Shown here: piece after piece, positions 1 through 64,000 of the stretch
How the letters are laid out: each line of letters opens with the position of its first letter
Position numbering within the stretch: the stretch's first letter is position 1
Assembly: GCF_000233435.1 (NCBI RefSeq)
Contig: NC_016146.1
Span: forward strand, 35,701-99,700
Reading direction: 5' to 3'
Origin: Blattabacterium sp. (Mastotermes darwiniensis) str. MADAR
GTDB taxonomy: Bacteria; Bacteroidota; Bacteroidia; Flavobacteriales; Blattabacteriaceae
Length of the DNA: 64,000 bases
Translations under genes and position numbers: made by a program
The notes under the pieces: generated by a model
What the model was told of the DNA's origin: nothing
The model's database searches: none
The model's input: the letters and a program-made list of their open reading frames with translations, nothing else

Positions 1-139
1 TTTTTCTTATAAAAAAGTTATTATAAAATATTTTATTAAATTCTAAATAATAACCCGTTGTAATTAATTTTCTTTCTAAGGAATTTATGAAAATCTCATT
101 TTTGATATTAGCCTTTAAAATAGATTGATATTTATGCAA
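1..139 (-). other. Unassigned open reading stretch at the left edge
   Basis: On the minus strand a frame stays open from about position 139 (TTG) to the window edge, just downstream of the flippase gene. It could be the 5' part of a gene that continues outside the window. There is no ATG and I recognise no domain in the roughly 45 visible residues, which are rich in Lys, Asn and Ile. In DNA this AT-rich, a short open frame is weak evidence. Confidence 0.15.
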
Positions 140-152
140 AATTTTACTTTTT

Positions 153-1610
153 TTATTTTTCTGTCTTAGAAAAAAAATTATTCATTTCAAATAAAAAAAC
201 AAGAATAAAATATAAAAGCTGTAAAATAATTCTAATATCTGTTCTTTTTTCATTATTCACTATATATACTACCAGTAAAAATGCAAGAAATAAATGAATA
301 AGAATACTCCATGTTCTTTTATAAGACTTAAGGAATTTTTTTTTACCCCAAAAATATAGAAATAAGACCATACTTACATAAGAAAAAAGAGTACCCCAAG
401 CGGGAATCATAAAACTACTATTAGGAATCAATATAAATACAACATTAAATAAAATTGTAATGAACACACCTATTAAGGATATATAAGTTCCAATAATAGG
501 TTTATCTATTATTTTATAAAAAATGGATAAATTGGTATAAATCCCTAAAAATAAATAACCCATCATCACTATTGGAATAATGGGAATGGCAATGTGATAT
601 CTTTTATCTATTAAAAAATCTATAAGAATAGAAATATTTCCACATATTAAAACGTAAAATATTAATCCAAGTACAATAAATATATAGATTATTTCTCCGT
701 AATAATATGTTGCATCGGCATCTTCAGATTTTTTAAAAAAAAAAGGTTCAATTCCTAATCGAAATGCACGAATATACAAACTCATGAAAGAAGCAATTTT
801 ATAACAGGCTGAATAGGCTCCGTTTATCTCATCAGAATACCATCTCTTCATCAAAATTTTATCTAGATTTTCATTGATAGAGAAAGCTATGGTTCCAAGC
901 ATAATTGGTATTCCATAATTCAACATTTCTTTAGCTAAAAACTTATTAAATTTCTTTATGGTTACTTTTCTTAATATTATAGGTAGAATTAAAATAAAAT
1001 TGCTTAAAGATGCAATCATGTTTGCAAAAAAAATGTATCCCGTTTTATCTGTAAAAGAATCAATTAATTCAAAAATTGAAAAATAAAATTTTTGGATTAG
1101 GTTTGTTTCTTTTTTTATTTCTTGTAAAGAAAACATGTATATAACAAAAATAGATTGTATCAATATATTTATCATATTTATAGTAGTGTATTTCAGAGCC
1201 ATTTCATTAGCACGAATCCAAGCCATAGGAAGAACACAAATAGTATCAAAAAATATAATTAAAAAGAACATGATAAAATATTCTGGATGATTTTTATATC
1301 CAGCAATAGACACTAAATATTTTATTGAATTAACAGAAAGTATTAAAAAGAAAGAAATGATAAACAATTGTACAATAACTCCTGTTGAAAAAAGAACTTC
1401 TTTATTGTGATTTTTTTTAGATAAAAACCTAAAGTAAGTGTTTTCCAATCCAAAAGAAAGAAATCCTATAGCTAGGAAAGATAGAGCATACATATCTGTA
1501 TAAAGGGAAAATTCTTCAATTTTTAAAGATCTAGTAAAAAATTTTAGAAAAGCATAATTAATAATCTTTGGAAGAATGAATCCTATAGAATAGATTATAG
1601 TTTGAATCAT
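153..1610 (-). CDS. Oligosaccharide flippase-like membrane protein (MOP/MATE superfamily)
   Basis: Predicted integral inner-membrane protein of about 485 residues with some 12-14 hydrophobic segments separated by short basic loops. This is the pattern of polysaccharide or lipid-linked sugar flippases of the MOP superfamily. An upstream in-frame TTG exists at 1640, but I prefer the ATG at 1610, which starts MIQTIIYSIGF just before the first membrane segment. The conserved-looking part is the N-terminal half (for example PKIINYAFLKFF and FGLENTYFRF). The substrate cannot be read from the sequence; a glycan precursor for the envelope is the family expectation. It is divergent from tatA across an 86-base spacer. 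Confidence 0.75.
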   Translation of the reverse strand: MIQTIIYSIGFILPKIINYAFLKFFTRSLKIEEFSLYTDMYALSFLAIGFLSFGLENTYFRFLSKKNHNKEVLFSTGVIVQLFIISFFLILSVNSIKYLVSIAGYKNHPEYFIMFFLIIFFDTICVLPMAWIRANEMALKYTTINMINILIQSIFVIYMFSLQEIKKETNLIQKFYFSIFELIDSFTDKTGYIFFANMIASLSNFILILPIILRKVTIKKFNKFLAKEMLNYGIPIMLGTIAFSINENLDKILMKRWYSDEINGAYSACYKIASFMSLYIRAFRLGIEPFFFKKSEDADATYYYGEIIYIFIVLGLIFYVLICGNISILIDFLIDKRYHIAIPIIPIVMMGYLFLGIYTNLSIFYKIIDKPIIGTYISLIGVFITILFNVVFILIPNSSFMIPAWGTLFSYVSMVLFLYFWGKKKFLKSYKRTWSILIHLFLAFLLVVYIVNNEKRTDIRIILQLLYFILVFLFEMNNFFSKTEK

Positions 1611-1701
1611 TAATTTTCTGTATATAAACAACAAATTCAAGACTTTTTATAGTACATACATTACACTAATTTCTACATTATTTTTTATCCACAATTTTTT
1701 T

Positions 1702-1709
1702 TATATTTG
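1702..1709 (+). promoter_or_regulatory. Possible Bacteroidetes -7 element upstream of tatA
   Basis: TATATTTG fits the Bacteroidetes -7 consensus TAnnTTTG and lies 17 bases before the tatA ATG. No TTG sits at the expected -33 spacing. In DNA this AT-rich the motif is common by chance. Confidence 0.25.
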
Positions 1710-1726
1710 GATAAAAATTCCACTTA

Positions 1727-1912
1727 ATGGATTTCATTTTTATGTTTTTTGTGCTGCTTGGAACATTTGGAACTACAGAAATTGTTGTTATTGTTATTCT
1801 TGCACTTTTACTTTTTGGAGGTAAAAAAATTCCAGAATTAATGAGAGGATTAGGAATAGGATTGAAAGAATTTAAAAAAGCTTCTGAAAAAGAAGACTCT
1901 CCAGAAGATTGA
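1727..1912 (+). CDS. tatA: Sec-independent protein translocase subunit TatA/E
   Basis: Small single-span membrane protein of 61 residues that forms the pore-like part of the twin-arginine translocase, which exports folded proteins across the inner membrane. Visible family marks are the N-terminal hydrophobic helix (about residues 15-30), the [14 protein letters not shown] hinge and amphipathic helix, and a short acidic, lysine-rich tail. Length is normal for TatA. TatC and TatB are not in this window, so the system is complete only if tatC lies elsewhere. The start at 1727 gives an N-terminus slightly longer than usual; Met6 is an alternative. Confidence 0.92.
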
Positions 1913-1966
1913 TTAAGATTTCTTTCATCTTATGTCTGTTTATTAGCACTTTTTTTACAACTAATA

Positions 1967-3043
1967 ATGACAAAGATAAGAAATATTATGTTTTTTATGC
2001 TCATCTTAAAAAGTCTGATTATGCAATCTGTCTCAAAACCATTGGGGGAACAAAAAAGCAGTATGAAAAATATTCCTATTCGTAAATTGGATTTGAATCA
2101 CATCAACATATGGAAAAAGATATTCGGTAGTAAAAAGAAACATTTATCGGTAAAAAGAATTTTATCCCATAAAAAAAACATTATTATTACCAATATAAAT
2201 CCGGAAAAATTAAGATATAGAATAAATCATCTTAATCAAGAATCTCAAATAAAAATATTGAAGTATAATACCATCATCCATGCTTCCGTAGAAGGTTATC
2301 TTCGTATGGATAAATATATAGGAAAAATACTCTCATTGTCTAATTTTTATTTTCCTATGTTTGAAGAAAAACTGGAAACACATGGGATTCCAAAAGAATT
2401 AAAATATATTGCTATTATAGAATCTAATTTAAATCCTACCATTACATCCAAAGCAGGAGCTCAAGGTATTTGGCAATTTATGCCTAAAACCGGAAAAATA
2501 TACGATCTACAAATCAATAAAGTTTATGATGAAAGAAATGATCCCGTTAAATCTACAGAAGCTGCTTGTCGATATTTTAAATATTTATACAAAAAAATTG
2601 GGAATTGGGAATTGGTTTTAGCTGCTTATAATGCTGGACCAAAAACTATAGATAAAATTATTCGGCGTCATAACAATAAAAAAGATTTTTGGAGTTTAAG
2701 AAGTTCTTTCCCGAAAGAAACAAAAAATTATGTTCCAAAATTTATTGCTATTAATTATGTGATGAATTATTACAAGGAACATAATATACAACCATCACAT
2801 TTCCGTTCCATTAAATACAAAGATACTGTATTAATTCCTATAAAAGGAAAGATTTCTTTGAAATTTTTTGCTTCTTCCTTAAAGATTCCCTATAAGGATT
2901 TAATATTGCTTAATCCACAATATCTTGTAGATGTTATTATTATTCCTACTGGAGAAAGATATTTTTTAAGATTACCAAAAAATAAAATTTTTCTTTTCAA
3001 AGAAAAAGAAAAAAATGGTTACTTTTTGAAAAAAAACGAGTAA
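1967..3043 (+). CDS. Membrane-bound lytic murein transglycosylase, MltD-like
   Basis: Peptidoglycan-cleaving enzyme of 358 residues, probably periplasmic. A hydrophobic N-terminal segment (about residues 7-20) could be a signal or anchor. The SLT (goose-lysozyme-like) domain covers roughly residues 120-250: [10 protein letters not shown] carries the catalytic Glu, followed by the [14 protein letters not shown] and [11 protein letters not shown] signatures. MltD relatives carry LysM repeats at the C-terminus. Here only about 60 residues ([14 protein letters not shown] to the end) vaguely resemble one eroded LysM. It lies between tatA and recA on the same strand. Its presence implies a remaining murein layer that needs remodelling. 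Confidence 0.85.
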
Positions 3044-3077
3044 GCACTTGTTGTTTCTATTACATACAGTTTCACTT

Positions 3078-4073
3078 ATGAACGAAAAATTTGAACAAAA
3101 AAAAAAATCTCTAAGACTTGTGTTGGATAAAATGGATAGAATCTATGGAAAAGGAACCATAATGCGTATGGGAGATTCACATATAGAAAACTTAGAAATT
3201 GTCCCTTCCGGATCTATAAGCTTAGATATAGCATTGGGTATTAGAGGATTCCCTAAAGGTCGTATTATAGAAATATTTGGACCAGAATCTTCTGGTAAAA
3301 CTACTTTAGCTTTACATGCTATTGCTCAATCACAAAAGATTGGTGGTTTTGCAGGATTTATTGATGCCGAACATGCTTTTGATTGTGTGTATGCAAAAAA
3401 AATAGGTGTTGACACAAAAGAATTAATTATTTCTCAACCAGATAATGGAGAACAAGCACTTGAAATAGTGAATCATTTAATTAGATCTGGTGTTATTGAT
3501 ATGATAGTGGTGGATTCAGTAGCTGCTTTAACTCCAAAAAGCGAAATTGAAGGAGAAATGGGAGATTCTAAAATAGGATTACAAGCTAGATTGATGTCTC
3601 AGGCTCTTAGAAAACTTACTTCTAGCATAGGAAAATCTAAGAGTATACTTATATTTATTAATCAATTACGGGAAAAAATTGGAGTTTATGGAAATCCAGA
3701 AGTGACTACTGGAGGAAATGCTTTAAAATTTTATTCTTCTATACGATTGGATATTCGTAAAGGAAATCCGATTAAAAACGGAGAAAAAATTTTAGGAAAT
3801 AGAACAAAAGTAAAAGTAGTAAAGAATAAACTTTCTCCTCCTTTTAAAACTGCTGAATTTGATATTATGTACGGAGAAGGAATTTCCAATATAGGAGAAA
3901 TTCTTGATTTAGGGGTAGATTTGGGGTTAATTAAAAAAAATGGATCTTGGTTTAGTTATGGAACTATGAAATTAGGTCAAGGAAGGGATTCCGTAAAAGA
4001 GTTTTTGAAAGAGGAAAAAAATATTATAAATGAAATGCAAAAAAATATACTAAATCACTATCTTCAAGAATAA
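3078..4073 (+). CDS. recA: Recombinase RecA
   Basis: ATP-dependent strand-exchange protein for homologous recombination. The ATG at 3078 gives a 331-residue protein starting [10 protein letters not shown]; the longer frame from a TTG at 3048 would add ten unrelated residues. Walker A is GPESSGKT at about residues 68-75 and Walker B is in the [10 protein letters not shown] stretch. The loop region [16 protein letters not shown] is family-typical. The C-terminus is slightly shorter than in E. coli but all core motifs are present, so it appears functional. An 11-base A tract (3097-3107) lies in codons 7-10 and is in frame. No lexA gene is seen in the window. Confidence 0.97.
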
Positions 4074-4082
4074 CAATAATAT

Positions 4083-4844
4083 ATGAGAATTACTTTTTTA
4101 GGTACTGGAACCTCACAGGGAGTTCCACTTATTGGATCTAAACATCCCGTATGTTTATCCGATAATCCAAAAGATAAAAGACTTCGAAGTTCTATTCTTA
4201 TAGAAAAGAACCATAAAATTTTTTTGATAGATTGTGGTCCTGATTTTCGTTATCAAATGTTAAGAAGCCATCATAAAAAATTGAATGCTATTTTTATTAC
4301 ACATGAACATTACGATCATATAGGTGGATTAGATGATTTAAGACCTATCAATCTTAAGATCAAAAAACCTATTCCAGTTTATGGATTACGTCGTGTATTA
4401 GAAAATTTAAAAAAACGATTTTACTATATTTTTTCAGAAAATAAATCAAATACTTCTAAAATTTCTATTCATGAATTGGATGATGATACGGATTTTTTTT
4501 TGGTAGAATATTTTAAAGTTTTTCCTTTATCCATATTGCATGGAGCTCTTCCTATCTTAGGATTTCGTATAGAAGATTTTGCTTATATAACAGATGCGAG
4601 TAGTATTCCTATTCCTACCATGAAAAAATTAAGAGGTTTGAATGTTTTAGTCTTAAATGTGTTGAGAAAAGTACCAAAGCACCACTCTCATTTTACTTTA
4701 TCTGAATCATTGAAAATGGTTCAAAAAATTGCCCCTAAAAAAACTTATTTGACGCATATAAGTCACTTGCTCGGTTTTCATGAGGATATTCAGAAGAAAT
4801 TGCCTAAAAATGTTTATTTAGCTTATGATGGGTTAATTATTTAG
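4083..4844 (+). CDS. MBL-fold metallohydrolase, PhnP-like
   Basis: Metallo-beta-lactamase-fold hydrolase of 253 residues, cytoplasmic. The N-terminal FLGTGTSQGVP strand and the metal-binding HEHYDHIGGLDDLRP motif (HxHxDH) are clear. Further ligands are likely Asp in ITDASSI and His in LTHISHLLGFH. This arrangement is found in PhnP-type cyclic phosphodiesterases and related Bacteroidetes MBL proteins. The physiological substrate cannot be read from the sequence, and no phosphonate genes are nearby. It starts 9 bases after recA and is probably cotranscribed with it. Confidence 0.85.
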   Translation: MRITFLGTGTSQGVPLIGSKHPVCLSDNPKDKRLRSSILIEKNHKIFLIDCGPDFRYQMLRSHHKKLNAIFITHEHYDHIGGLDDLRPINLKIKKPIPVYGLRRVLENLKKRFYYIFSENKSNTSKISIHELDDDTDFFLVEYFKVFPLSILHGALPILGFRIEDFAYITDASSIPIPTMKKLRGLNVLVLNVLRKVPKHHSHFTLSESLKMVQKIAPKKTYLTHISHLLGFHEDIQKKLPKNVYLAYDGLII

Positions 4845-4920
4845 ATTTTTGTTCATATAATGCAATTAATGCAATTTTTATGGACTTTATTTTATATAAT
4901 AAAAAATACTACTAATCGGT

Positions 4921-7900
4921 ATGCAAACGTTAAAAAACATTTTTTTTTCTACAAAAATCACTGCTTTTTTATTTCTTTTGTTAGCCTTATCTATGGCAAC
5001 GGCTACTTTTTTAGAAAAAAAATATTCTACAGATGTTGCAAAAATATGGATCTATGAATCCACTTGGTTTGAAATCGTTATGTTGCTAATCATAATAAAT
5101 CTAATAGGTAACATATGGAAATATAAACTTTGGAATAAAAAAAAATTTCCTTTATTTATTTTTCATGTCTCATTTGTATTTATTTTTATTGGAGGAATTA
5201 TTTCTAGATATTATAGTTTTGAAGGGATGATGTCTTTAAGAGAAGGAGAAACTAATGGTCAAATTATTTCCAGAAAAAATTACATAAAATTAAAAATTCA
5301 TAGAGGAAATAACACTATGATTTATAATGATCCTTATATTTTATCTTCTTTTCATAATGGATATAAAGGAAATTTTTTTTTTAAAGGAAACCTTTTCAAA
5401 ATAGAAATTATAAACTATATCCCATGTGCAGAAGTGATAGTTTCAAAAGACATTCCAAAACAAAAGATTGTAAAAATCATTTCAACTAATAATCAAAAAG
5501 GAAGAACTGAAAATTATCTCATAAATGGATCTATCATCAAAATCAATGAAGTCCCATTTTCCCTTAATAAGGATATTCCTTTTGGAATTAAAATTTTTGA
5601 AAAAGAGGATAAACTTTATGTGAAATCTTCTTTTCCCATGAAGAGTATAAATATGAGGAATAGAAAGATGACATATTTATCAAAAAATACGATTATCCCT
5701 ATAAAAATAAAGAATTTATATCAAATTGATGATAGTGAAAAAAAAGTACAATGGGTTATTCCTTCGGGAATAATAAAAGGAGAATTAAAATATATTGGAT
5801 CATGTAATAATAATGAGGCCAACAAGAATAATTCATTGGATGCCATTACGGCTAAAATATCGTTTCAAAATCAATCAAAAATAATAACTTTTTTAGGAGG
5901 GAAAAATACAACAGAAATGAGTGATCCTATATGGTTAAACCATCACAAAATATTCATTGGATATGGATCTATTTTTTTTAATCTTCCTTTCTTTTTACGA
6001 TTAAATAAATTTGAGGTTGAAAATTATCCAGGTTCTGAATTTCCATCTTTTTTTATTAGTCATGTCACTGTAATAGATAAAGAAAAAAAGAAAAATTACT
6101 TGATTTCTATGAATCATGTTTTAGATTACAAAGGATATCGATTTTTTCAATCAGGATATGACAAAGATGAAAAAGGAACACATTTTTCGGTAAATAATGA
6201 TTATTTAGGAACGAATTTATCATATTTAGGATATTTTTTCATAAGTTTGGGAATGTTTCTTACTTTATTTTGGAAAGGATCTAGATTCAGTCATCTTAAA
6301 AAAAAATTAAAATATTTATCTAAAATTTCCATATTTATTATTTTATTTTTAAACAGTCATTTCGTTTTTTCTCATAATTTAAAAAAATTAAAATCAGTTC
6401 CTTTAGAAGAAATTTCCGATAATATCCATATACCTAAAAAACATGGAGAAAATTTTGGACGTTTATTAGTACAAGATAATAAAGGAAGAATCAAGCCAAT
6501 ACATACTATGGCATTAGAACTTCTTAGAAAAATTCATAAGAAAAGCCATATAGGAAATTTGGATGCCAATCAATGGTTTATATCTATTCATCAGGATAAT
6601 ATCTTTTGGACAAAAATTCCTTTTATTAAAGTGGATAAAAAAGGAGGATATGAATTTTTAATTCAAACAAAAGCTAATAAAGAAGGTTATTCATCTATGA
6701 TGGATCTTTATACTATAGATCCAAAAACATTGAAATTAAAATTTATTCTACAAGAAGATTATGAAAATTCTTTTTCTAAAAATCCAATTCAAAGAAACGA
6801 ATATGATAAAGCGATCATTAATCTTAGTGAACGGATAGGAGTTCTTCATGGAATATTTCAAGGAAAATATCTTCGAATATTTCCTATTCCGAACGATATC
6901 AATCATACATGGTCTAGTTGGATTAGACCATATTCAAATAATTTAAATATGATTGGACTATCTATGTTCAATAACTATCTTAAATCCTTGTTACAAGCAC
7001 AAAATGAAAAAGATTGGATTATTGCGGACAATGAAATACAAAAAATACGATCCTACCAATTTAAATATGCCAAATCTATTTTACCTTCGAATCAAAAAAT
7101 AGATATAGAAATACTGTCTAATAAATTGAATATTTTTTATAGATTGCCTTTTTTTTATTGCTTTATTGGTATAATAATTCTTACAGTTTCTTTCATAAGA
7201 ATTTTTAGAAAAAAAAAATATATATCTTTGATTTATAATATTTTAATTTTATTTTTATTCATTTTATTTATTGTTGAATCTTTAGGATTAATTTCAAGAT
7301 GGTATATTTCTGGACATGCTCCTTGGAGTAATGGATATGAATCCTCCATTTTCATTAGTTGGTGTTTAGTAGGAATAGGTTTAATTTTTCATAAAAATCC
7401 ATTTGTTTCAGGTCTAACAGCATTAATTGCTTCTATTCTATTAATTATAGCAGCACACAGTGATACCATGGATCCAGAAATAACCAATTTGGTTCCAGTT
7501 TTAAAATCTCATTGGTTGATAATACATGTAGCTATAATTACAGCCAGTTATGGATTTTTCTTAACAGGATCATTTTTGGGATTGATAGTTTTGATTCTAT
7601 ATATTTTTTATAATAAAAAAATTCAAATTCATATTGATCAACTAACTATTATTAATGAAATGAGTCTTACAATAGGACTTTTCTTATTAACTATAGGAAC
7701 TTTTTTAGGTTCTATTTGGGCAAATAGTAGTTGGGGTCGTTATTGGAGTTGGGATCCAAAAGAAACTTGGGCTTTCATTAGCATCATGGTATATGCTTTC
7801 GTATTACATATGCGTCTAGTCCCAGGTATTAGAAGTGTTTTTCTTTTTAATTTTTCCAGTATATTAGCTATAAGTTCTATTATTATGACTTACTTTGGAG

Positions 7901-8070
7901 TAAATTATTATCTATCCGGATTGCATTCTTATGCTAGAGGAGAGCCTATTTCTATACCTTATTGGATTTATTATAGTTTACTCTTTCTATTGATTATAAC
8001 TGTTTTATCGTATTATTCGTACTATTCGAATAAATTTAGGGATAATATTCCGAAAAAAATTAATAATTAA
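4921..8070 (+). CDS. ccsBA: Cytochrome c biogenesis fusion protein CcsBA (ResB-CcsA)
   Basis: Large inner-membrane protein of 1049 residues that carries haem across the membrane and attaches it to apocytochrome c (system II). The N-terminal ResB/CcsB part has membrane spans near residues 10-30 and 45-90, a large periplasmic domain, and another span near 430-450. The C-terminal CcsA part (about 740-1049) has multiple spans and the tryptophan-rich haem-handling WWD motif WGRYWSWDPKE near residue 938. ResB and CcsA are separate proteins in many bacteria; the fusion is known in Bacteroidetes and epsilonproteobacteria. It implies that c-type cytochromes are still made. No frame break is visible. 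Confidence 0.93.
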   Translation: MQTLKNIFFSTKITAFLFLLLALSMATATFLEKKYSTDVAKIWIYESTWFEIVMLLIIINLIGNIWKYKLWNKKKFPLFIFHVSFVFIFIGGIISRYYSFEGMMSLREGETNGQIISRKNYIKLKIHRGNNTMIYNDPYILSSFHNGYKGNFFFKGNLFKIEIINYIPCAEVIVSKDIPKQKIVKIISTNNQKGRTENYLINGSIIKINEVPFSLNKDIPFGIKIFEKEDKLYVKSSFPMKSINMRNRKMTYLSKNTIIPIKIKNLYQIDDSEKKVQWVIPSGIIKGELKYIGSCNNNEANKNNSLDAITAKISFQNQSKIITFLGGKNTTEMSDPIWLNHHKIFIGYGSIFFNLPFFLRLNKFEVENYPGSEFPSFFISHVTVIDKEKKKNYLISMNHVLDYKGYRFFQSGYDKDEKGTHFSVNNDYLGTNLSYLGYFFISLGMFLTLFWKGSRFSHLKKKLKYLSKISIFIILFLNSHFVFSHNLKKLKSVPLEEISDNIHIPKKHGENFGRLLVQDNKGRIKPIHTMALELLRKIHKKSHIGNLDANQWFISIHQDNIFWTKIPFIKVDKKGGYEFLIQTKANKEGYSSMMDLYTIDPKTLKLKFILQEDYENSFSKNPIQRNEYDKAIINLSERIGVLHGIFQGKYLRIFPIPNDINHTWSSWIRPYSNNLNMIGLSMFNNYLKSLLQAQNEKDWIIADNEIQKIRSYQFKYAKSILPSNQKIDIEILSNKLNIFYRLPFFYCFIGIIILTVSFIRIFRKKKYISLIYNILILFLFILFIVESLGLISRWYISGHAPWSNGYESSIFISWCLVGIGLIFHKNPFVSGLTALIASILLIIAAHSDTMDPEITNLVPVLKSHWLIIHVAIITASYGFFLTGSFLGLIVLILYIFYNKKIQIHIDQLTIINEMSLTIGLFLLTIGTFLGSIWANSSWGRYWSWDPKETWAFISIMVYAFVLHMRLVPGIRSVFLFNFSSILAISSIIMTYFGVNYYLSGLHSYARGEPISIPYWIYYSLLFLLIITVLSYYSYYSNKFRDNIPKKINN

Positions 8071-8072
8071 AT

Positions 8073-8831
8073 TTGAAAAAAAAGGAAAGTACTCTATTTA
8101 GAGATGCGTTTGGAAATCTTCATTTCGTCAAACGTTTTTTGATTTTCACTTTTGGTTGTATTTCTTACAATCGTTATAATGGATTTAATCGATTACAATT
8201 AAAGGGAACAGAATATATTAAGGATCTTCCTGATAAAAGAGTACTTTTTGTCTCCAATCATCAAACATACTTTGCTGATGTTTTTGCTATGTTTCATGTT
8301 TTTTGTAGTGTAAAAAATGGATTTATAAATACGATAAAAAATCCTATTTATCTTTTAAATCCAAAAGTAAATCTATACTATGTAGCAGCTAAAGAAACGA
8401 TGAATGAAGGAATACTTACTAAATTATTTACCTATTCAGGAGCTATTACTGTAAAAAGAACATGGAGGGAAGGCAATAAAAAAATAAATCGATTAGTAGA
8501 TTTATCTGAAATTACCCGTATGGGAACAGCTTTGAATGATGGATGGCTAATTACTTTCCCGCAAGGAACTACTAAAGCATTTGCTCCTGGACGTAGAGGA
8601 ATTGTTCATGTAATAAGAAAATTTAATCCTATTGTAGTTCCTATTGTTATAGATGGATTTCAAAAAGCTTATGATAAAAAAGGAATTAGAATTAAAGAAA
8701 AGGGAGTTTTACAAAAAATGATTTTTAAAAAACCAATCTCATTGGATTTAAAAAACGATACTACAGATATGATTATGGAAAAAATTATGGACGCTATAGA
8801 ACAATCCAATAAATATAAAAAAAATGATTAA
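8073..8831 (+). CDS. Lysophospholipid acyltransferase family protein (PlsC-like)
   Basis: Likely 1-acyl-glycerol-3-phosphate acyltransferase, 252 residues, membrane-associated, making phosphatidic acid for phospholipids. Motif I reads SNHQTYFAD, with five residues between His and Asp rather than the usual four, and motif III reads FPQGTTKAFAPGRRG in place of the classical FPEGTR. I believe both variants occur in flavobacterial members of this family, so I do not read them as inactivating. An in-frame stop at 8064-8066 leaves the TTG at 8073 as the first usable start; the next ATG lies inside the catalytic domain. It begins 2 bases after the ccsBA stop. Confidence 0.82.
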   Translation: MKKKESTLFRDAFGNLHFVKRFLIFTFGCISYNRYNGFNRLQLKGTEYIKDLPDKRVLFVSNHQTYFADVFAMFHVFCSVKNGFINTIKNPIYLLNPKVNLYYVAAKETMNEGILTKLFTYSGAITVKRTWREGNKKINRLVDLSEITRMGTALNDGWLITFPQGTTKAFAPGRRGIVHVIRKFNPIVVPIVIDGFQKAYDKKGIRIKEKGVLQKMIFKKPISLDLKNDTTDMIMEKIMDAIEQSNKYKKND

Positions 8832-8837
8832 TGGATT

Positions 8838-11516
8838 ATGAAATATAAATATATAAGAGATACTTTTCTCGATTTTTTCCAAAAAAAAACACACAAAATT
8901 ATTCCTTCCTTTCCCATTTTTTTAAAAAATGATCCTACACTTTTTTTTATCAATGCAGGAATGAATCCTTTTAAAGATTACTTTTTAGGACATAGAGAAC
9001 CTGAATACAAACGGATTGTTAACATTCAAAAATGTCTTAGAGTTTCTGGCAAACACAATGATTTAGAAAATGTAGGATATGATAATTATCATCATACTAT
9101 GTTTGAAATGTTAGGAAATTGGTCTTTTGGAGATTATTCCAGAAAAGAAACTATAGAATGGGCCTGGGAACTATTGATCCAAAAATATAATATTCCAAAG
9201 AATAATATTTACATCTCTATTTTTATTGGAAATGAAAAAGATGGATTATCTATGGACAAAGAAACTTTGCAATGTTGGAAATCGTTGACCAACAATATAC
9301 TTTTTTTTGGAAAAAAAGAAAACTTTTGGGAAATGGGACCTACAGGTCCTTGTGGTCCTTGTTCTGAAATTCATGTAGATCTACGAAACAAAAAAGAAAA
9401 AGATAGATTACCAGGAAAATACCTGATCAATAAAGGTCATCCTAAGATGATAGAAATTTGGAATTTAGTTTTTATAGAATTTTTTAGAAAGTTGGATGGA
9501 ACATTAGAGAGACTTTCTAAAAAACATGTAGATACAGGAATGGGATTGGAAAGACTATGCATGGTTCTACAGGAAAAATTGTCCAGTTACGATACGGATA
9601 TTTTTTTTCCAATGGTTAAAGATATAAAAGATTCTTTAGGAAAAATTTATCGAAAAGAATTTTATCAAGATGTATCCATACGTATTATTGCAGATCATTT
9701 AAGAGCTATTGTTTTCTCTATTTCCGATGGGCAATTACCTTCTAACAATGGAGCTGGTTATGTTATACGAAGAATATTAAGAAGAGCCGTTATTTATGTT
9801 ACTCGTTTTTTATGTCAAAAAAAACCTTTCATTTATAAATTTGTGGATTCATTGGTCAGAGAAATGAAAACTGTTTTTCCTGAATTAGAAAATAAGAAAG
9901 AATACATACAACATGTAATCAAAGAAGAAGAGAGTTCTTTCTTTAAAGTTCTTGAAAAAGGAGAGGAACGAATGAAACATTTGATCATAAAGGCCAAAGA
10001 AAAAAATAAGAAAATTATTGATGGAAGTAGCCTATTTAAATTATACGATACTTATGGGTTTCCAATAAAATTATCTAAAATGTTAGCTGAAAAAAATAAT
10101 TTTTCTATAGATGAGAAGTCGTTTCAAAACGAATTACTCAAACAGAAAAAAAGATCTAAACAAGAAAAAAATTCAATCCTAAAAAGTGATTGGATAAAAA
10201 TTCATGAAGATCAGTTTATGAATAAAAATGAAAATTTTATAGGATATGATTTTTTGGAATGTAATCTTTTGATTCTAAAGTATAGAAAGGTTGAAAATCC
10301 ACTAAAAAAAGAAGAAAATTCTTATTATGAATTGGTTTTTTCCAAAACTCCCTTTTATCCTGAAGGAGGAGGACAATTAGGCGATACTGGTTTTATAAAA
10401 AATGAAATGGATAAAATTTTTATTGAAAATACAATAAAAGAAGATTCCATGAATTTACACATTGTTCGAAAGCTTCCTTCATGTCTTTCTTCGTCTTTTC
10501 AAGCAGTAGTAAACAAAAATAGAAGAGAAGAAATAGAGAAGAATCATACAGCTACCCATTTATTACATTTGTCCTTAAAAAAAATTTTTGGAAAACATAT
10601 TCAACAAAAAGGATCTTATATCGGAGAAGATTATCTACGTTTTGACTTTTCACATTATAAAAAAATAACCTTAGAAGAATTGCATAAGATAGAAAAAATG
10701 GTTCAAGAATTAATTTTCTCTAATCTTCCTTTAAAAGAACAACGATCTTTCCCTTTGAAAGAAGCCATAAAAAAAGGTTATTGTGGAATATTTAATAAAA
10801 AATATAAACAAAAAGTACGTATCATCACCTTTGGAGATTCTTCTGAATTATGTATTGGAACACATGTAAAATACACTGGATTAATTCAAATTTTCGAAAT
10901 TTTATCCGAATCTTCTATATCGTATGGAATACGAAGGATAAAGGCCATCACTTCCAAAAAAGCCATTCAGTATTTAAAGTCTATTCATTCTCAACATAGA
11001 TCATTGAAAAAAATTATCAAATATCCAAATTCTACGATAAATAGTTTTCTCAGTTTACAAAAAGAAAATAAAAAATTAAAACTGGAACTTAAAAAAGTAT
11101 ATTCTCAACAAATAAAAATCTTCAAAAAAGAGTACTTGTTAAAATCTATACAATTATCGTGTGTCACCTATATATGTGATATATCTAATGAAGAAAAACA
11201 ATTGAATACTGATTTAGTAAAAAAAATTATTTTAAATTTGCGAAATGAAATTTCAAATCTATTTATAGTAATAGGATTTATCGAAGATAATAAACCAATC
11301 GTTTTTCTATCTATTTCTGATTCTGTTATTAACAATAAAAATATTCATGCTTATAAAATTATCCGCAATATAACGAATCATATTCATGGAAAGAGTTGGG
11401 GAAATTCTTATTTTTCTATTTGTATTGGGAGTCATAAAGACGGTTTAAGTTTAGTTTTAAAAGAAGCCAAAGAATATCTAAAATTTTTTAAAAAGAATGA
11501 TAGAACTTATGTTTGA
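8838..11516 (+). CDS. alaS: Alanyl-tRNA synthetase
   Basis: Charges tRNA-Ala with alanine and edits mischarged Ser/Gly. Full length at 892 residues. The class II catalytic core occupies the N-terminal part (for example FEMLGNWSFGDYS and the GMGLERL motif 3 region). The editing domain has HTATHLLH and CIGTHVKYTG, giving the HxxxH...CxxxH zinc set. A short C-terminal DHHA1-like domain follows. The gene starts 6 bases after the acyltransferase stop. An early A9 tract near 8881 is in frame. Confidence 0.97.
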   Translation: MKYKYIRDTFLDFFQKKTHKIIPSFPIFLKNDPTLFFINAGMNPFKDYFLGHREPEYKRIVNIQKCLRVSGKHNDLENVGYDNYHHTMFEMLGNWSFGDYSRKETIEWAWELLIQKYNIPKNNIYISIFIGNEKDGLSMDKETLQCWKSLTNNILFFGKKENFWEMGPTGPCGPCSEIHVDLRNKKEKDRLPGKYLINKGHPKMIEIWNLVFIEFFRKLDGTLERLSKKHVDTGMGLERLCMVLQEKLSSYDTDIFFPMVKDIKDSLGKIYRKEFYQDVSIRIIADHLRAIVFSISDGQLPSNNGAGYVIRRILRRAVIYVTRFLCQKKPFIYKFVDSLVREMKTVFPELENKKEYIQHVIKEEESSFFKVLEKGEERMKHLIIKAKEKNKKIIDGSSLFKLYDTYGFPIKLSKMLAEKNNFSIDEKSFQNELLKQKKRSKQEKNSILKSDWIKIHEDQFMNKNENFIGYDFLECNLLILKYRKVENPLKKEENSYYELVFSKTPFYPEGGGQLGDTGFIKNEMDKIFIENTIKEDSMNLHIVRKLPSCLSSSFQAVVNKNRREEIEKNHTATHLLHLSLKKIFGKHIQQKGSYIGEDYLRFDFSHYKKITLEELHKIEKMVQELIFSNLPLKEQRSFPLKEAIKKGYCGIFNKKYKQKVRIITFGDSSELCIGTHVKYTGLIQIFEILSESSISYGIRRIKAITSKKAIQYLKSIHSQHRSLKKIIKYPNSTINSFLSLQKENKKLKLELKKVYSQQIKIFKKEYLLKSIQLSCVTYICDISNEEKQLNTDLVKKIILNLRNEISNLFIVIGFIEDNKPIVFLSISDSVINNKNIHAYKIIRNITNHIHGKSWGNSYFSICIGSHKDGLSLVLKEAKEYLKFFKKNDRTYV

Positions 11517-11561
11517 TAGATTTTTTTTAAATTTGATAAATATTTTTTCTTTATTATCGGT

Positions 11562-14288
11562 ATGAGTGATAGATATTCTTTTCTAAACGATATCCATAAT
11601 ATAGAATTTCTTTATAAAAAGTATAAAGAAAATCCGAATTCAATAGAACCTAGTTGGTGTGCATTTTTTTATGGATTTGATTTTAACAAAGAAAGTTGTC
11701 AAATTTTTCATGAAAAAAACAATGAAACCTCGATTGAGGATATCCACAAAGAATTTTCAGTTTATAATTTGGTTCAAGCTTATCGAAAAAGAGGTCATCT
11801 TTTTACTGAAACCAATCCTATTTTAAAAAGAAGGAAACACTTCCCTACTTTAGATTTAAAAAATTTTGGATTATCTGAAAAAGAACTTGATCTTTCGTTT
11901 GAAGCAGGAAAGTTAATTGGAATTGGAAAAACAACATTAAGGAAAATCATTGATCATCTAAAAAGTATTTATTGCAATTCTATAGGAATAGAATATATGT
12001 ATATTTCGGATCCTAAAAAAATAGAATGGATTGAAAATTGGTTCACAAGAAAAAAATTAGAATTTTCAAAAGAAAAGAGAAAATTTTTTTTGCAAAAGTT
12101 AAATGAAGCAGTTGCTTTTGAAAATTTTATTCATACTAAATTTGTAGGGAAAAAAAGATTTTCTATAGAAGGGAATGAATCTCTATTACCTGCATTGGAA
12201 GAAATGATTGAGTACACTTCTAACAAATATCTAACAGAAGATTTTGTCATAGGAATGTCTCATAGAGGTCGTTTAAACATTCTTTCTAATTTTTTTAGAA
12301 AAAATTACTCTAATATTTTCAGTGAATTTCAGGAAAAAAAATATAAAGAAGAATCATTTTCTGGGGATGTTAAATATCATTTAGGTTTTACAAAATTTAG
12401 AAAAACTTGCAAAGGACGATATATCAAAATGAGTCTTGTTCCAAATCCATCTCATTTAGAATCAGTAAATCCTATTGTAGAGGGAATAACTCGTTCTAAG
12501 ATAGATATTAATTACAACGGAAATAGTGATTCAAAAAAAATAATACCCATTCTTATTCATGGAGATGCGGCTTTATCAGGTCAAGGAATTGTATACGAAG
12601 TTATACAATTATCTAAATTAAAAGGCTATAAAACTGGAGGGACAATTCATATCGTAATTAATAATCAAATAGGATTTACCACAAATTATACAGAAGGACG
12701 TTCTAGTATTTACTGTACGGATATAGCAAAAGTTTTGCTTTCTCCAGTATTGCATATTAATGCCGATGATATAGAATCTGTTATTCGTGCTATTCATTTT
12801 GCAGTAGATTTTAGGATGCATTATCATGAAGATGTTTTCATAGATTTACTTGGATACAGAAAATACGGACATAATGAAGGAGATGAACCTCGTTTCACTC
12901 AACCTACTTTATATAAAGTTATTTCAAAACATACAAATTCATATAATTTGTACAAAAGAAAATTAGAAAAAGAAGGAACCATTAATTCTATATTCATCCA
13001 AAAAATGGAGAAAAAATATGAAGATATTTTAAATAGAGGATATGAGGAAGCAAAAACTATGAAATGGAATGTTATAAATTCTTTCTTGAAAGAAGAATGG
13101 AAAAATTTTCCTATAATAAATAATAATGAAATCTTTCAGAAAGTAAATACTCAATTTCCAATCAATAGACTGATAGAAATAGCTAATAGGATTTTTACTC
13201 TTCCTATGGATAAAAAATTTTTTAGTAAAACAAAATTCATTTTTAAAAAAAGATTAGAAATGGTTAAAAATCAATTATTAGATTGGAGTATGGCGGAATT
13301 ATTATCCTATGGAACACTTCTAGATGAAGGATATCATATTCGTCTATCAGGAGAAGATGTGGCAAGAGGAACTTTTTCTCAACGTCATGCAATTCTAAAA
13401 ACGGAAGAAGATGAAGAAATTATTTCACTGAATAACATTCGTGTAGGACAAGGGAAAATGCAAGTTTATAATTCTCCACTTTCCGAATATGGAGTTTTAG
13501 GATTTGATTATGGATACGCTATGTTTTCTCCTTATACCTTAACTTTATGGGAAGCTCAATTTGGTGATTTTGGAAATGGAGGACAAATTATTATAGATCA
13601 ATACATCTCTTCTGGAGAGGATAAATGGAAAATTAGAAACGGAATGGTAATGTTACTTCCTCATGGATATGAAGGACAGGGGCCAGAACATTCATCTGCT
13701 CGTATTGAACGTTATCTACAACTCTGTGCCAACAATAATTTATTTATTGTAAATTGCACTACTCCAGCTAACTTTTATCATCTATTACGACGACAAATGA
13801 AACTAAAGTTCCGTAAACCGCTTTTAGTTTTTACTCCTAAAAGTTTGCTTCGTCATATAAAATGTAAGTCCACAATGAAAGAACTTTCTGAAGGAGAATT
13901 CCAAGAAATTTTGGATGATGTTTCGGTAATAGATGTCGATAAAGTCACAAGATTAATTTTTTGTTCTGGAAAAATATATTACGATTTGTTAAATAAAAAA
14001 GAATCTATTAAAGATGAAAAAACAGCTTTAATTCGTATAGAACAGATATATCCTTTAAAAGAAAAAAAAATTATAGAATTATTTAATAAATATAAAAATA
14101 AAAAAATCGTTCTTTGGGTACAAGAAGAACCAGAAAATATGGGATTGTGGAGTTTTATTTTGAGGAAAATTAGTAGTATTTCATTTAATTTAATTGCTCC
14201 ATCCGAAAGATCTAGTCCTTCTACAGGATCTTATACAAATTTTTTAAAAATACAAAATAAAATATTAGATCGTGCTTTTATATCTTAA
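11562..14288 (+). CDS. sucA: 2-oxoglutarate dehydrogenase E1 component
   Basis: Thiamine-diphosphate enzyme that decarboxylates 2-oxoglutarate in the TCA cycle and passes the succinyl group to SucB. 908 residues, close to the family norm. The N-terminus (SFLNDIHNIEFLYKKYKENP) is the E1o-specific docking segment. The ThDP-binding region includes GDAALSGQG and NNQIGFTTN, and the HGYEGQGPEHSSARIERYL stretch is an E1o signature. It is followed after 14 bases by sucB. The E3 component (lpd) is not in the window. The pair suggests an oxidative TCA branch from 2-oxoglutarate to succinyl-CoA. Confidence 0.97.
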   Translation: MSDRYSFLNDIHNIEFLYKKYKENPNSIEPSWCAFFYGFDFNKESCQIFHEKNNETSIEDIHKEFSVYNLVQAYRKRGHLFTETNPILKRRKHFPTLDLKNFGLSEKELDLSFEAGKLIGIGKTTLRKIIDHLKSIYCNSIGIEYMYISDPKKIEWIENWFTRKKLEFSKEKRKFFLQKLNEAVAFENFIHTKFVGKKRFSIEGNESLLPALEEMIEYTSNKYLTEDFVIGMSHRGRLNILSNFFRKNYSNIFSEFQEKKYKEESFSGDVKYHLGFTKFRKTCKGRYIKMSLVPNPSHLESVNPIVEGITRSKIDINYNGNSDSKKIIPILIHGDAALSGQGIVYEVIQLSKLKGYKTGGTIHIVINNQIGFTTNYTEGRSSIYCTDIAKVLLSPVLHINADDIESVIRAIHFAVDFRMHYHEDVFIDLLGYRKYGHNEGDEPRFTQPTLYKVISKHTNSYNLYKRKLEKEGTINSIFIQKMEKKYEDILNRGYEEAKTMKWNVINSFLKEEWKNFPIINNNEIFQKVNTQFPINRLIEIANRIFTLPMDKKFFSKTKFIFKKRLEMVKNQLLDWSMAELLSYGTLLDEGYHIRLSGEDVARGTFSQRHAILKTEEDEEIISLNNIRVGQGKMQVYNSPLSEYGVLGFDYGYAMFSPYTLTLWEAQFGDFGNGGQIIIDQYISSGEDKWKIRNGMVMLLPHGYEGQGPEHSSARIERYLQLCANNNLFIVNCTTPANFYHLLRRQMKLKFRKPLLVFTPKSLLRHIKCKSTMKELSEGEFQEILDDVSVIDVDKVTRLIFCSGKIYYDLLNKKESIKDEKTALIRIEQIYPLKEKKIIELFNKYKNKKIVLWVQEEPENMGLWSFILRKISSISFNLIAPSERSSPSTGSYTNFLKIQNKILDRAFIS

Positions 14289-14302
14289 AATTTAAATTAT
14301 CT

Positions 14303-15469
14303 ATGACAATAAAAGTAAAGGTCCCTTCTCCAGGAGAATCGATTACAGAAGTAGAGGTATCTTCATGGTTCGTAAAAAATGGAGATTATGTTTCCAAAAA
14401 TCAACTAATAGCTGAAATAGATTCAGATAAAGTTACTTTAGAAATTCATGCAGAAGAAAATGGCGTAATAACCTTAATGGCAAAAAAAGGTGAAAGAATA
14501 AAAGTTGGGGATATTCTATGTATCATAGATAAAGAATCTTCTGATGAAAATTCTAAAAAATCATTGGAGACTAATGTTAAAAAAAAGGAAAAAATACTTT
14601 ATAAAAAATTTCCTTCTCCAGCTTCAAAAAAAATATTAAAAGAAAAGAACATTTCTATAGAATCGATTCAAGGAACTGGAAAACATGGACGAATTACAAA
14701 AAAAGATTGTATTACTAAGGAAAGATTCAACTCTCGTTCCACAAGAGTAACTCCTCTTTCTTCTCTAAGAAGAAAATTATCGGAAAGGTTGGTTTCTGTA
14801 AAGAATCAAACAGCTATGCTAACTACTTTTAATGAAGTAGATATGCAAGAAATTATTTTCATAAGGAAAAAATATAAGAATATTTTTCAGGAAAAACATG
14901 GAGTTAATTTAGGTTTCATGTCTTTTTTTACCCTTTCTTGTGTTAGGAGTTTAAATCTATATCCAGATGTTAATGCTATGATTATTAATGAAAAAGAAAA
15001 AATTAATTTTGAATACTGTGACATTAGCATTGCTATTTCTGGACCTAAAGGGTTAATGGTTCCCGTAATTAGAAATGCAGAAAATTTATCTTTTCTTGGG
15101 ATAGAAAAAGAAATTAGTAGATTATCTACATCTGTTAGAAACGGAACAATATCTATCAACGAAATGAAAGGTGGAACTTTTACCATTACTAATGGAGGAG
15201 TATTTGGTTCTATGCTTTCTACTCCAATAATCAATCCACCACAAAGCGCTATTTTAGGAATGCATAAAATAGTAGAAAGACCTGTAGTTATTAATGGAGG
15301 TATAAAAATACGTCCTATAATGTATCTAGCGTTGTCCTATGATCATAGAATCATTGATGGAAAAGAATCTGTTGGTTTTTTAGTTTCTGTGAAAGAATCA
15401 ATAGAAAATCCAATAGATTTTCTAATGGAAGGAAGTGAAAAAAACATTCCTAGAATATTAGAGTTATAA
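14303..15469 (+). CDS. sucB: 2-oxoglutarate dehydrogenase E2 (dihydrolipoyl succinyltransferase)
   Basis: Core acyltransferase of the 2-oxoglutarate dehydrogenase complex, 388 residues. The lipoyl domain occupies residues 1-75, with the lipoylated lysine at about residue 43 in EIDSDKVTLEI. The peripheral subunit-binding domain follows (SPASKKILKEKNI to GRITKKD, about 105-140). The catalytic domain ends with the active-site motif SYDHRIIDG. All three parts are present and the linkers are short. LipB, encoded near 58.4 kb, could supply octanoyl groups for its lipoylation. Confidence 0.96.
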   Translation: MTIKVKVPSPGESITEVEVSSWFVKNGDYVSKNQLIAEIDSDKVTLEIHAEENGVITLMAKKGERIKVGDILCIIDKESSDENSKKSLETNVKKKEKILYKKFPSPASKKILKEKNISIESIQGTGKHGRITKKDCITKERFNSRSTRVTPLSSLRRKLSERLVSVKNQTAMLTTFNEVDMQEIIFIRKKYKNIFQEKHGVNLGFMSFFTLSCVRSLNLYPDVNAMIINEKEKINFEYCDISIAISGPKGLMVPVIRNAENLSFLGIEKEISRLSTSVRNGTISINEMKGGTFTITNGGVFGSMLSTPIINPPQSAILGMHKIVERPVVINGGIKIRPIMYLALSYDHRIIDGKESVGFLVSVKESIENPIDFLMEGSEKNIPRILEL

Positions 15470-15475
15470 AGAGTT

Positions 15476-16027
15476 TTAATTCTTTCTAAGATAAGGATTT
15501 TGTCTATTTCCCATATTCATTTTTCTAATTTGTATTTTTATTATTTTAATTTGATCATGTAATAAACCATTTATATCCGTTTCTTTTGCTTCCGATAACA
15601 ATAATTCAGCTTTTTTTTTATTCCCTTTTGATAAAGAAGCTATGGCTAAATTTAATTTAGCTATAGCTATATTTTGTTTCAATTTTAAACCAAAATCTAT
15701 GGCTTTTTGCATATAGTTTTCTGATTGATGAATATTAGATTCTGAATATAAAATTCCATAAAGAAAATAATAATAAGATATTTGATTTTTAGTAAGTTGC
15801 AATTCAGGATCCTTCACCAAATCCAAATATTTTTTTACTCCTTTCATATCCTTTTTTCTTATTTTAAAAAAAGCTAATAACAAAAATTCATTTCTAAAAA
15901 TAAAAATAAGAGGAATCAAGCTGAACAAGATTAGTATCACTCCACTTAAATAATTTTTATGTAAAAAAGAATAAATAGATCCTATAAAAATCAATAAGGA
16001 CAAGAATATTTTTGTGGATTTTTTCAT
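15476..16027 (-). CDS. Small membrane protein with TPR-like repeats, function unknown
   Basis: About 183 residues from the ATG at 16027; a longer frame from 16060 would overlap the upstream esterase. Two hydrophobic segments (about residues 5-22 and 27-45) precede a helical region with weak tetratricopeptide-like periodicity, such as YYYFLYGILYSESN and AIAKLNLAIASLSKGN. TPR proteins usually act as protein-binding scaffolds; no partner can be named. It lies just downstream of the esterase on the same strand and runs convergent with sucB, with 6 bases between the stops. It resembles small conserved flavobacterial proteins, but I do not recognise a named family. Confidence 0.6.
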   Translation of the reverse strand: MKKSTKIFLSLLIFIGSIYSFLHKNYLSGVILILFSLIPLIFIFRNEFLLLAFFKIRKKDMKGVKKYLDLVKDPELQLTKNQISYYYFLYGILYSESNIHQSENYMQKAIDFGLKLKQNIAIAKLNLAIASLSKGNKKKAELLLSEAKETDINGLLHDQIKIIKIQIRKMNMGNRQNPYLRKN

Positions 16028-16041
16028 GATTAAAAATTTTT

Positions 16042-16734
16042 TCAATGAGTTTTTATCCAATTAATAATATCCTGATAATTCAAACTGTTTAAAAAATGTC
16101 CAGAATCATATTCTTTATATTGTAAAGAAAGTATTTTATAATCTTTAAGAAAATTAAATCCTCTTTTTGCCAAATCTACAGGAATAATTGTATCATATTT
16201 CCCATGAGAAATAAAAAATTCTAAATCTGTATAAGAGGAATCATTCATTTTTTTTGGTAAAATATTTTTTTCTAAATATCCACTTAAAGCAATAACTTTT
16301 TTTACTTTATCTGGAATTTTTAAAGCAATGGAATAGCTTAAAATAGCCCCTTGACTAAATCCACATAACCATACTTCTTTTTTGTTCAATTGATATTTTT
16401 GAATGGCTTCTTCTATAAAAGAAGATATTTTATCAATAGTTGTTTTAGCTTGATAAATGTTAATGAATCGATCCTTATTATAAAAATCAATATCGTACCA
16501 TGAATACTTATCTGATCCAATAGAATAAAATCCTTGAATACTGATTATAAAAAAATTTTTTGGAATATCCTTATGAAAGGAAAAAAGATCATTTTCGTTG
16601 CTTCCATATCCGTGAATCATTAAAAAAAGAGGAGGGAAATATTGATTCCTCATTGTTGGTTGTTTAATAATATGTTTGATAGAAAGTTTTTTTGAAAACA
16701 TTTTTTTTTTTATTACTATTCCCTTTTTCATCAT
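16042..16734 (-). CDS. Alpha/beta hydrolase, phospholipase/carboxylesterase family
   Basis: Cytoplasmic serine hydrolase of 230 residues. The nucleophile elbow is CGFSQGAIL. The probable catalytic Asp is in SHGKYDTIIP and the His in DSGHFLN, so the triad is complete. The LMIHGYGSNENDL oxyanion region is typical of the YpfH/acyl-protein-thioesterase-like esterases. The natural substrate is unknown. Two ATG codons sit in tandem at 16734 and 16731. It is divergent from sucC across a 98-base spacer in which I see no clear Bacteroidetes promoter. Confidence 0.85.
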   Translation of the reverse strand: MMKKGIVIKKKMFSKKLSIKHIIKQPTMRNQYFPPLFLMIHGYGSNENDLFSFHKDIPKNFFIISIQGFYSIGSDKYSWYDIDFYNKDRFINIYQAKTTIDKISSFIEEAIQKYQLNKKEVWLCGFSQGAILSYSIALKIPDKVKKVIALSGYLEKNILPKKMNDSSYTDLEFFISHGKYDTIIPVDLAKRGFNFLKDYKILSLQYKEYDSGHFLNSLNYQDIINWIKTH

Positions 16735-16832
16735 ATGCTAATTATGGATTATAAAAAAGTACAATGGAATATTTTCAGCTTTAAAAAAATAACTAAATTT
16801 TAGTTTAAATTTACAATAAAAAACTATTTTAA

Positions 16833-18020
16833 ATGAATTTACATGAATTCCAAGGTAGGGAAATATTAAATTCTTTTTCCGTTAAAGTTCCTGATGGTAT
16901 CGTTGCTAATACTCCAGAAAAAGCTGTAAAAGCTGCAAAAGTAATCTTAGAACGAACCAATAAAAAATCTTTAGTTATTAAAGCACAAATACATGCAGGT
17001 GGTCGTGGAAAAGGTGGAGGTATACAAGTTGTAAAATCTATGGAAGAAGTATATGAAAAATCTAAAAATATTTTAGGAAAACCTTTAATTACTCCACAAA
17101 CTTCAAAAAGAGGAAAATTAGTTCGTAAAGTTCTAATTTCTGAAAATGTATATTCTTGTTCTCATCCTACTAAAGAATATTATCTATCGATATTGCTAGA
17201 TCGTGATCTAGAAAAAAATGTTATCATATATTCTAAAGAAGGAGGAATGGATATTGAAGAAATATCTAAAAAACATCCAGATAAAATCTATTTAGAAAAA
17301 ATAGATCCTGTATGGGGGATCCAACTATTTCAAGCTAGGAAAATAGGATTTGATTTAGGGATTAAAAAATATTTCAGCGATTTTTTAATTTCTCTTTACA
17401 ATGCTTATTTATCTTGTGACGCTTTATTATTAGAGATAAATCCTTTAATTCATACATTCGATAATAAAATTATAGCCGTAGACATTAAAATGATATTGGA
17501 TGATAATGCTTTATTTCGTCATAAGGAATACGCCAATATGCGTGATAAAAAAGAAGAAGATCCTATTGAAATAGAAGCTATCGAATCCAAATTGAATTTT
17601 ATAAAATTGGAAGGAAATGTAGGATGTATGGTGAATGGAGCAGGATTAGCTATGGCTACTATGGATATGATTCAATCTTGTGGAGGAAAACCTTCTAATT
17701 TTTTGGATATAGGAGGAGATGCTGATAAGAAACGTGTAGAAAAAGCATTTCGTCTTATATTGAAAGATCCATCAGTTCAAGCCGTATTGATAAATATTTT
17801 TGGAGGAATTGTTCGTTGTGATACAGTGGCAGAAGGAATTATTAATTCCTATCACCATAACCATGATAAAAAAATACCGGTTATTATTCGTTTACAAGGA
17901 ACTAATGAAATAATAGGAAAGAAAATACTTGAAAATAGTCAATTACCAATTTTTTATACTTCCACTTTAAAAGAAGCATCTGATAAAATTAAAGAAATAT
18001 TAAATTGTAATAATGGATAA
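16833..18020 (+). CDS. sucC: Succinyl-CoA ligase (ADP-forming) beta subunit
   Basis: Converts succinyl-CoA to succinate with ATP or GTP formation; requires SucD, which is not in this window. 395 residues, normal length. The ATP-grasp domain starts with MNLHEFQGREIL and includes KAQIHAGGRGKGGG; the C-terminal CoA-ligase part includes FLDIGGDAD and FGGIVRCD. It overlaps dnaX by 8 bases, so the two are probably translated from one transcript although they are unrelated in function. Together with sucAB it supplies the 2-oxoglutarate to succinate part of the TCA cycle. Confidence 0.96.
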   Translation: MNLHEFQGREILNSFSVKVPDGIVANTPEKAVKAAKVILERTNKKSLVIKAQIHAGGRGKGGGIQVVKSMEEVYEKSKNILGKPLITPQTSKRGKLVRKVLISENVYSCSHPTKEYYLSILLDRDLEKNVIIYSKEGGMDIEEISKKHPDKIYLEKIDPVWGIQLFQARKIGFDLGIKKYFSDFLISLYNAYLSCDALLLEINPLIHTFDNKIIAVDIKMILDDNALFRHKEYANMRDKKEEDPIEIEAIESKLNFIKLEGNVGCMVNGAGLAMATMDMIQSCGGKPSNFLDIGGDADKKRVEKAFRLILKDPSVQAVLINIFGGIVRCDTVAEGIINSYHHNHDKKIPVIIRLQGTNEIIGKKILENSQLPIFYTSTLKEASDKIKEILNCNNG

Positions 18021-19458
18021 AAGTTTTTATCATATTGTATTGACTAGAAAATATAGACCTGTAAAATGGAATGAAGTGATTGGACAAAATGAAGTTATAA
18101 TTGTTTTAAAAAAGGCAATTGAAAAAAATCGTTTATCTCAATTTTTATTTTTTTTTGGACCAAAAGGAGTTGGAAAAAATACATGTGCACGAATTTTAGC
18201 TAGTGAATTGAATTCATTTTCTGAAGAAGAATCTCCATATGTTTTTGAAATTAGTGGAATTTTCCATAATTCCAGAGAAATCATTTGTGAAATCATCGGA
18301 AAAATTCGTTTACATCCAAAAAAAGGAAAATATAAAATATTTATCATAAATGATGTGCACTTTTTTTCTCAAGACTCTTTCAATATCTTTTTCCATATGA
18401 TGGAAAAATCTCCTTCACATGCATTATTTATTTTTTGTATTACAAAAAAAAATGGAATACTAGATCCCATAATTTCACGTAGTCAAGTTTATGAATTTAA
18501 ACGTATTTCTTTAAAAGAAATTTATTTCCATTTGAAAGAAATAATGGAAAAAGAAGGAATTCAAATAGAAAAAGAAGCTTTATTTCTCATTGCACAATAT
18601 GGAAATGGATCAATGAGTAAAGCTATTTCCACTTTTGACAAACTTTCCTTCTGGAACTATGAAAAAAAAAAAATTACTAAGGAATTTGTGATGGAAAAAC
18701 TAGGGATTTTGGATCCCTTTTACTATTTTAAAATAATAGATTATCTATTGGATGAAAAAATATATAAAATATTAATTTTATTGGATCAAATATTTCAAAA
18801 AGGAGTAGATCCTATCAGTTTTATAATAGGTTTAACCAAACATTTTAGAAATTTATTTCTTTCTAAAAATTACGAAACTATCTCTCTTTTAAAAGATGAA
18901 AAAAAAACCATACAATCTTATATCCATCAATCAAAAAAATTATCTTTTTCTTTTTTAATTAACGCTTTAATGATTTGTCGTAAAATGGAAGATAAATATG
19001 AAATGAGTAAAAATTTTAATAGATTAACAATAGAATTATATCTAATACAATTAGCTAATAGTATTTCTTCCTATAATCCTAATTATTTTTTTTTAAAAAA
19101 TAAAAAAATTCAATATTTACAAGAATTTTGGAAAAATTTTATACATAAGTTTTCCGAAAAAATAAATCCTGTTTATTTAAATACTTTAAAAAATGAAATA
19201 AAATTTCAAATTTTAAAAAATAGGATAATTATGATCATTCCTTCTCAATTAGAAATTCGTGAATTTTTCTTAATTCAAACCTATTTTATCAAACATTGTA
19301 GAATTAAATTAAAGAATCCTCATTTAGAATTTAAAACTATAATAAAACAATTAGAAAATTATCCAATCAAAGAATACAATTTTTTATCTAAAAAAAACAA
19401 ATGTGTAGAAGAATTGATAGAAAGATTAAATTTAAAATTTTCATCTTCTATACAATAA
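18013..19458 (+). CDS. dnaX: DNA polymerase III gamma/tau subunit, degenerate ATPase motifs
   Basis: Clamp-loader and replisome-organising subunit, 481 residues. The N-terminus (LTRKYRPVKWNEVIGQ) and the GPKGVGKN-TCARIL segment identify DnaX. Several key positions deviate. In Walker A the Mg-binding Thr after the Lys is Asn (residue 56). Walker B reads IINDVH instead of the usual IIDEVH (Asn113-Asp114). The zinc module is gone: no cysteines remain between the P-loop and Walker B apart from Cys92. The arginine finger survives as ISRSQ. The C-terminal part (about 360-481) is diverged. This reads as a protein that may bind ATP poorly or not hydrolyse it. It contains an in-frame A12 tract at 18662-18673. 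Confidence 0.9.
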   Translation: MDKSFYHIVLTRKYRPVKWNEVIGQNEVIIVLKKAIEKNRLSQFLFFFGPKGVGKNTCARILASELNSFSEEESPYVFEISGIFHNSREIICEIIGKIRLHPKKGKYKIFIINDVHFFSQDSFNIFFHMMEKSPSHALFIFCITKKNGILDPIISRSQVYEFKRISLKEIYFHLKEIMEKEGIQIEKEALFLIAQYGNGSMSKAISTFDKLSFWNYEKKKITKEFVMEKLGILDPFYYFKIIDYLLDEKIYKILILLDQIFQKGVDPISFIIGLTKHFRNLFLSKNYETISLLKDEKKTIQSYIHQSKKLSFSFLINALMICRKMEDKYEMSKNFNRLTIELYLIQLANSISSYNPNYFFLKNKKIQYLQEFWKNFIHKFSEKINPVYLNTLKNEIKFQILKNRIIMIIPSQLEIREFFLIQTYFIKHCRIKLKNPHLEFKTIIKQLENYPIKEYNFLSKKNKCVEELIERLNLKFSSSIQ

Positions 19459-19510
19459 AAGAATTGTATATTTGTTGATAAGATACTTTATACAAATATT
19501 TTTTGTTTTT

Positions 19511-21604
19511 ATGAAACAGAGAATTTTTTTTTCTTCTACTTATTCAGATGAAGATATTGAAAACGATGGGACTACTGCTTCTTACGGAGGTGGATCTGGA
19601 GGTGGGACTGGCGGAAGTACGGGTTCTAGTTATTATGGAGGGACTTCTATAAGAAGTAAAACTCCTGTATTGGACAATTTTGGAATAGATTTAAATTCTA
19701 TAGCCATTGAAGGGAAATTAGATCCAGTAGTAGGAAGAGATAAAGAAGTTGAACGAGTATCTCAAATATTGAGTAGAAGAAAAAAGAATAATCCTCTTCT
19801 AATAGGAGAACCAGGAGTAGGGAAATCTGCTATTGCTGAGGGTTTTGTCTTACGTATTGTACAAAAAAAGGTTTCCAGAGTTTTATATAATAAAAGAGTG
19901 GTTGTTTTAGATTTGGCTAGCTTAGTCGCTGGAACTAAATATAGAGGTCAGTTTGAAGAAAGAATGAAAGCTATCATAAACGAATCAGAAAAAAATAAAG
20001 ATTTAATTCTTTTCATAGATGAAATCCATACTATGATTGGTGCAGGAGGTACTACAGGGTCCTTGGATGCTTCTAATATATTCAAACCTGCTTTAGCAAG
20101 AGGATATATTCAATGTATTGGAGCAACTACCTTAAATGAATATAGACAATATATAGAAAAGGATGGGGCTTTGGAACGTAGATTTCAAAAAATTATAGTA
20201 CAGCCTTCTTCTGAAAAAGAAACTATGGAAATTTTAAAAAAAATAAAAGGAAGGTATGAAAGTCATCATAATGTTATTTATACAGAAGCTACTATAAAAT
20301 CTTGTGTAAATCTAACCGTACGATATATTGTTGATCGTTTTTTACCAGATAAAGCCATTGATGCACTAGATGAGGCTGGATCTCGTGTACATATTAAGAA
20401 TATTAAAGTGCCACAAGAAGTGGTTGTTTTAGAAAAAAAATTGGATAATATTCGAAAAGAAAAATCTAAAGTAGTTAAGAATCAAAAATATGAAGAAGCG
20501 GCACGTCTTCGTGATACGGAAAAAAAAATAGAAAAACAATTGATAAAAGCGCAAGTAGAATGGGAAGAAACCTCCAAAGAAAATAAAGAAATTGTTTCTG
20601 AAGAAGACGTAGAAGAAGTAGTATCTATGATGAGTGGAGTTCCGGTAAATAGAATCGCCCAAGCGGAAATGAACAGGTTGAATAAAATGATTGATACATT
20701 AAAGGAAAAAATAATAGGACAAGATGAAGCTGTAGAAAAAATAGTAAAAGCGGTTCAGAGGAATAGAACTGGATTAAAAGATCCTAATAGTCCTATAGGA
20801 TCTTTTATTTTTTTAGGAAAGACAGGAGTTGGAAAAACTTATTTAGCAAAAGTTTTTGCGAGGGAACTATTTGATTCAGAAGAATCCTTAGTACGTATTG
20901 ATATGAGTGAATATATGGAAAAATTTTCTGTTTCTAGATTAATAGGAGCTCCTCCTGGTTATGTTGGGTATGAAGAAGGAGGACAACTAACAGAAATAAT
21001 ACGTCGTAAGCCTTATTCGGTTATTTTATTGGATGAAATAGAAAAAGCACATCATGAAGTATTCAATATACTATTGCAGATTCTTGATTATGGATGCGTT
21101 ACAGATAGTGTTGGAAGAAAAATTAACTTTAAAAATACTGTCATCATTTGTACTTCAAATACAGATACACAAAAATTAAAAAGAATTGGTCAAGAAATCG
21201 GTTTTTATACTCAAACAAGAAAATCGATGGATTCTAACTTAGAACAGACTTTGAAAAAGAGTTTTTCTCCAGAATTTATAAATAGAATAGATGATATCAT
21301 CATTTTTAATTCTCTAAAAATAGAAGATATATCTAAAATAACCCATATAGAATTAGAAAAAGTAAAAAATCAGATGTTGGATTTAGGATATAAGTTAACT
21401 TTTCTTTCCGAAGTAAAAGATTTCATTAATAAAAAAGGATTTAATAAAGAATATGGAGCTCGTCCATTAAAGAGAGTAATAGAAAAATTTATAAAGAATC
21501 CCATATCGGAATGGATTATTAATGGATCTTTGAAAAGAGGAGATGAAATAATATTGAAAATAAACGATAATAAAGATGATATTAAAGTTTATAAAAAATC
21601 ATAA
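19511..21604 (+). CDS. clpC: ClpC-type AAA+ unfoldase lacking the N-terminal Clp_N domain
   Basis: ATP-dependent unfoldase partner of ClpP, about 697 residues from the ATG at 19511; the frame reaches back to a TTG at 19472. Two AAA+ domains are intact: GEPGVGKS and LFIDEIHTMIG in the first, GKTGVGKT and LLDEIEKAH in the second. The coiled-coil middle domain (RDTEKKIEKQ region) lies between them. An EIGF tripeptide suggests a ClpP-binding loop. Flavobacterial ClpC normally begins with about 140 residues of Clp_N substrate and adaptor domain. Here only about 48 residues precede the core, including a Gly/Ser-rich stretch (about 23-45). Upstream is dnaX, so the missing domain is not nearby. Confidence 0.93.
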   Translation: MKQRIFFSSTYSDEDIENDGTTASYGGGSGGGTGGSTGSSYYGGTSIRSKTPVLDNFGIDLNSIAIEGKLDPVVGRDKEVERVSQILSRRKKNNPLLIGEPGVGKSAIAEGFVLRIVQKKVSRVLYNKRVVVLDLASLVAGTKYRGQFEERMKAIINESEKNKDLILFIDEIHTMIGAGGTTGSLDASNIFKPALARGYIQCIGATTLNEYRQYIEKDGALERRFQKIIVQPSSEKETMEILKKIKGRYESHHNVIYTEATIKSCVNLTVRYIVDRFLPDKAIDALDEAGSRVHIKNIKVPQEVVVLEKKLDNIRKEKSKVVKNQKYEEAARLRDTEKKIEKQLIKAQVEWEETSKENKEIVSEEDVEEVVSMMSGVPVNRIAQAEMNRLNKMIDTLKEKIIGQDEAVEKIVKAVQRNRTGLKDPNSPIGSFIFLGKTGVGKTYLAKVFARELFDSEESLVRIDMSEYMEKFSVSRLIGAPPGYVGYEEGGQLTEIIRRKPYSVILLDEIEKAHHEVFNILLQILDYGCVTDSVGRKINFKNTVIICTSNTDTQKLKRIGQEIGFYTQTRKSMDSNLEQTLKKSFSPEFINRIDDIIIFNSLKIEDISKITHIELEKVKNQMLDLGYKLTFLSEVKDFINKKGFNKEYGARPLKRVIEKFIKNPISEWIINGSLKRGDEIILKINDNKDDIKVYKKS

Positions 21605-21796
21605 ACTCTTTTTTATAAATGGGATCAAACATATGCATTAATGGAAAATGGAATTATTCCTAAAAATATTTTTGTTTTCCTATATTACGTATCTAAAGAA
21701 CCAATATTTCCTGTAGATACTCACTTCCGAAAATGGATTCATGAAAAAAACATTATCCATCAAAGATTGGTAAACAATCATCTGTTAAAAAGGTAA
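21605..21796 (+). pseudogene. nth: Relic of endonuclease III (nth)
   Basis: The frame just after the clpC stop stays open to a TAA at 21794 and contains an ATG at 21641, giving at most about 51 codons. It includes ENGIIPKNIF and then KEPIFPVDTH. In endonuclease III an NG-x-(V/I)-P segment precedes the helix-hairpin-helix, and (A/P)-FPVDTH carries the catalytic Asp. The helix-hairpin-helix and the iron-sulfur cysteines are missing. I read it as a shrunken nth fragment in which both blocks survive in frame with the middle deleted. It overlaps the end of the DUF3127 gene by 12 bases. Homology is judged by eye from short motifs. Confidence 0.5.
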
Positions 21797-22126
21797 ATCA
21801 TCAAAATCATCAGAAGATAAAGATGGAGTAGATTGTTTCTTTGAGTTTTTTTGTTGTATTTCCTCAATTTTCCATCCTTGTATAGAATTGAAATACTTTA
21901 TAATTCCTTCTGGATTAGTCCATTCTCTTCCACGAATATTGATAAATACTTTTATTTTATCTTCTGGACTTATAGATCCCAATAAATCTACTTTATCTTG
22001 AATAAATTCTATCAATATATTCTGAGGATAGGGTTCCTCTGTAGTAAGAACAATTTCCCTTTTTCGAAATCCACTATCAAATTTTTGAATATCAAACAAT
22101 TTCTTAACTCTTCCTATTATTTCCAT
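21785..22126 (-). CDS. DUF3127 family protein with an SSB-like acidic C-terminus
   Basis: 113-residue protein of a family found mainly in Bacteroidetes (DUF3127), predicted to adopt an OB-like fold. The N-terminal core runs from MEIIGRVKKLF through KREIVLTTEEPYPQNILIEF to NIRGREWTNPEG. The last residues, SSDDFDDLPF, resemble the acidic-hydrophobic tip of single-stranded-DNA-binding protein, which recruits repair and replication proteins. The biochemical role of the family is unknown to me. It is the 3'-terminal gene of a minus-strand block with the SPFH gene 6 bases upstream. Confidence 0.8.
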   Translation of the reverse strand: MEIIGRVKKLFDIQKFDSGFRKREIVLTTEEPYPQNILIEFIQDKVDLLGSISPEDKIKVFINIRGREWTNPEGIIKYFNSIQGWKIEEIQQKNSKKQSTPSLSSDDFDDLPF

Positions 22127-22132
22127 ATGATA

Positions 22133-23080
22133 TTATTTATTTTTTTTACTATTTTTTCCTTCATTTTTCTTTTTTATAGTTTCTCCAATTTTATTGGATA
22201 TGTTAAAGGAAGTGATCATGTGATTCAACATATCGCTAGCAGATCCAGGATAATTAGGCAATAAAATTAAATTAGCATTAGAACTTTCTCCCATAGACTG
22301 AAGGGTATCATAATGTTGTGTGACAACAATTAGAGCAGAAGCTTCTTGTGAATTTATTCCAACATTATTTAATACTTCTACAGATTCTAAAATTCCTCTT
22401 GCTATTTCTCTACGTTGATCTGCTGTTCCCTTTCCTTGTAATTTTTTGCTCTCAGCTTCCGCTTTAGCTTTAGCTATAATTTTAATTTTTTCTGCTTCCG
22501 CTTTGTATTCCGCAGCAACTTTTTCTCTTTCAGCCGTATTAATACGATTCATGGCTTGTTTCACCTGATCATCAGGATCTAGATCTGTAACTAAGGCTTT
22601 TATTATGGAATATCCATAATCTAACATAGATTCTTCTAGTTCCCTTTTTACAGCAATAGCAATATGATCTTTTCGTTCAAAAACATCGTCTAAACGCATT
22701 TTTGGAACCTCAGCCCTTACTACATCAAATATATAGGAAGTAATCTGTGTATGAGAATTATCCAATTTGTAAAAAGCTTCATATACCTTATTTTTGATCA
22801 CTTGAAATTGTACGGAAATTTTTACTTTTACAAAAACATTATCTTTAGTTTTTGTATCCACCAAAATATCTAATTGTTGAATTTTTAATGTTAGTTTTCC
22901 AACTATATTATCCAAAATAGGAATTTTGACATGTAATCCAGATTGACGAATCCTATGAAATCTACCAAGTCTTTCAATAATAGCCGCTGTTTCCTGATGT
23001 ACAATGAAAATAAAACTAGAAAAAAAAGATAGAATTAAAAGGATTAATAAACCATAAAAAAGTAAACTAAAAATGCTCAT
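22133..23080 (-). CDS. SPFH/stomatin-like membrane protein (QmcA/slipin type)
   Basis: 315-residue protein with one N-terminal membrane segment (about residues 5-27) followed by a band-7 domain (VHQETAAIIERLGRFHRI, then GLHVKIPILDNIVGKL) and a long Ala/Glu/Lys-rich coiled coil around residues 165-215 (NRINTAEREKVAAEYKAEAE). SPFH proteins form membrane-associated oligomers and often control membrane proteases such as FtsH. No NfeD partner gene is adjacent. The C-terminal tail is short and basic. It is likely cotranscribed with the DUF3127 gene downstream and the MIP18-like gene upstream. Confidence 0.88.
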   Translation of the reverse strand: MSIFSLLFYGLLILLILSFFSSFIFIVHQETAAIIERLGRFHRIRQSGLHVKIPILDNIVGKLTLKIQQLDILVDTKTKDNVFVKVKISVQFQVIKNKVYEAFYKLDNSHTQITSYIFDVVRAEVPKMRLDDVFERKDHIAIAVKRELEESMLDYGYSIIKALVTDLDPDDQVKQAMNRINTAEREKVAAEYKAEAEKIKIIAKAKAEAESKKLQGKGTADQRREIARGILESVEVLNNVGINSQEASALIVVTQHYDTLQSMGESSNANLILLPNYPGSASDMLNHMITSFNISNKIGETIKKKNEGKNSKKNK

Positions 23081-23094
23081 AATTGTATTTCATA

Positions 23095-23427
23095 TTATAA
23101 CAATCCAAGTTCTAAACGCGCTTCCTCACTCATAAATTCTCTACTCCAAGGAGGGTCAAACGTTAAAACTACATCTATTTTTGTAATTTCTTCAATGGAA
23201 GATTGAATTTTTTCTTTTACTTCTATGGGCAAACTATCTGCTACTGGACAATTCAATGTTGTTAGAGTCATGATTATTTTTACTTCTTTTTTTCTATAAA
23301 TTTTGATATCATAAATAAGACCAAGTTCATAAATATCTACCGGAATTTCTGGATCGTATATAGTTTTTAATACAGAAATAATACGATTCTCTAAAGAAGA
23401 ATGATTTTCATTCATTATTTCATTCAT
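23095..23427 (-). CDS. MIP18/DUF59 family Fe-S assembly protein (SufT-like)
   Basis: 110-residue protein of the MIP18 family, which helps load iron-sulfur clusters onto target proteins. Family signatures are YDPEIPVDIYELGLIYDI, TTLNCPVADSLP with the conserved Cys, and FDPPWSREFMSEEAR near the end. In flavobacteria such genes usually sit in suf operons; here no suf gene is adjacent, so the assignment to SUF is by family. The start overlaps the end of the upstream M16 peptidase gene by 4 bases, indicating translational coupling. Met5 is an alternative start. Confidence 0.88.
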   Translation of the reverse strand: MNEIMNENHSSLENRIISVLKTIYDPEIPVDIYELGLIYDIKIYRKKEVKIIMTLTTLNCPVADSLPIEVKEKIQSSIEEITKIDVVLTFDPPWSREFMSEEARLELGLL

Positions 23428-24806
23428 TTTAATATTTGACCAAATTTATCAAAAAAACGAATAGGATAACCTAACTTTTTCAAATTAGGCAATACATCAT
23501 TTTCCCTTCCAATAATTAAGATTCTTCCATTTTTTACGGAAAAAAATTTCTTGCATGAATAATATATATCCGATATAGTTACAGACCGAATACTGTTCAA
23601 ATAATTTTTGTAAAAACCACTTGGAAGATTATTTTTTAATTCACTAATAAAAAGATCACTAATTCTATTTGGATCTTCTAAATCTAGAATAAACTGACCA
23701 CATATTTCTTTTTTTTTAATGTTCAATTCTTCTGAAGAAACTTTATTTTCCGTAATTGTTACAATTACTTTCAAAATATCTTTGATGGCCTTATCCGTAA
23801 CCCCGTTACTTACTTGAGTATAAACAGAAAAATAACCTATATTCTTATCCGATTTTAAAATTGAATAAGCTCCATATGTATAAGCTTTTTTTTCTCTAAG
23901 ATTTAAAAACAAACGACTTTGAGGTCCTCCTCCTAGAATTCCATTTGCTAAAATAGAAGAAAAATAAGTAGGATCATTTTTTCTAAATGGAACAGGTTTC
24001 CCGAAACAAATGGTAGATTGGGTAAGAGAAGGGATATCCACCATATCTATTTCTATTGTGTTTGTATTATGATTTGAAACATTCATTCTTTTTTGTTCCT
24101 GTTCCTGAGAACAAGAACCCTTCTTCCATTTAGAGAAATAATGATCACATAACTTTTTTGCTTCTTCCTGAGAAATATCTCCTATAAAGGATAGGTAAGA
24201 AATATTTGGAATGTAATATTTATGATACAACTTTTTTAAATCGTTGAGAGTAATATTTTTTATGGTATCGTAAGTCTCATATTCTCCATAGGGATGATTT
24301 TTCCCAAAATACAAAACATTTCGAACACGTTGCAAAATAGCATTTGGATCTTTTTCTGATAAATTTATATCTATAATTTTTTGTTTGATTATTTTTTCTA
24401 ATTCTTTAAAATTATCAAATTGGCTATTCAATAGAATATCACTCATTATAGAAATAGATTTTTCCAAATATTTTTTTAAAGTAGAAATGGATATTCCCGA
24501 AAAAGAGGTATACAAAGTAGTTCCAATATAATCAATAATTTCATCTAATTCTTCTTTAGAATGATTTTTTGTTCCAGAACGTAGCATTTTACCAAAAACT
24601 TTTTTTATTCCAGCTTTATCTTTTTCAAGAAATGGATGATAATCTAATTCTAATCCTATTCTAACTAAAGGAAGTTTATGATTTTCAACGACCAAAACTT
24701 TTAATCCATTTTGCATTTTAAAAAATTTTGGTGGTTCAATATTAATAACAGTCTTCTTTTTTAAAGACCTAGGTGGTAAATTTCGATTGAATGTTGGAAA
24801 GAACAT
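23424..24806 (-). CDS. M16 peptidase family protein, non-catalytic partner
   Basis: 460-residue M16 (pitrilysin/processing-peptidase) family protein. The expected HxxEH zinc motif is absent: the aligned region reads LDYHPFLEKDKAGIKKVFGK. Later family features remain, such as GGGPQSRLFLNLREKKAYTYG. Bacterial M16 proteins often work as pairs in which one chain is catalytic and the other helps bind substrate. The next gene upstream (24861-26162) carries the zinc site, so this pair fits that scheme. I see no clear signal peptide from the chosen start, so its compartment is uncertain. Confidence 0.87.
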   Translation of the reverse strand: MFFPTFNRNLPPRSLKKKTVINIEPPKFFKMQNGLKVLVVENHKLPLVRIGLELDYHPFLEKDKAGIKKVFGKMLRSGTKNHSKEELDEIIDYIGTTLYTSFSGISISTLKKYLEKSISIMSDILLNSQFDNFKELEKIIKQKIIDINLSEKDPNAILQRVRNVLYFGKNHPYGEYETYDTIKNITLNDLKKLYHKYYIPNISYLSFIGDISQEEAKKLCDHYFSKWKKGSCSQEQEQKRMNVSNHNTNTIEIDMVDIPSLTQSTICFGKPVPFRKNDPTYFSSILANGILGGGPQSRLFLNLREKKAYTYGAYSILKSDKNIGYFSVYTQVSNGVTDKAIKDILKVIVTITENKVSSEELNIKKKEICGQFILDLEDPNRISDLFISELKNNLPSGFYKNYLNSIRSVTISDIYYSCKKFFSVKNGRILIIGRENDVLPNLKKLGYPIRFFDKFGQILK

Positions 24807-24860
24807 ATTTGTTTTGTATGTATGAAAAGTTAAAGGATAAAAATGATTGTTTTTTAACCA

Positions 24861-26162
24861 TTAATAATTTGATGGAACATTATACAAACGCACTCTACAA
24901 TTTACATTTAAATATTTATTAGCTACGATCTTGATATCTTCTACAGATATTTTTCGATATTTTTCTATATCCGTATTTATTAAGTCTGTATTTTTATAGT
25001 ATAAAGAATAATGGGCTAAATTTCCTGCTATTCCACTCATAGAATAATTATCAAAAAGAATTTTTTTTTCAAAATAATTTTTTTGTTTATCCAATTCATA
25101 CTGATTCACTCCTTTGTCTTTCAAATTTTCTATTTCTTCATCTATAACTTTTGTTACTTCATCCAAAGTAACTCCAGGATTGATTAATCCATATATAATA
25201 AAAATACCATAATCCTCCATAATATCTAAGAAAGACCCTGCATAAGAAGCCAGTTGTTTTTTATTTATTACATTTTTTGTTATACGTGAACTTTCGCCAG
25301 AAGAAAGTACATGGTCTATTATTTTTAATACGTAAGAATCTTGATCAATTATTTTTGGAATTCTGTAGGATAAGAAAACTCCGGGTACTTTGGTATTTTT
25401 ATCCATATATGTAGAAAAAACCTCCTCTTTAATAGGTTTTTCCTCTATTTTTTTCATATGAAAATCTATTTTTCCTTTGGGAATAGAATAAAAATATCTA
25501 TGAATCCATTCTATAGCTTCATTTATCTCAAAATCACCTGCAACAACTAAAATTGCATTATTTGGAACATAATAAGTATCATAAAATTTATTGTAATCTT
25601 TTTCTGTAGCCGTATCTAAATCTTTATATAGACCAATAATTGGATATTTATAAGGATGTTTTTGGAATAAAAAAGAAGGAATAATTTCTGAAATTGCTTT
25701 AGCATATGGTTGATTTTCTATTTGCATTTTTTTTTCTTCTTTTACAACTTTTCTCTGAATATGAATACTTTCCTCATCTATTTTAGCATTAAACATTCTT
25801 TCAGATTCTAACCATAAAGCTAAAGGAAGACGATCAGATGGTAAAACTTCGTAATAACAAGTTTCATCATGATTGGTATAAGCGTTATTTTTCCCTCCAT
25901 TAGAGGCTATATATTTAAAAAATTCTCCTCTTTTAATATTTTTAGATCCTTCGAACATAAGATGTTCGAAAAAATGAGCAAATCCAGATTTACCAGGAGA
26001 TTCATTTTTAGTTCCTACATGATACAAAACCGAAACAGAAACTAAAGGATTTGTATTGTCTTGATGTAAAATGATATGTAATCCATTTTCCATTGTTTTT
26101 TCAAAAAATATGATTTTCGTATTATTAGAATATTTGTTTTTCAAAAAATTAGAATTGAACAT
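24861..26162 (-). CDS. M16 zinc peptidase, catalytic partner
   Basis: 433-residue M16 metallopeptidase. The zinc motif is HFFEH within KSGFAHFFEHLMFEGSKN, and the third ligand Glu lies downstream in RKVVKEEKKM. The second half has the SGESSRITKNV region typical of the family. It is first in a run of five minus-strand genes and lies 54 bases upstream of its apparent non-catalytic partner. The target peptides are unknown; family members degrade small or unfolded polypeptides. It is divergent from argF'. Confidence 0.92.
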   Translation of the reverse strand: MFNSNFLKNKYSNNTKIIFFEKTMENGLHIILHQDNTNPLVSVSVLYHVGTKNESPGKSGFAHFFEHLMFEGSKNIKRGEFFKYIASNGGKNNAYTNHDETCYYEVLPSDRLPLALWLESERMFNAKIDEESIHIQRKVVKEEKKMQIENQPYAKAISEIIPSFLFQKHPYKYPIIGLYKDLDTATEKDYNKFYDTYYVPNNAILVVAGDFEINEAIEWIHRYFYSIPKGKIDFHMKKIEEKPIKEEVFSTYMDKNTKVPGVFLSYRIPKIIDQDSYVLKIIDHVLSSGESSRITKNVINKKQLASYAGSFLDIMEDYGIFIIYGLINPGVTLDEVTKVIDEEIENLKDKGVNQYELDKQKNYFEKKILFDNYSMSGIAGNLAHYSLYYKNTDLINTDIEKYRKISVEDIKIVANKYLNVNCRVRLYNVPSNY

Positions 26163-26241
26163 GGTTTATTGAATGAACTTGAAAATGAAAAACAATTTAC
26201 GATTTTTTTTTTCTAAAAAGTTATATTTTTTTCTTTTGTTC

Positions 26242-26249
26242 TATTTTTG
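26242..26249 (+). promoter_or_regulatory. Possible -7 element upstream of the arginine genes
   Basis: TATTTTTG fits TAnnTTTG and lies 16 bases before the argF' start in the divergent spacer. There is no TTG at -33 spacing, so support is weak. Confidence 0.22.
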
Positions 26250-26265
26250 TTGATTATTATGAATT

Positions 26266-27216
26266 ATGAAAAATTTTTTTAGTGTAGAAGATGTCGTAAA
26301 CGTGTATGACCTCATTAAAGAAGCCATAACTATTAAGAAAAATCCATATGGATTTCAACATATTGGAAAAAATAAAACAATTGGATTGGTTTTTTTTAAT
26401 CCTAGTTTACGTACAAGGATTAGTTGCCAGAAAGCAGCTTATAACTTAGGATGCAATATTTGGGTATTAGACCTTCATCGAGATTCATGGAAAATAGAAA
26501 TGGAGGATGGAAATGTGATGAAAGATACTCAAGAACATATCAAGGAAGCCATTTCTGTAATGAGTTTGTATTGTGATATTCTTGCAGTAAGAACTTTCCC
26601 TCATCTTATAGACAGAGATTATGATTATAACGAGATACTTTTTAAGAAAGTATTGAACTATTCTAAAGTTCCAGTAGTAAACCTGGAAAGTGCTACATTG
26701 CATCCTTTGCAGTCTTTAGCGGACGTAATGACTATTGCCGAATTTAGACCTTTTTTTAAAAGTAAGGTTGTGTTAAGTTGGGTACCTCATACAAAACCAT
26801 TACCACATTCTGTAGCCAATTCCTTTTCTCAATGGATATCCAAAATCGAAGAAATAGATTTTACCATTACTTGTCCAGAACAGTATGATTTGTATGAAAA
26901 ATTTTCTGATGGAGTTTCTATCACATATAAACAAAATGAAGCATTTTTAAATGCAGATTTTATTTATGCGAAAAATTGGAGTAGTTATATGAATTATGGA
27001 AAAATACTTTGTCATAGTTATGATTGGATGATTACCGAAAAAAAGATGAAAAAAACCAATGAAGCTAAATTTATGCACTGTTTACCTGTAAGGAGAAATA
27101 TTGTGGTGGAAGATTCGGTTTTGGATAGTCCATATTCTATCGTTTTGCAACAAGCAGAAAATAGAATTTATGCTACTCAAATAATTTTTTTGAAGATTTT
27201 ACAATCTTTGTCATGA
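26266..27216 (+). CDS. argF': N-acetylornithine/N-succinylornithine carbamoyltransferase
   Basis: Transfers a carbamoyl group to an acylated ornithine in arginine biosynthesis; 316 residues. The carbamoyl-phosphate motif is FFNPSLRTR (about residues 43-51) and the C-terminal signature is MHCLPVRRN. HIKEAISVMSLYCDILAVR and HPLQSLADVMTI mark the acylornithine subgroup used by Bacteroidetes rather than ordinary ornithine carbamoyltransferase. As I recall the literature, acetyl versus succinyl preference turns on one residue just before this EH motif (Glu in the acetyl enzyme, Pro in the succinyl enzyme). Here it is Gln89, so the substrate cannot be assigned. It overlaps argB by 4 bases. Confidence 0.92.
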   Translation: MKNFFSVEDVVNVYDLIKEAITIKKNPYGFQHIGKNKTIGLVFFNPSLRTRISCQKAAYNLGCNIWVLDLHRDSWKIEMEDGNVMKDTQEHIKEAISVMSLYCDILAVRTFPHLIDRDYDYNEILFKKVLNYSKVPVVNLESATLHPLQSLADVMTIAEFRPFFKSKVVLSWVPHTKPLPHSVANSFSQWISKIEEIDFTITCPEQYDLYEKFSDGVSITYKQNEAFLNADFIYAKNWSSYMNYGKILCHSYDWMITEKKMKKTNEAKFMHCLPVRRNIVVEDSVLDSPYSIVLQQAENRIYATQIIFLKILQSLS

Positions 27217-28004
27217 AAATTCATATAGTAAAAATTGGAGGAAATTTAATTATAGAAAAAAAACTTCTTCTTTCTTCTTTAGAATCTTTTTTACTACTAC
27301 CAGGTAATAAAATATTGATTCATGGAGGAGGGAGTAAGGCCAATATACTTTCTGAGAAAATGGGTCTTATTCCAAAATTTATACAAGGAAGAAGAATTAC
27401 GGATAAAGAAACACTTGATCTATTGGTTATGACTTATGCAGGGATGATAAACAAAAATATTGTTGCCCTATTACAATCTTATGATTGTAATGCTTTGGGA
27501 TTGTGCGGAGCGGATGGAAATTGTCTAAAATCATTTTTTCGTTTAAAAACCAACAATATTGATTATGGATATGTAGGGGATATAACCAGTAAAAGTGTTA
27601 ATACGTATTTTATAAAATCCCTTTTAAAAAAAAATATTGTTCCTGTATTATGCCCTATTACTCATAATGGGAAAGGTGATCTTTTAAACACTAATGCAGA
27701 TACTATAGCTGCATACATAGCCATATCTTTAACTAAGGATTGTAATGATGAAAATGAAATAGAGTTACATTTTTGTTTTGATAAAAAAGGAGTATTACGA
27801 GATTTACATGATGCGGAATCTTATTTTCAAAGAATAGATTTTCGTTTATTTCAACGAATAAAAAATAATCATACTATTAAAAATGGTATGATTCCAAAAT
27901 TGGAAAATGCTTTTCTTGCATTAAGAAATGGAGTATCTAAGGTTAGTATCGGTAACCCTTTGTATTTAAATGAGGAGAATAATAAGACTATTTTATGTCT
28001 TTAG
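27213..28004 (+). CDS. argB: Acetylglutamate kinase (or succinylglutamate kinase)
   Basis: Phosphorylates the acylated glutamate in the second step of arginine synthesis; 263 residues. The amino acid kinase fold is marked by VKIGGNLI at the N-terminus, IHGGGSKAN for nucleotide binding, and NTNADTIAAYIA for the acyl-glutamate site. It starts inside the argF' stop and overlaps argE by 10 bases, so the three form one tightly coupled operon. argA/J, argC, argD, argG and argH are not in the window. Confidence 0.94.
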   Translation: MKIHIVKIGGNLIIEKKLLLSSLESFLLLPGNKILIHGGGSKANILSEKMGLIPKFIQGRRITDKETLDLLVMTYAGMINKNIVALLQSYDCNALGLCGADGNCLKSFFRLKTNNIDYGYVGDITSKSVNTYFIKSLLKKNIVPVLCPITHNGKGDLLNTNADTIAAYIAISLTKDCNDENEIELHFCFDKKGVLRDLHDAESYFQRIDFRLFQRIKNNHTIKNGMIPKLENAFLALRNGVSKVSIGNPLYLNEENNKTILCL

Positions 28005-29077
28005 TGAATTTGAATTTCTTAAAGGAAGAAGCTATACAACTTCTTATACAAATAATCAATACGCCATCTATATCCAAAAAAGAAAAAAAGGTTTCTGTTT
28101 TAATAGAGAACTATCTTTCTAAATATGGATTTCATATCCAAAGAAAATACAACAATATATGGACAGAAAGTACTAATTATGCTACTAAAAAAGAAAATAT
28201 TCGTACAATACTATTAAATTCTCATCATGATACAATTAAACCAGGTAAAAATTGGAAAACGGATCCTTTTACTGCAATAAAAAAAGAGGATCAATTAATA
28301 GGATTGGGAAGTAACGATGCGGGAGCTTCTGTTGTTTCACTAATTGCTACTTTTATTTATTTAAGTAGTTTCTCTGTATTGCCTTATAGATTGGTACTTT
28401 CTATTACTGCAGAAGAGGAAATTTCTGGTTCATTAGGCGTACAATCTATTTTACCTGAATTGGGATTTGTCGACTTAGGAATAATAGGAGAACCAACAAA
28501 AATGCAAGTAGCCATAGCTGAAAAAGGATTGATTGTATTAGATTGCATTGCTAAAGGAAAAACAGGACATTCTGCAAAAAATACAGGGATTAACGCTATA
28601 TATATTGCCACAAAAGACATAGAATACTTAAGAAATTTTCAGTTTGATAGAAAATCTAAAATTCTCGGACTTCCAACATTAACGGTCACTAAAATAAAAG
28701 GAGGGATCCAACATAATGTTATTCCTGATTTTTGCTCTTTTGTCATTGATATTAGAACTAATGAATTATATTCAAATGAAGAATTAATTGAAATCATACA
28801 AAAAAACATTTGTTCTAAAACGATACCACGTTCTTCTCATTTAAATTATTCTTTCCTAGATAAAAATCATCCTATAGTATTGAAATCTAAATCAATAGGA
28901 ATAAAAACTTATGGGTCTACTACTCTATCTGACCAAAGTCTTATGCCTTTTCCAACCATTAAGATGGGTGTAGGAGATAGCAAACGTTCTCATACGCCTA
29001 ATGAGTATGTTCTTATTTCAGAAATTATAGATGGAATAGATATTTACATTCGTCTGTTAAAAGACTTTCAATTTTAA
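27995..29077 (+). CDS. argE: Acylornithine deacylase, M20 family
   Basis: Zinc-dependent M20 amidohydrolase of 360 residues. By context it removes the acyl group from acetyl- or succinyl-citrulline (the order of steps when an acylornithine carbamoyltransferase is used) or from acylornithine. Metal ligands are visible: LNSHHDTIKPG (His, Asp), GSNDAGASVV (Asp), the Glu pair in AEEEISGSLG, and the final His in KRSHTPNEYV. The dimerisation domain lies in the middle (about 170-270). Adjacent M20 specificities (DapE, ArgE) look alike, so the name rests on the operon. Confidence 0.9.
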   Translation: MSLVNLNFLKEEAIQLLIQIINTPSISKKEKKVSVLIENYLSKYGFHIQRKYNNIWTESTNYATKKENIRTILLNSHHDTIKPGKNWKTDPFTAIKKEDQLIGLGSNDAGASVVSLIATFIYLSSFSVLPYRLVLSITAEEEISGSLGVQSILPELGFVDLGIIGEPTKMQVAIAEKGLIVLDCIAKGKTGHSAKNTGINAIYIATKDIEYLRNFQFDRKSKILGLPTLTVTKIKGGIQHNVIPDFCSFVIDIRTNELYSNEELIEIIQKNICSKTIPRSSHLNYSFLDKNHPIVLKSKSIGIKTYGSTTLSDQSLMPFPTIKMGVGDSKRSHTPNEYVLISEIIDGIDIYIRLLKDFQF

Positions 29078-29120
29078 AACAAAAAAGGTAAATTTGTTCT
29101 TTGATTTAAACGGAATAAAT

Positions 29121-29447
29121 ATGATACAAGAAATAAACGATGATAACTTTGAAAAAATGGTTATGGAATCGGATGTTCCTGTTTTAGTGGATTTTTGGGC
29201 TCCATGGTGTTCTCCATGTAGAACTTTGTCTGCTGTATTAAAAGATATATTCACCGAATATAAAGAAAAAGCTTTGGTGGTAAAGTTAAATGTAGATAAA
29301 AATCCAAAAACATCTTCCAAATATGGAATACGCAGCATTCCTACCATGTTTTTTTTTAAAAATGGAGAAAAAAAAGATATGCATATTGGAGTAGCATCTA
29401 AAGAGGAGATAAGAAAAAAATTAGATCCTTTAATAAGCAGTCAATGA
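29121..29447 (+). CDS. trxA: Thioredoxin
   Basis: Small cytoplasmic disulfide reductase, 108 residues from the ATG at 29121; an upstream in-frame TTG at 29094 would add nine residues with no family match. The active site reads WAPWCSPC (Cys30, Cys33), so the usual Gly between the cysteines is Ser. The cis-Pro loop GIRSIPTMFFF and the C-terminal helix are present. A likely client is the peroxiredoxin encoded near 56.5 kb. Thioredoxin reductase is not in the window. Confidence 0.94.
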   Translation: MIQEINDDNFEKMVMESDVPVLVDFWAPWCSPCRTLSAVLKDIFTEYKEKALVVKLNVDKNPKTSSKYGIRSIPTMFFFKNGEKKDMHIGVASKEEIRKKLDPLISSQ

Positions 29448-29464
29448 ATAATGAAATGAGGATG

Positions 29465-29538
29465 GGTCTGGTAGTTCAGTTGGTTAGAATACATGCCTGT
29501 CACGCATGAGGTCGCGGGTTCGAGTCCCGTCCAGACCG
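29465..29538 (+). tRNA. tRNA-Asp (anticodon GTC)
   Basis: Complete cloverleaf of 74 bases. The acceptor stem is GGTCTGG pairing with CCAGACC, with discriminator G at 29538. The anticodon stem CATGC/GCATG encloses loop CTGTCAC, anticodon GTC. The T arm contains GGTTCGAGTCC. The CCA end is not encoded. Confidence 0.97.
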
Positions 29539-29551
29539 CAAAAATTTTACA

Positions 29552-30202
29552 TCATTTTTTCCGTATTGAATCATATTTTATTTTATATTTTATGAGATTT
29601 TCTATAGAAATAATTTTTACATTAAATTTTTTAGCTATTTGAATTAATTGTGGAAGACGCGCCATAGATCCGTTTTTATTAAGAATTTCTACCAATACTC
29701 CTCCAGGCGTACATCCGGCCATTTTAGTTATATCAATGGCAGCTTCTGTGTGTCCTGGTCTTTCTAGTACACCTCCTTTTCTTGCTCTAAGGGGGAATAT
29801 ATGACCTGGTTTGTTAAAGGATTTTGGATTTTCTTCATGGACTAGTGCTAGGATGGTCTTTGCTCTATCTGAAACAGATATTCCTGTGCTAACGCCATAT
29901 CCACGGACATCTACAGATACTGTAAAAGCAGTTTTTCTAGGATCTGTGTTATTTTTTACCATCATTTTAAGTTCCAATTGATCACATCTTTCCTCTGTTA
30001 AGGAAACACAAACCAACCCTCTCCCATGAGTGATCATAAAATTTACAATTTTAGGGGTTACTTTTTCTGCTGCAACAATAAAATCTCCTTCATTTTCACG
30101 ATTTTGATCATCCACCACAATGATCAATTTTCCATTTTGGATATCCTGTAATGCTTCTTCAATACAATTTAGATTACACCAATTTTTATCATAAAAAACC
30201 AT
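29552..30202 (-). CDS. ribB: 3,4-dihydroxy-2-butanone 4-phosphate synthase, RibA half missing
   Basis: Makes the four-carbon precursor of riboflavin from ribulose 5-phosphate. About 216 residues from the ATG at 30202; the frame extends to 30235 but would then overlap the permease gene. Signatures: DDQNRENEGDFIVAAE, THGRGLVCV and RPGHTEAAIDITKMAG. In many Bacteroidetes this domain is fused to GTP cyclohydrolase II (RibBA, roughly 370-400 residues). Here the protein ends just after the DHBP synthase domain (IENLIKYKIKYDS), and the next 13 bases lead to tRNA-Asp, so no RibA half remains here. The substrate could come from the rpe-linked pentose pathway. Confidence 0.93.
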   Translation of the reverse strand: MVFYDKNWCNLNCIEEALQDIQNGKLIIVVDDQNRENEGDFIVAAEKVTPKIVNFMITHGRGLVCVSLTEERCDQLELKMMVKNNTDPRKTAFTVSVDVRGYGVSTGISVSDRAKTILALVHEENPKSFNKPGHIFPLRARKGGVLERPGHTEAAIDITKMAGCTPGGVLVEILNKNGSMARLPQLIQIAKKFNVKIISIENLIKYKIKYDSIRKK

Positions 30203-30215
30203 AATAATGAATCCT

Positions 30216-31478
30216 CTATTTTTGATAAAAATCATCCATAACTGTTTTATAAGTCATCCATATACTTATTGGAAAAAAAGTAAAGTTTGGAATCCAAGCA
30301 CTTATCCATGGACATAATAAGTCAGCTTTTTTTCCTTGATTTTGAGCAATGGTAAGTAAAGTATGATAAATGATGAATATAGTTAGTGCCATAATAGTTG
30401 TAACCCCAATTCCTCCTTTTCGTACAATAGATCCTATTGAGGCTCCCATAAGGAACATTATAATGCATGTTACTGGGAATGTAAATTTATTTTGCAATTC
30501 TAGTTGATACTTAGCTAAATATTTTTTCCTTTCATTCATAATTTTTTGTTGAAGCTTATCTTTTGAATTCTTTCTTTTTGTAAGAAAATTATAATTCAAT
30601 TGATTGGTTACTTTTTTTAAAGAATTTATTTTTTCGATTAATTTTTTTGTATTAAAAGTTTGATAATAATCATCCTCTAAATTTTTTATTTTTTTTTCTG
30701 GAATTTTAAAATATTGAATTAGAGTATCAAATTGTACTATTTGATAGGAATAGGATGGTTTTTTTTGATAATATTGGTTATCACTATAAAAATATCCATT
30801 AATTAATTTTAATCTAAAAGATCCATCTTCTGCTGCTATCAAAATACCCTTTTTAGCAATAATAGTATTGATTGATAAATTTTTTCCATAAAAAAAAATG
30901 AAAATATTTTCCAGATGGTTTTTATCTATTCCATATTTTTTTTCTATTTTCATGAAAAAATCTGGAAAGAGGTTTACAAAAATTCCTTCTTTTAACTTTA
31001 AAGATGGATGAGATATTGAAATTTGATATCCTAATTCTTTGGTTTTTTTTTTGGCTTTTGGAATTGCATAATCCGAAAATAAATACAAACCTAAGGCTAG
31101 GAGTAATGTTAGACCTAAAATAGGGATCATAATACGAAAAAGGGAAATTCCAGAAGATTTAATAGCGATAAGTTCTTGTTTTTCTGAAATTTCTCCATAA
31201 GTAATGATGGAACTCCACAATATCGAAATAGGCACTACTAATGGAATAATCGTAATTACAAAATAAAATAAAAATCTTATGAGGATGAAGATATGAATGT
31301 TTTTCCCTGTTAATTCGTCAGTTTTACTCCAAAAAAATTGAACTAGAGATACAAAAATTACCGAAAAAAAAGTGAATAAAAAAGGAACTATAAATAAACG
31401 AATCATATATAGATCCAATTTTTTTAGTTTTATCATTGCTCTACCTTTTTTTAAAGATAAGAAAAGTATTTTACTCAT
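30216..31478 (-). CDS. LptF/LptG-type permease (YjgP/YjgQ family)
   Basis: Inner-membrane subunit of the lipopolysaccharide export machine, 420 residues. Three N-terminal spans (about residues 25-55, 65-90, 110-130) are followed by a long periplasmic jelly-roll region (about 135-300) and three C-terminal spans ending at the C-terminus. KQELIAIKSSGISLFRIM is the family's coupling-helix signature for contact with the LptB ATPase. F and G types cannot be told apart by eye. The start at 31478 overlaps ftsK by 4 bases; the ATG at 31436 (MIKLKKLDLYMI) is an alternative closer to the first span. Confidence 0.86.
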   Translation of the reverse strand: MSKILFLSLKKGRAMIKLKKLDLYMIRLFIVPFLFTFFSVIFVSLVQFFWSKTDELTGKNIHIFILIRFLFYFVITIIPLVVPISILWSSIITYGEISEKQELIAIKSSGISLFRIMIPILGLTLLLALGLYLFSDYAIPKAKKKTKELGYQISISHPSLKLKEGIFVNLFPDFFMKIEKKYGIDKNHLENIFIFFYGKNLSINTIIAKKGILIAAEDGSFRLKLINGYFYSDNQYYQKKPSYSYQIVQFDTLIQYFKIPEKKIKNLEDDYYQTFNTKKLIEKINSLKKVTNQLNYNFLTKRKNSKDKLQQKIMNERKKYLAKYQLELQNKFTFPVTCIIMFLMGASIGSIVRKGGIGVTTIMALTIFIIYHTLLTIAQNQGKKADLLCPWISAWIPNFTFFPISIWMTYKTVMDDFYQK

Positions 31479-33280
31479 TTTTCATCCGGATACGGTAAAA
31501 AGAAGTATTCATTGTTTTTATTTTCTCCATAAAAATCAACTATTTTTTGAATATCTGATAGGTCTATAAAAGGACCTTGTAACCGTATTAACTCATTTTT
31601 ATTGGAAAATAAAAGGTCTCCTCTTCCAATTAATTGTTCCGCTCCTGTACAGTCTAGAATAGTTCTAGAATCTATTTTAGAACTAACTCTAAATGCAATT
31701 CTTTCTGTAAAATTAGATTTAATTAATCCAGTAATCACATCAACCGATGGTCGTTGTGTAGCAATGATCAAATGAATTCCTACAGCACGGGATAACTGTG
31801 CTAAGCGGGTAATATATATTTCTATTTTTTTTTTTTGGAAAGATAGACTTAAATCTGAAAATTCATCAATAATTAGGATAATGTAAGGCAAATGATATTT
31901 TTTGTATTTTCCATTGTATTCTTTAATATTTCTAACCATAGATTTTTCTAAAAGATCGTATCGTTTATCCATCTCTTTGCATAAAGCATTTAAGATTTTT
32001 TTTACTTCATGTATGTTTGTAATGATAGGGTCTATGGAATTAGGCAACATAGCAAAATAAGATTTAGAAATTTTTTTGTAGACAGATAATTCTACTTTTT
32101 TTGGATCAATCAAAATAAATTTTAAATCTTCTGGATTTTTTTTACATAACAAGAATACAATCACAGCATTTAACCATACGGATTTTCCTTGTCCGGTTGA
32201 TCCTGCTATAAGTAAATGAGGCATTTTTGCTAGATCTACAATAAAAATTTCATTAAATACGGTTTGTCCTAAGAAAATGGGAAGTTCCATATTATGACTT
32301 TTATTTAAACTCTCTTCCGAGTAAAGAATGTTTCTCATATATACGGTAGAACGTTGATTATTTGGAACTTCTATTCCTACGGATCCTTTTCCAGGTATAG
32401 GCGCTATAATTCTTATCCCTAAAGAATATAAATTTAAAGCCATTTCATTTTCCAAGTTTTTTATTTTTGAAATACGAACACCTACCTTAGGAAATATTTC
32501 GTACAAAGTTATATTAGGTCCTATAGTGTACTTTATTTTATCTATTCCTATGTTATAATGGTTAAGTATTTGAATAATTTTATTTTTATTCTTTTCTACT
32601 AAATTTTTTTCATTTTTATAGATTATAATACTGGTACTACTTTCTTTATTGGAAAAAAAAGGATGATTTTCCATAGAAAATTTCTTTTTTTCATGATGAA
32701 AAAAATTTTTTTTTGAACGTTTGAATAGAAAATCCCTATTTTCGTTTAAAGTTTGTTTTCTAATATTTTTTTTTTTTATACGTAACATGATATAAAGAAT
32801 AAAGATACTAGTAACTAGTATTCCTAGTCCTACTTTTCCAAATAAACCAATCAAAAAAATACCGATTTCAAAACCAAAAATTCCACTTAATATTCCATTT
32901 TTAGGAAAAAAAAGATAAAATGTTATTGGAAACCATAGGCTAAAAAATAAAAATTTATGCATTATAGATTGATAAATTTTCAGTATAAGTTTTCCTACAA
33001 AAAAAATTCTTAATCCTATCAATAACAATAATAAAGGAAAAAAAAAGGCACTAATTCCTATTCCACAGTAAATCAAATAGTGAGAAATAGTTGCTCCAAT
33101 TTTTCCAAGTAAATTTTCTACCACTATTCCTTCATCAAGAAATTTTCCTATTTGACTTTGATCATTCTTCCAATGGAAAAGGAAAGAAAAAAAGCTTAAG
33201 AATAAAAAGATGCTGTTTCCTAGTAAAAAAAAACCAAAAATAGTTTCAATAATATTTTTTTTATGAAAATTTTTGTACAT
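31475..33280 (-). CDS. ftsK: DNA translocase FtsK lacking the gamma domain
   Basis: Septal DNA pump, 601 residues. The N-terminal region (residues 1-170) has four or five membrane spans. A very short basic linker (about 170-215) joins it to the alpha/beta motor with Walker A STGQGKSV near residue 361-368, Walker B ILIIDEFSD, and IIATQRPSVDVITG. The protein stops about 15 residues after the GPFIDLSDIQKIVDFYG motif. In other FtsK proteins a linker and the DNA-reading gamma winged helix follow this motif. Directional loading on chromosome polarity sequences and contact with Xer recombinase may therefore be absent. An in-frame A12 tract (31825-31836) is present. Confidence 0.93.
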   Translation of the reverse strand: MYKNFHKKNIIETIFGFFLLGNSIFLFLSFFSFLFHWKNDQSQIGKFLDEGIVVENLLGKIGATISHYLIYCGIGISAFFFPLLLLLIGLRIFFVGKLILKIYQSIMHKFLFFSLWFPITFYLFFPKNGILSGIFGFEIGIFLIGLFGKVGLGILVTSIFILYIMLRIKKKNIRKQTLNENRDFLFKRSKKNFFHHEKKKFSMENHPFFSNKESSTSIIIYKNEKNLVEKNKNKIIQILNHYNIGIDKIKYTIGPNITLYEIFPKVGVRISKIKNLENEMALNLYSLGIRIIAPIPGKGSVGIEVPNNQRSTVYMRNILYSEESLNKSHNMELPIFLGQTVFNEIFIVDLAKMPHLLIAGSTGQGKSVWLNAVIVFLLCKKNPEDLKFILIDPKKVELSVYKKISKSYFAMLPNSIDPIITNIHEVKKILNALCKEMDKRYDLLEKSMVRNIKEYNGKYKKYHLPYIILIIDEFSDLSLSFQKKKIEIYITRLAQLSRAVGIHLIIATQRPSVDVITGLIKSNFTERIAFRVSSKIDSRTILDCTGAEQLIGRGDLLFSNKNELIRLQGPFIDLSDIQKIVDFYGENKNNEYFFLPYPDEK

Positions 33281-33391
33281 CCAATGTTTTTTTTACATAA
33301 CTCAATGTTTATTCTATGCAAAATAGGGTATTTTTGATAATTTGTTCAGATAAACTAGATGAAAAATAGGTATTTTTTATTTTTGTTTGGT

Positions 33392-33975
33392 ATGAAAATA
33401 GGACTTTATTTTGGATCATTCAACCCCATTCATTTAGGACATGTTATTCTTGCTAATCATATAGTAGAATTTTTAGATATAGATCATATTTGGTTCGTGG
33501 TTTCTCCACAAAATCCACTAAAAAAAAAACGAATCTTTTAGATTATGTTCATAGAATGAAAATGGTACGTATAGCCATTTCGAATTATGAAAAAATGAGT
33601 GTTTTGGATATAGAATCTGGATATTATCCTTCTTATACCATTCATACACTTGATGCAATAGAGAAAAAATATCCTAAAGAAAAATTTACTCTCATTCTTG
33701 GAATAGATTCTTTCTATTCCATGAACAAATGGAAAGATTATAAAATTATTTTGAATAAATATGATGTTTTTGTATATCCTCGTATTGGTTTTTGTTCTAA
33801 TCATTTTTTTATTCCTATTCGACATAATAAAATATTGTTTTTGAAAGCCCCAATTATTGAAATATCTTCTTCTTTCATTCGAAGTTCCATTCAAAATGGA
33901 AAAAATATGAAACCTTTACTTCAACCGGAAGTTTGGGATTATATGAACAAACATAAGTTCTATAGAAAAAAATAA
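33392..33975 (+). pseudogene. nadD: Nicotinate-nucleotide adenylyltransferase, frameshifted at an A10 tract, possibly rescued by slippage
   Basis: NadD joins nicotinate mononucleotide to AMP in NAD synthesis and is normally essential. The first 49 codons from the ATG at 33392 encode the start of the enzyme with the nucleotide-binding [10 protein letters not shown] motif, then hit TAG at 33539 after the A10 tract 33520-33529. The rest, from [12 protein letters not shown] through GIDSFYSMNKWKDY to ISSSFIRSSI, is intact in the -1 frame up to 33975. One extra A restores a 194-residue protein of normal length, and both sides look conserved. Either this is a recent break, a sequencing slip, or a gene kept alive by transcriptional slippage. 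It is convergent with the polA remnant 3 bases away. Confidence 0.85.
33520..33529 (+). repeat. A10 homopolymer at the nadD frame change
   Basis: Ten consecutive A bases between CCACT and CGAATC. Frame 0 continues to TAG at 33539; the -1 frame continues the NadD protein. Eleven A bases would join the frames. Confidence 0.95.
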
Positions 33976-33978
33976 AAT

Positions 33979-34881
33979 TTAGAATGAATTTTTGTAAAGG
34001 TAATATTGGTAGGCTTTTTTTAATAATATTTTAAATTCAAGTTCCAAAAATATTTTTTCTATGGAATTCCAGTTCGGTTTTTTTATATAAAATTTTTCCT
34101 CATGGAAATAGAAAAGGGGGATGTTAGTCACAATAGTGGCTAATTTTTTAGATAAAAAACCTAATTTTTTATTTTTTTCAATATTTTTTTTTATTTTACC
34201 ACGAAGGTGATGGGTAGAATTTAAAAATTTTTCAAGACTTCCATATTTTTGAATAAATTCTTTTGCCTTTTTTTCTCCTATTCCTGGTAATCCTGGAATA
34301 TTATCAGAAGAATCTCCCATCATACTCCATAAATCTATAACTTTTTTTGGACTTGAAACTCCAAAGTTTTCTTTTATTTCCTCAATTCCTAATATTCTTT
34401 TTGGTTCCCCTTTAAAAGGAGGTCTGTAAATTTTTATATTCTTTGTTACAAGTTGGCAAAAATCTTTATCTAAAGTAATGATATAAATCATATATCCTTT
34501 TTTTTCTGCTTTTTTGGCTATAGTTCCAATAACATCATCTGCTTCGTACCCATATTTAGCATACAAAAAGTAAATTCTAAACGATTTTAAAATCTTTATA
34601 AGATAAGGAATAGCAATAGAAATATCTTTTGGTTTTTTTTTTCTATGATCTTTATATTTATGGTATTCTTTTTTACGAATAATTTGATTACTGTAATCAA
34701 AAATAGTGGCCATATAGGAAGGCTTTTCCTCATTCAGTAGATTCATCAACAAAGAGGTAAAATTTAGTATAGGAGAAGTGTTTATTCCTTTGGAAGTTAA
34801 AAGAGGTTTTTTTATAAAAGCATAATATCCTTGATAAAGAATTGTGTATGCATCTATTAAAAATAATTTTTTATTATTCAT
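33979..34881 (-). CDS. polA: PolA reduced to its 5'-3' exonuclease domain
   Basis: 300-residue 5' nuclease equal to the N-terminal third of DNA polymerase I. Acidic metal-binding residues are kept: Asp10 in FLIDAYT, EADDVIG (about 113-119), LDKD (about 138-140), and MGDSSDNIPGLPGIGEKKA with the helix-hairpin-helix. The protein ends at LELEFKILLKKAY, the place where full-length PolA passes into the 3'-5' exonuclease and polymerase domains. These do not follow: nadD lies immediately downstream. The expected role is RNA primer removal at Okazaki fragments, leaving gap filling to another polymerase. Confidence 0.92.
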   Translation of the reverse strand: MNNKKLFLIDAYTILYQGYYAFIKKPLLTSKGINTSPILNFTSLLMNLLNEEKPSYMATIFDYSNQIIRKKEYHKYKDHRKKKPKDISIAIPYLIKILKSFRIYFLYAKYGYEADDVIGTIAKKAEKKGYMIYIITLDKDFCQLVTKNIKIYRPPFKGEPKRILGIEEIKENFGVSSPKKVIDLWSMMGDSSDNIPGLPGIGEKKAKEFIQKYGSLEKFLNSTHHLRGKIKKNIEKNKKLGFLSKKLATIVTNIPLFYFHEEKFYIKKPNWNSIEKIFLELEFKILLKKAYQYYLYKNSF

Positions 34882-34885
34882 ATTG

Positions 34886-34899
34886 CATCATTAATGATG
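34886..34899. promoter_or_regulatory. Perfect 14-base palindrome between polA remnant and metG
   Basis: CATCATTAATGATG reads the same on both strands and lies in the 63-base divergent spacer. It could be a protein-binding site or a chance event; no known regulator is suggested. Confidence 0.3.
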
Positions 34900-34913
34900 A
34901 ATCTTTATAAGAT

Positions 34914-34921
34914 TAATTTTG
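34914..34921 (+). promoter_or_regulatory. Possible -7 element upstream of metG
   Basis: TAATTTTG fits the TAnnTTTG consensus, 24 bases before the metG ATG. The nearest TTG (34883-34885) is too far upstream for the -33 box. Confidence 0.27.
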
Positions 34922-34944
34922 TCAATAAAAGATAGTTATAATTT

Positions 34945-36651
34945 ATGAAAGAATCCAAATATACAGTAACAGCTGCATTACCATATGCTAATGGACCAAT
35001 ACATATAGGTCATTTATCTGGAGTTTATTTACCCGCAGATATTTTTGTTCGTTATCTTAGACGAAAGAACAAAGAGGTCCTTTTTATATGTGGTTCGGAT
35101 GAACATGGAGCTCCTATTCCCATACAAGCTAAAAAGGAAAAGACGACTCCTAAAGCAATAGTCGATAAATATCATTTCTTGATCAAAGATAGCTTTACCA
35201 ATTTTGGTATACATTTTGATAATTATTCCAGAACTTCTACAGTTATTCATCACGAAATTTCTACTTCTTTTTTTAAGAAACTTCATAAAGAAAAAAAAAT
35301 TTTTGAAAAAGTATCTGAACAATATTATGACAACGAAGCTAAACAATTTTTGGCGGATAGATATATATCCGGAATATGTCCTCATTGCAAAAAGAAAGAA
35401 GCTTATGGAGATCAATGCGAAAATTGTGGGTCTTCGTTAAGTCCTGAAGAATTAATAGATCCACGATCTACTATCAGTGGAAGTATTCCAATTTTGAAAA
35501 AAACAAAACATTGGTATTTACCTTTAAACAAATATCAAAATTTTTTAGAAAAATGGATTTTAAAGGATCATAAAAAAGATTGGAAAGGGAATGTCTATGG
35601 ACAAGCAAAATCATGGTTGGATAAAGGCTTAAAACCTCGTTCTATTACAAGGGATCTTAATTGGGGGGTTCCTATTCCATTGATTACAACAACAAAAAAA
35701 GAAGTAAGAGAAAAAGTACTATATGTATGGTTTGAAGCTCCCATAGGCTATATATCCTCTACCATAGAATGGGCAAAACGAAAAAAAAAAGATTGGAAGC
35801 CTTATTGGAAAAATGAAAATACTAAACTCATTCAATTTATAGGAAAAGATAATATTGTATTTCATTGCATTATTTTTCCAGTTATACTCAAAGCGTATAA
35901 TAATGGATATATTTTACCGTATAAGATACTTGCTAATGAATTTCTTCATTTAGAAGATGAAAAAATTTCAACTTCTAGAAATTGGGGAGTGTGGCTTCAT
36001 GAATACTTAAAAGATTTTCCCAATCAACAGGATCCACTTCGTTACATTCTTATAGCTAACATGCCAGAAAAAAAAGATAATAATTTTAATTGGAAAGATT
36101 TTCAAAGAAAAAATAATACTGAATTGGTAGCTGTATTTGGAAATTTTGTGAATCGAAGTCTAACTTTAATTCAAAAATATAACAATGGGATTATTCCAAA
36201 TCCTGGAATTTTATCCATCATGGATAAACATATTTTAAAAAAAATAAGAAAATACCCAGAAAATATAGGAAAATTGATCGAATCTTTTAGATTTCGTGAA
36301 GCTTTAGTCTATTTTATGGATTTGGCTAGAATGGGCAACAAGTATTTAACCGAAGAAGAACCTTGGAAAGGGTTTACAAATCAACAACGATTAGAGACCA
36401 TTCTTTATGTTTCTTTCCAAATCGTTGGAATGTTAGCGCAATTGTCAGAGCTATTTCTTCCATATACTGCAAATAAATTATTTAAAATGCTTCGTTTGAA
36501 AACTCTTTTTTGGAATAAAATAGAAAACAAAGAAGAAATTATATGTCCAGGACATGTATTGGGTAAATCTACATTGTTATTTCAAAAAATAACCAATGGA
36601 AGTATTGAAAAACAACTAAGAAAATTAGGAAAAAGAACCCTAACCCTGTGA
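34945..36651 (+). CDS. metG: Methionyl-tRNA synthetase, without C-terminal tRNA-binding domain
   Basis: Charges tRNA-Met for initiation and elongation; 568 residues. HIGH motif: [12 protein letters not shown] (about residues 15-26). The zinc knuckle has [18 protein letters not shown]. The KMSKS equivalent reads [11 protein letters not shown], as in flavobacteria. Flavobacterial MetG usually extends to about 690 residues with an EMAP/Trbp111-like domain that boosts tRNA binding and dimerisation. Here the protein stops in the linker ([15 protein letters not shown]). The core is known to work without that domain in other bacteria. It includes an in-frame A10 tract at 35781-35790. Confidence 0.96.
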
Positions 36652-36689
36652 GTCAACCGTTGTTTTCCTAAGTCCCTTCCCCTTAAAAG

Positions 36690-36774
36690 CGGAGAGAGAG
36701 GGATTCGAACCCCCGGAGGAAAAAACCTCAACGGTTTTCAAGACCGACGCAATTAGCCACTCTGCCATCTCTCC
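36690..36774 (-). tRNA. tRNA-Ser (anticodon TGA)
   Basis: Class II tRNA of 85 bases with a long variable arm. The acceptor stem GGAGAGA pairs with TCTCTCC, with discriminator G at 36690. The anticodon loop CTTGAAA gives anticodon TGA; the outer anticodon-stem pair is a T-T mismatch. The T arm contains GGTTCGAATCC. CCA is not encoded. Confidence 0.96.
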
Positions 36775-36799
36775 ATCTTTCTTTTCTTTACGGATTATT

Positions 36800-39202
36800 T
36801 TATAATAAGGATAAATTAATCACATCATTCATATCTCTAACATAATCAAAGGTTAATCCTTTTAAGTGGTCTTGTTTGATTTCTTCCACATCTTTTTTAT
36901 TATCCTGTGAAAGAATAACATCTTTAATATTAGCCCTTCTTGCCGCTAAAATTTTCTCTTTAATTCCTCCTACAGGTAAGACTTTTCCTCTTAAAGTAAT
37001 TTCACCGGTCATAGCTAAATGAGGTCTTAATTTTCTTTTTGTATAACTGGAAACAAGAGAAGTCAACATAGCAATTCCTGCAGATGGCCCATCTTTAGGT
37101 ACAGCCCCTTCAGGGACATGTACATGCACATTTTGTTCTTCAAACATTTTAGGATCAATGTTTAATTCCTCATAATGAGCTTTAATATATTGCAAAGCGA
37201 TTGTCGCAGATTCTTTCATAACGGTTCCTAAATTTCCGGTAATACTCAAATTTCCTTTTCCTTTGGACAAACTGGATTCAATATATAAAATATCTCCCCC
37301 AAAATTAGTCCAAGCCAAACCTGTAACTACACCTGGGACATTATTGACTTCATAACGATCTGGATCATTTGGAATTCCAAGAATTTCCTCTATTTTTTCA
37401 ATACTTAAACGTTTCACATATTTTCTATTCATAGCAATATTCTTTGCTGCGTAACGTGCTAATTTTGCAATATTTTTTTCTAGAGTTCTTAGTCCAGATT
37501 CCCTAGTATAACTTTCAATAACTTTTTCAATTTGTTTAGTCCCAAGTATTAAATCTGATTTTTTCAATCCATTTTCTTTCAGTTGTTTAGGTAGAATATG
37601 CTTTTTGACAATGGGGGTTTTTTCTTCCACCGTGTATCCATTCATTTCTATGACTTCCATCCTATCTATAAGAGCTGGTTGGATGTTGGAAAGAGAATTT
37701 GCTGTAGCAATAAACAATACTTTTGATAAATCATAACCCATTTCCAAAAAATTATCGTAAAAAGAGGTATTTTGTTCTGGGTCTAAAACTTCTAACATAG
37801 CAGAAGAAGGATCTCCATTAGTTCCTAATCCAATCTTATCTATTTCGTCAATCACAAAAACAGGATTTGAAGTTCCTACTTTTCGTATGGATTGTAATAG
37901 CCTTCCTGGCATAGCTCCAATATAAGTCCTTCTATGACCACGTATTTCAGATTCATCGTGTAAACCTCCTAAAGAAACACGTACATATTTTCTTTTAAGA
38001 GCGGTAGCTATAGATCTACCCAAAGAGGTTTTACCGACTCCAGGTGGACCATAAAAGCATAGAATAGGAGAACGCATATCTCCTCTTAATTTTAATACAG
38101 CTAGATATTCTATAATACGTTCTTTCACTTTTTCTAAACCGTAATGATCTCTATCCAATATTTTTTGGGCAAATTCTAAATCAAAATTATCCTTTGAGTA
38201 TCGTTCCCATGGTAGATCTATCATCAATTCTAGATAATTTCTTTGCACCGTATATTCTGGCATTTGAGGATTAGTCCTTTGCATTTTAAGTAGTTCTCTA
38301 TCGAATTGTTTTTTAGCCTCTTTAGGCCATTTCTTTCTGGAAGCTTTGGCACGCATTTCATCAATTTCTTTTTCATAAGAAATATCCCCTAATTCTTCTT
38401 GTATGGCTTTAATTTGTTGATGCAAAAAATATTCTCTCTGTTGTTGATCCATATCACTACGAACACGAGATTGAATATCGTTTTTTAACTTTATTTGTTG
38501 ATGTTCTACGTTAAGAAAACGTAACGTCTCCATAGCCCTTTTTTTTAAATCATCGTACTCTAACAATTTTTGTTTGTCTCTAGTAGCTAAATTCATATTA
38601 GCGGCTACAAAATTAATTAAAAAAGAAGGACTTTCTATGTTCCGAATAGCAATACTTGCCTCGGATGGAATATTTGGATTATCCTGAATGATTTTTATAG
38701 CAATTTCCTTGATGGATTCAACTAAAGCAAGGTATTCCTTATCCTTGCAAGAAGGTTTTTTTTCTTCTAAAGCTAGAATTTCCGCTTTAAAATATGGATT
38801 TTTTTGAATGAAACGGTTTACTTTAAATCTTCTTTTTCCCTGTAAAATAACAGTGGTATTTCCATCAGGCATTTTTAACAACTTCAATATCTTAGCAACT
38901 GTTCCTATAGAGTACAAATCTTTTTCACTAATATTTTCTATTACGGAATTTTTTTGTGTTAATACTCCAACCGTTTTATCAAATCCATAAGCATCTTGTA
39001 ATAGTTGGATGGATCCACTTTTTCCTGCTATAATTGGAAAAACAATCCCAGAATACAAAACCATATTTCTCACTGTTAATATACATAATTGTTCTGGAAT
39101 GTCATCTTTAAGAAGCTGATCTTCTTCATCTTGACTCATTAAAGGAATAAACTCAGCTTCAGACTCGAATCCAGATTCGGTAAATATATTTTTTAGTAAC
39201 AT
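36800..39202 (-). CDS. lon: ATP-dependent protease Lon
   Basis: Cytoplasmic AAA+ serine protease for damaged proteins, 800 residues and full length. The N-terminal LON substrate-recognition domain covers about residues 20-220. The AAA+ domain has [15 protein letters not shown] and [10 protein letters not shown]. The protease domain carries the catalytic Ser in [11 protein letters not shown] and the Lys in [12 protein letters not shown]. All domains look intact, in contrast to the shortened ClpC. The 136-base spacer upstream (39203-39338) separates it from the end of ligA and should hold its promoter, but I could not find a convincing one. Confidence 0.97.
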
Positions 39203-39338
39203 AAAAAAAATAGATTTCTTATGATGATCAATAATACAATCACCAACTGACCAAATGAATGAATAAATATACTGTTTTATCTATGAAAAACAAAACCATC
39301 CATATAGACTACTTTTTGTTTGAAACTATTTGATTCTG

Positions 39339-41357
39339 TTAAAGTTTTATTTCTTTTTTAGCCTTTTCAATGAGATCTATAAAAACATCTTCATTCAAAA
39401 TTTGTACATTATTTTTATTCATTCCTTTTTCTAATTTTGAACCAAAGTTTTTTCCAACAACAATGAAATTAATTTTATTATTCACAGTATTAAATACTCT
39501 CCCACCTAAAAGTTCTATCATATTTTTAGCTGTATGACGAGTCATACAAGATAGTTTTCCTGTGAATACAAAAGATTTTCCTTCAATCATGCTTTTAATC
39601 CTGGAAGATTTTTTGTAAAAATTTAATCCCTGTTCTATAAGTCTTTCCACCATTGTTTTGTTTTCTATAATTGAGAAATAAGTTTTTATACTGTTTGCTA
39701 TCTTTTTTCCTATTCCTGAAATAGATGTTAGAATATTGGAATCCGCATTCATTAAATCTTTTACATTCGTAAAAATTTCTGTTAACCTTTTAGCCATCTG
39801 TTCTCCTACATGAGGAATACCTAATCCATATAGAACTCTATGATAAGAATGGTTTTTGGATTGTTCAATATTTTTTATCATACTATCTGCTAATTTTTCT
39901 TTCACTCCATCTATTTTAATAATTTCTTCCTTTTTTAATCGATATAAATCGTAAATACTGTATAAAAAACCATTTTTGTATAATCGATTAATGATTTTTT
40001 TTCCAATAGATTGTATATTCATTGCACTTACAAAATGTTGTATTTTTTCTTTGATTTGAGAAGGACATTTTCTATTTTTACAGTAGAATAATTCTTTCTC
40101 TTTTATTAAAAAACTATGACATGATGGACATGCTTTGATGAAATCTATAGGAGTGGCATTCATTAATCGTTTTTTAACATTTACTTTTGTCACTTTTGGA
40201 ATAACATCTCCTCCTTTTTCCAATAGAAGATAATCCCCATAATGAAGGTTCATTTTTTGGATAAAACGATTGTTATAAAGCGAAACTCTTTTCACTATGG
40301 TTCCAGTAATTTTGGTAGGAATAACATGAGCTACAGGAGTAATGATTCCAGTACGTCCTACTTGAAATTTTAGATTTAATAATTTTGTTTCCGATAATTT
40401 TTTTTGTCTAAATTTATAAGCAATGGCCCAACGAGGATATTTATTCGTGTATCCTAAAAGGGTTTGTTTTTGGTATTCATTGACCTTAATTACTATGCCA
40501 TCGATATGGTAAGGAAGGAGATGTTTCCATCGATTCCAATAGTTCATGAAATGAAATATATCCTTTTCCCTTTTACAAAGGACAGCATATTCGGGAACTT
40601 TAAATCCCCATTTTTGTAGATATTTGAGAGATTGATATTGCGTATCAAAAGGAAGATTTTTTCCTATAACCGAGTATACAATACAAGATAGATTTCTTTT
40701 GTCTACTTCTTTTGTATCTTTAATTTTTATGATTCCACTAGCCGTATTTCTTGGATTGGAATAAGGTTTTTTTCCTTGTTTTTTTCTTTCTGTATTTATT
40801 TTTATAAATTTTTTTATAGAAATAAAAATTTCTCCCCTTATTTCAAGATCCGTAGGATGGTTTTCTCCACTTAATTTTATGGGAATGGATTGTATGGTTC
40901 GTACGTTTGCTGTCACATTTTCCCCTTTTTTTCCATCTCCACGAGTCACCGCATGGATCAAGAACCCATTTTTATAAATTAAATTAATGGATACTCCATC
41001 ATATTTTAGTTCGCAGACGAAAGAAGAAGAAGAATATTTATGAATTTTTTTTATCCAATCCATCAATTCTTTCTTGAAATAGGTATTTTGAAGGGAGTAC
41101 ATTTTATATCCATGACGAATTATTGTAGATCTATTATTTTTTTTATAAATGATTTCACCGATTCTGATTGTGGGAGATGTAGGATCGTATAATTCTGGAT
41201 GTTCTTTCTCTAATAGAGACAATTCTCTTAATTTTTTATCAAAATCGTAATCGGATACATGAGAAGTATCCAGTGTATAATATTGATAATTATATTTCAA
41301 TAATTCTTTTCTTAAACGATATATTTTTTTTTTAATGTTTTTTTTTTGATGCTCCAT
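39339..41357 (-). CDS. ligA: NAD-dependent DNA ligase LigA
   Basis: Seals nicks in replication and repair using NAD; 672 residues, full length. The adenylated lysine is in CELKYDGVSINLIY. The OB domain (GRTGIITPVAHV), a four-cysteine zinc finger (CPSC...CKNRKC), helix-hairpin-helix repeats (GLGIPHVGEQMA) and a C-terminal BRCT domain (SFVFTGKLS onward) follow in order. Two in-frame A10 tracts lie within the first 15 codons (41338-41347 and 41324-41333 as T runs on the plus strand). It starts 5 bases after the end of prmC on the same strand. Confidence 0.97.
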   Translation of the reverse strand: MEHQKKNIKKKIYRLRKELLKYNYQYYTLDTSHVSDYDFDKKLRELSLLEKEHPELYDPTSPTIRIGEIIYKKNNRSTIIRHGYKMYSLQNTYFKKELMDWIKKIHKYSSSSFVCELKYDGVSINLIYKNGFLIHAVTRGDGKKGENVTANVRTIQSIPIKLSGENHPTDLEIRGEIFISIKKFIKINTERKKQGKKPYSNPRNTASGIIKIKDTKEVDKRNLSCIVYSVIGKNLPFDTQYQSLKYLQKWGFKVPEYAVLCKREKDIFHFMNYWNRWKHLLPYHIDGIVIKVNEYQKQTLLGYTNKYPRWAIAYKFRQKKLSETKLLNLKFQVGRTGIITPVAHVIPTKITGTIVKRVSLYNNRFIQKMNLHYGDYLLLEKGGDVIPKVTKVNVKKRLMNATPIDFIKACPSCHSFLIKEKELFYCKNRKCPSQIKEKIQHFVSAMNIQSIGKKIINRLYKNGFLYSIYDLYRLKKEEIIKIDGVKEKLADSMIKNIEQSKNHSYHRVLYGLGIPHVGEQMAKRLTEIFTNVKDLMNADSNILTSISGIGKKIANSIKTYFSIIENKTMVERLIEQGLNFYKKSSRIKSMIEGKSFVFTGKLSCMTRHTAKNMIELLGGRVFNTVNNKINFIVVGKNFGSKLEKGMNKNNVQILNEDVFIDLIEKAKKEIKL

Positions 41358-41362
41358 TTTTT

Positions 41363-42253
41363 TTATGTTTTTTTTATTGCACGAATCATTCGTAAGTTTC
41401 CTTGTAAATCTCTTCTTATTTCTAGATCCAGAAAACCTGCTTTTTTCATAAAATCGATAAAAAAATCTAAATGAATAAATTGGTTGATCTCAAAATAAAC
41501 AAATATTACGGATCCAGTAAAACTTTTCTTTTTCCATATCCAAGAAAGAATTTTCTTATAAAAAATGAAGGGATCTTCATCCGGAACAAATAAAGCTTTA
41601 AAAGGTTCATATTGAAAAATATTTGGATGCATGAATTTTTTTTCTGATATTCTTACATAAGGAGGATTACTCACAATAATATTAACAGGATATTTTTTTA
41701 TTGGAATAGAAATCAAATTTCGTAATATATCAACTTTTCTTAAAAAAATTTTTACGTTATGAAATTTTGCATTTTTTTTCGCTATAAGAAGGATTTCATG
41801 AGAAAAATCTATGGCATGAATATAACTGTTAGGAAGTTTTTTTTTTAAAGTAATCCCAATACATCCACTTCCTGTTCCAAGATCAAATATTTGAACTTTT
41901 TCACTATTCTTCATTTTATCCTGTATGATCCATGAAACGAGTTCTTCTGTTTCTGGTCTTGGAATAAAAACTTTTTCATTAACCAGAAAATCCATCCCAA
42001 AAAAGGAGGCTTTCCCAATTACATACTGAATGGGTCTGTTTTTTTTCAATTCCCATAATTTTCTTATCAATTGGTTGTAGATGAAATCATCTATTTTTTC
42101 TTTTCTACTTAATTTTAAGAGAACTTTCGTTCTTCCACATTTAAAAATATGAGTAGTTAACAAGAAAAATATATTTTCTAACTCCTTTTTTTTTGGATAT
42201 ACTTGTTGAAGATTTTCATAAAATAAATGGTAAAATTCATCAAAATAAATCAT
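41363..42253 (-). CDS. prmC: Release factor N5-glutamine methyltransferase
   Basis: Methylates the GGQ glutamine of peptide chain release factors; 296 residues. The SAM-binding motif is FDLGTGSGCIGI and the substrate-glutamine motif is VSNPPYVRISE. The N-terminal helical domain ends with IPRPETEELVSW, a PrmC signature. Length is normal. It is divergent from mnmE across 42 bases and upstream of ligA. Confidence 0.94.
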   Translation of the reverse strand: MIYFDEFYHLFYENLQQVYPKKKELENIFFLLTTHIFKCGRTKVLLKLSRKEKIDDFIYNQLIRKLWELKKNRPIQYVIGKASFFGMDFLVNEKVFIPRPETEELVSWIIQDKMKNSEKVQIFDLGTGSGCIGITLKKKLPNSYIHAIDFSHEILLIAKKNAKFHNVKIFLRKVDILRNLISIPIKKYPVNIIVSNPPYVRISEKKFMHPNIFQYEPFKALFVPDEDPFIFYKKILSWIWKKKSFTGSVIFVYFEINQFIHLDFFIDFMKKAGFLDLEIRRDLQGNLRMIRAIKKT

Positions 42254-42295
42254 AGAATACGAAAAAATACTTATTTTTTATAAAAATAATTTTTT

Positions 42296-43693
42296 ATGCT
42301 AGACGATGATACTATTGTTGCTTTGGCCACCCCTCCTGGATCCAGTGCCATTTCTGTCATTCGTATTTCTGGAAAAAATTCTATATCTACTATTGGGAAC
42401 ATTTTTATTTCTGTTCAGTCTGGAAAAAAATTGGAAGATCAATCTACGCATACGATTCATCTAGGGTATATTGTAGATGATAAAAAAAAGGATTTGTTGG
42501 ATCAAGTTCTAGTATCTATATTTAAATCTCCTCTTTCTTATACAGGAGAAGATATGATAGAGATTTCTTGTCATGGATCTTATTATATCCAACAACAGAT
42601 ATTGCAATTACTAATCAGAAAAGGATTACGTTTAGCCCGTCCTGGAGAATTTACATTTCGTGCATTTTCAAATAATAAAATAGATTTATCACAAGCGGAA
42701 GCTATAGCAGATCTCATATTTTCGGAAAATAAAGCCTATCATGAAATATCTCTGAAACAAATAAAAGGAACTTTGACTAATACCATTAAAAATTTACGAA
42801 AAAAATTATTGGATTTCGCTTCTTTACTAGAACTTGAGCTTGATTTTTCTGAAGAAAATGTGGTTCTTGTCAAAAGATCAGAGCTTTTTTCTTTTTTAAA
42901 GTATTTGGAAGAAACATTAAAAGATTTAATTGAATCCTTTTCGTTAGGAAATGCCATAAAAAGAGGAATTTATGTATCCATTATTGGAGAAACCAATGTA
43001 GGTAAATCTACGTTATTCAATCACGTGATTAAGGAAAACCGTTCTATTATATCTCACATAGAAGGTACTACCAGGGATAGCATAGAAGGAGAATTGATTC
43101 TGAATGGAATTCATTTCCATTTTGTGGATACAGCAGGAATTAGAGAAACCAAAGATCCCATAGAAATGATGGGAATTCAAAAAACAATGGAAAAAATAAA
43201 AGATTCCCAAGCAATTTTATACCTTTTTGACGCTTCCATCAAGGATAGAAAAAAACAGAAAAAAATTGTTAACGAAATTAAAATTATACACGAAAAGTAT
43301 CCACTTCAAAAAATTTTAGTGATTGCTAATAAATCGGATATTTCCTCTTTTATAGATCACTACAACCTAAAATCAAAGGTTACTTATTTTTTTGAAATTT
43401 CTGCAAAAAATCATCACGGAATAAAAAGCATGCTCTATACTTTAAGTAATTTATTCATTGAAAAAATAAAAGAAAAAAATATTATTGTGACTCAAAATAG
43501 ACATTATGAAGCTTTTAAAAAATCCTTAAAAGAGGTATTAATGGCCCATAAAGCTTTAAATCAAGGACGTCCAGAAGATTTAGTTGCTATACATATCAAA
43601 GGAGCTTTACATTATTTAGGAGAGATAACAGGGGAAATAACCAATGAAGAAGTACTAAAAAATATATTCTCAAAATTTTGTATTGGAAAATAA
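42296..43693 (+). CDS. mnmE: tRNA modification GTPase MnmE
   Basis: Forms, with MnmG, the cmnm5 group at wobble uridine of several tRNAs; 465 residues. The N-terminal folate-binding domain starts DDDTIVALATPPGSSAISVIRISG. The G domain has GETNVGKST (G1), DTAGI (G3) and NKSD (G4). The protein ends with the conserved FCIGK carrying the catalytic Cys. All parts are present. The stop codon overlaps the gltX ATG by one base (TAATG), which suggests coupling. Confidence 0.97.
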   Translation: MLDDDTIVALATPPGSSAISVIRISGKNSISTIGNIFISVQSGKKLEDQSTHTIHLGYIVDDKKKDLLDQVLVSIFKSPLSYTGEDMIEISCHGSYYIQQQILQLLIRKGLRLARPGEFTFRAFSNNKIDLSQAEAIADLIFSENKAYHEISLKQIKGTLTNTIKNLRKKLLDFASLLELELDFSEENVVLVKRSELFSFLKYLEETLKDLIESFSLGNAIKRGIYVSIIGETNVGKSTLFNHVIKENRSIISHIEGTTRDSIEGELILNGIHFHFVDTAGIRETKDPIEMMGIQKTMEKIKDSQAILYLFDASIKDRKKQKKIVNEIKIIHEKYPLQKILVIANKSDISSFIDHYNLKSKVTYFFEISAKNHHGIKSMLYTLSNLFIEKIKEKNIIVTQNRHYEAFKKSLKEVLMAHKALNQGRPEDLVAIHIKGALHYLGEITGEITNEEVLKNIFSKFCIGK

Positions 43694-45213
43694 TGTCAAT
43701 TATGTCATGTGTAAGAGTTCGTTTTGCTCCTAGTCCTACAGGTCCATTACATTTAGGTGGAATAAGAACCGCTTTATACAATTATCTTTTTGCTAAAAAA
43801 CATGGAGGGACTTTTATTCTAAGAATGGAAGACACTGACCGAAAAAGATTTGTTCCTAATTCTGAGTCGTATATTTTGGAAACATTAAAATGGTGTAAAA
43901 TAGAACCTGATGAAGGAGTTGGTTATGGTGGACTTTACCTTCCTTATTATCAATCTCAACGTGGAGAAATTTATCGTTTCTATCTTTCTAAATTGTTAGA
44001 GGAAGGACATGCTTATTATGCATTTGACACAGATCAGGAACTTAAGAGTAGAAGGAAGGAGTATTCCGATCGTGGATTAACTTTTTCTTATAATGCGAGT
44101 ATGCGAATACACCTTAAAAATTCCTTAAACATGACAAAAAAACAATTGGATTACCAGTTAAATTCTGGATCTTCTTATGTGGTTCGATTTAAAATTAAAC
44201 CTGGAGAAAAATTGAAAATTCATGATATGATACGTGGAACTATTCTAGTCAATACAGATCACTTAGACGATAAAATATTGTTAAAATCTAATGGGGAGGC
44301 TACCTATCATTTAGCTAATACTATAGACGATTATTTGATGAAAATAACTCATGTCATCAGAGGAGAAGAATGGTTACCCTCCATGTCTTTACACATATTA
44401 TTATATCGTGCTTTTGGTTGGAATCCTCCTAGGTTTGCACATTTACCTTTAATATTAAGAAATGATGGAAAAGGAAAAATCAGCAAACGAAATGCAGATA
44501 GTTTTGATTTTCCTATATTTCCTTTGAAATGGGTAGTTCCAGAAACTAAAAAAACTATACAAGGATATAGAGAACTAGGTTATTTTCCAGAAGCTTTTGT
44601 TAATATGTTAGCTTTATTAGGATGGAATCCTGGAATGAAAAAAGAAATTTTTTCTTTACAAGAATTAAAAGATTCTTTTTCTTTAGAAAACATCAATAAA
44701 TCTGGAATGGTTTTTAACTTAAAAAAGGCCAATTGGTTCAATAAACAATATTTAAAAAAAAAAAAAGAGGAATTGCTTTCATTTCTTTACAGAAAACTGC
44801 AAAATCGTTCTCTTTTCTATGAAAAAGATTATTTATGGAAAGTCATCCATCTAACAATAGATAGAATTCATTTCATTCATGAAATTTGGGAACATTCCTT
44901 TTATTTTTTTGTTTCTCCTAGTTCTTATGAATCCAGTTTTTTTAATAAAATTTGTCATAAAAATACTATTGTTCAATTAGAAATTTGTAAAAATTTATTA
45001 TCCGATATTCATCCATTTACATCTGAAAATTTGAGATTTTTGTTTGAAACAAAAATTCAAAATAAATGTAAGATAATGCAACTATTTCGCTTTTCTTTAG
45101 TAGGTTCCCTAAAAGGATCCGACCTTTTCATTATTTTGGAAATGCTAGGAAAAAAAGAAAGTATACAACGTATAGAGAATATAATGAAGGAAATAAAAGA
45201 AAAAATTTTTTGA
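43693..45213 (+). CDS. gltX: Glutamyl-tRNA synthetase
   Basis: Charges tRNA-Glu (and tRNA-Gln if the amidotransferase route is used); 506 residues from the ATG at 43693, with Met at 43702 as an alternative. HIGH motif: APSPTGPLHLGGIRTALYN. KMSKS equivalent: GKISKRNADS. The C-terminal anticodon-binding part is present and diverged. A 13-base A tract in frame at 44754-44766 is the longest I noticed in a coding region of the window. It is followed by the ribosomal protein genes on the same strand. Confidence 0.97.
   Translation: MSIMSCVRVRFAPSPTGPLHLGGIRTALYNYLFAKKHGGTFILRMEDTDRKRFVPNSESYILETLKWCKIEPDEGVGYGGLYLPYYQSQRGEIYRFYLSKLLEEGHAYYAFDTDQELKSRRKEYSDRGLTFSYNASMRIHLKNSLNMTKKQLDYQLNSGSSYVVRFKIKPGEKLKIHDMIRGTILVNTDHLDDKILLKSNGEATYHLANTIDDYLMKITHVIRGEEWLPSMSLHILLYRAFGWNPPRFAHLPLILRNDGKGKISKRNADSFDFPIFPLKWVVPETKKTIQGYRELGYFPEAFVNMLALLGWNPGMKKEIFSLQELKDSFSLENINKSGMVFNLKKANWFNKQYLKKKKEELLSFLYRKLQNRSLFYEKDYLWKVIHLTIDRIHFIHEIWEHSFYFFVSPSSYESSFFNKICHKNTIVQLEICKNLLSDIHPFTSENLRFLFETKIQNKCKIMQLFRFSLVGSLKGSDLFIILEMLGKKESIQRIENIMKEIKEKIF
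44754..44766 (+). repeat. A13 homopolymer inside gltX
   Basis: Thirteen consecutive A bases covering the end of a Leu codon and four Lys codons; the reading frame is intact on both sides. Confidence 0.95.
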
Positions 45214-45260
45214 AAAAAGAACATAAAAATATAAATTTGCATTTTTGTAAAAAAATTCAA

Positions 45261-45614
45261 ATGCTTAACCATTATGAAAATATTATGATAATAACTCCTA
45301 TTTTATCGGATGATCAAGCAAAAAAGACTGCAAAGGAATATGAAAATTATCTGATCAAACAAAATGGAAAAATTGTTTATCAGGAACATTGGGGATTAAA
45401 AAAATTAGCTTATCCGATTCAAAAGAAAAAAAGTGGTTGTTATCATTTGTTTGAATTTTTATTCCATTCTCACTTAGTATCTGATTTAGATTTTAAATTG
45501 AGACAAGATGAACGTATTTTACGTTTCCTCACTGTAAAGTTAGATAAATATGGGATAAAATATGCAGAAAAAAGAAGAGATAAATTATTGAAAAATGACA
45601 ATAATAAATTATAA
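45261..45614 (+). CDS. rpsF: 30S ribosomal protein S6
   Basis: 117 residues from the ATG at 45261. The longer frame beginning inside the gltX stop adds 17 residues with no match to S6. The family start MLNHYENIMIITPILSDDQ and the core HWGLKKLAYPIQKKKSGCY are visible. S6 binds S18 in the platform of the small subunit. It overlaps rpsR by 20 bases. Confidence 0.95.
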   Translation: MLNHYENIMIITPILSDDQAKKTAKEYENYLIKQNGKIVYQEHWGLKKLAYPIQKKKSGCYHLFEFLFHSHLVSDLDFKLRQDERILRFLTVKLDKYGIKYAEKRRDKLLKNDNNKL

Positions 45615-45903
45615 GGATCCAAACAATACAAAACAAGGGACTGATAGCGATTTGAGATACTTGTCTCCTCTTAAAATAGAAACAAAATTAGAAAAAAAAT
45701 ATTGTTATTTTAAACAAAGGAATATTAAGTATATAGATTATAAGGATCCTGTATTTTTAATAAAATTTCTGAATGCACAAGGTAAAATTTTACCACGTCG
45801 TATTACGGGTACTTTACAAAAAAATCAAAACAAATTAAATTCTGCTATAAAGAGATGCAGACAAATTGGTCTTTTACCTTTTGTTACCGATGATTTAAGA
45901 TAA
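45595..45903 (+). CDS. rpsR: 30S ribosomal protein S18
   Basis: 102 residues. The S18 core runs from YCYFKQRNIKYIDYKDPVFL through GKILPRRITGT to AIKRCRQIGLLPFV. The N-terminus is about 25 residues longer than in E. coli. It starts inside rpsF, with a 20-base overlap, and is followed 3 bases later by rplI, the conserved S6-S18-L9 order. Confidence 0.96.
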   Translation: MTIINYKDPNNTKQGTDSDLRYLSPLKIETKLEKKYCYFKQRNIKYIDYKDPVFLIKFLNAQGKILPRRITGTLQKNQNKLNSAIKRCRQIGLLPFVTDDLR

Positions 45904-45906
45904 ATT

Positions 45907-46356
45907 ATGAAAGTTATTCTCAAAAAAGACGTGGAAAATTTAGGATTTCAATACGAAGAATTAGATGTTAAACCAGGTTATGCTAGAAACTATCTAATTC
46001 CTAAAGGTTATGCTGTATTAGCTCTTCCTGGTACAGTAAAGAATATTCGTGAAATATTGAAACATCGCCATAGAAAAGAAAGTTTTTTAATGGATAAATC
46101 CAAAGAAATAGAAAAAAAATTAAAACAATTAACTATAAAAATAAAAGCTAAGGTAGGAAAGGGAGGAAAACTATTCGGTTCCATTAATAATCAAGAGGTA
46201 ATGAAAGCTTTAAATGAAAAAGGAATCCATATAGAGAAAAAATTTATCAGGATTCCTGGAAATAAGGTGATTAAAACAATAGGAAAACATCAGGCTAGTA
46301 TACGTTTACATCGTCAACGGGAGTTACTGCTAAATTTTGAAGTATTGCCTACCTAA
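45907..46356 (+). CDS. rplI: 50S ribosomal protein L9
   Basis: 149 residues, normal length. The N-terminal domain has VILKKDVENLG and PGYARNYLIPKGYAV, followed by the long connecting helix and a C-terminal RNA-binding domain (GKLFGSINNQEV). The last nine codons overlap the convergent Nramp transporter gene by 27 bases. Confidence 0.96.
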   Translation: MKVILKKDVENLGFQYEELDVKPGYARNYLIPKGYAVLALPGTVKNIREILKHRHRKESFLMDKSKEIEKKLKQLTIKIKAKVGKGGKLFGSINNQEVMKALNEKGIHIEKKFIRIPGNKVIKTIGKHQASIRLHRQRELLLNFEVLPT

Positions 46357-47685
46357 AGAGTCGTACAATAAGAATAAATTTAGTAGAACAACGATGATAG
46401 TGATCAACCAAGTTAATATTTTTAAAGCAGTTCCATTAACAAATGATCCCATTTTATCAGGATTTCCTGTAAAATTTACCAATGGAATAATCGCAAAACT
46501 TAATTGTATTGATAAAATTATTTGACTAATTATTAGTAATTCTGCAGTTCCTTTTTCTCCATAAACAATAGAGGATATCATAGCAGGAATAATAGCTATT
46601 AATCTAGTTATTAATCTTCTAATCCAAGGTTTTAATCGTATGTGAAGAAATCCTTCCATCACAATTTGTCCAGCTAAAGTTCCAGTAAGTGTAGAGTTTT
46701 GTCCTGAGGCTAGTAAAGCTAGTGCAAAAAAAACTCCAGCTAGACTAGATCCTAGTATAGGGGTTAAGAGTTTATGTGCATCCATAATATCCGCTACTTC
46801 TGTATGTCCAGTCTTATGAAAGGTAGCTGCAGATATAATTAATATTGCTGCATTGATAAAGAAAGCTAAGGATAAAGATAACGTACTATCTATAGTTGCA
46901 TATTTTATGGCCATTTTTTTTCCTTCAATAGTGCGTGGATAATTCCTTGTTTGTATGATACTTGAATGTAAGTAAAGATTATGAGGCATTACGGTAGCTC
47001 CTAGTATTCCAATAGAAATGTAGAAAGAATGTGAGTTTTTAATTATTTCAGGATTAGGGATTATTCCTTTTAAAATAGGAAAAATTTCTGGTTTAGAGCT
47101 AATAATTTCAAAACTAAAACAAATTAAAATTGTAACAATTAATATGGCGACCACACTTTCAATATATCTGAACCCTTTATACTGAAAGAATAAAATGAGC
47201 AAAACATCTATAGTTGTAATTAATACTCCCCATGTGATTGGAATTCCAAGAAGCAATTTTAAGGCCAACACAGAACCAATGATTTCCGCTAAGTCACATG
47301 CAGCAATAGCTACTTCGCATAATAACCACAATATAAAACTAATAAATGGTGGATAATGGTCTCTACAGGCTTGTGCTAAATCTCGTTCACAAACAATTCC
47401 TAATTTTAAAGCCAAATGTTGTAAGATAATAGCAAAAATATTGGATATAAAAATAACGGACAAAAGCATGTATCCGAATTTAGATCCTCCAGCAATATCT
47501 GTTGCCCAATTTCCTGGATCCATATATCCTACTGCAATTAGAAGTCCTGGTCCAGTGAAAGCAAAAAATTTTCTCCAGATTCCTTTTTTTTGAGGAACGG
47601 AAACCGAAGAAAAAACCTCAGAAAGGGAAGGGTCTTTATTTTCTTTTCTCCATCCTTTTATTATAGGATCCCTATTTTTTTGCAT
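46330..47685 (-). CDS. mntH: Nramp-family divalent metal transporter (MntH-like)
   Basis: Proton-coupled importer of Mn2+/Fe2+ in the inner membrane, 451 residues with about 11 predicted spans. The metal-binding DPGN motif of TM1 is in VGYMDPGNWATD, and the TM6 motif appears as GATVMPHNLYLHSS. The tail ASGQNSTLTGTLAGQIVMEGF is family-typical. Length fits MntH. No manganese riboswitch is apparent. It is convergent with rplI and the last codons of the two genes share DNA. Confidence 0.92.
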   Translation of the reverse strand: MQKNRDPIIKGWRKENKDPSLSEVFSSVSVPQKKGIWRKFFAFTGPGLLIAVGYMDPGNWATDIAGGSKFGYMLLSVIFISNIFAIILQHLALKLGIVCERDLAQACRDHYPPFISFILWLLCEVAIAACDLAEIIGSVLALKLLLGIPITWGVLITTIDVLLILFFQYKGFRYIESVVAILIVTILICFSFEIISSKPEIFPILKGIIPNPEIIKNSHSFYISIGILGATVMPHNLYLHSSIIQTRNYPRTIEGKKMAIKYATIDSTLSLSLAFFINAAILIISAATFHKTGHTEVADIMDAHKLLTPILGSSLAGVFFALALLASGQNSTLTGTLAGQIVMEGFLHIRLKPWIRRLITRLIAIIPAMISSIVYGEKGTAELLIISQIILSIQLSFAIIPLVNFTGNPDKMGSFVNGTALKILTWLITIIVVLLNLFLLYDSLGRQYFKI

Positions 47686-47765
47686 ACATACATAATTAGT
47701 AGAAAATGAAAATATAAATATAAAGTTAACCGTTTTCTTTTCATCTTTTTATTTTTTGATTCCGA

Positions 47766-47796
47766 TTGCATGAAATCAAATTATTTTTTACCTTTG
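47766..47796 (+). promoter_or_regulatory. Predicted Bacteroidetes-type promoter of the pheA operon
   Basis: TTG at 47766-47768 and TACCTTTG at 47789-47796 match the -33 (TTG) and -7 (TAnnTTTG) elements with 20 bases between them. It is the only site in the window where I found both boxes at good spacing. The ATG of pheA follows 38 bases after the -7 box. I see no leader peptide rich in Phe or Tyr and no attenuator hairpin. Confidence 0.45.
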
Positions 47797-47833
47797 TTTT
47801 CTTGAATGAAGGATAAGGATTCATGAAGGAAGA

Positions 47834-48688
47834 ATGAAACTCATTATGAAAAAAATAGCTATACAAGGGGGTAAGGGGTGTTTTCATCATGCTGCTGTTT
47901 CCAGATATTTTGAAGGATGTAATTACAAATTGATGGAATGTTCTTCCTTTAGAGAAATAGCCTATTCCGTAGCTAAATCCAATGTAGATATTGGGTTTAT
48001 GGCTATAGAGAACACCATAGCTGGGTCTATATTAACTAACTACAGTCTTTTATCTGAATACAACTTAAGAATAGTGGGAGAAGTTTTTATGCCTATACAA
48101 CATCATTTAATGGCTTTTCCTGGACAAAAACTAGAAGACATAAAAGAAATTTATTCTCATCCAATGGCTATTTTGCAATGTGAATCATTCATAGAGTCAC
48201 ATCCTGATATCAGGACATACAAATATTCTAACACAGCTTATGCCGCTAAATATATTTTAAATATAAATAAGAAAGGATTAGCTGCTATAGCATCAGAAAA
48301 AGCTGCTAATGAATATGGGTTAGAAATTATTGCTAGGAATATACAAACCCTTAAAAGTAATTTTACCAGATTTTTTGTTATTAAAAATTTTTCTAAAAAA
48401 TATAAAAAAGAAAATGATTTTGATAAAGCTTCACTCAGCTTAAAAATTACTACCGGAAGCATATCTAAAGTATTGAGTCTTATATATAGTCTTCTATTTC
48501 ATCTTGGAATCAAGATGACTAAGATACAATACATCATAGAAAATCCATGGAAATATTCATTTTATGTGGATATTCTATTCAATAGTATAATAAATTATGA
48601 GAGGATGAAAGAACGTATACAAAAAATACCCTGTATTCATAAACTTTCTATTATGGGAGAATATAAAAATGGAAGAATATTATCTTGA
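47834..48688 (+). CDS. pheA: Prephenate dehydratase
   Basis: Converts prephenate to phenylpyruvate for phenylalanine; 284 residues. The N-terminal catalytic domain includes FMAIENTIAGSI and the SNFTRFFVI motif with the catalytic Thr. A C-terminal ACT-like regulatory domain is present (SLSLKITTGSISKVLSLIYS), though the usual feedback motifs are diverged. Met5 (47846) is an alternative start. It is the first gene of a four-gene aromatic operon and shares TGATG with the next gene. Confidence 0.93.
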   Translation: MKLIMKKIAIQGGKGCFHHAAVSRYFEGCNYKLMECSSFREIAYSVAKSNVDIGFMAIENTIAGSILTNYSLLSEYNLRIVGEVFMPIQHHLMAFPGQKLEDIKEIYSHPMAILQCESFIESHPDIRTYKYSNTAYAAKYILNINKKGLAAIASEKAANEYGLEIIARNIQTLKSNFTRFFVIKNFSKKYKKENDFDKASLSLKITTGSISKVLSLIYSLLFHLGIKMTKIQYIIENPWKYSFYVDILFNSIINYERMKERIQKIPCIHKLSIMGEYKNGRILS

Positions 48689-49842
48689 TGATTTTAGTAG
48701 CAAAAAGGATACATAAAATATCGGAATATTTTTTTTCCGAAAAGATGAGATACATTCAAAATCTTGAGAATAAGGGAATAGAAGTCATTAATTTAGGAAT
48801 TGGAAATCCAGATCTTCTTCCTCCAAATGGAGTTATTCATAAAATGAAAAAAGCCTCAGAAATAAAAGAAGCTAACACTTATCAAAGTTCTATTGGGATA
48901 GAAAGTTTACGTAAGGCAATTTCTGATTGGTATGGAAAGACTTATAAAGTGAATGTGGATCATGAAAAAGAAGTTTTGCCTTTAATGGGATCTAAGGAAG
49001 GAATTATGTATATTAGCCTATCTTATTTAGACAAAGGAAATCAAGTTTTGATTCCCAATCCTGGGTATCCTATTTATTCTTCTATATCCAAACTTTTAGG
49101 ATCTGAGATTATTTATTATGATCTTCATGATAGGGAGGATTGGAGTCCAAACATAAAATTTTTGGAGAAGAAAAATCTATCTAATGTGAAGATTATGTGG
49201 ATCAATTATCCTCATATGCCTACAGGTGCAACTCTAACTTTTGAAAAGTTAGAAGAAATCGTCTTCTTTGCCAAAAGGAATCGTATTTTACTCGTTCACG
49301 ATACCCCTTATAGTTTCCTATTGAATAACCAACGGCCTTTGAGTGTTTTTAATGTTAAAGGAGCTAAAGAGTTTTCTTTAGAATTAAATTCTTTAAGCAA
49401 AAGTTATAATATGGCTGGATGGCGTGTTGGAATGATAATAGGAAAAAAAGAATTTATTAAAAATATTATAAAAGTAAAAAGTCTAATGGATTCTGGAATG
49501 TATTATCCCATACAGATGGGTGCTATAGAAGCCATGAATCAAAATTCAGAATGGTTTAAAAAACTCAATATAGAATATTTTAAACGTAAAAGAATTATAT
49601 GGGAGATATGTGATCGTCTATATTTGGAATATAGAAGAAAAAGTTCCGGAATATTTGTTTGGGCTAGAATTACAGATTTTGATAAAAATGATCGTGAATG
49701 GTCCGATAAAATTCTAAAAGATTATCACATATTTATTACACCTGGAAGTATCTTTGGGGATAATGGAAAAGGATATGTAAGATTGTCCATGTGTTGTCCT
49801 GTAAAAGTTTTGGAAAAAGCGAAAAATAGAATTTTTTCATGA
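48688..49842 (+). CDS. Class I aminotransferase, probably aromatic/aspartate type
   Basis: PLP enzyme of 384 residues. The PLP-binding lysine is in LNSLSKSYNMAGWRVGM, and GIGNPDLLPP and YPHMPTGA are fold-type I signatures. Its place between pheA and tyrA suggests it transaminates phenylpyruvate and 4-hydroxyphenylpyruvate, giving Phe and Tyr; this is inference from context. A second aminotransferase (aspC) lies at 62.4 kb. It overlaps pheA by one base and tyrA by four, consistent with one transcript. Confidence 0.9.
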   Translation: MILVAKRIHKISEYFFSEKMRYIQNLENKGIEVINLGIGNPDLLPPNGVIHKMKKASEIKEANTYQSSIGIESLRKAISDWYGKTYKVNVDHEKEVLPLMGSKEGIMYISLSYLDKGNQVLIPNPGYPIYSSISKLLGSEIIYYDLHDREDWSPNIKFLEKKNLSNVKIMWINYPHMPTGATLTFEKLEEIVFFAKRNRILLVHDTPYSFLLNNQRPLSVFNVKGAKEFSLELNSLSKSYNMAGWRVGMIIGKKEFIKNIIKVKSLMDSGMYYPIQMGAIEAMNQNSEWFKKLNIEYFKRKRIIWEICDRLYLEYRRKSSGIFVWARITDFDKNDREWSDKILKDYHIFITPGSIFGDNGKGYVRLSMCCPVKVLEKAKNRIFS

Positions 49843-50687
49843 ATATTGGAATTATAGGATTAGGTTTAATCGGGGGATCTATTAGTTTGGGTTTAAGAAA
49901 ATCCAATTTTGGAGATAAATTTATAGGGACCGACTATAATAAGGAAAATGCTTTACATGCGGTGAAACTTGGAATTGTCGATGAAATAATTCCTTTACAG
50001 GATCTTATTTTGCAATCTTCCGTTATTATTTTATCTATTCCTGTAGATGGAATAGAGAAAATACTTCCAAGTATCCTTCACAAAATTCGTAGTGATACAG
50101 TAATTTTAGATACTGGATCCACTAAGTATGAAATTTGTAATAGTGTCTATTCTCATCCAAAAAGAAGTCGTTTTGTGGCTACACATCCTATTGCAGGTAT
50201 TGAAAAATCTGGACCTATTTTTGCGAATTCAGATCTTTTTTATAAAAAAAATTGTATTTTTTGTGACTCTGAATTGAGTGATCCAGATGCGATATCTATA
50301 GCAGAAAAAATTTATTCTGTAATGGATATGCGTATGATTTATCTCACATCCCAAGAACATGATTTTTATATTTCTTATATCTCTCATTTACCTCATGTTG
50401 TCTCCTTTTCTTTAGCTTCAACAGTTCTAAAAAGATTTAAAGAAGAAGAAATTTTTAATAGTATGAAGGGAAGTGGATTAGATTCTACTACACGTTTAGC
50501 GAAAAGTAAGCCTGAAACGTGGCTTCCTATTTTTATTTCTAATAGGAACAATCTGATTCAAGCTGTAGATATTTATATTGATCACTTGAAAAGATTTCGT
50601 AAATATTTAAAAAATAAAGAATTTCATAAAATTGATCGATATATAAAAAAAGCAAACGATATAAAAGAAAAAATATGTATAAATTAA
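49839..50687 (+). CDS. tyrA: Prephenate dehydrogenase
   Basis: NAD(P)-dependent oxidative decarboxylation of prephenate to 4-hydroxyphenylpyruvate for tyrosine; 282 residues. The Rossmann motif GIIGLGLIGGSISLGL is at the N-terminus. The conserved His of the active site is in ATHPIAGIEKSGP, and YISHLPHVVSF matches the helical domain. There is no C-terminal ACT domain, so feedback control by tyrosine through ACT is not expected. It starts inside the stop of the preceding gene. Confidence 0.94.
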   Translation: MNIGIIGLGLIGGSISLGLRKSNFGDKFIGTDYNKENALHAVKLGIVDEIIPLQDLILQSSVIILSIPVDGIEKILPSILHKIRSDTVILDTGSTKYEICNSVYSHPKRSRFVATHPIAGIEKSGPIFANSDLFYKKNCIFCDSELSDPDAISIAEKIYSVMDMRMIYLTSQEHDFYISYISHLPHVVSFSLASTVLKRFKEEEIFNSMKGSGLDSTTRLAKSKPETWLPIFISNRNNLIQAVDIYIDHLKRFRKYLKNKEFHKIDRYIKKANDIKEKICIN

Positions 50688-50697
50688 ATGTATTGTG

Positions 50698-51786
50698 ATG
50701 GAAAAAGATATTCTGAATAATAGTATAGACAGATCTTGGATTGAAAAATTGGATCAACCTATAACCATATCGGGGCCTTGTAGTGCAGAGAGCGAACAAC
50801 AAATAAAGGAAACAGCTATAAGGTTGAATACTTCCTATGTACAGGTTTTTAGAGCAGGAATATGGAAACCTAGAACTAAACCAAATAATTTTGAAGGAAT
50901 TGGAAAGGATGGACTTCAATGGCTAAAAAATGTAAAGAAAAATACAGGATTAATGGTAGCTACAGAGATAGCCAATGCAGAACATGTGAAGTTGGCGTTG
51001 TCCTTTGATATAGATGTGCTTTGGATAGGAGCAAGAAGTACTGCAAGTCCATTCACTGTTCAAGAGATAGCGGATTCTTTAGAAGGAAAAGAGGATAAAA
51101 TTGTTTTGGTGAAAAACCCTATACATCCTGATATAGAATTATGGATAGGAGCTTTAGAACGTTTATTTAGAAAAGGAGTTAGAAAATTAGGGGTAATCCA
51201 TCGTGGTTTTTACATTTATAAAACCTCTAAATACCGTAATCAACCTAATTGGAATCTATTATTAAATTTTAGGAGTATTCTTCCTAGAATTCCAGTGATC
51301 TGTGATCCTTCACATATTTGCGGAAATAAAACAGGTATTTTTGAAATAGCGAAAACAGCTTATCACTTCTTTAAATATGATGGATGGATGATAGAAAGTC
51401 ATTGTGATCCGGATCATGCTTGGAGTGATGCTCAACAACAAATCACTCCGGAAAAACTTTTGGAAATGTTAAAAAAGTTGAAAGATTCCAATAATGATGA
51501 TAATATAAAATCTAAAAATCAAAAGGATTTAGATTCTTTAAGAATATTAATTGATGAAATAGATGAAAATATTATTGCTCTTCTAGCAGAAAGAATGAAA
51601 ATTTCCAAAAAATTAGGGACTTTAAAGAAAACATACAATATATCTGTTTTACAACCAAATAGATGGAATTTTATTTTGAATAAAAATCTAAAATTTGGTA
51701 AAAAATTAGGAATTTCGGAAGATATCCTTGAAGGATTTTTCAACCTATTGCATAAAGAATCTATTAATATTCAAAATAGGATATAG
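50698..51786 (+). CDS. aroG: DAHP synthase fused to chorismate mutase (type II)
   Basis: Bifunctional enzyme of 362 residues. Residues about 1-255 form the DAHP synthase barrel (GPCSAESEQQI, VFRAGIWKPRTKP, ICDPSHICG, ESHCDPDHAWSDAQQQ) that starts the shikimate pathway. Residues about 270-362 form an AroQ chorismate mutase (LRILIDEIDENIIALLAERM), which makes prephenate for both pheA and tyrA. In this arrangement the mutase domain can regulate the synthase. The GTG at 50695 directly precedes the ATG at 50698. It ends the Phe/Tyr operon, 15 bases before metK. Confidence 0.95.
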   Translation: MEKDILNNSIDRSWIEKLDQPITISGPCSAESEQQIKETAIRLNTSYVQVFRAGIWKPRTKPNNFEGIGKDGLQWLKNVKKNTGLMVATEIANAEHVKLALSFDIDVLWIGARSTASPFTVQEIADSLEGKEDKIVLVKNPIHPDIELWIGALERLFRKGVRKLGVIHRGFYIYKTSKYRNQPNWNLLLNFRSILPRIPVICDPSHICGNKTGIFEIAKTAYHFFKYDGWMIESHCDPDHAWSDAQQQITPEKLLEMLKKLKDSNNDDNIKSKNQKDLDSLRILIDEIDENIIALLAERMKISKKLGTLKKTYNISVLQPNRWNFILNKNLKFGKKLGISEDILEGFFNLLHKESINIQNRI

Positions 51787-51801
51787 CATAGAGAAAAAAA
51801 A

Positions 51802-53055
51802 ATGCCTTACTTATTCACCAGCGAATCTGTTTCAGAAGGACACCCTGATAAAATATCGGATCAGATATCGGACGCTATATTGGATCACTTTTTGGCTTAT
51901 GATTCAGAAGCAAAAGTAGCTATAGAAACTTTAGTCACCACGGGACAAATTGTATTAGCTGGAGAAGTAAACTCTAAAACATGGGTAAATGTTCATAAAA
52001 TAGCTCGTGATATCCTTCGAAAAATTGGATATACCAAAAATGAATATGGATTCAATGCCGATTCTTGTGGAGTCATTTCTTCTATTCAAGAACAGTCTAA
52101 GGATTTATTACTGGGGATAAAAAGTAACAATAAATATACCCAAGGATCTGGGGATCAAGGAATTGTATTTGGTTATGCGATTAAGGAAACGGAAAATTAT
52201 ATGCCTTTATCATTAGAAATGTCTCATCATCTATTAAAGGAACTTTCATTCATACGAAATGAAGGAGAAGAAATGCCTTATTTACGTCCAGACGCAAAAT
52301 CTCAAGTTACTTTAGAATATTCGGATCAACATGTCCCTATACATATTCACGCTATCGTGATATCCACTCAACATGATGAATTCGACACAAAAGAAAAAAT
52401 GCATGATCGTATCGTTTACGATATTCAAAATATTTTGATTCCAAGGGTAAAGAATATCTTATCGAAAGACATAAAAAAATTATTTACTGATAGAACGAAA
52501 TATTACATCAATACTACAGGGAAATTTGTTACTGGAGGACCTCATGGAGATACTGGACTTACCGGAAGAAAAATTATAGTGGATACTTATGGAGGAAGAG
52601 GGGCTCATGGAGGAGGTGCATTTTCTGGAAAAGATCCTTCTAAAGTGGATAGATCTGGAGCTTATGCGGCTAGGCATATTGCAAAAAATCTTGTTGCGGC
52701 AGGAGTCGCAGATGAATTATTGATCCAAATAGCCTATGCGGTGGGTGTAGCAGAACCGATGAGTATTTTTGTGAATACCTATGGAACTTCTAAAAAAGAA
52801 CTTCTTGATGAAGATATTGTAGTAAAAATAAAGCAAATTTTTGATTTACGTCCTTACGCTATAACAAAAAGATTGAAATTACGTCAACCAATATATGAGG
52901 AGACGGCTGTATATGGCCATATGGGTAAAAATCCAAGAAAAGTATGGAAGTATTTTTCGGATATAGAAGGGAATCAAAAAAAACAAGAAGTAGAACTTTT
53001 TACATGGGAAAAATTGGATTATTTATCTATCATAAAAGATGTTTTTAACATTTAA
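51802..53055 (+). CDS. metK: S-adenosylmethionine synthetase
   Basis: Makes SAM from methionine and ATP; 417 residues, normal for flavobacteria. Signatures: SEGHPDKISDQISDAILD at the N-terminus, GSGDQGIVFGYA, and the phosphate-binding GGGAFSGKDPSKVDRS. It provides the methyl and radical-SAM cofactor used by RsmG, PrmC and MtaB in this window. Probably transcribed with, or just after, the aromatic operon. Confidence 0.97.
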   Translation: MPYLFTSESVSEGHPDKISDQISDAILDHFLAYDSEAKVAIETLVTTGQIVLAGEVNSKTWVNVHKIARDILRKIGYTKNEYGFNADSCGVISSIQEQSKDLLLGIKSNNKYTQGSGDQGIVFGYAIKETENYMPLSLEMSHHLLKELSFIRNEGEEMPYLRPDAKSQVTLEYSDQHVPIHIHAIVISTQHDEFDTKEKMHDRIVYDIQNILIPRVKNILSKDIKKLFTDRTKYYINTTGKFVTGGPHGDTGLTGRKIIVDTYGGRGAHGGGAFSGKDPSKVDRSGAYAARHIAKNLVAAGVADELLIQIAYAVGVAEPMSIFVNTYGTSKKELLDEDIVVKIKQIFDLRPYAITKRLKLRQPIYEETAVYGHMGKNPRKVWKYFSDIEGNQKKQEVELFTWEKLDYLSIIKDVFNI

Positions 53056-53088
53056 TTAAAAATAGGTATTTTTGTTAAATTTTTGACT

Positions 53089-53892
53089 ATGTCTTACAAT
53101 CTATTGAAGGGGAAAAAAGGAATTATATTTGGAGCTTTGGATGAAAATTCTATTGCTTGGAAGGTAGCAGAACGTGCTTATGAAGAAAAAGCGTCTTTTA
53201 TTTTAACCAATACTCCTGCCTCTTTAAGGATGGGAAAAATTCATGAATTATCTCATCAAACAGAATCTATGGTTATTCCTGCAGATGCTACTTCTATCGT
53301 AGATCTTAATATTTTGTTTGATAAAACTTTGGATCATTTTGGAGGAAAGATCGATTTTATCTTGCATTCCATAGCTATGTCCATCAATATTCGAAAAGGA
53401 AACCCTTATACCTCTCTTAATTATGATTTTTTGAGAAAGGGATGGGAAATCTCTTCTGTATCCTATCATAAGATTATGCAAACTGCTTGGAATAAAAATG
53501 CGATGAATAAATGGGGATCTATTGTTGCTATAACCTATGTGGCTTCTCAACGAAGTTTTCCTCATTATGGAGATATGTCGGATTATAAATCCTATCTGGA
53601 GAGTATAACACGTAATTTTGGTTATCATTGGGGAATAAAAAAAAAAGTCAGAGTTAATACGGTTTCACAATCTCCTAGTATGACAAAGTCCGCAAAGTCA
53701 ATCAAAGGATTCGATCAATTTTTTATTTTTTCAGAAAAAATATCCCCTTTAGGGAATGCCTCCGCACAAGATTGTGCCAACTATATAATTACACTTTTTT
53801 CGGATTTTACAAGAAAAGTAACGATGCAAAATTTGTATCATGATGGAGGTTTTTCTAAGACGGGAATTATTATTGAACCAATGATTTCATGA
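53089..53892 (+). CDS. fabI: Enoyl-[acyl-carrier-protein] reductase (NADH)
   Basis: Last reductive step in each round of fatty acid elongation; 267 residues from the ATG at 53089 (a TTG two codons earlier is less likely). The N-terminus LLKGKKGIIFGALDENSIAW is the nucleotide site, and SFPHYGDMSDYKSYLES carries the Tyr-x6-Lys catalytic pair. SQSPSMTKSA forms the substrate loop. Length and motifs match flavobacterial FabI closely. Confidence 0.95.
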   Translation: MSYNLLKGKKGIIFGALDENSIAWKVAERAYEEKASFILTNTPASLRMGKIHELSHQTESMVIPADATSIVDLNILFDKTLDHFGGKIDFILHSIAMSINIRKGNPYTSLNYDFLRKGWEISSVSYHKIMQTAWNKNAMNKWGSIVAITYVASQRSFPHYGDMSDYKSYLESITRNFGYHWGIKKKVRVNTVSQSPSMTKSAKSIKGFDQFFIFSEKISPLGNASAQDCANYIITLFSDFTRKVTMQNLYHDGGFSKTGIIIEPMIS

Positions 53893-53909
53893 TCTTTAAA
53901 AAATAAAAT

Positions 53910-54566
53910 ATGAAAAAAATTATTGCTCCATCCTTACTTTCAGCAAATTTGGCATTTTTGTATCGGGATATAGAAATGCTGAATGAAAGTGAAGCGGATT
54001 GGTTCCATATTGATATTATGGATTCCTCTTTTGTTTCTAATATTTCTTTTGGAACTTTGTTTATAAAATATGTAAAAAAATATGCCCATAAACCTATGGA
54101 TGTACATTTAATGATTTTGCAACCAGAACGATATATAGAACAATTAAAAGGTTGTGGAGCCGATCATTTGCATATTCATTATGAAGCTTGTATTCATTTA
54201 AACAAAACCATTTTTTCCATTAAAAAATATGGAATGAAAGTGGGGGTAGCAGTAAATCCTCACACTCCAGTTTGTCTTTTACAAGATATTATTCAAGATA
54301 TAGATTTTGTTTTGCTAATGAGTGTAAATCCTGGTTTTAGCGGACAAAAATTTATTAGTAGAACCTATCAAAAAATAGAAGATACTAAGGATTTAATCTT
54401 AAAAAAACATTCTTCTGCACTTATCGAAGTAGATGGAGGTATAAATTTAGAAAATGCTTCTTTATTATTCAAAAATGGAGCAGACATATTGGTAGCAGGA
54501 ACTACCATTTTTTCTAATAAAAACCCAAAAACAATTATTCATAGAATGAAACTAGGCAACAATTAA
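53910..54566 (+). CDS. rpe: Ribulose-phosphate 3-epimerase
   Basis: Interconverts ribulose 5-phosphate and xylulose 5-phosphate; 218 residues, TIM barrel. Signatures: IAPSLLSANLAFL at the N-terminus, HIDIMDSSFVSNISFG with the metal-binding His and Asp, SVNPGFSGQKF, and IEVDGGINLENA near the end. All catalytic residues look present. It provides pentose interconversion and links to the ribulose 5-phosphate used by RibB. Confidence 0.96.
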   Translation: MKKIIAPSLLSANLAFLYRDIEMLNESEADWFHIDIMDSSFVSNISFGTLFIKYVKKYAHKPMDVHLMILQPERYIEQLKGCGADHLHIHYEACIHLNKTIFSIKKYGMKVGVAVNPHTPVCLLQDIIQDIDFVLLMSVNPGFSGQKFISRTYQKIEDTKDLILKKHSSALIEVDGGINLENASLLFKNGADILVAGTTIFSNKNPKTIIHRMKLGNN

Positions 54567-54587
54567 AATCCGTAATTTTTGTCTTAT

Positions 54588-56405
54588 ATGATTTCCAAAG
54601 AAACTATAAAACGAATATTTTCTGCTTCCTGTATAGAAGAAGTTATAGGAGATTTTGTTTCTTTGAAAAAAAGTGGTCTCAATTATAGAGGTCTTAGTCC
54701 ATTTTCTAATGAAAAAACACCTTCTCTGATAGTTTCTCCTACAAAAAAAATATGGAAAGATTTCAGTTCTGGAAAAGGGGGGAATATTATTACATTTTTA
54801 ATGGAGCACGAAAATTTTTCTTATGTAGAATCCTTACATTATCTAGCTAAAAAGTATGATATAAAGATTCATGAATATGAAGTAAATTCAACCATTAGGA
54901 AAATTAATCATGATCAAAATTTATACTTAATACAGGATTATGCAAAATGTTTTTTCATTGAACAATTGCATTTTACAAAAGAAGGGAAAGAAAAAGGGTT
55001 GAACTATTTGATGAAACAAAGAAATTTTGATATAACAACGATTCATAAATTTGAATTAGGTTATGCACCTTATTCTTGTAATTCATTCACCAAAAAAGCT
55101 TTGAAAAAAGGATTTCAAATACGTGATTTAAAAAAATCTGGTCTTACTGGATTCAAACAATCCAATAATTTTGATTGTTTTCGTCAACGTGTAATTTTTC
55201 CAATACATAATCTATCAGGAATAGTTCTAGGATTTGGTGGGAGGTCTATCAGTAGCTATTCCCGTTCAACTAAATATCTAAATTCATCTGAGAATGATAT
55301 TTTTCAGAAAAGTAAAATCTTGTATGGGTTTTTTCAAGCTAAAACAACGATTTTGAAAGAAAATCTTTGTTATTTAGTAGAAGGGTATGCAGATGTACTT
55401 TCTTTACATCAATCTGGTATAAAAAATGTTGTCTCCTCTTCTGGAACTTCACTCACTATAGATCAAATACTATTGATCAAGAAATTTACGAAAAATATTA
55501 TTCTTTTTTATGATGGGGATATTTCCGGAATTAGAGCTTCTTTAAGAGGAATAAATATGATTTTAGAACAAGAAATAAACCTACGTTTAGTATTTATTCA
55601 TAATGGAGAAGATCCAGATATCTTGTCCAAAAAATATTCTTCTTCTCAATTGAGAGATTTTTTAGTCAACAACAGTTATAATTTTGTTTCTTTCAAACAA
55701 AAAATATATGAAAAATTCCACCAAGATGATCCAATTAAAAAATCATTTTTAGTTTGGAATATTCTGAATAGTATTTCAAAAATATCCAATCTTATTCAAA
55801 GAGAATTATACCTGCAAGAAGCTTCTAAAAAACTAAAAATACGTCAAGAAATTCTAATTTATGAATTGGGAAAGATAAGTAAAAAAACTTTTTATAATAA
55901 GGAAAAGAAGATTTCTTTAGAAAAAAAAAACATAAATTATCTTCTTATACTTGAAAAAAAATTGATACAATTAATTTTATTCTATGGGGATAAGATAATA
56001 AAAAAAGAAGGATACTACACTACGGTTTACGAAGAAATATTCCATACTTTTCAATGTCACAATTTACGTTTTTCTTTGAATTATCATCAAAAAATATTTG
56101 ATAAAATATGGTTACAAAAAAAAACCATAGAAAAATGTAAATTTTTTGAAAAAAAGAAAAAATTATATTCATTATCCCAATGGAATAGAAAAGGAATTGA
56201 AGTTCCATCCAAAAATGCAAACATAGATAGATATCTTATGGATCTTTTATTGAGATATAAGTCCCAATATTTTTTGAAATTGATTCAACAAGAGATCAAT
56301 AATTTTAAAAAAAATAGGGAGGATAATAAATTTTTTATAAAAAAAATAATGCATTTAACAAGTTTAAAAAATGAAATCAATAAAAAGTTACATCGATATG
56401 TATAA
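54588..56405 (+). CDS. dnaG: DNA primase with the zinc ligands replaced
   Basis: Synthesises RNA primers for replication; 605 residues from the ATG at 54588. The N-terminal CHC2 region keeps its outline (NYRGLSPFSNEKTPS, then IWKDFSSGKGGN), but all four zinc ligands are replaced: Ser37, Ser40, Asp58 and Ser61. I think similar substitutions occur in free-living flavobacteria, so this may be a lineage trait rather than decay. The TOPRIM core is intact (LVEGYADVLSL, FYDGDISGIRA). The C-terminal helicase-binding part is diverged. An in-frame A10 tract is at 55921-55930. Confidence 0.93.
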   Translation: MISKETIKRIFSASCIEEVIGDFVSLKKSGLNYRGLSPFSNEKTPSLIVSPTKKIWKDFSSGKGGNIITFLMEHENFSYVESLHYLAKKYDIKIHEYEVNSTIRKINHDQNLYLIQDYAKCFFIEQLHFTKEGKEKGLNYLMKQRNFDITTIHKFELGYAPYSCNSFTKKALKKGFQIRDLKKSGLTGFKQSNNFDCFRQRVIFPIHNLSGIVLGFGGRSISSYSRSTKYLNSSENDIFQKSKILYGFFQAKTTILKENLCYLVEGYADVLSLHQSGIKNVVSSSGTSLTIDQILLIKKFTKNIILFYDGDISGIRASLRGINMILEQEINLRLVFIHNGEDPDILSKKYSSSQLRDFLVNNSYNFVSFKQKIYEKFHQDDPIKKSFLVWNILNSISKISNLIQRELYLQEASKKLKIRQEILIYELGKISKKTFYNKEKKISLEKKNINYLLILEKKLIQLILFYGDKIIKKEGYYTTVYEEIFHTFQCHNLRFSLNYHQKIFDKIWLQKKTIEKCKFFEKKKKLYSLSQWNRKGIEVPSKNANIDRYLMDLLLRYKSQYFLKLIQQEINNFKKNREDNKFFIKKIMHLTSLKNEINKKLHRYV

Positions 56406-56476
56406 ATGAAATTCTTTTTTTATTTTTGATTCTTATAATAATTTTGGTAAATTCGTGCATATAAAAAATTGAAAAA

Positions 56477-57103
56477 ATGAATACATTAATTGCAAAAAAG
56501 GCGCCTAATTTTACGGCTAACGCTGTATTGAATGGAAAAGACATTGTTCCCAATTTTACTTTGGGACAGTTTAAGGGGAGTAAGTATGTATTGCTTTTTT
56601 TCTATCCTAAGGATTTTACTTTTGTTTGTCCCACAGAGATATACGCATTTCAAGAAAGAAGTAAAGATTTTGAATCAAGAAATGTACAAATCATTGCTAT
56701 ATCTACAGATACGGAACAATCTCACTGGGCTTGGTTACAAATACCAAAAGAGAAAGGTGGAATATACGGGGTAACTTATCCTATCGTTTCTGATATAAAT
56801 AAAACAATATCCCACAACTATGGAGTTTTATCTGGAAATTGGATTTTAAATAATGAAGAATTAAAAGCTACGGGAGAAATTATTGCTTATAGAGGATTAT
56901 TTTTAATAGACAAAAAAGGGTTTATACGACATATTTTAATTAATGACTTTCCTTTAGGAAGAAATGTCGATGAAGCTATTCGTATGGTAGACGCTCTTCA
57001 GTACTATGAAAAAAGTGGAGAAGTTTGCCCAGCAAATTGGACAAAAGGGAAAAAAGCTATGAAGGCAAGTCATTGTGGACTGTTAGATTATTTTTCCTCT
57101 TAA
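56477..57103 (+). CDS. 2-Cys peroxiredoxin (AhpC/TSA family)
   Basis: Reduces hydrogen peroxide and organic peroxides; 208 residues. The peroxidatic Cys is in DFTFVCPTEIYAFQ and the resolving Cys in SGEVCPANWTKG, the typical 2-Cys layout. It is probably recycled by the thioredoxin encoded at 29.1 kb. A possible -7 box TAATTTTG sits at 56439-56446. This is one of few stress genes in the window and fits an aerobic symbiont. Confidence 0.94.
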   Translation: MNTLIAKKAPNFTANAVLNGKDIVPNFTLGQFKGSKYVLLFFYPKDFTFVCPTEIYAFQERSKDFESRNVQIIAISTDTEQSHWAWLQIPKEKGGIYGVTYPIVSDINKTISHNYGVLSGNWILNNEELKATGEIIAYRGLFLIDKKGFIRHILINDFPLGRNVDEAIRMVDALQYYEKSGEVCPANWTKGKKAMKASHCGLLDYFSS

Positions 57104-57113
57104 CTTCATAAAA

Positions 57114-58439
57114 ATGGGAAAAAAAAAAGTAGCTTTTTATACCCTTGGATGCAAACTAAATTATGCAGAAACTTCTACGATAGCAAGGAAATTTTCGAAT
57201 TTAAATTATGAACATGTTTCTTTCAATAGTTGTTCAGATATATATGTGATCAATAGTTGTTCTGTAACAAAAAAGGCAGATACTGAATTTAAGTACATGG
57301 TACGTCTTTTTCTGAGTAAAAATGCAAAAGCTTTTATTATTGCGATAGGATGTTATGCACAACTTAATCCTAAAGAAGTTTCTTATATTCGTGGTGTAGA
57401 TCTTGTATTAGGTTATGAAGAAAAATTTCAAATAACCGATTATATAGATCGAGTATTTTTATTAAAAAGATATCCTGCAAAAATTATTTCAAGAAATACA
57501 TATTATTCTTATTTCTCATCGTATTCTATTGGGGATAGAACTCGTTCTTTTTTTAAAATCCAAGATGGATGTGATTACAAGTGTAGTTATTGTATTATTC
57601 CAATGGCAAGAGGATACTCTCGTTCCGAGAGTATAGAAAATGTTTTGAAACAAATAAAGTTTCTTTTTAATAAAGGGGTTAAAGAAATAGTATTGACTGG
57701 AATAAATATTGGAGACTATGGAAAGAAAATATACGGAAATCATGAACGTCGTTCCTATACATTTTTCGATTTGATACAGGCTATAGATCAAATAAAAGAA
57801 AAAGGAAGAATCCGTTTATCCTCAATAGAACCTAATTTATTGAGAGAAGAATGTATAGAATTTTTATCGAAAAGCAAACATTTTGTTCCTCATTTTCATA
57901 TACCTTTACAATCTGGAAGTAACTACATATTGAAAAAAATGCAGAGACGTTATGGACGAGAACTTTATCAAGAAAAAGTGAAAATAATCCGATATTTTAT
58001 TCCAGATGCTTATATAGGTTCAGATATTATTGTTGGATTTCCTGGAGAAACGCATAGACATTTTTTAGAAACTTATCATTTTTTGAAAAAATTAGAGATT
58101 TCTTCTCTACACATATTCTCTTATTCTCAAAGACCGAATACAACATCTATATACCTACAACAGGAAAAGGTTTCTAAAAAAATACAATGGAAACGTAACA
58201 AAATATTAAGAGGACTTTCCAAACAAAAATATAGTTCTTTTTGTGAAAGACAAATTTTTACTAAAAAAACTGTTTTGTTTGAGAAAAATTCTATAAATAA
58301 TGAGTATTTGTATGGATATACTGAAAATTATATTAGAACAAAGATATTTTCGAATCCTATATTTAGAAACACTTTACAAGAGGTATTTCTAACTAAATTA
58401 GATAAAGATGGGGTAATGATTGCTAAACCTTTTCTTTAA
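57114..58439 (+). CDS. mtaB: tRNA t6A37 methylthiotransferase MtaB
   Basis: Radical SAM enzyme that adds a methylthio group to t6A37 of certain tRNAs; 441 residues. The N-terminal UPF0004 domain starts VAFYTLGCKLNYAETSTIA, and its Cys residues (12, about 46 and 80) bind an auxiliary cluster. The radical SAM motif is CDYKCSYC (CxxxCxxC). The TLGCKLN wording favours MtaB over MiaB. An A10 tract at codons 2-5 (57119-57128) is in frame. The 3' end overlaps the convergent lipB by 17 bases. Confidence 0.93.
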   Translation: MGKKKVAFYTLGCKLNYAETSTIARKFSNLNYEHVSFNSCSDIYVINSCSVTKKADTEFKYMVRLFLSKNAKAFIIAIGCYAQLNPKEVSYIRGVDLVLGYEEKFQITDYIDRVFLLKRYPAKIISRNTYYSYFSSYSIGDRTRSFFKIQDGCDYKCSYCIIPMARGYSRSESIENVLKQIKFLFNKGVKEIVLTGINIGDYGKKIYGNHERRSYTFFDLIQAIDQIKEKGRIRLSSIEPNLLREECIEFLSKSKHFVPHFHIPLQSGSNYILKKMQRRYGRELYQEKVKIIRYFIPDAYIGSDIIVGFPGETHRHFLETYHFLKKLEISSLHIFSYSQRPNTTSIYLQQEKVSKKIQWKRNKILRGLSKQKYSSFCERQIFTKKTVLFEKNSINNEYLYGYTENYIRTKIFSNPIFRNTLQEVFLTKLDKDGVMIAKPFL

Positions 58440-59127
58440 TGAATTCTACATCAAAAATTTCTTGAAAAGATCTTTTTACTAGATGTTTAACTTCTGAAAA
58501 AGATATCTTATTGTTTAATTCTTTCTTTAAAGAAGTTACTTCTTTATTTAAAATACCACAAGGAATGATATAATCGAAATACCGTAAATCTGTGTTTACA
58601 TTTAGAGCAAATCCATGCATAGTTACCCAACGACTCATTCTAATTCCTATAGAACATATTTTTCTAGATTTACCTTTTTTTCCCTTTAACCAAACTCCTG
58701 TTTGTCCTTTTTCTCGTTTTCCTTTTATTTCATAATTTTTTAATAAAAAATGGATAATCACTTCTTCTAAAAGACGTAGGTATTTATGGATATCCGTAAA
58801 GAAATAATCCATATTTAAAATTGGATATACAACTAATTGTCCAGGACCATGGTAAGTGATATCTCCACCTCTATCTGTTTGATAAAATGTAGCCTTTATT
58901 TTTTTTAAAAAAACCGATGAAACTAATAAATGTTTATATTTCCCATTTTTTCCTATGGTATATACATGGGGATGTTCCACAAATAGCAAATATCCTGCTA
59001 TTTTTTGAGAAAGTCTATCATTTACTTTTTTTTGTATGATATCATCAAATAATATTTTCTGATATTTCCAAGTTTCTTTATATTCTTTTTTTCCTAAGTC
59101 CTCGAAGAAGAGGATTTTTTTTCTCAT
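58423..59127 (-). CDS. lipB: Octanoyl-ACP:protein N-octanoyltransferase
   Basis: Transfers octanoyl groups from acyl carrier protein to lipoyl domains such as that of SucB; 234 residues. Signatures: GGDITYHGPGQLVVYP, KICSIGIRMSRWVTMHGFALNV, and the acyl-thioester Cys in IIPCGI. Length is normal. LipA, which inserts sulfur, is not in the window. It is divergent from lysS; a possible -7 box TACATTTG reads on the minus strand at 59186-59179. Confidence 0.93.
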   Translation of the reverse strand: MRKKILFFEDLGKKEYKETWKYQKILFDDIIQKKVNDRLSQKIAGYLLFVEHPHVYTIGKNGKYKHLLVSSVFLKKIKATFYQTDRGGDITYHGPGQLVVYPILNMDYFFTDIHKYLRLLEEVIIHFLLKNYEIKGKREKGQTGVWLKGKKGKSRKICSIGIRMSRWVTMHGFALNVNTDLRYFDYIIPCGILNKEVTSLKKELNNKISFSEVKHLVKRSFQEIFDVEFIKEKV

Positions 59128-59231
59128 AGTTTTTTATTTTTGAAAAATTTCTTTCAAATAAGAATATAATAAAAAAAACAAATGTACCTTCGTATTTTGT
59201 TTTTACTACGCTTCTGAATAAAAAGAGTTTT

Positions 59232-60734
59232 ATGCCTAACTTATCCGAACAACAAATTATACGTAGAAAAAAACTAAATCAACTAAGACTATTAGGAATC
59301 AATCCTTATCCAACAGAGGAGTATTGCATTACCAACACCATTGTTGATATACAAAAAAATTTTATAGAGAAAGAAACCATCAGTATAGCTGGACGTTTAA
59401 TACGTTTGCGAATTTTAGGAAAAGCATCTTTTGGAGAAATTAAAGACCATACTGGACGTATACAAATATACTTTAATAAGAATCATTTTTACTCAGAAAA
59501 AATGGGGAAAGAGGATTCCTACAATATTCTTTTAAAGAAACTTATAGATATAGGAGATATTATTGGAGTTAAAGGTTTTTTATTTAAGACAAAGATGGAT
59601 GAAATTACTATCCATGTTCATAGATTAACTTTACTGTCTAAATCTTTACGTCCATTACCACAAGTAAAAGTGGATAAAAATAAAAAAATATATGATGCCT
59701 TTTCTAATACAGAACAACGTTATCGTATGCGTTATGTAGATCTTATTGTGAATGATCATGTGAAAGAAATCTTTTTAAAAAGAACTCGTATAATACGAGA
59801 AATTAGAAATTTTTTAGACCATAAAGGTTATCTAGAAGTAGACACTCCTATTCTACAATCCATTCCTGGTGGAGCTATAGCTCGTCCTTTTATAACCTAT
59901 CATAATTCACTTGGAATTCCATTATATTTGCGTATTGCTAATGAACTTTATTTGAAAAGACTAATAATTGGTGGTTTTCATGGAGTCTATGAATTTTCTA
60001 AGAATTTTAGAAATGAAGGAATGGATCGTCTTCATAATCCAGAATTTACTGTGCTAGAACTTTATGTTGCTTACAAAGATTATTATTGGATGATGAAATT
60101 CACAGAAGAACTTATGAAGTGTATTTACAAAAAAGTACAAAATGAATATAATATAGAAAAAAAAAACAATTGGATTAGCTTTCAAACTCCGTTCCCTAGA
60201 ATCCCTATTTTTGAGGCCATTAAAAAAAATACTGGATTGGATATCAAAGATATGGAAGAGGAAGGATTAAGAAAAATTTGTAAAAAATTGCATATAGTGG
60301 AAAATAGAAAAATGAACAAATCTAAAATGATTGAGAACATTTTTGAAGAAAAATGCAAAAAACATTATAAAAATCCGACTTTCATTATTGATTATCCTGT
60401 AGAAATGAGTCCTTTAACTAAAAGACATCGTCATAAAAAAAATTTATCAGAACGTTTTGAACTTATTATCAATGGACAAGAAATTGCTAATGCTTATTCA
60501 GAACTTAATGATCCTATAGATCAACTTGATCGTTTTCGAAAACAAATATCAGAAAAAAATACAGATGAATCTATGTTTATTGATCAAGATTTTATACGTG
60601 CTTTAGAATTTGGAATGCCTCCTACTGCAGGTATTGGAATTGGAATAGATAGATTAGTGATGTTACTGACACAAAAAAATTCTATTCAGGAAGTCTTATT
60701 TTTTCCGCAAATGCGTCCAGAAAATAGAGAATAA
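59232..60734 (+). CDS. lysS: Lysyl-tRNA synthetase, class II
   Basis: Charges tRNA-Lys; 500 residues. The N-terminal OB anticodon-binding domain covers about residues 40-150 (SIAGRLIRLRILGKASF). Class II motif 2 is FRNEGMDRLHNPEFT and motif 3 is GIGIGIDRLVMLL. It appears complete. The gene ends 2 bases before the convergent amidohydrolase stop. An A10 tract at 60157-60166 is in frame. Confidence 0.97.
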   Translation: MPNLSEQQIIRRKKLNQLRLLGINPYPTEEYCITNTIVDIQKNFIEKETISIAGRLIRLRILGKASFGEIKDHTGRIQIYFNKNHFYSEKMGKEDSYNILLKKLIDIGDIIGVKGFLFKTKMDEITIHVHRLTLLSKSLRPLPQVKVDKNKKIYDAFSNTEQRYRMRYVDLIVNDHVKEIFLKRTRIIREIRNFLDHKGYLEVDTPILQSIPGGAIARPFITYHNSLGIPLYLRIANELYLKRLIIGGFHGVYEFSKNFRNEGMDRLHNPEFTVLELYVAYKDYYWMMKFTEELMKCIYKKVQNEYNIEKKNNWISFQTPFPRIPIFEAIKKNTGLDIKDMEEEGLRKICKKLHIVENRKMNKSKMIENIFEEKCKKHYKNPTFIIDYPVEMSPLTKRHRHKKNLSERFELIINGQEIANAYSELNDPIDQLDRFRKQISEKNTDESMFIDQDFIRALEFGMPPTAGIGIGIDRLVMLLTQKNSIQEVLFFPQMRPENRE

Positions 60735-60736
60735 GA

Positions 60737-61696
60737 TTATTTGACTCCTAATACTTTTAATCCATTTTTCGTAGAAATTTCCACCAAATGGTCGATGTCA
60801 TAATAATGACAAGCTTCTAACATAACACGCAATTCTATCCAAAGATTTCCATCAGAAAAAGGTTTGTATATATCACAGATATTATCGGTTCCAAAAGCTA
60901 CTATAATTCCTTCAGAAACCATTTCATCCACTGGAGTAATGGAATTATGGCTAGGAGTAAAACGTTCACTTCTAGTGTGATCAATCCAAGCAATAGGACA
61001 AGATATTACCATTAAATGAGCTCTTTTCATTAATTGGTATATTTCATAACGATATTTTCTATCATGTGCTGCTAAAGAAATACTATGTATCGCGACTACT
61101 TTTCCTTGCATCCCATATTCAATAGTTTTTTTCGCTAGTTTTTCAGTTTCTTTTTCTTCATTGGTATTAAATTGATCCACATGTACATGTACTAACTTTC
61201 CCTCTTTTTTAGCTATTTTTAGTAAAATATCGATATGTTCATCTTCTCTTCCATAATCCTTAGCGGGTAATCCTCCAATAATATCTACAAATTCCACTGA
61301 TTGATCCAACCAATATTTCGATTTTTTATCCAAAACTCCTTTAAGAACTTGATTGGCGAAACGTAGATGAATAGAACGACCATAATTATTTCTCAATTTT
61401 TTAGCCGCTTTTAATGCCCTATCTTCAATAATTTCATCCACATCAATAAAAGTACATAATGCTTGTGTTCCTTGCCTTAAGAAGTATTCCAAAGCTTTTT
61501 CCATACGAATATAAATGTCCTCTTCTGTAGCTAAACGTTTCATTTCATCAACTAAATACCATTTTTTTTTAAGAGAATAATAAGAGTATTTAAAATTCTT
61601 GTTGGTTAGAGTATAAGCTCTATCCAAGTGTGCATGAGCATTCACCCATCCTCCTTTTTGTTTGACTTTTTCTATAATAATTTTTTTAGGATTCAT
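60737..61696 (-). CDS. Amidohydrolase related to cytosine deaminases, substrate unknown
   Basis: Metal-dependent amidohydrolase of about 319 residues from the ATG at 61696; a start at 61720 would overlap rsmG by 19 bases. Metal ligands of the cytosine-deaminase-like group are visible: NAHAHLDRAYT (His21, His23), LVHVHVDQ, VAIHSISLA and GTDNICDIYKP with the final Asp. This active site would support deamination or amide hydrolysis of a small ring compound. No pyrimidine or urea gene is adjacent, so the substrate is open. It follows rsmG by 5 bases and is probably cotranscribed. Confidence 0.83.
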   Translation of the reverse strand: MNPKKIIIEKVKQKGGWVNAHAHLDRAYTLTNKNFKYSYYSLKKKWYLVDEMKRLATEEDIYIRMEKALEYFLRQGTQALCTFIDVDEIIEDRALKAAKKLRNNYGRSIHLRFANQVLKGVLDKKSKYWLDQSVEFVDIIGGLPAKDYGREDEHIDILLKIAKKEGKLVHVHVDQFNTNEEKETEKLAKKTIEYGMQGKVVAIHSISLAAHDRKYRYEIYQLMKRAHLMVISCPIAWIDHTRSERFTPSHNSITPVDEMVSEGIIVAFGTDNICDIYKPFSDGNLWIELRVMLEACHYYDIDHLVEISTKNGLKVLGVK

Positions 61697-61701
61697 AACT
61701 T

Positions 61702-62328
61702 TTAAATATTGGAAATCCAAATAACTTTTTTAGTTATAAAAAATGATTCTTGAAAATAATTTCTTAGAGGATATTCTACCGCGTGAGGGAATTTTTTTAA
61801 TTCATCAGAAAGATCTCCTCCTTTTATATATAAGGATCCATTCTTAATTTTACAGTTAGATTTGCATCTAAATTTATTTTTTATCCAATTATGTATTTTT
61901 TCTATTTTTGCTACATATCTGCTGACAACGAAATCAAATCTATATTCTAATTTTTCTGCACGTATACAAATAGCATGCGCATTTTTTAATTGTAGATTAT
62001 GGATAATTTTTTCTACAATGTTAATTTTTTTACTAATGGAATCAACTAATATAAATTCTGTATGAGGAAAAATTATAGATAAAGGTATTCCTGGAAAACC
62101 ACCTCCCGTTCCTAAATCCATAACACACGATCCAGGAAAAAAAGAAAATACTTTAGCAATTCCTAAACAAAAAAGAACATGTTGTTGATAAAAATTGTAT
62201 AATTTTCTTCTAGAAATAATATTTACATAAGAATTCCAATAGGCATACAAATCTTTCAATAAAGACAATTTATTGATTTGTTGATCCAATAAATCTGGAA
62301 AATACTTTTTAATTAATTCCATAATCAT
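61702..62328 (-). CDS. rsmG: 16S rRNA (guanine527-N7)-methyltransferase
   Basis: SAM-dependent methyltransferase acting on G527 of 16S rRNA; 208 residues. The SAM motif is CVMDLGTGGGFPGIPL. The N-terminal helix region (LYAYWNSYVNIISR) and FDFVVSRYVAKI are family-typical. Met3 (62322) is an alternative start. It is divergent from aspC across 51 bases. Confidence 0.94.
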   Translation of the reverse strand: MIMELIKKYFPDLLDQQINKLSLLKDLYAYWNSYVNIISRRKLYNFYQQHVLFCLGIAKVFSFFPGSCVMDLGTGGGFPGIPLSIIFPHTEFILVDSISKKINIVEKIIHNLQLKNAHAICIRAEKLEYRFDFVVSRYVAKIEKIHNWIKNKFRCKSNCKIKNGSLYIKGGDLSDELKKFPHAVEYPLRNYFQESFFITKKVIWISNI

Positions 62329-62348
62329 AATTTATAATCAAATTTATT

Positions 62349-62356
62349 TAGATTTG
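62349..62356 (+). promoter_or_regulatory. Possible -7 element upstream of aspC
   Basis: TAGATTTG fits TAnnTTTG, 23 bases before the aspC ATG in the 51-base divergent spacer. No -33 TTG is found at the expected distance. Confidence 0.27.
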
Positions 62357-62379
62357 CCATCATTTCAAATTTTCTATCT

Positions 62380-63570
62380 ATGAAAAATAGATTATTATCC
62401 AAACGGATACAAAATATATCTTTTTCGCAAACTTTAGCTATGTCTAGTAAAGCTAGAGAATTAAAAAATAAAGGAGAAGACATCATTAACTTAAGTGTAG
62501 GGGAACCTAACTTTTCCCCACCTTATTTCGTTTTGAATGCTGCAAAAAAGGCTATTGATGAAGGATATCATTACTATACTCCAGTTTCCGGATATTTAGA
62601 ACTTAGAGAAATAATATGCAAAAAATTTTATCGTGATAATGGGTTGAAATATTTTCCTTCTCAGATTGTAATTTCTACTGGAGGGAAACAATCTATTATG
62701 AATGTTCTTTTATCTTTACTGGATAAAAATGATGAAGTTATCATTCCCTCTCCATATTGGGTTAGTTATTATCAAATGGTTAAATTGTGTGAAGCGACTC
62801 CTGTTATCATTCCTACAACTATAACAAACAATTTTAAAATTCATAAAAAACAATTAGAAGAAGCTATTACCCAAAAAACAAAATTATTTATTTTTAATAC
62901 CCCATGCAATCCTACAGGAAGTGTTTACTCCTATAAAGAATTAAAAGATTTAGTAGAAATTTTAAAAAAACATCCAAAAGTAATTATTCTTTCTGATGAG
63001 ATTTATGAACATATCTGTTATTCTGAAAAACATACTAGTATTGCTGTTTTTCCTGATATTCATCATAGAGTCATTACACTCAATGGATTGTCTAAAGCTT
63101 TCTCTATGACAGGATGGAGAATTGGATATATTGGAGCTCCAGAATGGATTGCTAGGTCTTGTGATAAAATACAGGGGCAAATGACTTCTTGTGCTAATTC
63201 TATCGCACAACGTGCAGCTATTTCCGCATTAAAAGCTTCCCCAATTGAAATAGAATATATGATCAAGGAGTTTAAAAAAAGGAGAAATTTAGTTTTGGAT
63301 ATGATAAAGGAAATTCCTGGAATTAAAACTAATAAGCCAAATGGAGCTTTTTATATATTTCCAAAGGTTTCAGATCTTTTTGGAAAAAAATTTTATGGAA
63401 GAATTATCCATAATTCAGAAGATTTATCTTCATTTTTACTTGATAAAGCTAAAGTTGCCACTGTTAGTGGAAGTTCTTTTGGAAATGATGAATGTTTACG
63501 TATTTCTTATGCTTCCACAGAAGATAAAATTATAGAAGCCTTTACAAGAATAAAAAAAGTATTGAATTAA
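62380..63570 (+). CDS. aspC: Aspartate aminotransferase family enzyme
   Basis: PLP-dependent class I aminotransferase, 396 residues, normal length. The PLP lysine lies in LNGLSKAFSMTGWRIGY. Other marks are LSVGEPNFSPP at the N-terminus, FNTPCNPTGSVY, and the C-terminal substrate arginine in ECLRISYAS. It probably interconverts aspartate and oxaloacetate, linking the TCA cycle to amino acid synthesis; broad specificity is possible. tRNA-His follows 7 bases later on the opposite strand. Confidence 0.93.
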   Translation: MKNRLLSKRIQNISFSQTLAMSSKARELKNKGEDIINLSVGEPNFSPPYFVLNAAKKAIDEGYHYYTPVSGYLELREIICKKFYRDNGLKYFPSQIVISTGGKQSIMNVLLSLLDKNDEVIIPSPYWVSYYQMVKLCEATPVIIPTTITNNFKIHKKQLEEAITQKTKLFIFNTPCNPTGSVYSYKELKDLVEILKKHPKVIILSDEIYEHICYSEKHTSIAVFPDIHHRVITLNGLSKAFSMTGWRIGYIGAPEWIARSCDKIQGQMTSCANSIAQRAAISALKASPIEIEYMIKEFKKRRNLVLDMIKEIPGIKTNKPNGAFYIFPKVSDLFGKKFYGRIIHNSEDLSSFLLDKAKVATVSGSSFGNDECLRISYASTEDKIIEAFTRIKKVLN

Positions 63571-63577
63571 TTTTTTG

Positions 63578-63653
63578 GGTGGACGACCGGATTCGAACCG
63601 GCGACCCTCAGAACCACAATCTGATGCTCTAAACCAACTGAGCTACGTCCACC
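63578..63653 (-). tRNA. tRNA-His (anticodon GTG)
   Basis: Cloverleaf with acceptor stem GTGGACG pairing with CGTCCAC, discriminator C at 63578, and an extra encoded G at position -1 (63653) as expected for tRNA-His. The anticodon loop TTGTGGT gives anticodon GTG. The T arm contains GGTTCGAATCC. CCA is not encoded. Confidence 0.96.
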
Positions 63654-63691
63654 ATTTCCTTCTTTCTAACAAATATAGACAATCGATTAAT

Positions 63692-64000
63692 TTATTGACA
63701 AAAACTTTCTATAATTTTTTTACAATAAGAGAAAAGATCCCTATAGATCCATCTTCTGATGGATCCTCTTTCTTGTATAGGATATAAAAGGTGAACATTG
63801 GATCCTGCATCTAGTGTAAAATAGATATTGCTTTTGCTTTTTCTTCTAAAATCCCATACTTTATAAAGTACATGAAGTGTATTTGGTTTCATCCATAAAA
63901 AATATGGATTAGAGGTCATAATCAGAGCATGAAGAGTCAAAGCTTCATGTTCTATTAATTCTCCAAAATTTTTTAAATCCCCCATTTTCAATATAGATAT
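63692..64000 (-). CDS. mvaD: Diphosphomevalonate decarboxylase, C-terminal part (gene continues past the window)
   Basis: About 103 residues are visible and the frame is open to the right edge. EHEALTLHALIMTSNPYF and IYFTLDAGSNVHLLYP match the C-terminal GHMP-kinase-fold segment of mevalonate diphosphate decarboxylase, which makes isopentenyl diphosphate. This points to the mevalonate route for isoprenoids, as usual in Flavobacteriia. The 3' end lies 38 bases from tRNA-His on the same strand. Residues upstream of the window edge cannot be judged. Confidence 0.82.
   Translation of the reverse strand: MSILKMGDLKNFGELIEHEALTLHALIMTSNPYFLWMKPNTLHVLYKVWDFRRKSKSNIYFTLDAGSNVHLLYPIQERGSIRRWIYRDLFSYCKKIIESFCQ

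Follow-up and report, generated by a model that had tools for sequence, protein, structure and literature searches.

The dnaX gene in the window, by which we mean the whole stretch of 64,000 nucleotides analysed here, raises the question of whether a clamp-loader subunit with an altered ATPase site can still load a sliding clamp and, if it cannot, in what capacity it is kept. To our knowledge, ATP-driven clamp loading is regarded as a universal feature of replication in cells.

The dnaX locus and the predicted fold of its product

The ORF at 18013-19458 (all features given here are on the + strand), with an ATG at 18013 and a stop at 19458, encodes an orthologue of DnaX (gamma/tau) of 481 aa that, judged by its sequence, is an AAA+ pseudo-ATPase. 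It scores 253 bits against TIGR02397 (dnaX_nterm), an equivalog-level match given the cut-off of 250, while several other DnaX proteins of the genus score just under that cut-off; in Pfam, it matches the models of the DnaX lid and of gamma domain III besides PF13177. A single copy of dnaX is found in the genome to which the window belongs (590,336 bases in two contigs, the larger of 587,248), and the order sucC-dnaX-clpC is conserved in the genus. Both neighbors served as synteny markers: sucC (16833-18020) lies upstream and overlaps dnaX by 8 bases, and a clpC-type ATPase gene (19472-21604) lies downstream.

The AlphaFold2 model of the protein has a mean pLDDT of 87.8. Its top PDB matches are the gamma/tau chains of the E. 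coli clamp loader (Z 28.9, rmsd 3.4, 345 residues), a comparison that covers residues 6-356. In this model, the fold of domains I-III is intact, and the collar (domain III, residues 222-354, 18676-19074) is recognized by PF12169 as well as by the model helices. A tau-type C-terminal extension follows (residues 355-481, 19075-19455), with a predicted alpha/beta domain at approximately residues 386-472; it is in frame in 42/49 genomes of the genus. A run of twelve A in frame inside the gene (18662-18673) is a possible slippage site.

The ATPase site of the window DnaX

The Walker A motif, GPKGVGKNT (18157-18183, residues G49 to T57), keeps its glycines and its Lys (K55), and its Mg-binding Thr is replaced by Asn (N56, codon AAT, 18178-18180). 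In Walker B, FIINDVH (18340-18360), the Asp is replaced by Asn (N113, 18349-18351) and the Glu by Asp (D114, 18352-18354; AAT GAT). The translation thus agrees letter by letter with the GPKGVGKN and IINDVH readings of the original prediction, which had also reported, correctly, that the four zinc cysteines are missing: only C92 lies between the Walker motifs, with C58 beside Walker A, and there is no zinc module. Its statement that the arginine finger and the rest of the N-terminal fold remain is likewise borne out, both by the model and its E. coli matches and by the SRS motif (S155-R156-S157, 18475-18483), in which R156 (CGT, 18478-18480) is kept. The sensor-1 region, FCITK (18433-18447), retains in translation the Thr equivalent to E. 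coli T157 as T144 (18442-18444). One further loss can be added to those listed originally, as the sensor-2 Arg (E. coli R215) is replaced by Ser (S202, 18616-18618). The Walker, arginine-finger, and sensor-2 assignments were read from the translation together with the genus alignment.

Substitutions of this kind are poorly tolerated in characterized clamp loaders. In the T4 loader, neither Walker B acid can be substituted, and a loss of 200-fold or more already follows from Glu to Asp (PMC8121543). In RFC, mutation of the Walker B Glu abolishes the ligand-stimulated ATPase and the opening of the clamp and leaves even clamp binding poor, and eukaryotic Rfc5, with the Walker B change D141N and no trans arginine finger, is a naturally inactive RFC subunit (PMC3740443). 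On the basis of these T4, RFC, and Rfc5 comparisons, ATP hydrolysis by DnaX of the genus is very probably lost or minimal. Some residual hydrolysis may proceed through D114 or another acid, and nucleotide binding may remain, as suggested by the invariant P-loop described below.

Loss of ATPase residues across the genus

We searched 68 genomes of the taxonomic family and aligned all readable DnaX proteins. The genus set comprised 49 genomes (probably Blattabacterium; symbionts of cockroaches and one termite), from which 46 DnaX proteins were aligned. The comparison sets were free-living Flavobacteriales, with 43 DnaX readable at the Walker columns and 45 at sensor 2, and five proteins of sister-genus symbionts.

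At the Walker A Thr position, DnaX of the genus has Asn (41/46), Ser (4/46), or His (1/46) and never Thr (0/46); all readable free-living proteins (43/43) and all those from the sister genera (5/5) have Thr. Of the Walker B acids, Asp remains in 1/46 and Glu in 7/46, and no protein has both. The sensor-2 Arg is found in 0/46, against 45/45 free-living and 5/5 sister-genus proteins, and the arginine-finger Arg survives in 27/46. The Walker residues are all intact in the readable free-living Flavobacteriales and in the five sister-genus proteins, while none of the 46 proteins of the genus combines a Walker A Thr/Ser, both Walker B acids, and the sensor-2 Arg. P-loop residues G45, G48, G50, and K51 (E. 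coli numbering) are invariant (46/46). Beyond the P-loop, these proteins are strongly diverged, keeping on average 55% of the columns that are invariant in free-living species, and 38% in a clade without a clamp gene. The least altered protein (Ser, Asp, Asp at the three Walker positions) comes from a genome of the latter kind, G023, and has neither the arginine finger nor sensor 2.

The loss of ATPase residues is genus-wide and ancestral. Asn in 41/46 proteins, set against Thr in the free-living and sister proteins, rules out a sequencing slip or chance as the cause of N56. The alignment with free-living relatives, in which the altered residues are missing, leaves standing the original reading of a dead or weak ATPase on a structural DnaX; residues of the active site are lost throughout the genus on a fold that is predicted to be otherwise intact.

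The zinc module has to be taken out of this argument. Four zinc-binding cysteines are typical of E. coli DnaX and are not general. Roughly half of the free-living Flavobacteriales sampled lack them and have intact ATPase motifs, as do the DnaX of sister genera, which keep GKT, DEVH, and SRC. Because it is absent in many free-living relatives with intact motifs, the module is not diagnostic; its loss was rejected as a marker of a dead ATPase and does not belong to the ATPase story into which the original prediction had placed it.

Partner subunits

In the classical system, delta opens the clamp. The search for holA and holB that the original prediction had proposed detected neither gene in the 49 genomes of the genus. 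For holA (delta), the main matches to TIGR01128 in these genomes were dnaX itself, along with faint ones at a single other locus; the same family has matches in every one of the 14 control genomes and in five sister symbionts (G053, G067, G049/G050, and G054/G055 lineages). A profile built from sister HolA proteins gave no match in the 49 genomes, a search that has no positive control of its own and only supplements TIGR01128. For holB (delta-prime), PF13177 found only dnaX and a ClpB-type protein in the 49 genomes, and a profile of sister-genus HolB proteins found dnaX alone, so that a diverged holB was rejected. The curated holA and holB families match all or nearly all control genomes, and the same searches detect both genes in sister genera of symbionts that are just as reduced or more so.

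In the genome to which the window belongs, no other loader-like AAA+ protein was found besides dnaX. A second dnaX or a RarA-like substitute was considered and rejected, the AAA+ matches being dnaX and proteins that fit FtsH, Lon, RuvB, ClpB, and ClpC by size and position. Two genomes of a sister genus (G054 and G055 of g5) have holA, a holB-like gene, and dnaN with no dnaX match, the reverse of the pattern seen here.

The clamp

The clamp gene dnaN is present in 41/49 genomes of the genus, as a single frame in 38 and split in three (G016, G031, and G033), and absent from eight. These eight form one clade in the DnaE tree (support 0.997). In seven of them, the locus has closed up between its neighbors (G009, G010, G011, G023, G030, G039, and G040), and in the eighth (G015) dnaN is absent along with the preceding gene. 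Synteny therefore excludes that dnaN or dnaX was merely overlooked through divergence, since the genes are gone from between their neighbors. A dnaN pseudogene was noted earlier in one Blattabacterium (PMC6039017), and the Bge genome paper lists dnaN among the genes not found near the origin.

Where it is retained, DnaN is diverged: the protein of the window genome scores 151 bits, against about 210-265 in most sister genera. Its model (pLDDT 86.5) has a three-domain clamp fold, the closest match being the Elizabethkingia beta clamp. At L077 and other dnaN loci of the genus, the C-terminal VMPM motif of the clamp has become IMS. The net charge of the clamp at these loci is +12 to +45, compared with -11 in E. 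coli; some sister symbionts have basic clamps too. Retention of the clamp for mismatch repair via MutL found no support, as MutL is present in all 49 genomes, the clampless ones included.

The replicative polymerase and its clamp-binding motif

DnaE with a fused exonuclease is the replicative polymerase in 49/49 genomes of the genus. The internal clamp-binding motif of DnaE (QxSLF, QxxMF, or DLF) occurs in 20/20 free-living proteins and in the seven sister genomes that have a clamp (G053, G067, G049, G050, G054, G055, and G065). When looked for in the 49 genomes of the genus, it was missing from all of them. It is also lost in the clampless relatives G051, G052, and G057 (dnaE loci L240, L241, and L243). 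By its sequence, DnaE of the genus thus resembles polymerases from species that have no clamp, and it does so also in those genomes that retain dnaN, although it may have another clamp-docking site.

Retention of dnaX and selection

A full-length dnaX frame is found in 42/49 genomes, five of which have no clamp (G010, G011, G015, G023, and G040). Four genomes (G004, G009, G022, and G048) have a frame that is interrupted at the linker. In G039, which also lacks dnaN, the AAA+ module is gone and only residues 220-478 stay open (L060, about 3461-4264). The gene has disappeared from G025, by a clean deletion that leaves approximately 208 bp, and from G030, where 790 bp hold no recognizable remnant of the decayed gene. 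DnaX is not essential everywhere, being lost in G025 and G030, shortened in G039, and frameshifted in four more. Five genomes have DnaX without a clamp and G025 has an intact DnaN (395 aa) without DnaX, so retention of the two genes is separable.

Three of the linker breaks (L046 in G004, L042 in G022, and L043 in G048) fall at an A11 run in the stretch that links domain III to the C-terminal domain. A stop follows directly (EEKKK*) and would yield a gamma-like short product, and G034, the closest relative of G022, has A10 in frame at this linker. The A11 run is a possible slippage site recalling gamma/tau frameshifting, or a homopolymer error.

Selection was assessed by a simple counting method in nine close clamp-bearing pairs and compared with neutral simulations under AT-biased mutation. 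Omega was 0.355 for DnaX, 0.346 for DnaN, and 0.175 for DnaE, while the simulations gave 0.77-0.88 with a lower 2.5% limit at 0.68-0.76; DnaX and DnaN both fall below every bound. DnaX is thus under purifying selection where the clamp persists. In these pairs, the AAA+ module (omega 0.351) is constrained as much as the other DnaX domains. In the single clampless pair G010/G040, the AAA+ module, at 0.62, evolves nearly neutrally, against 0.30-0.39 for the lid, collar, and C-terminus, and in another single clampless pair, G011/G023, near-neutral evolution extends to the whole gene (0.78). One further pair, G006/G014, has raised values (DnaX 0.63 and DnaN 0.87).

Discussion

DnaX of the genus is most likely no longer a clamp loader, because delta and delta-prime are undetectable, the DnaE motif is lost, and DnaX is kept in five clampless genomes. 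The same observations weaken the suggestion of the original prediction that the protein serves a clamp loader whose mechanism is non-classical. With the ATPase residues of DnaX lost, its partners undetectable, and the docking motif of DnaE gone, the chromosome is probably copied without a normally loaded clamp.

The reading that we favor, with about even confidence, is that DnaX, having become a P-loop pseudo-ATPase, is retained for a tau-type scaffold role and not as a working clamp loader. The only DnaX of the genus would have become a pseudo-ATPase that keeps its AAA+, lid, collar, and C-terminal architecture. It probably still binds nucleotide, and would have neither a useful rate of hydrolysis nor classical clamp loading. 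The collar would oligomerize it, and the C-terminal domain would tether DnaE and possibly the helicase too. Replication would then fall to DnaE with its fused exonuclease, without a clamp loaded in the canonical way. Among the observations in favor of this reading are the lower omega of lid, collar, and C-terminus in clampless G010/G040 and the open residues 220-478 in G039. A scaffold role confined to the C-terminus leaves the constraint on the AAA+ module unexplained, and this constraint, seen in clamp-bearing pairs, hints at a remaining contact between DnaX and the clamp.

As the main alternative, DnaX and DnaN could be leftovers of a dismantled clamp system in slow decay, with no role in replication, their frames kept open by a weak residual constraint such as the cost of misfolding or aggregation, or by the short time since the loss. 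The loss or breakage of dnaX in 7/49 genomes, the near-neutral or raised omega values in G011/G023 and G006/G014, and the strong divergence beyond the P-loop (to 38% of invariant columns in the clampless clade) all fit such decay. We nevertheless find it less likely than the scaffold, since 42/49 frames are full-length across a radiation whose host families go back to a common ancestor some 140 million years ago (PMC6128925), omega in clamp-bearing pairs lies under every neutral bound for both proteins, and these genomes do delete unused genes, as the clean deletions of dnaN and dnaX illustrate.

It is less probable still that a residual, non-classical loader persists, in which DnaX binds nucleotide without hydrolyzing it and, without delta or delta-prime, holds or opens DnaN by binding energy or stabilizes its spontaneous opening. 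Such a loader would account for the P-loop in 46/46 proteins, for an AAA+ module whose constraint matches that of the remaining domains only in clamp-bearing pairs, and for a DnaN that has its own constraint and a confidently predicted three-domain clamp fold. It would have to work in the absence of delta, the classical clamp opener. In RFC, mutants in the Walker B Glu perform poorly even in binding and opening the clamp (PMC3740443). Nor would DnaE, lacking a clamp motif, profit from such a loader, and the occurrence of DnaN without DnaX in G025, and of DnaX without DnaN in five genomes, speaks against it as well. Finally, symbiont proteins diverge fast and a very diverged delta could be missed, but it is very improbable that the missing subunits or energy come from host-encoded proteins or from delta and delta-prime diverged past detection, given that the same searches succeed in sister symbionts no less reduced than these, that within the genus nothing but dnaX answers to the holB profile, and that the active site of DnaX is lost regardless of partners.

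The scaffold that we favor can be set beside known clamp-loader subunits. The window DnaX resembles E. coli DnaX (TIGR02397; 3glf, 1jr3, and 8gj0) in sequence and fold over residues 6-356, in the P-loop Gly and Lys, in the arginine finger and the collar, and in its C-terminal extension; it differs in the replaced Walker A Thr, Walker B Asp and Glu, and sensor-2 Arg, and in having no delta or delta-prime partner. E. coli delta-prime (HolB) is a loader subunit without a functional ATP site, a structural AAA+ role without hydrolysis like that proposed here. Unlike the window DnaX, delta-prime lacks an intact P-loop and a tau C-terminus and works beside an active DnaX. With Rfc5, a structural clamp-loader AAA+ subunit with little or no ATPase, our protein shares the Walker B change from Asp to Asn and, as far as its residues allow a prediction, the inactivity. 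RFC, however, has four other subunits that hydrolyze ATP, whereas the window DnaX is the only loader-like subunit.

Among the most reduced symbionts, the clamp system is already known to have been lost in Carsonella (PMC2175510), in Portiera of Bemisia tabaci (PMC5322561), and in part in Uzinura and Sulcia (PMC3971599). There, as in this genus, holA, holB, dnaX, and/or dnaN are lost and dnaE remains. In those symbionts whole genes are missing, whereas most lineages of this genus hold an ATPase-dead DnaX and a clamp as open frames under selection. In the literature covered, we found no description of an ATPase-dead DnaX, or of missing delta, delta-prime, or DnaE motif, in the genus, although the main papers on its gene loss, which lie outside that coverage, may tabulate the gene losses themselves.

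The data support an early loss, before the genus radiated, of the ATPase residues together with delta, delta-prime, and the clamp motif of DnaE; the clamp in one clade and DnaX in two lineages were lost later. The last common ancestor of the host families lived approximately 140 million years ago (PMC6128925). Somewhat more tentatively than the scaffold itself, we propose that a chromosome of roughly 0.6 Mb has been replicated without an ATP-driven loader since before the modern cockroach families split, with the pseudo-ATPase DnaX as a polymerase scaffold and with a retained clamp to which the replicative polymerase would not dock and that would load itself or be used by other proteins.

The genus holds intermediate stages side by side, with a dead loader and a clamp, a dead loader without a clamp, a clamp without a loader, or neither, and the order of loss can be read from 49 genomes. 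It is therefore a setting in which it can be tested whether the scaffold role of tau is separable from clamp loading, and what role is left for a clamp that nothing can load and to which the polymerase does not bind.
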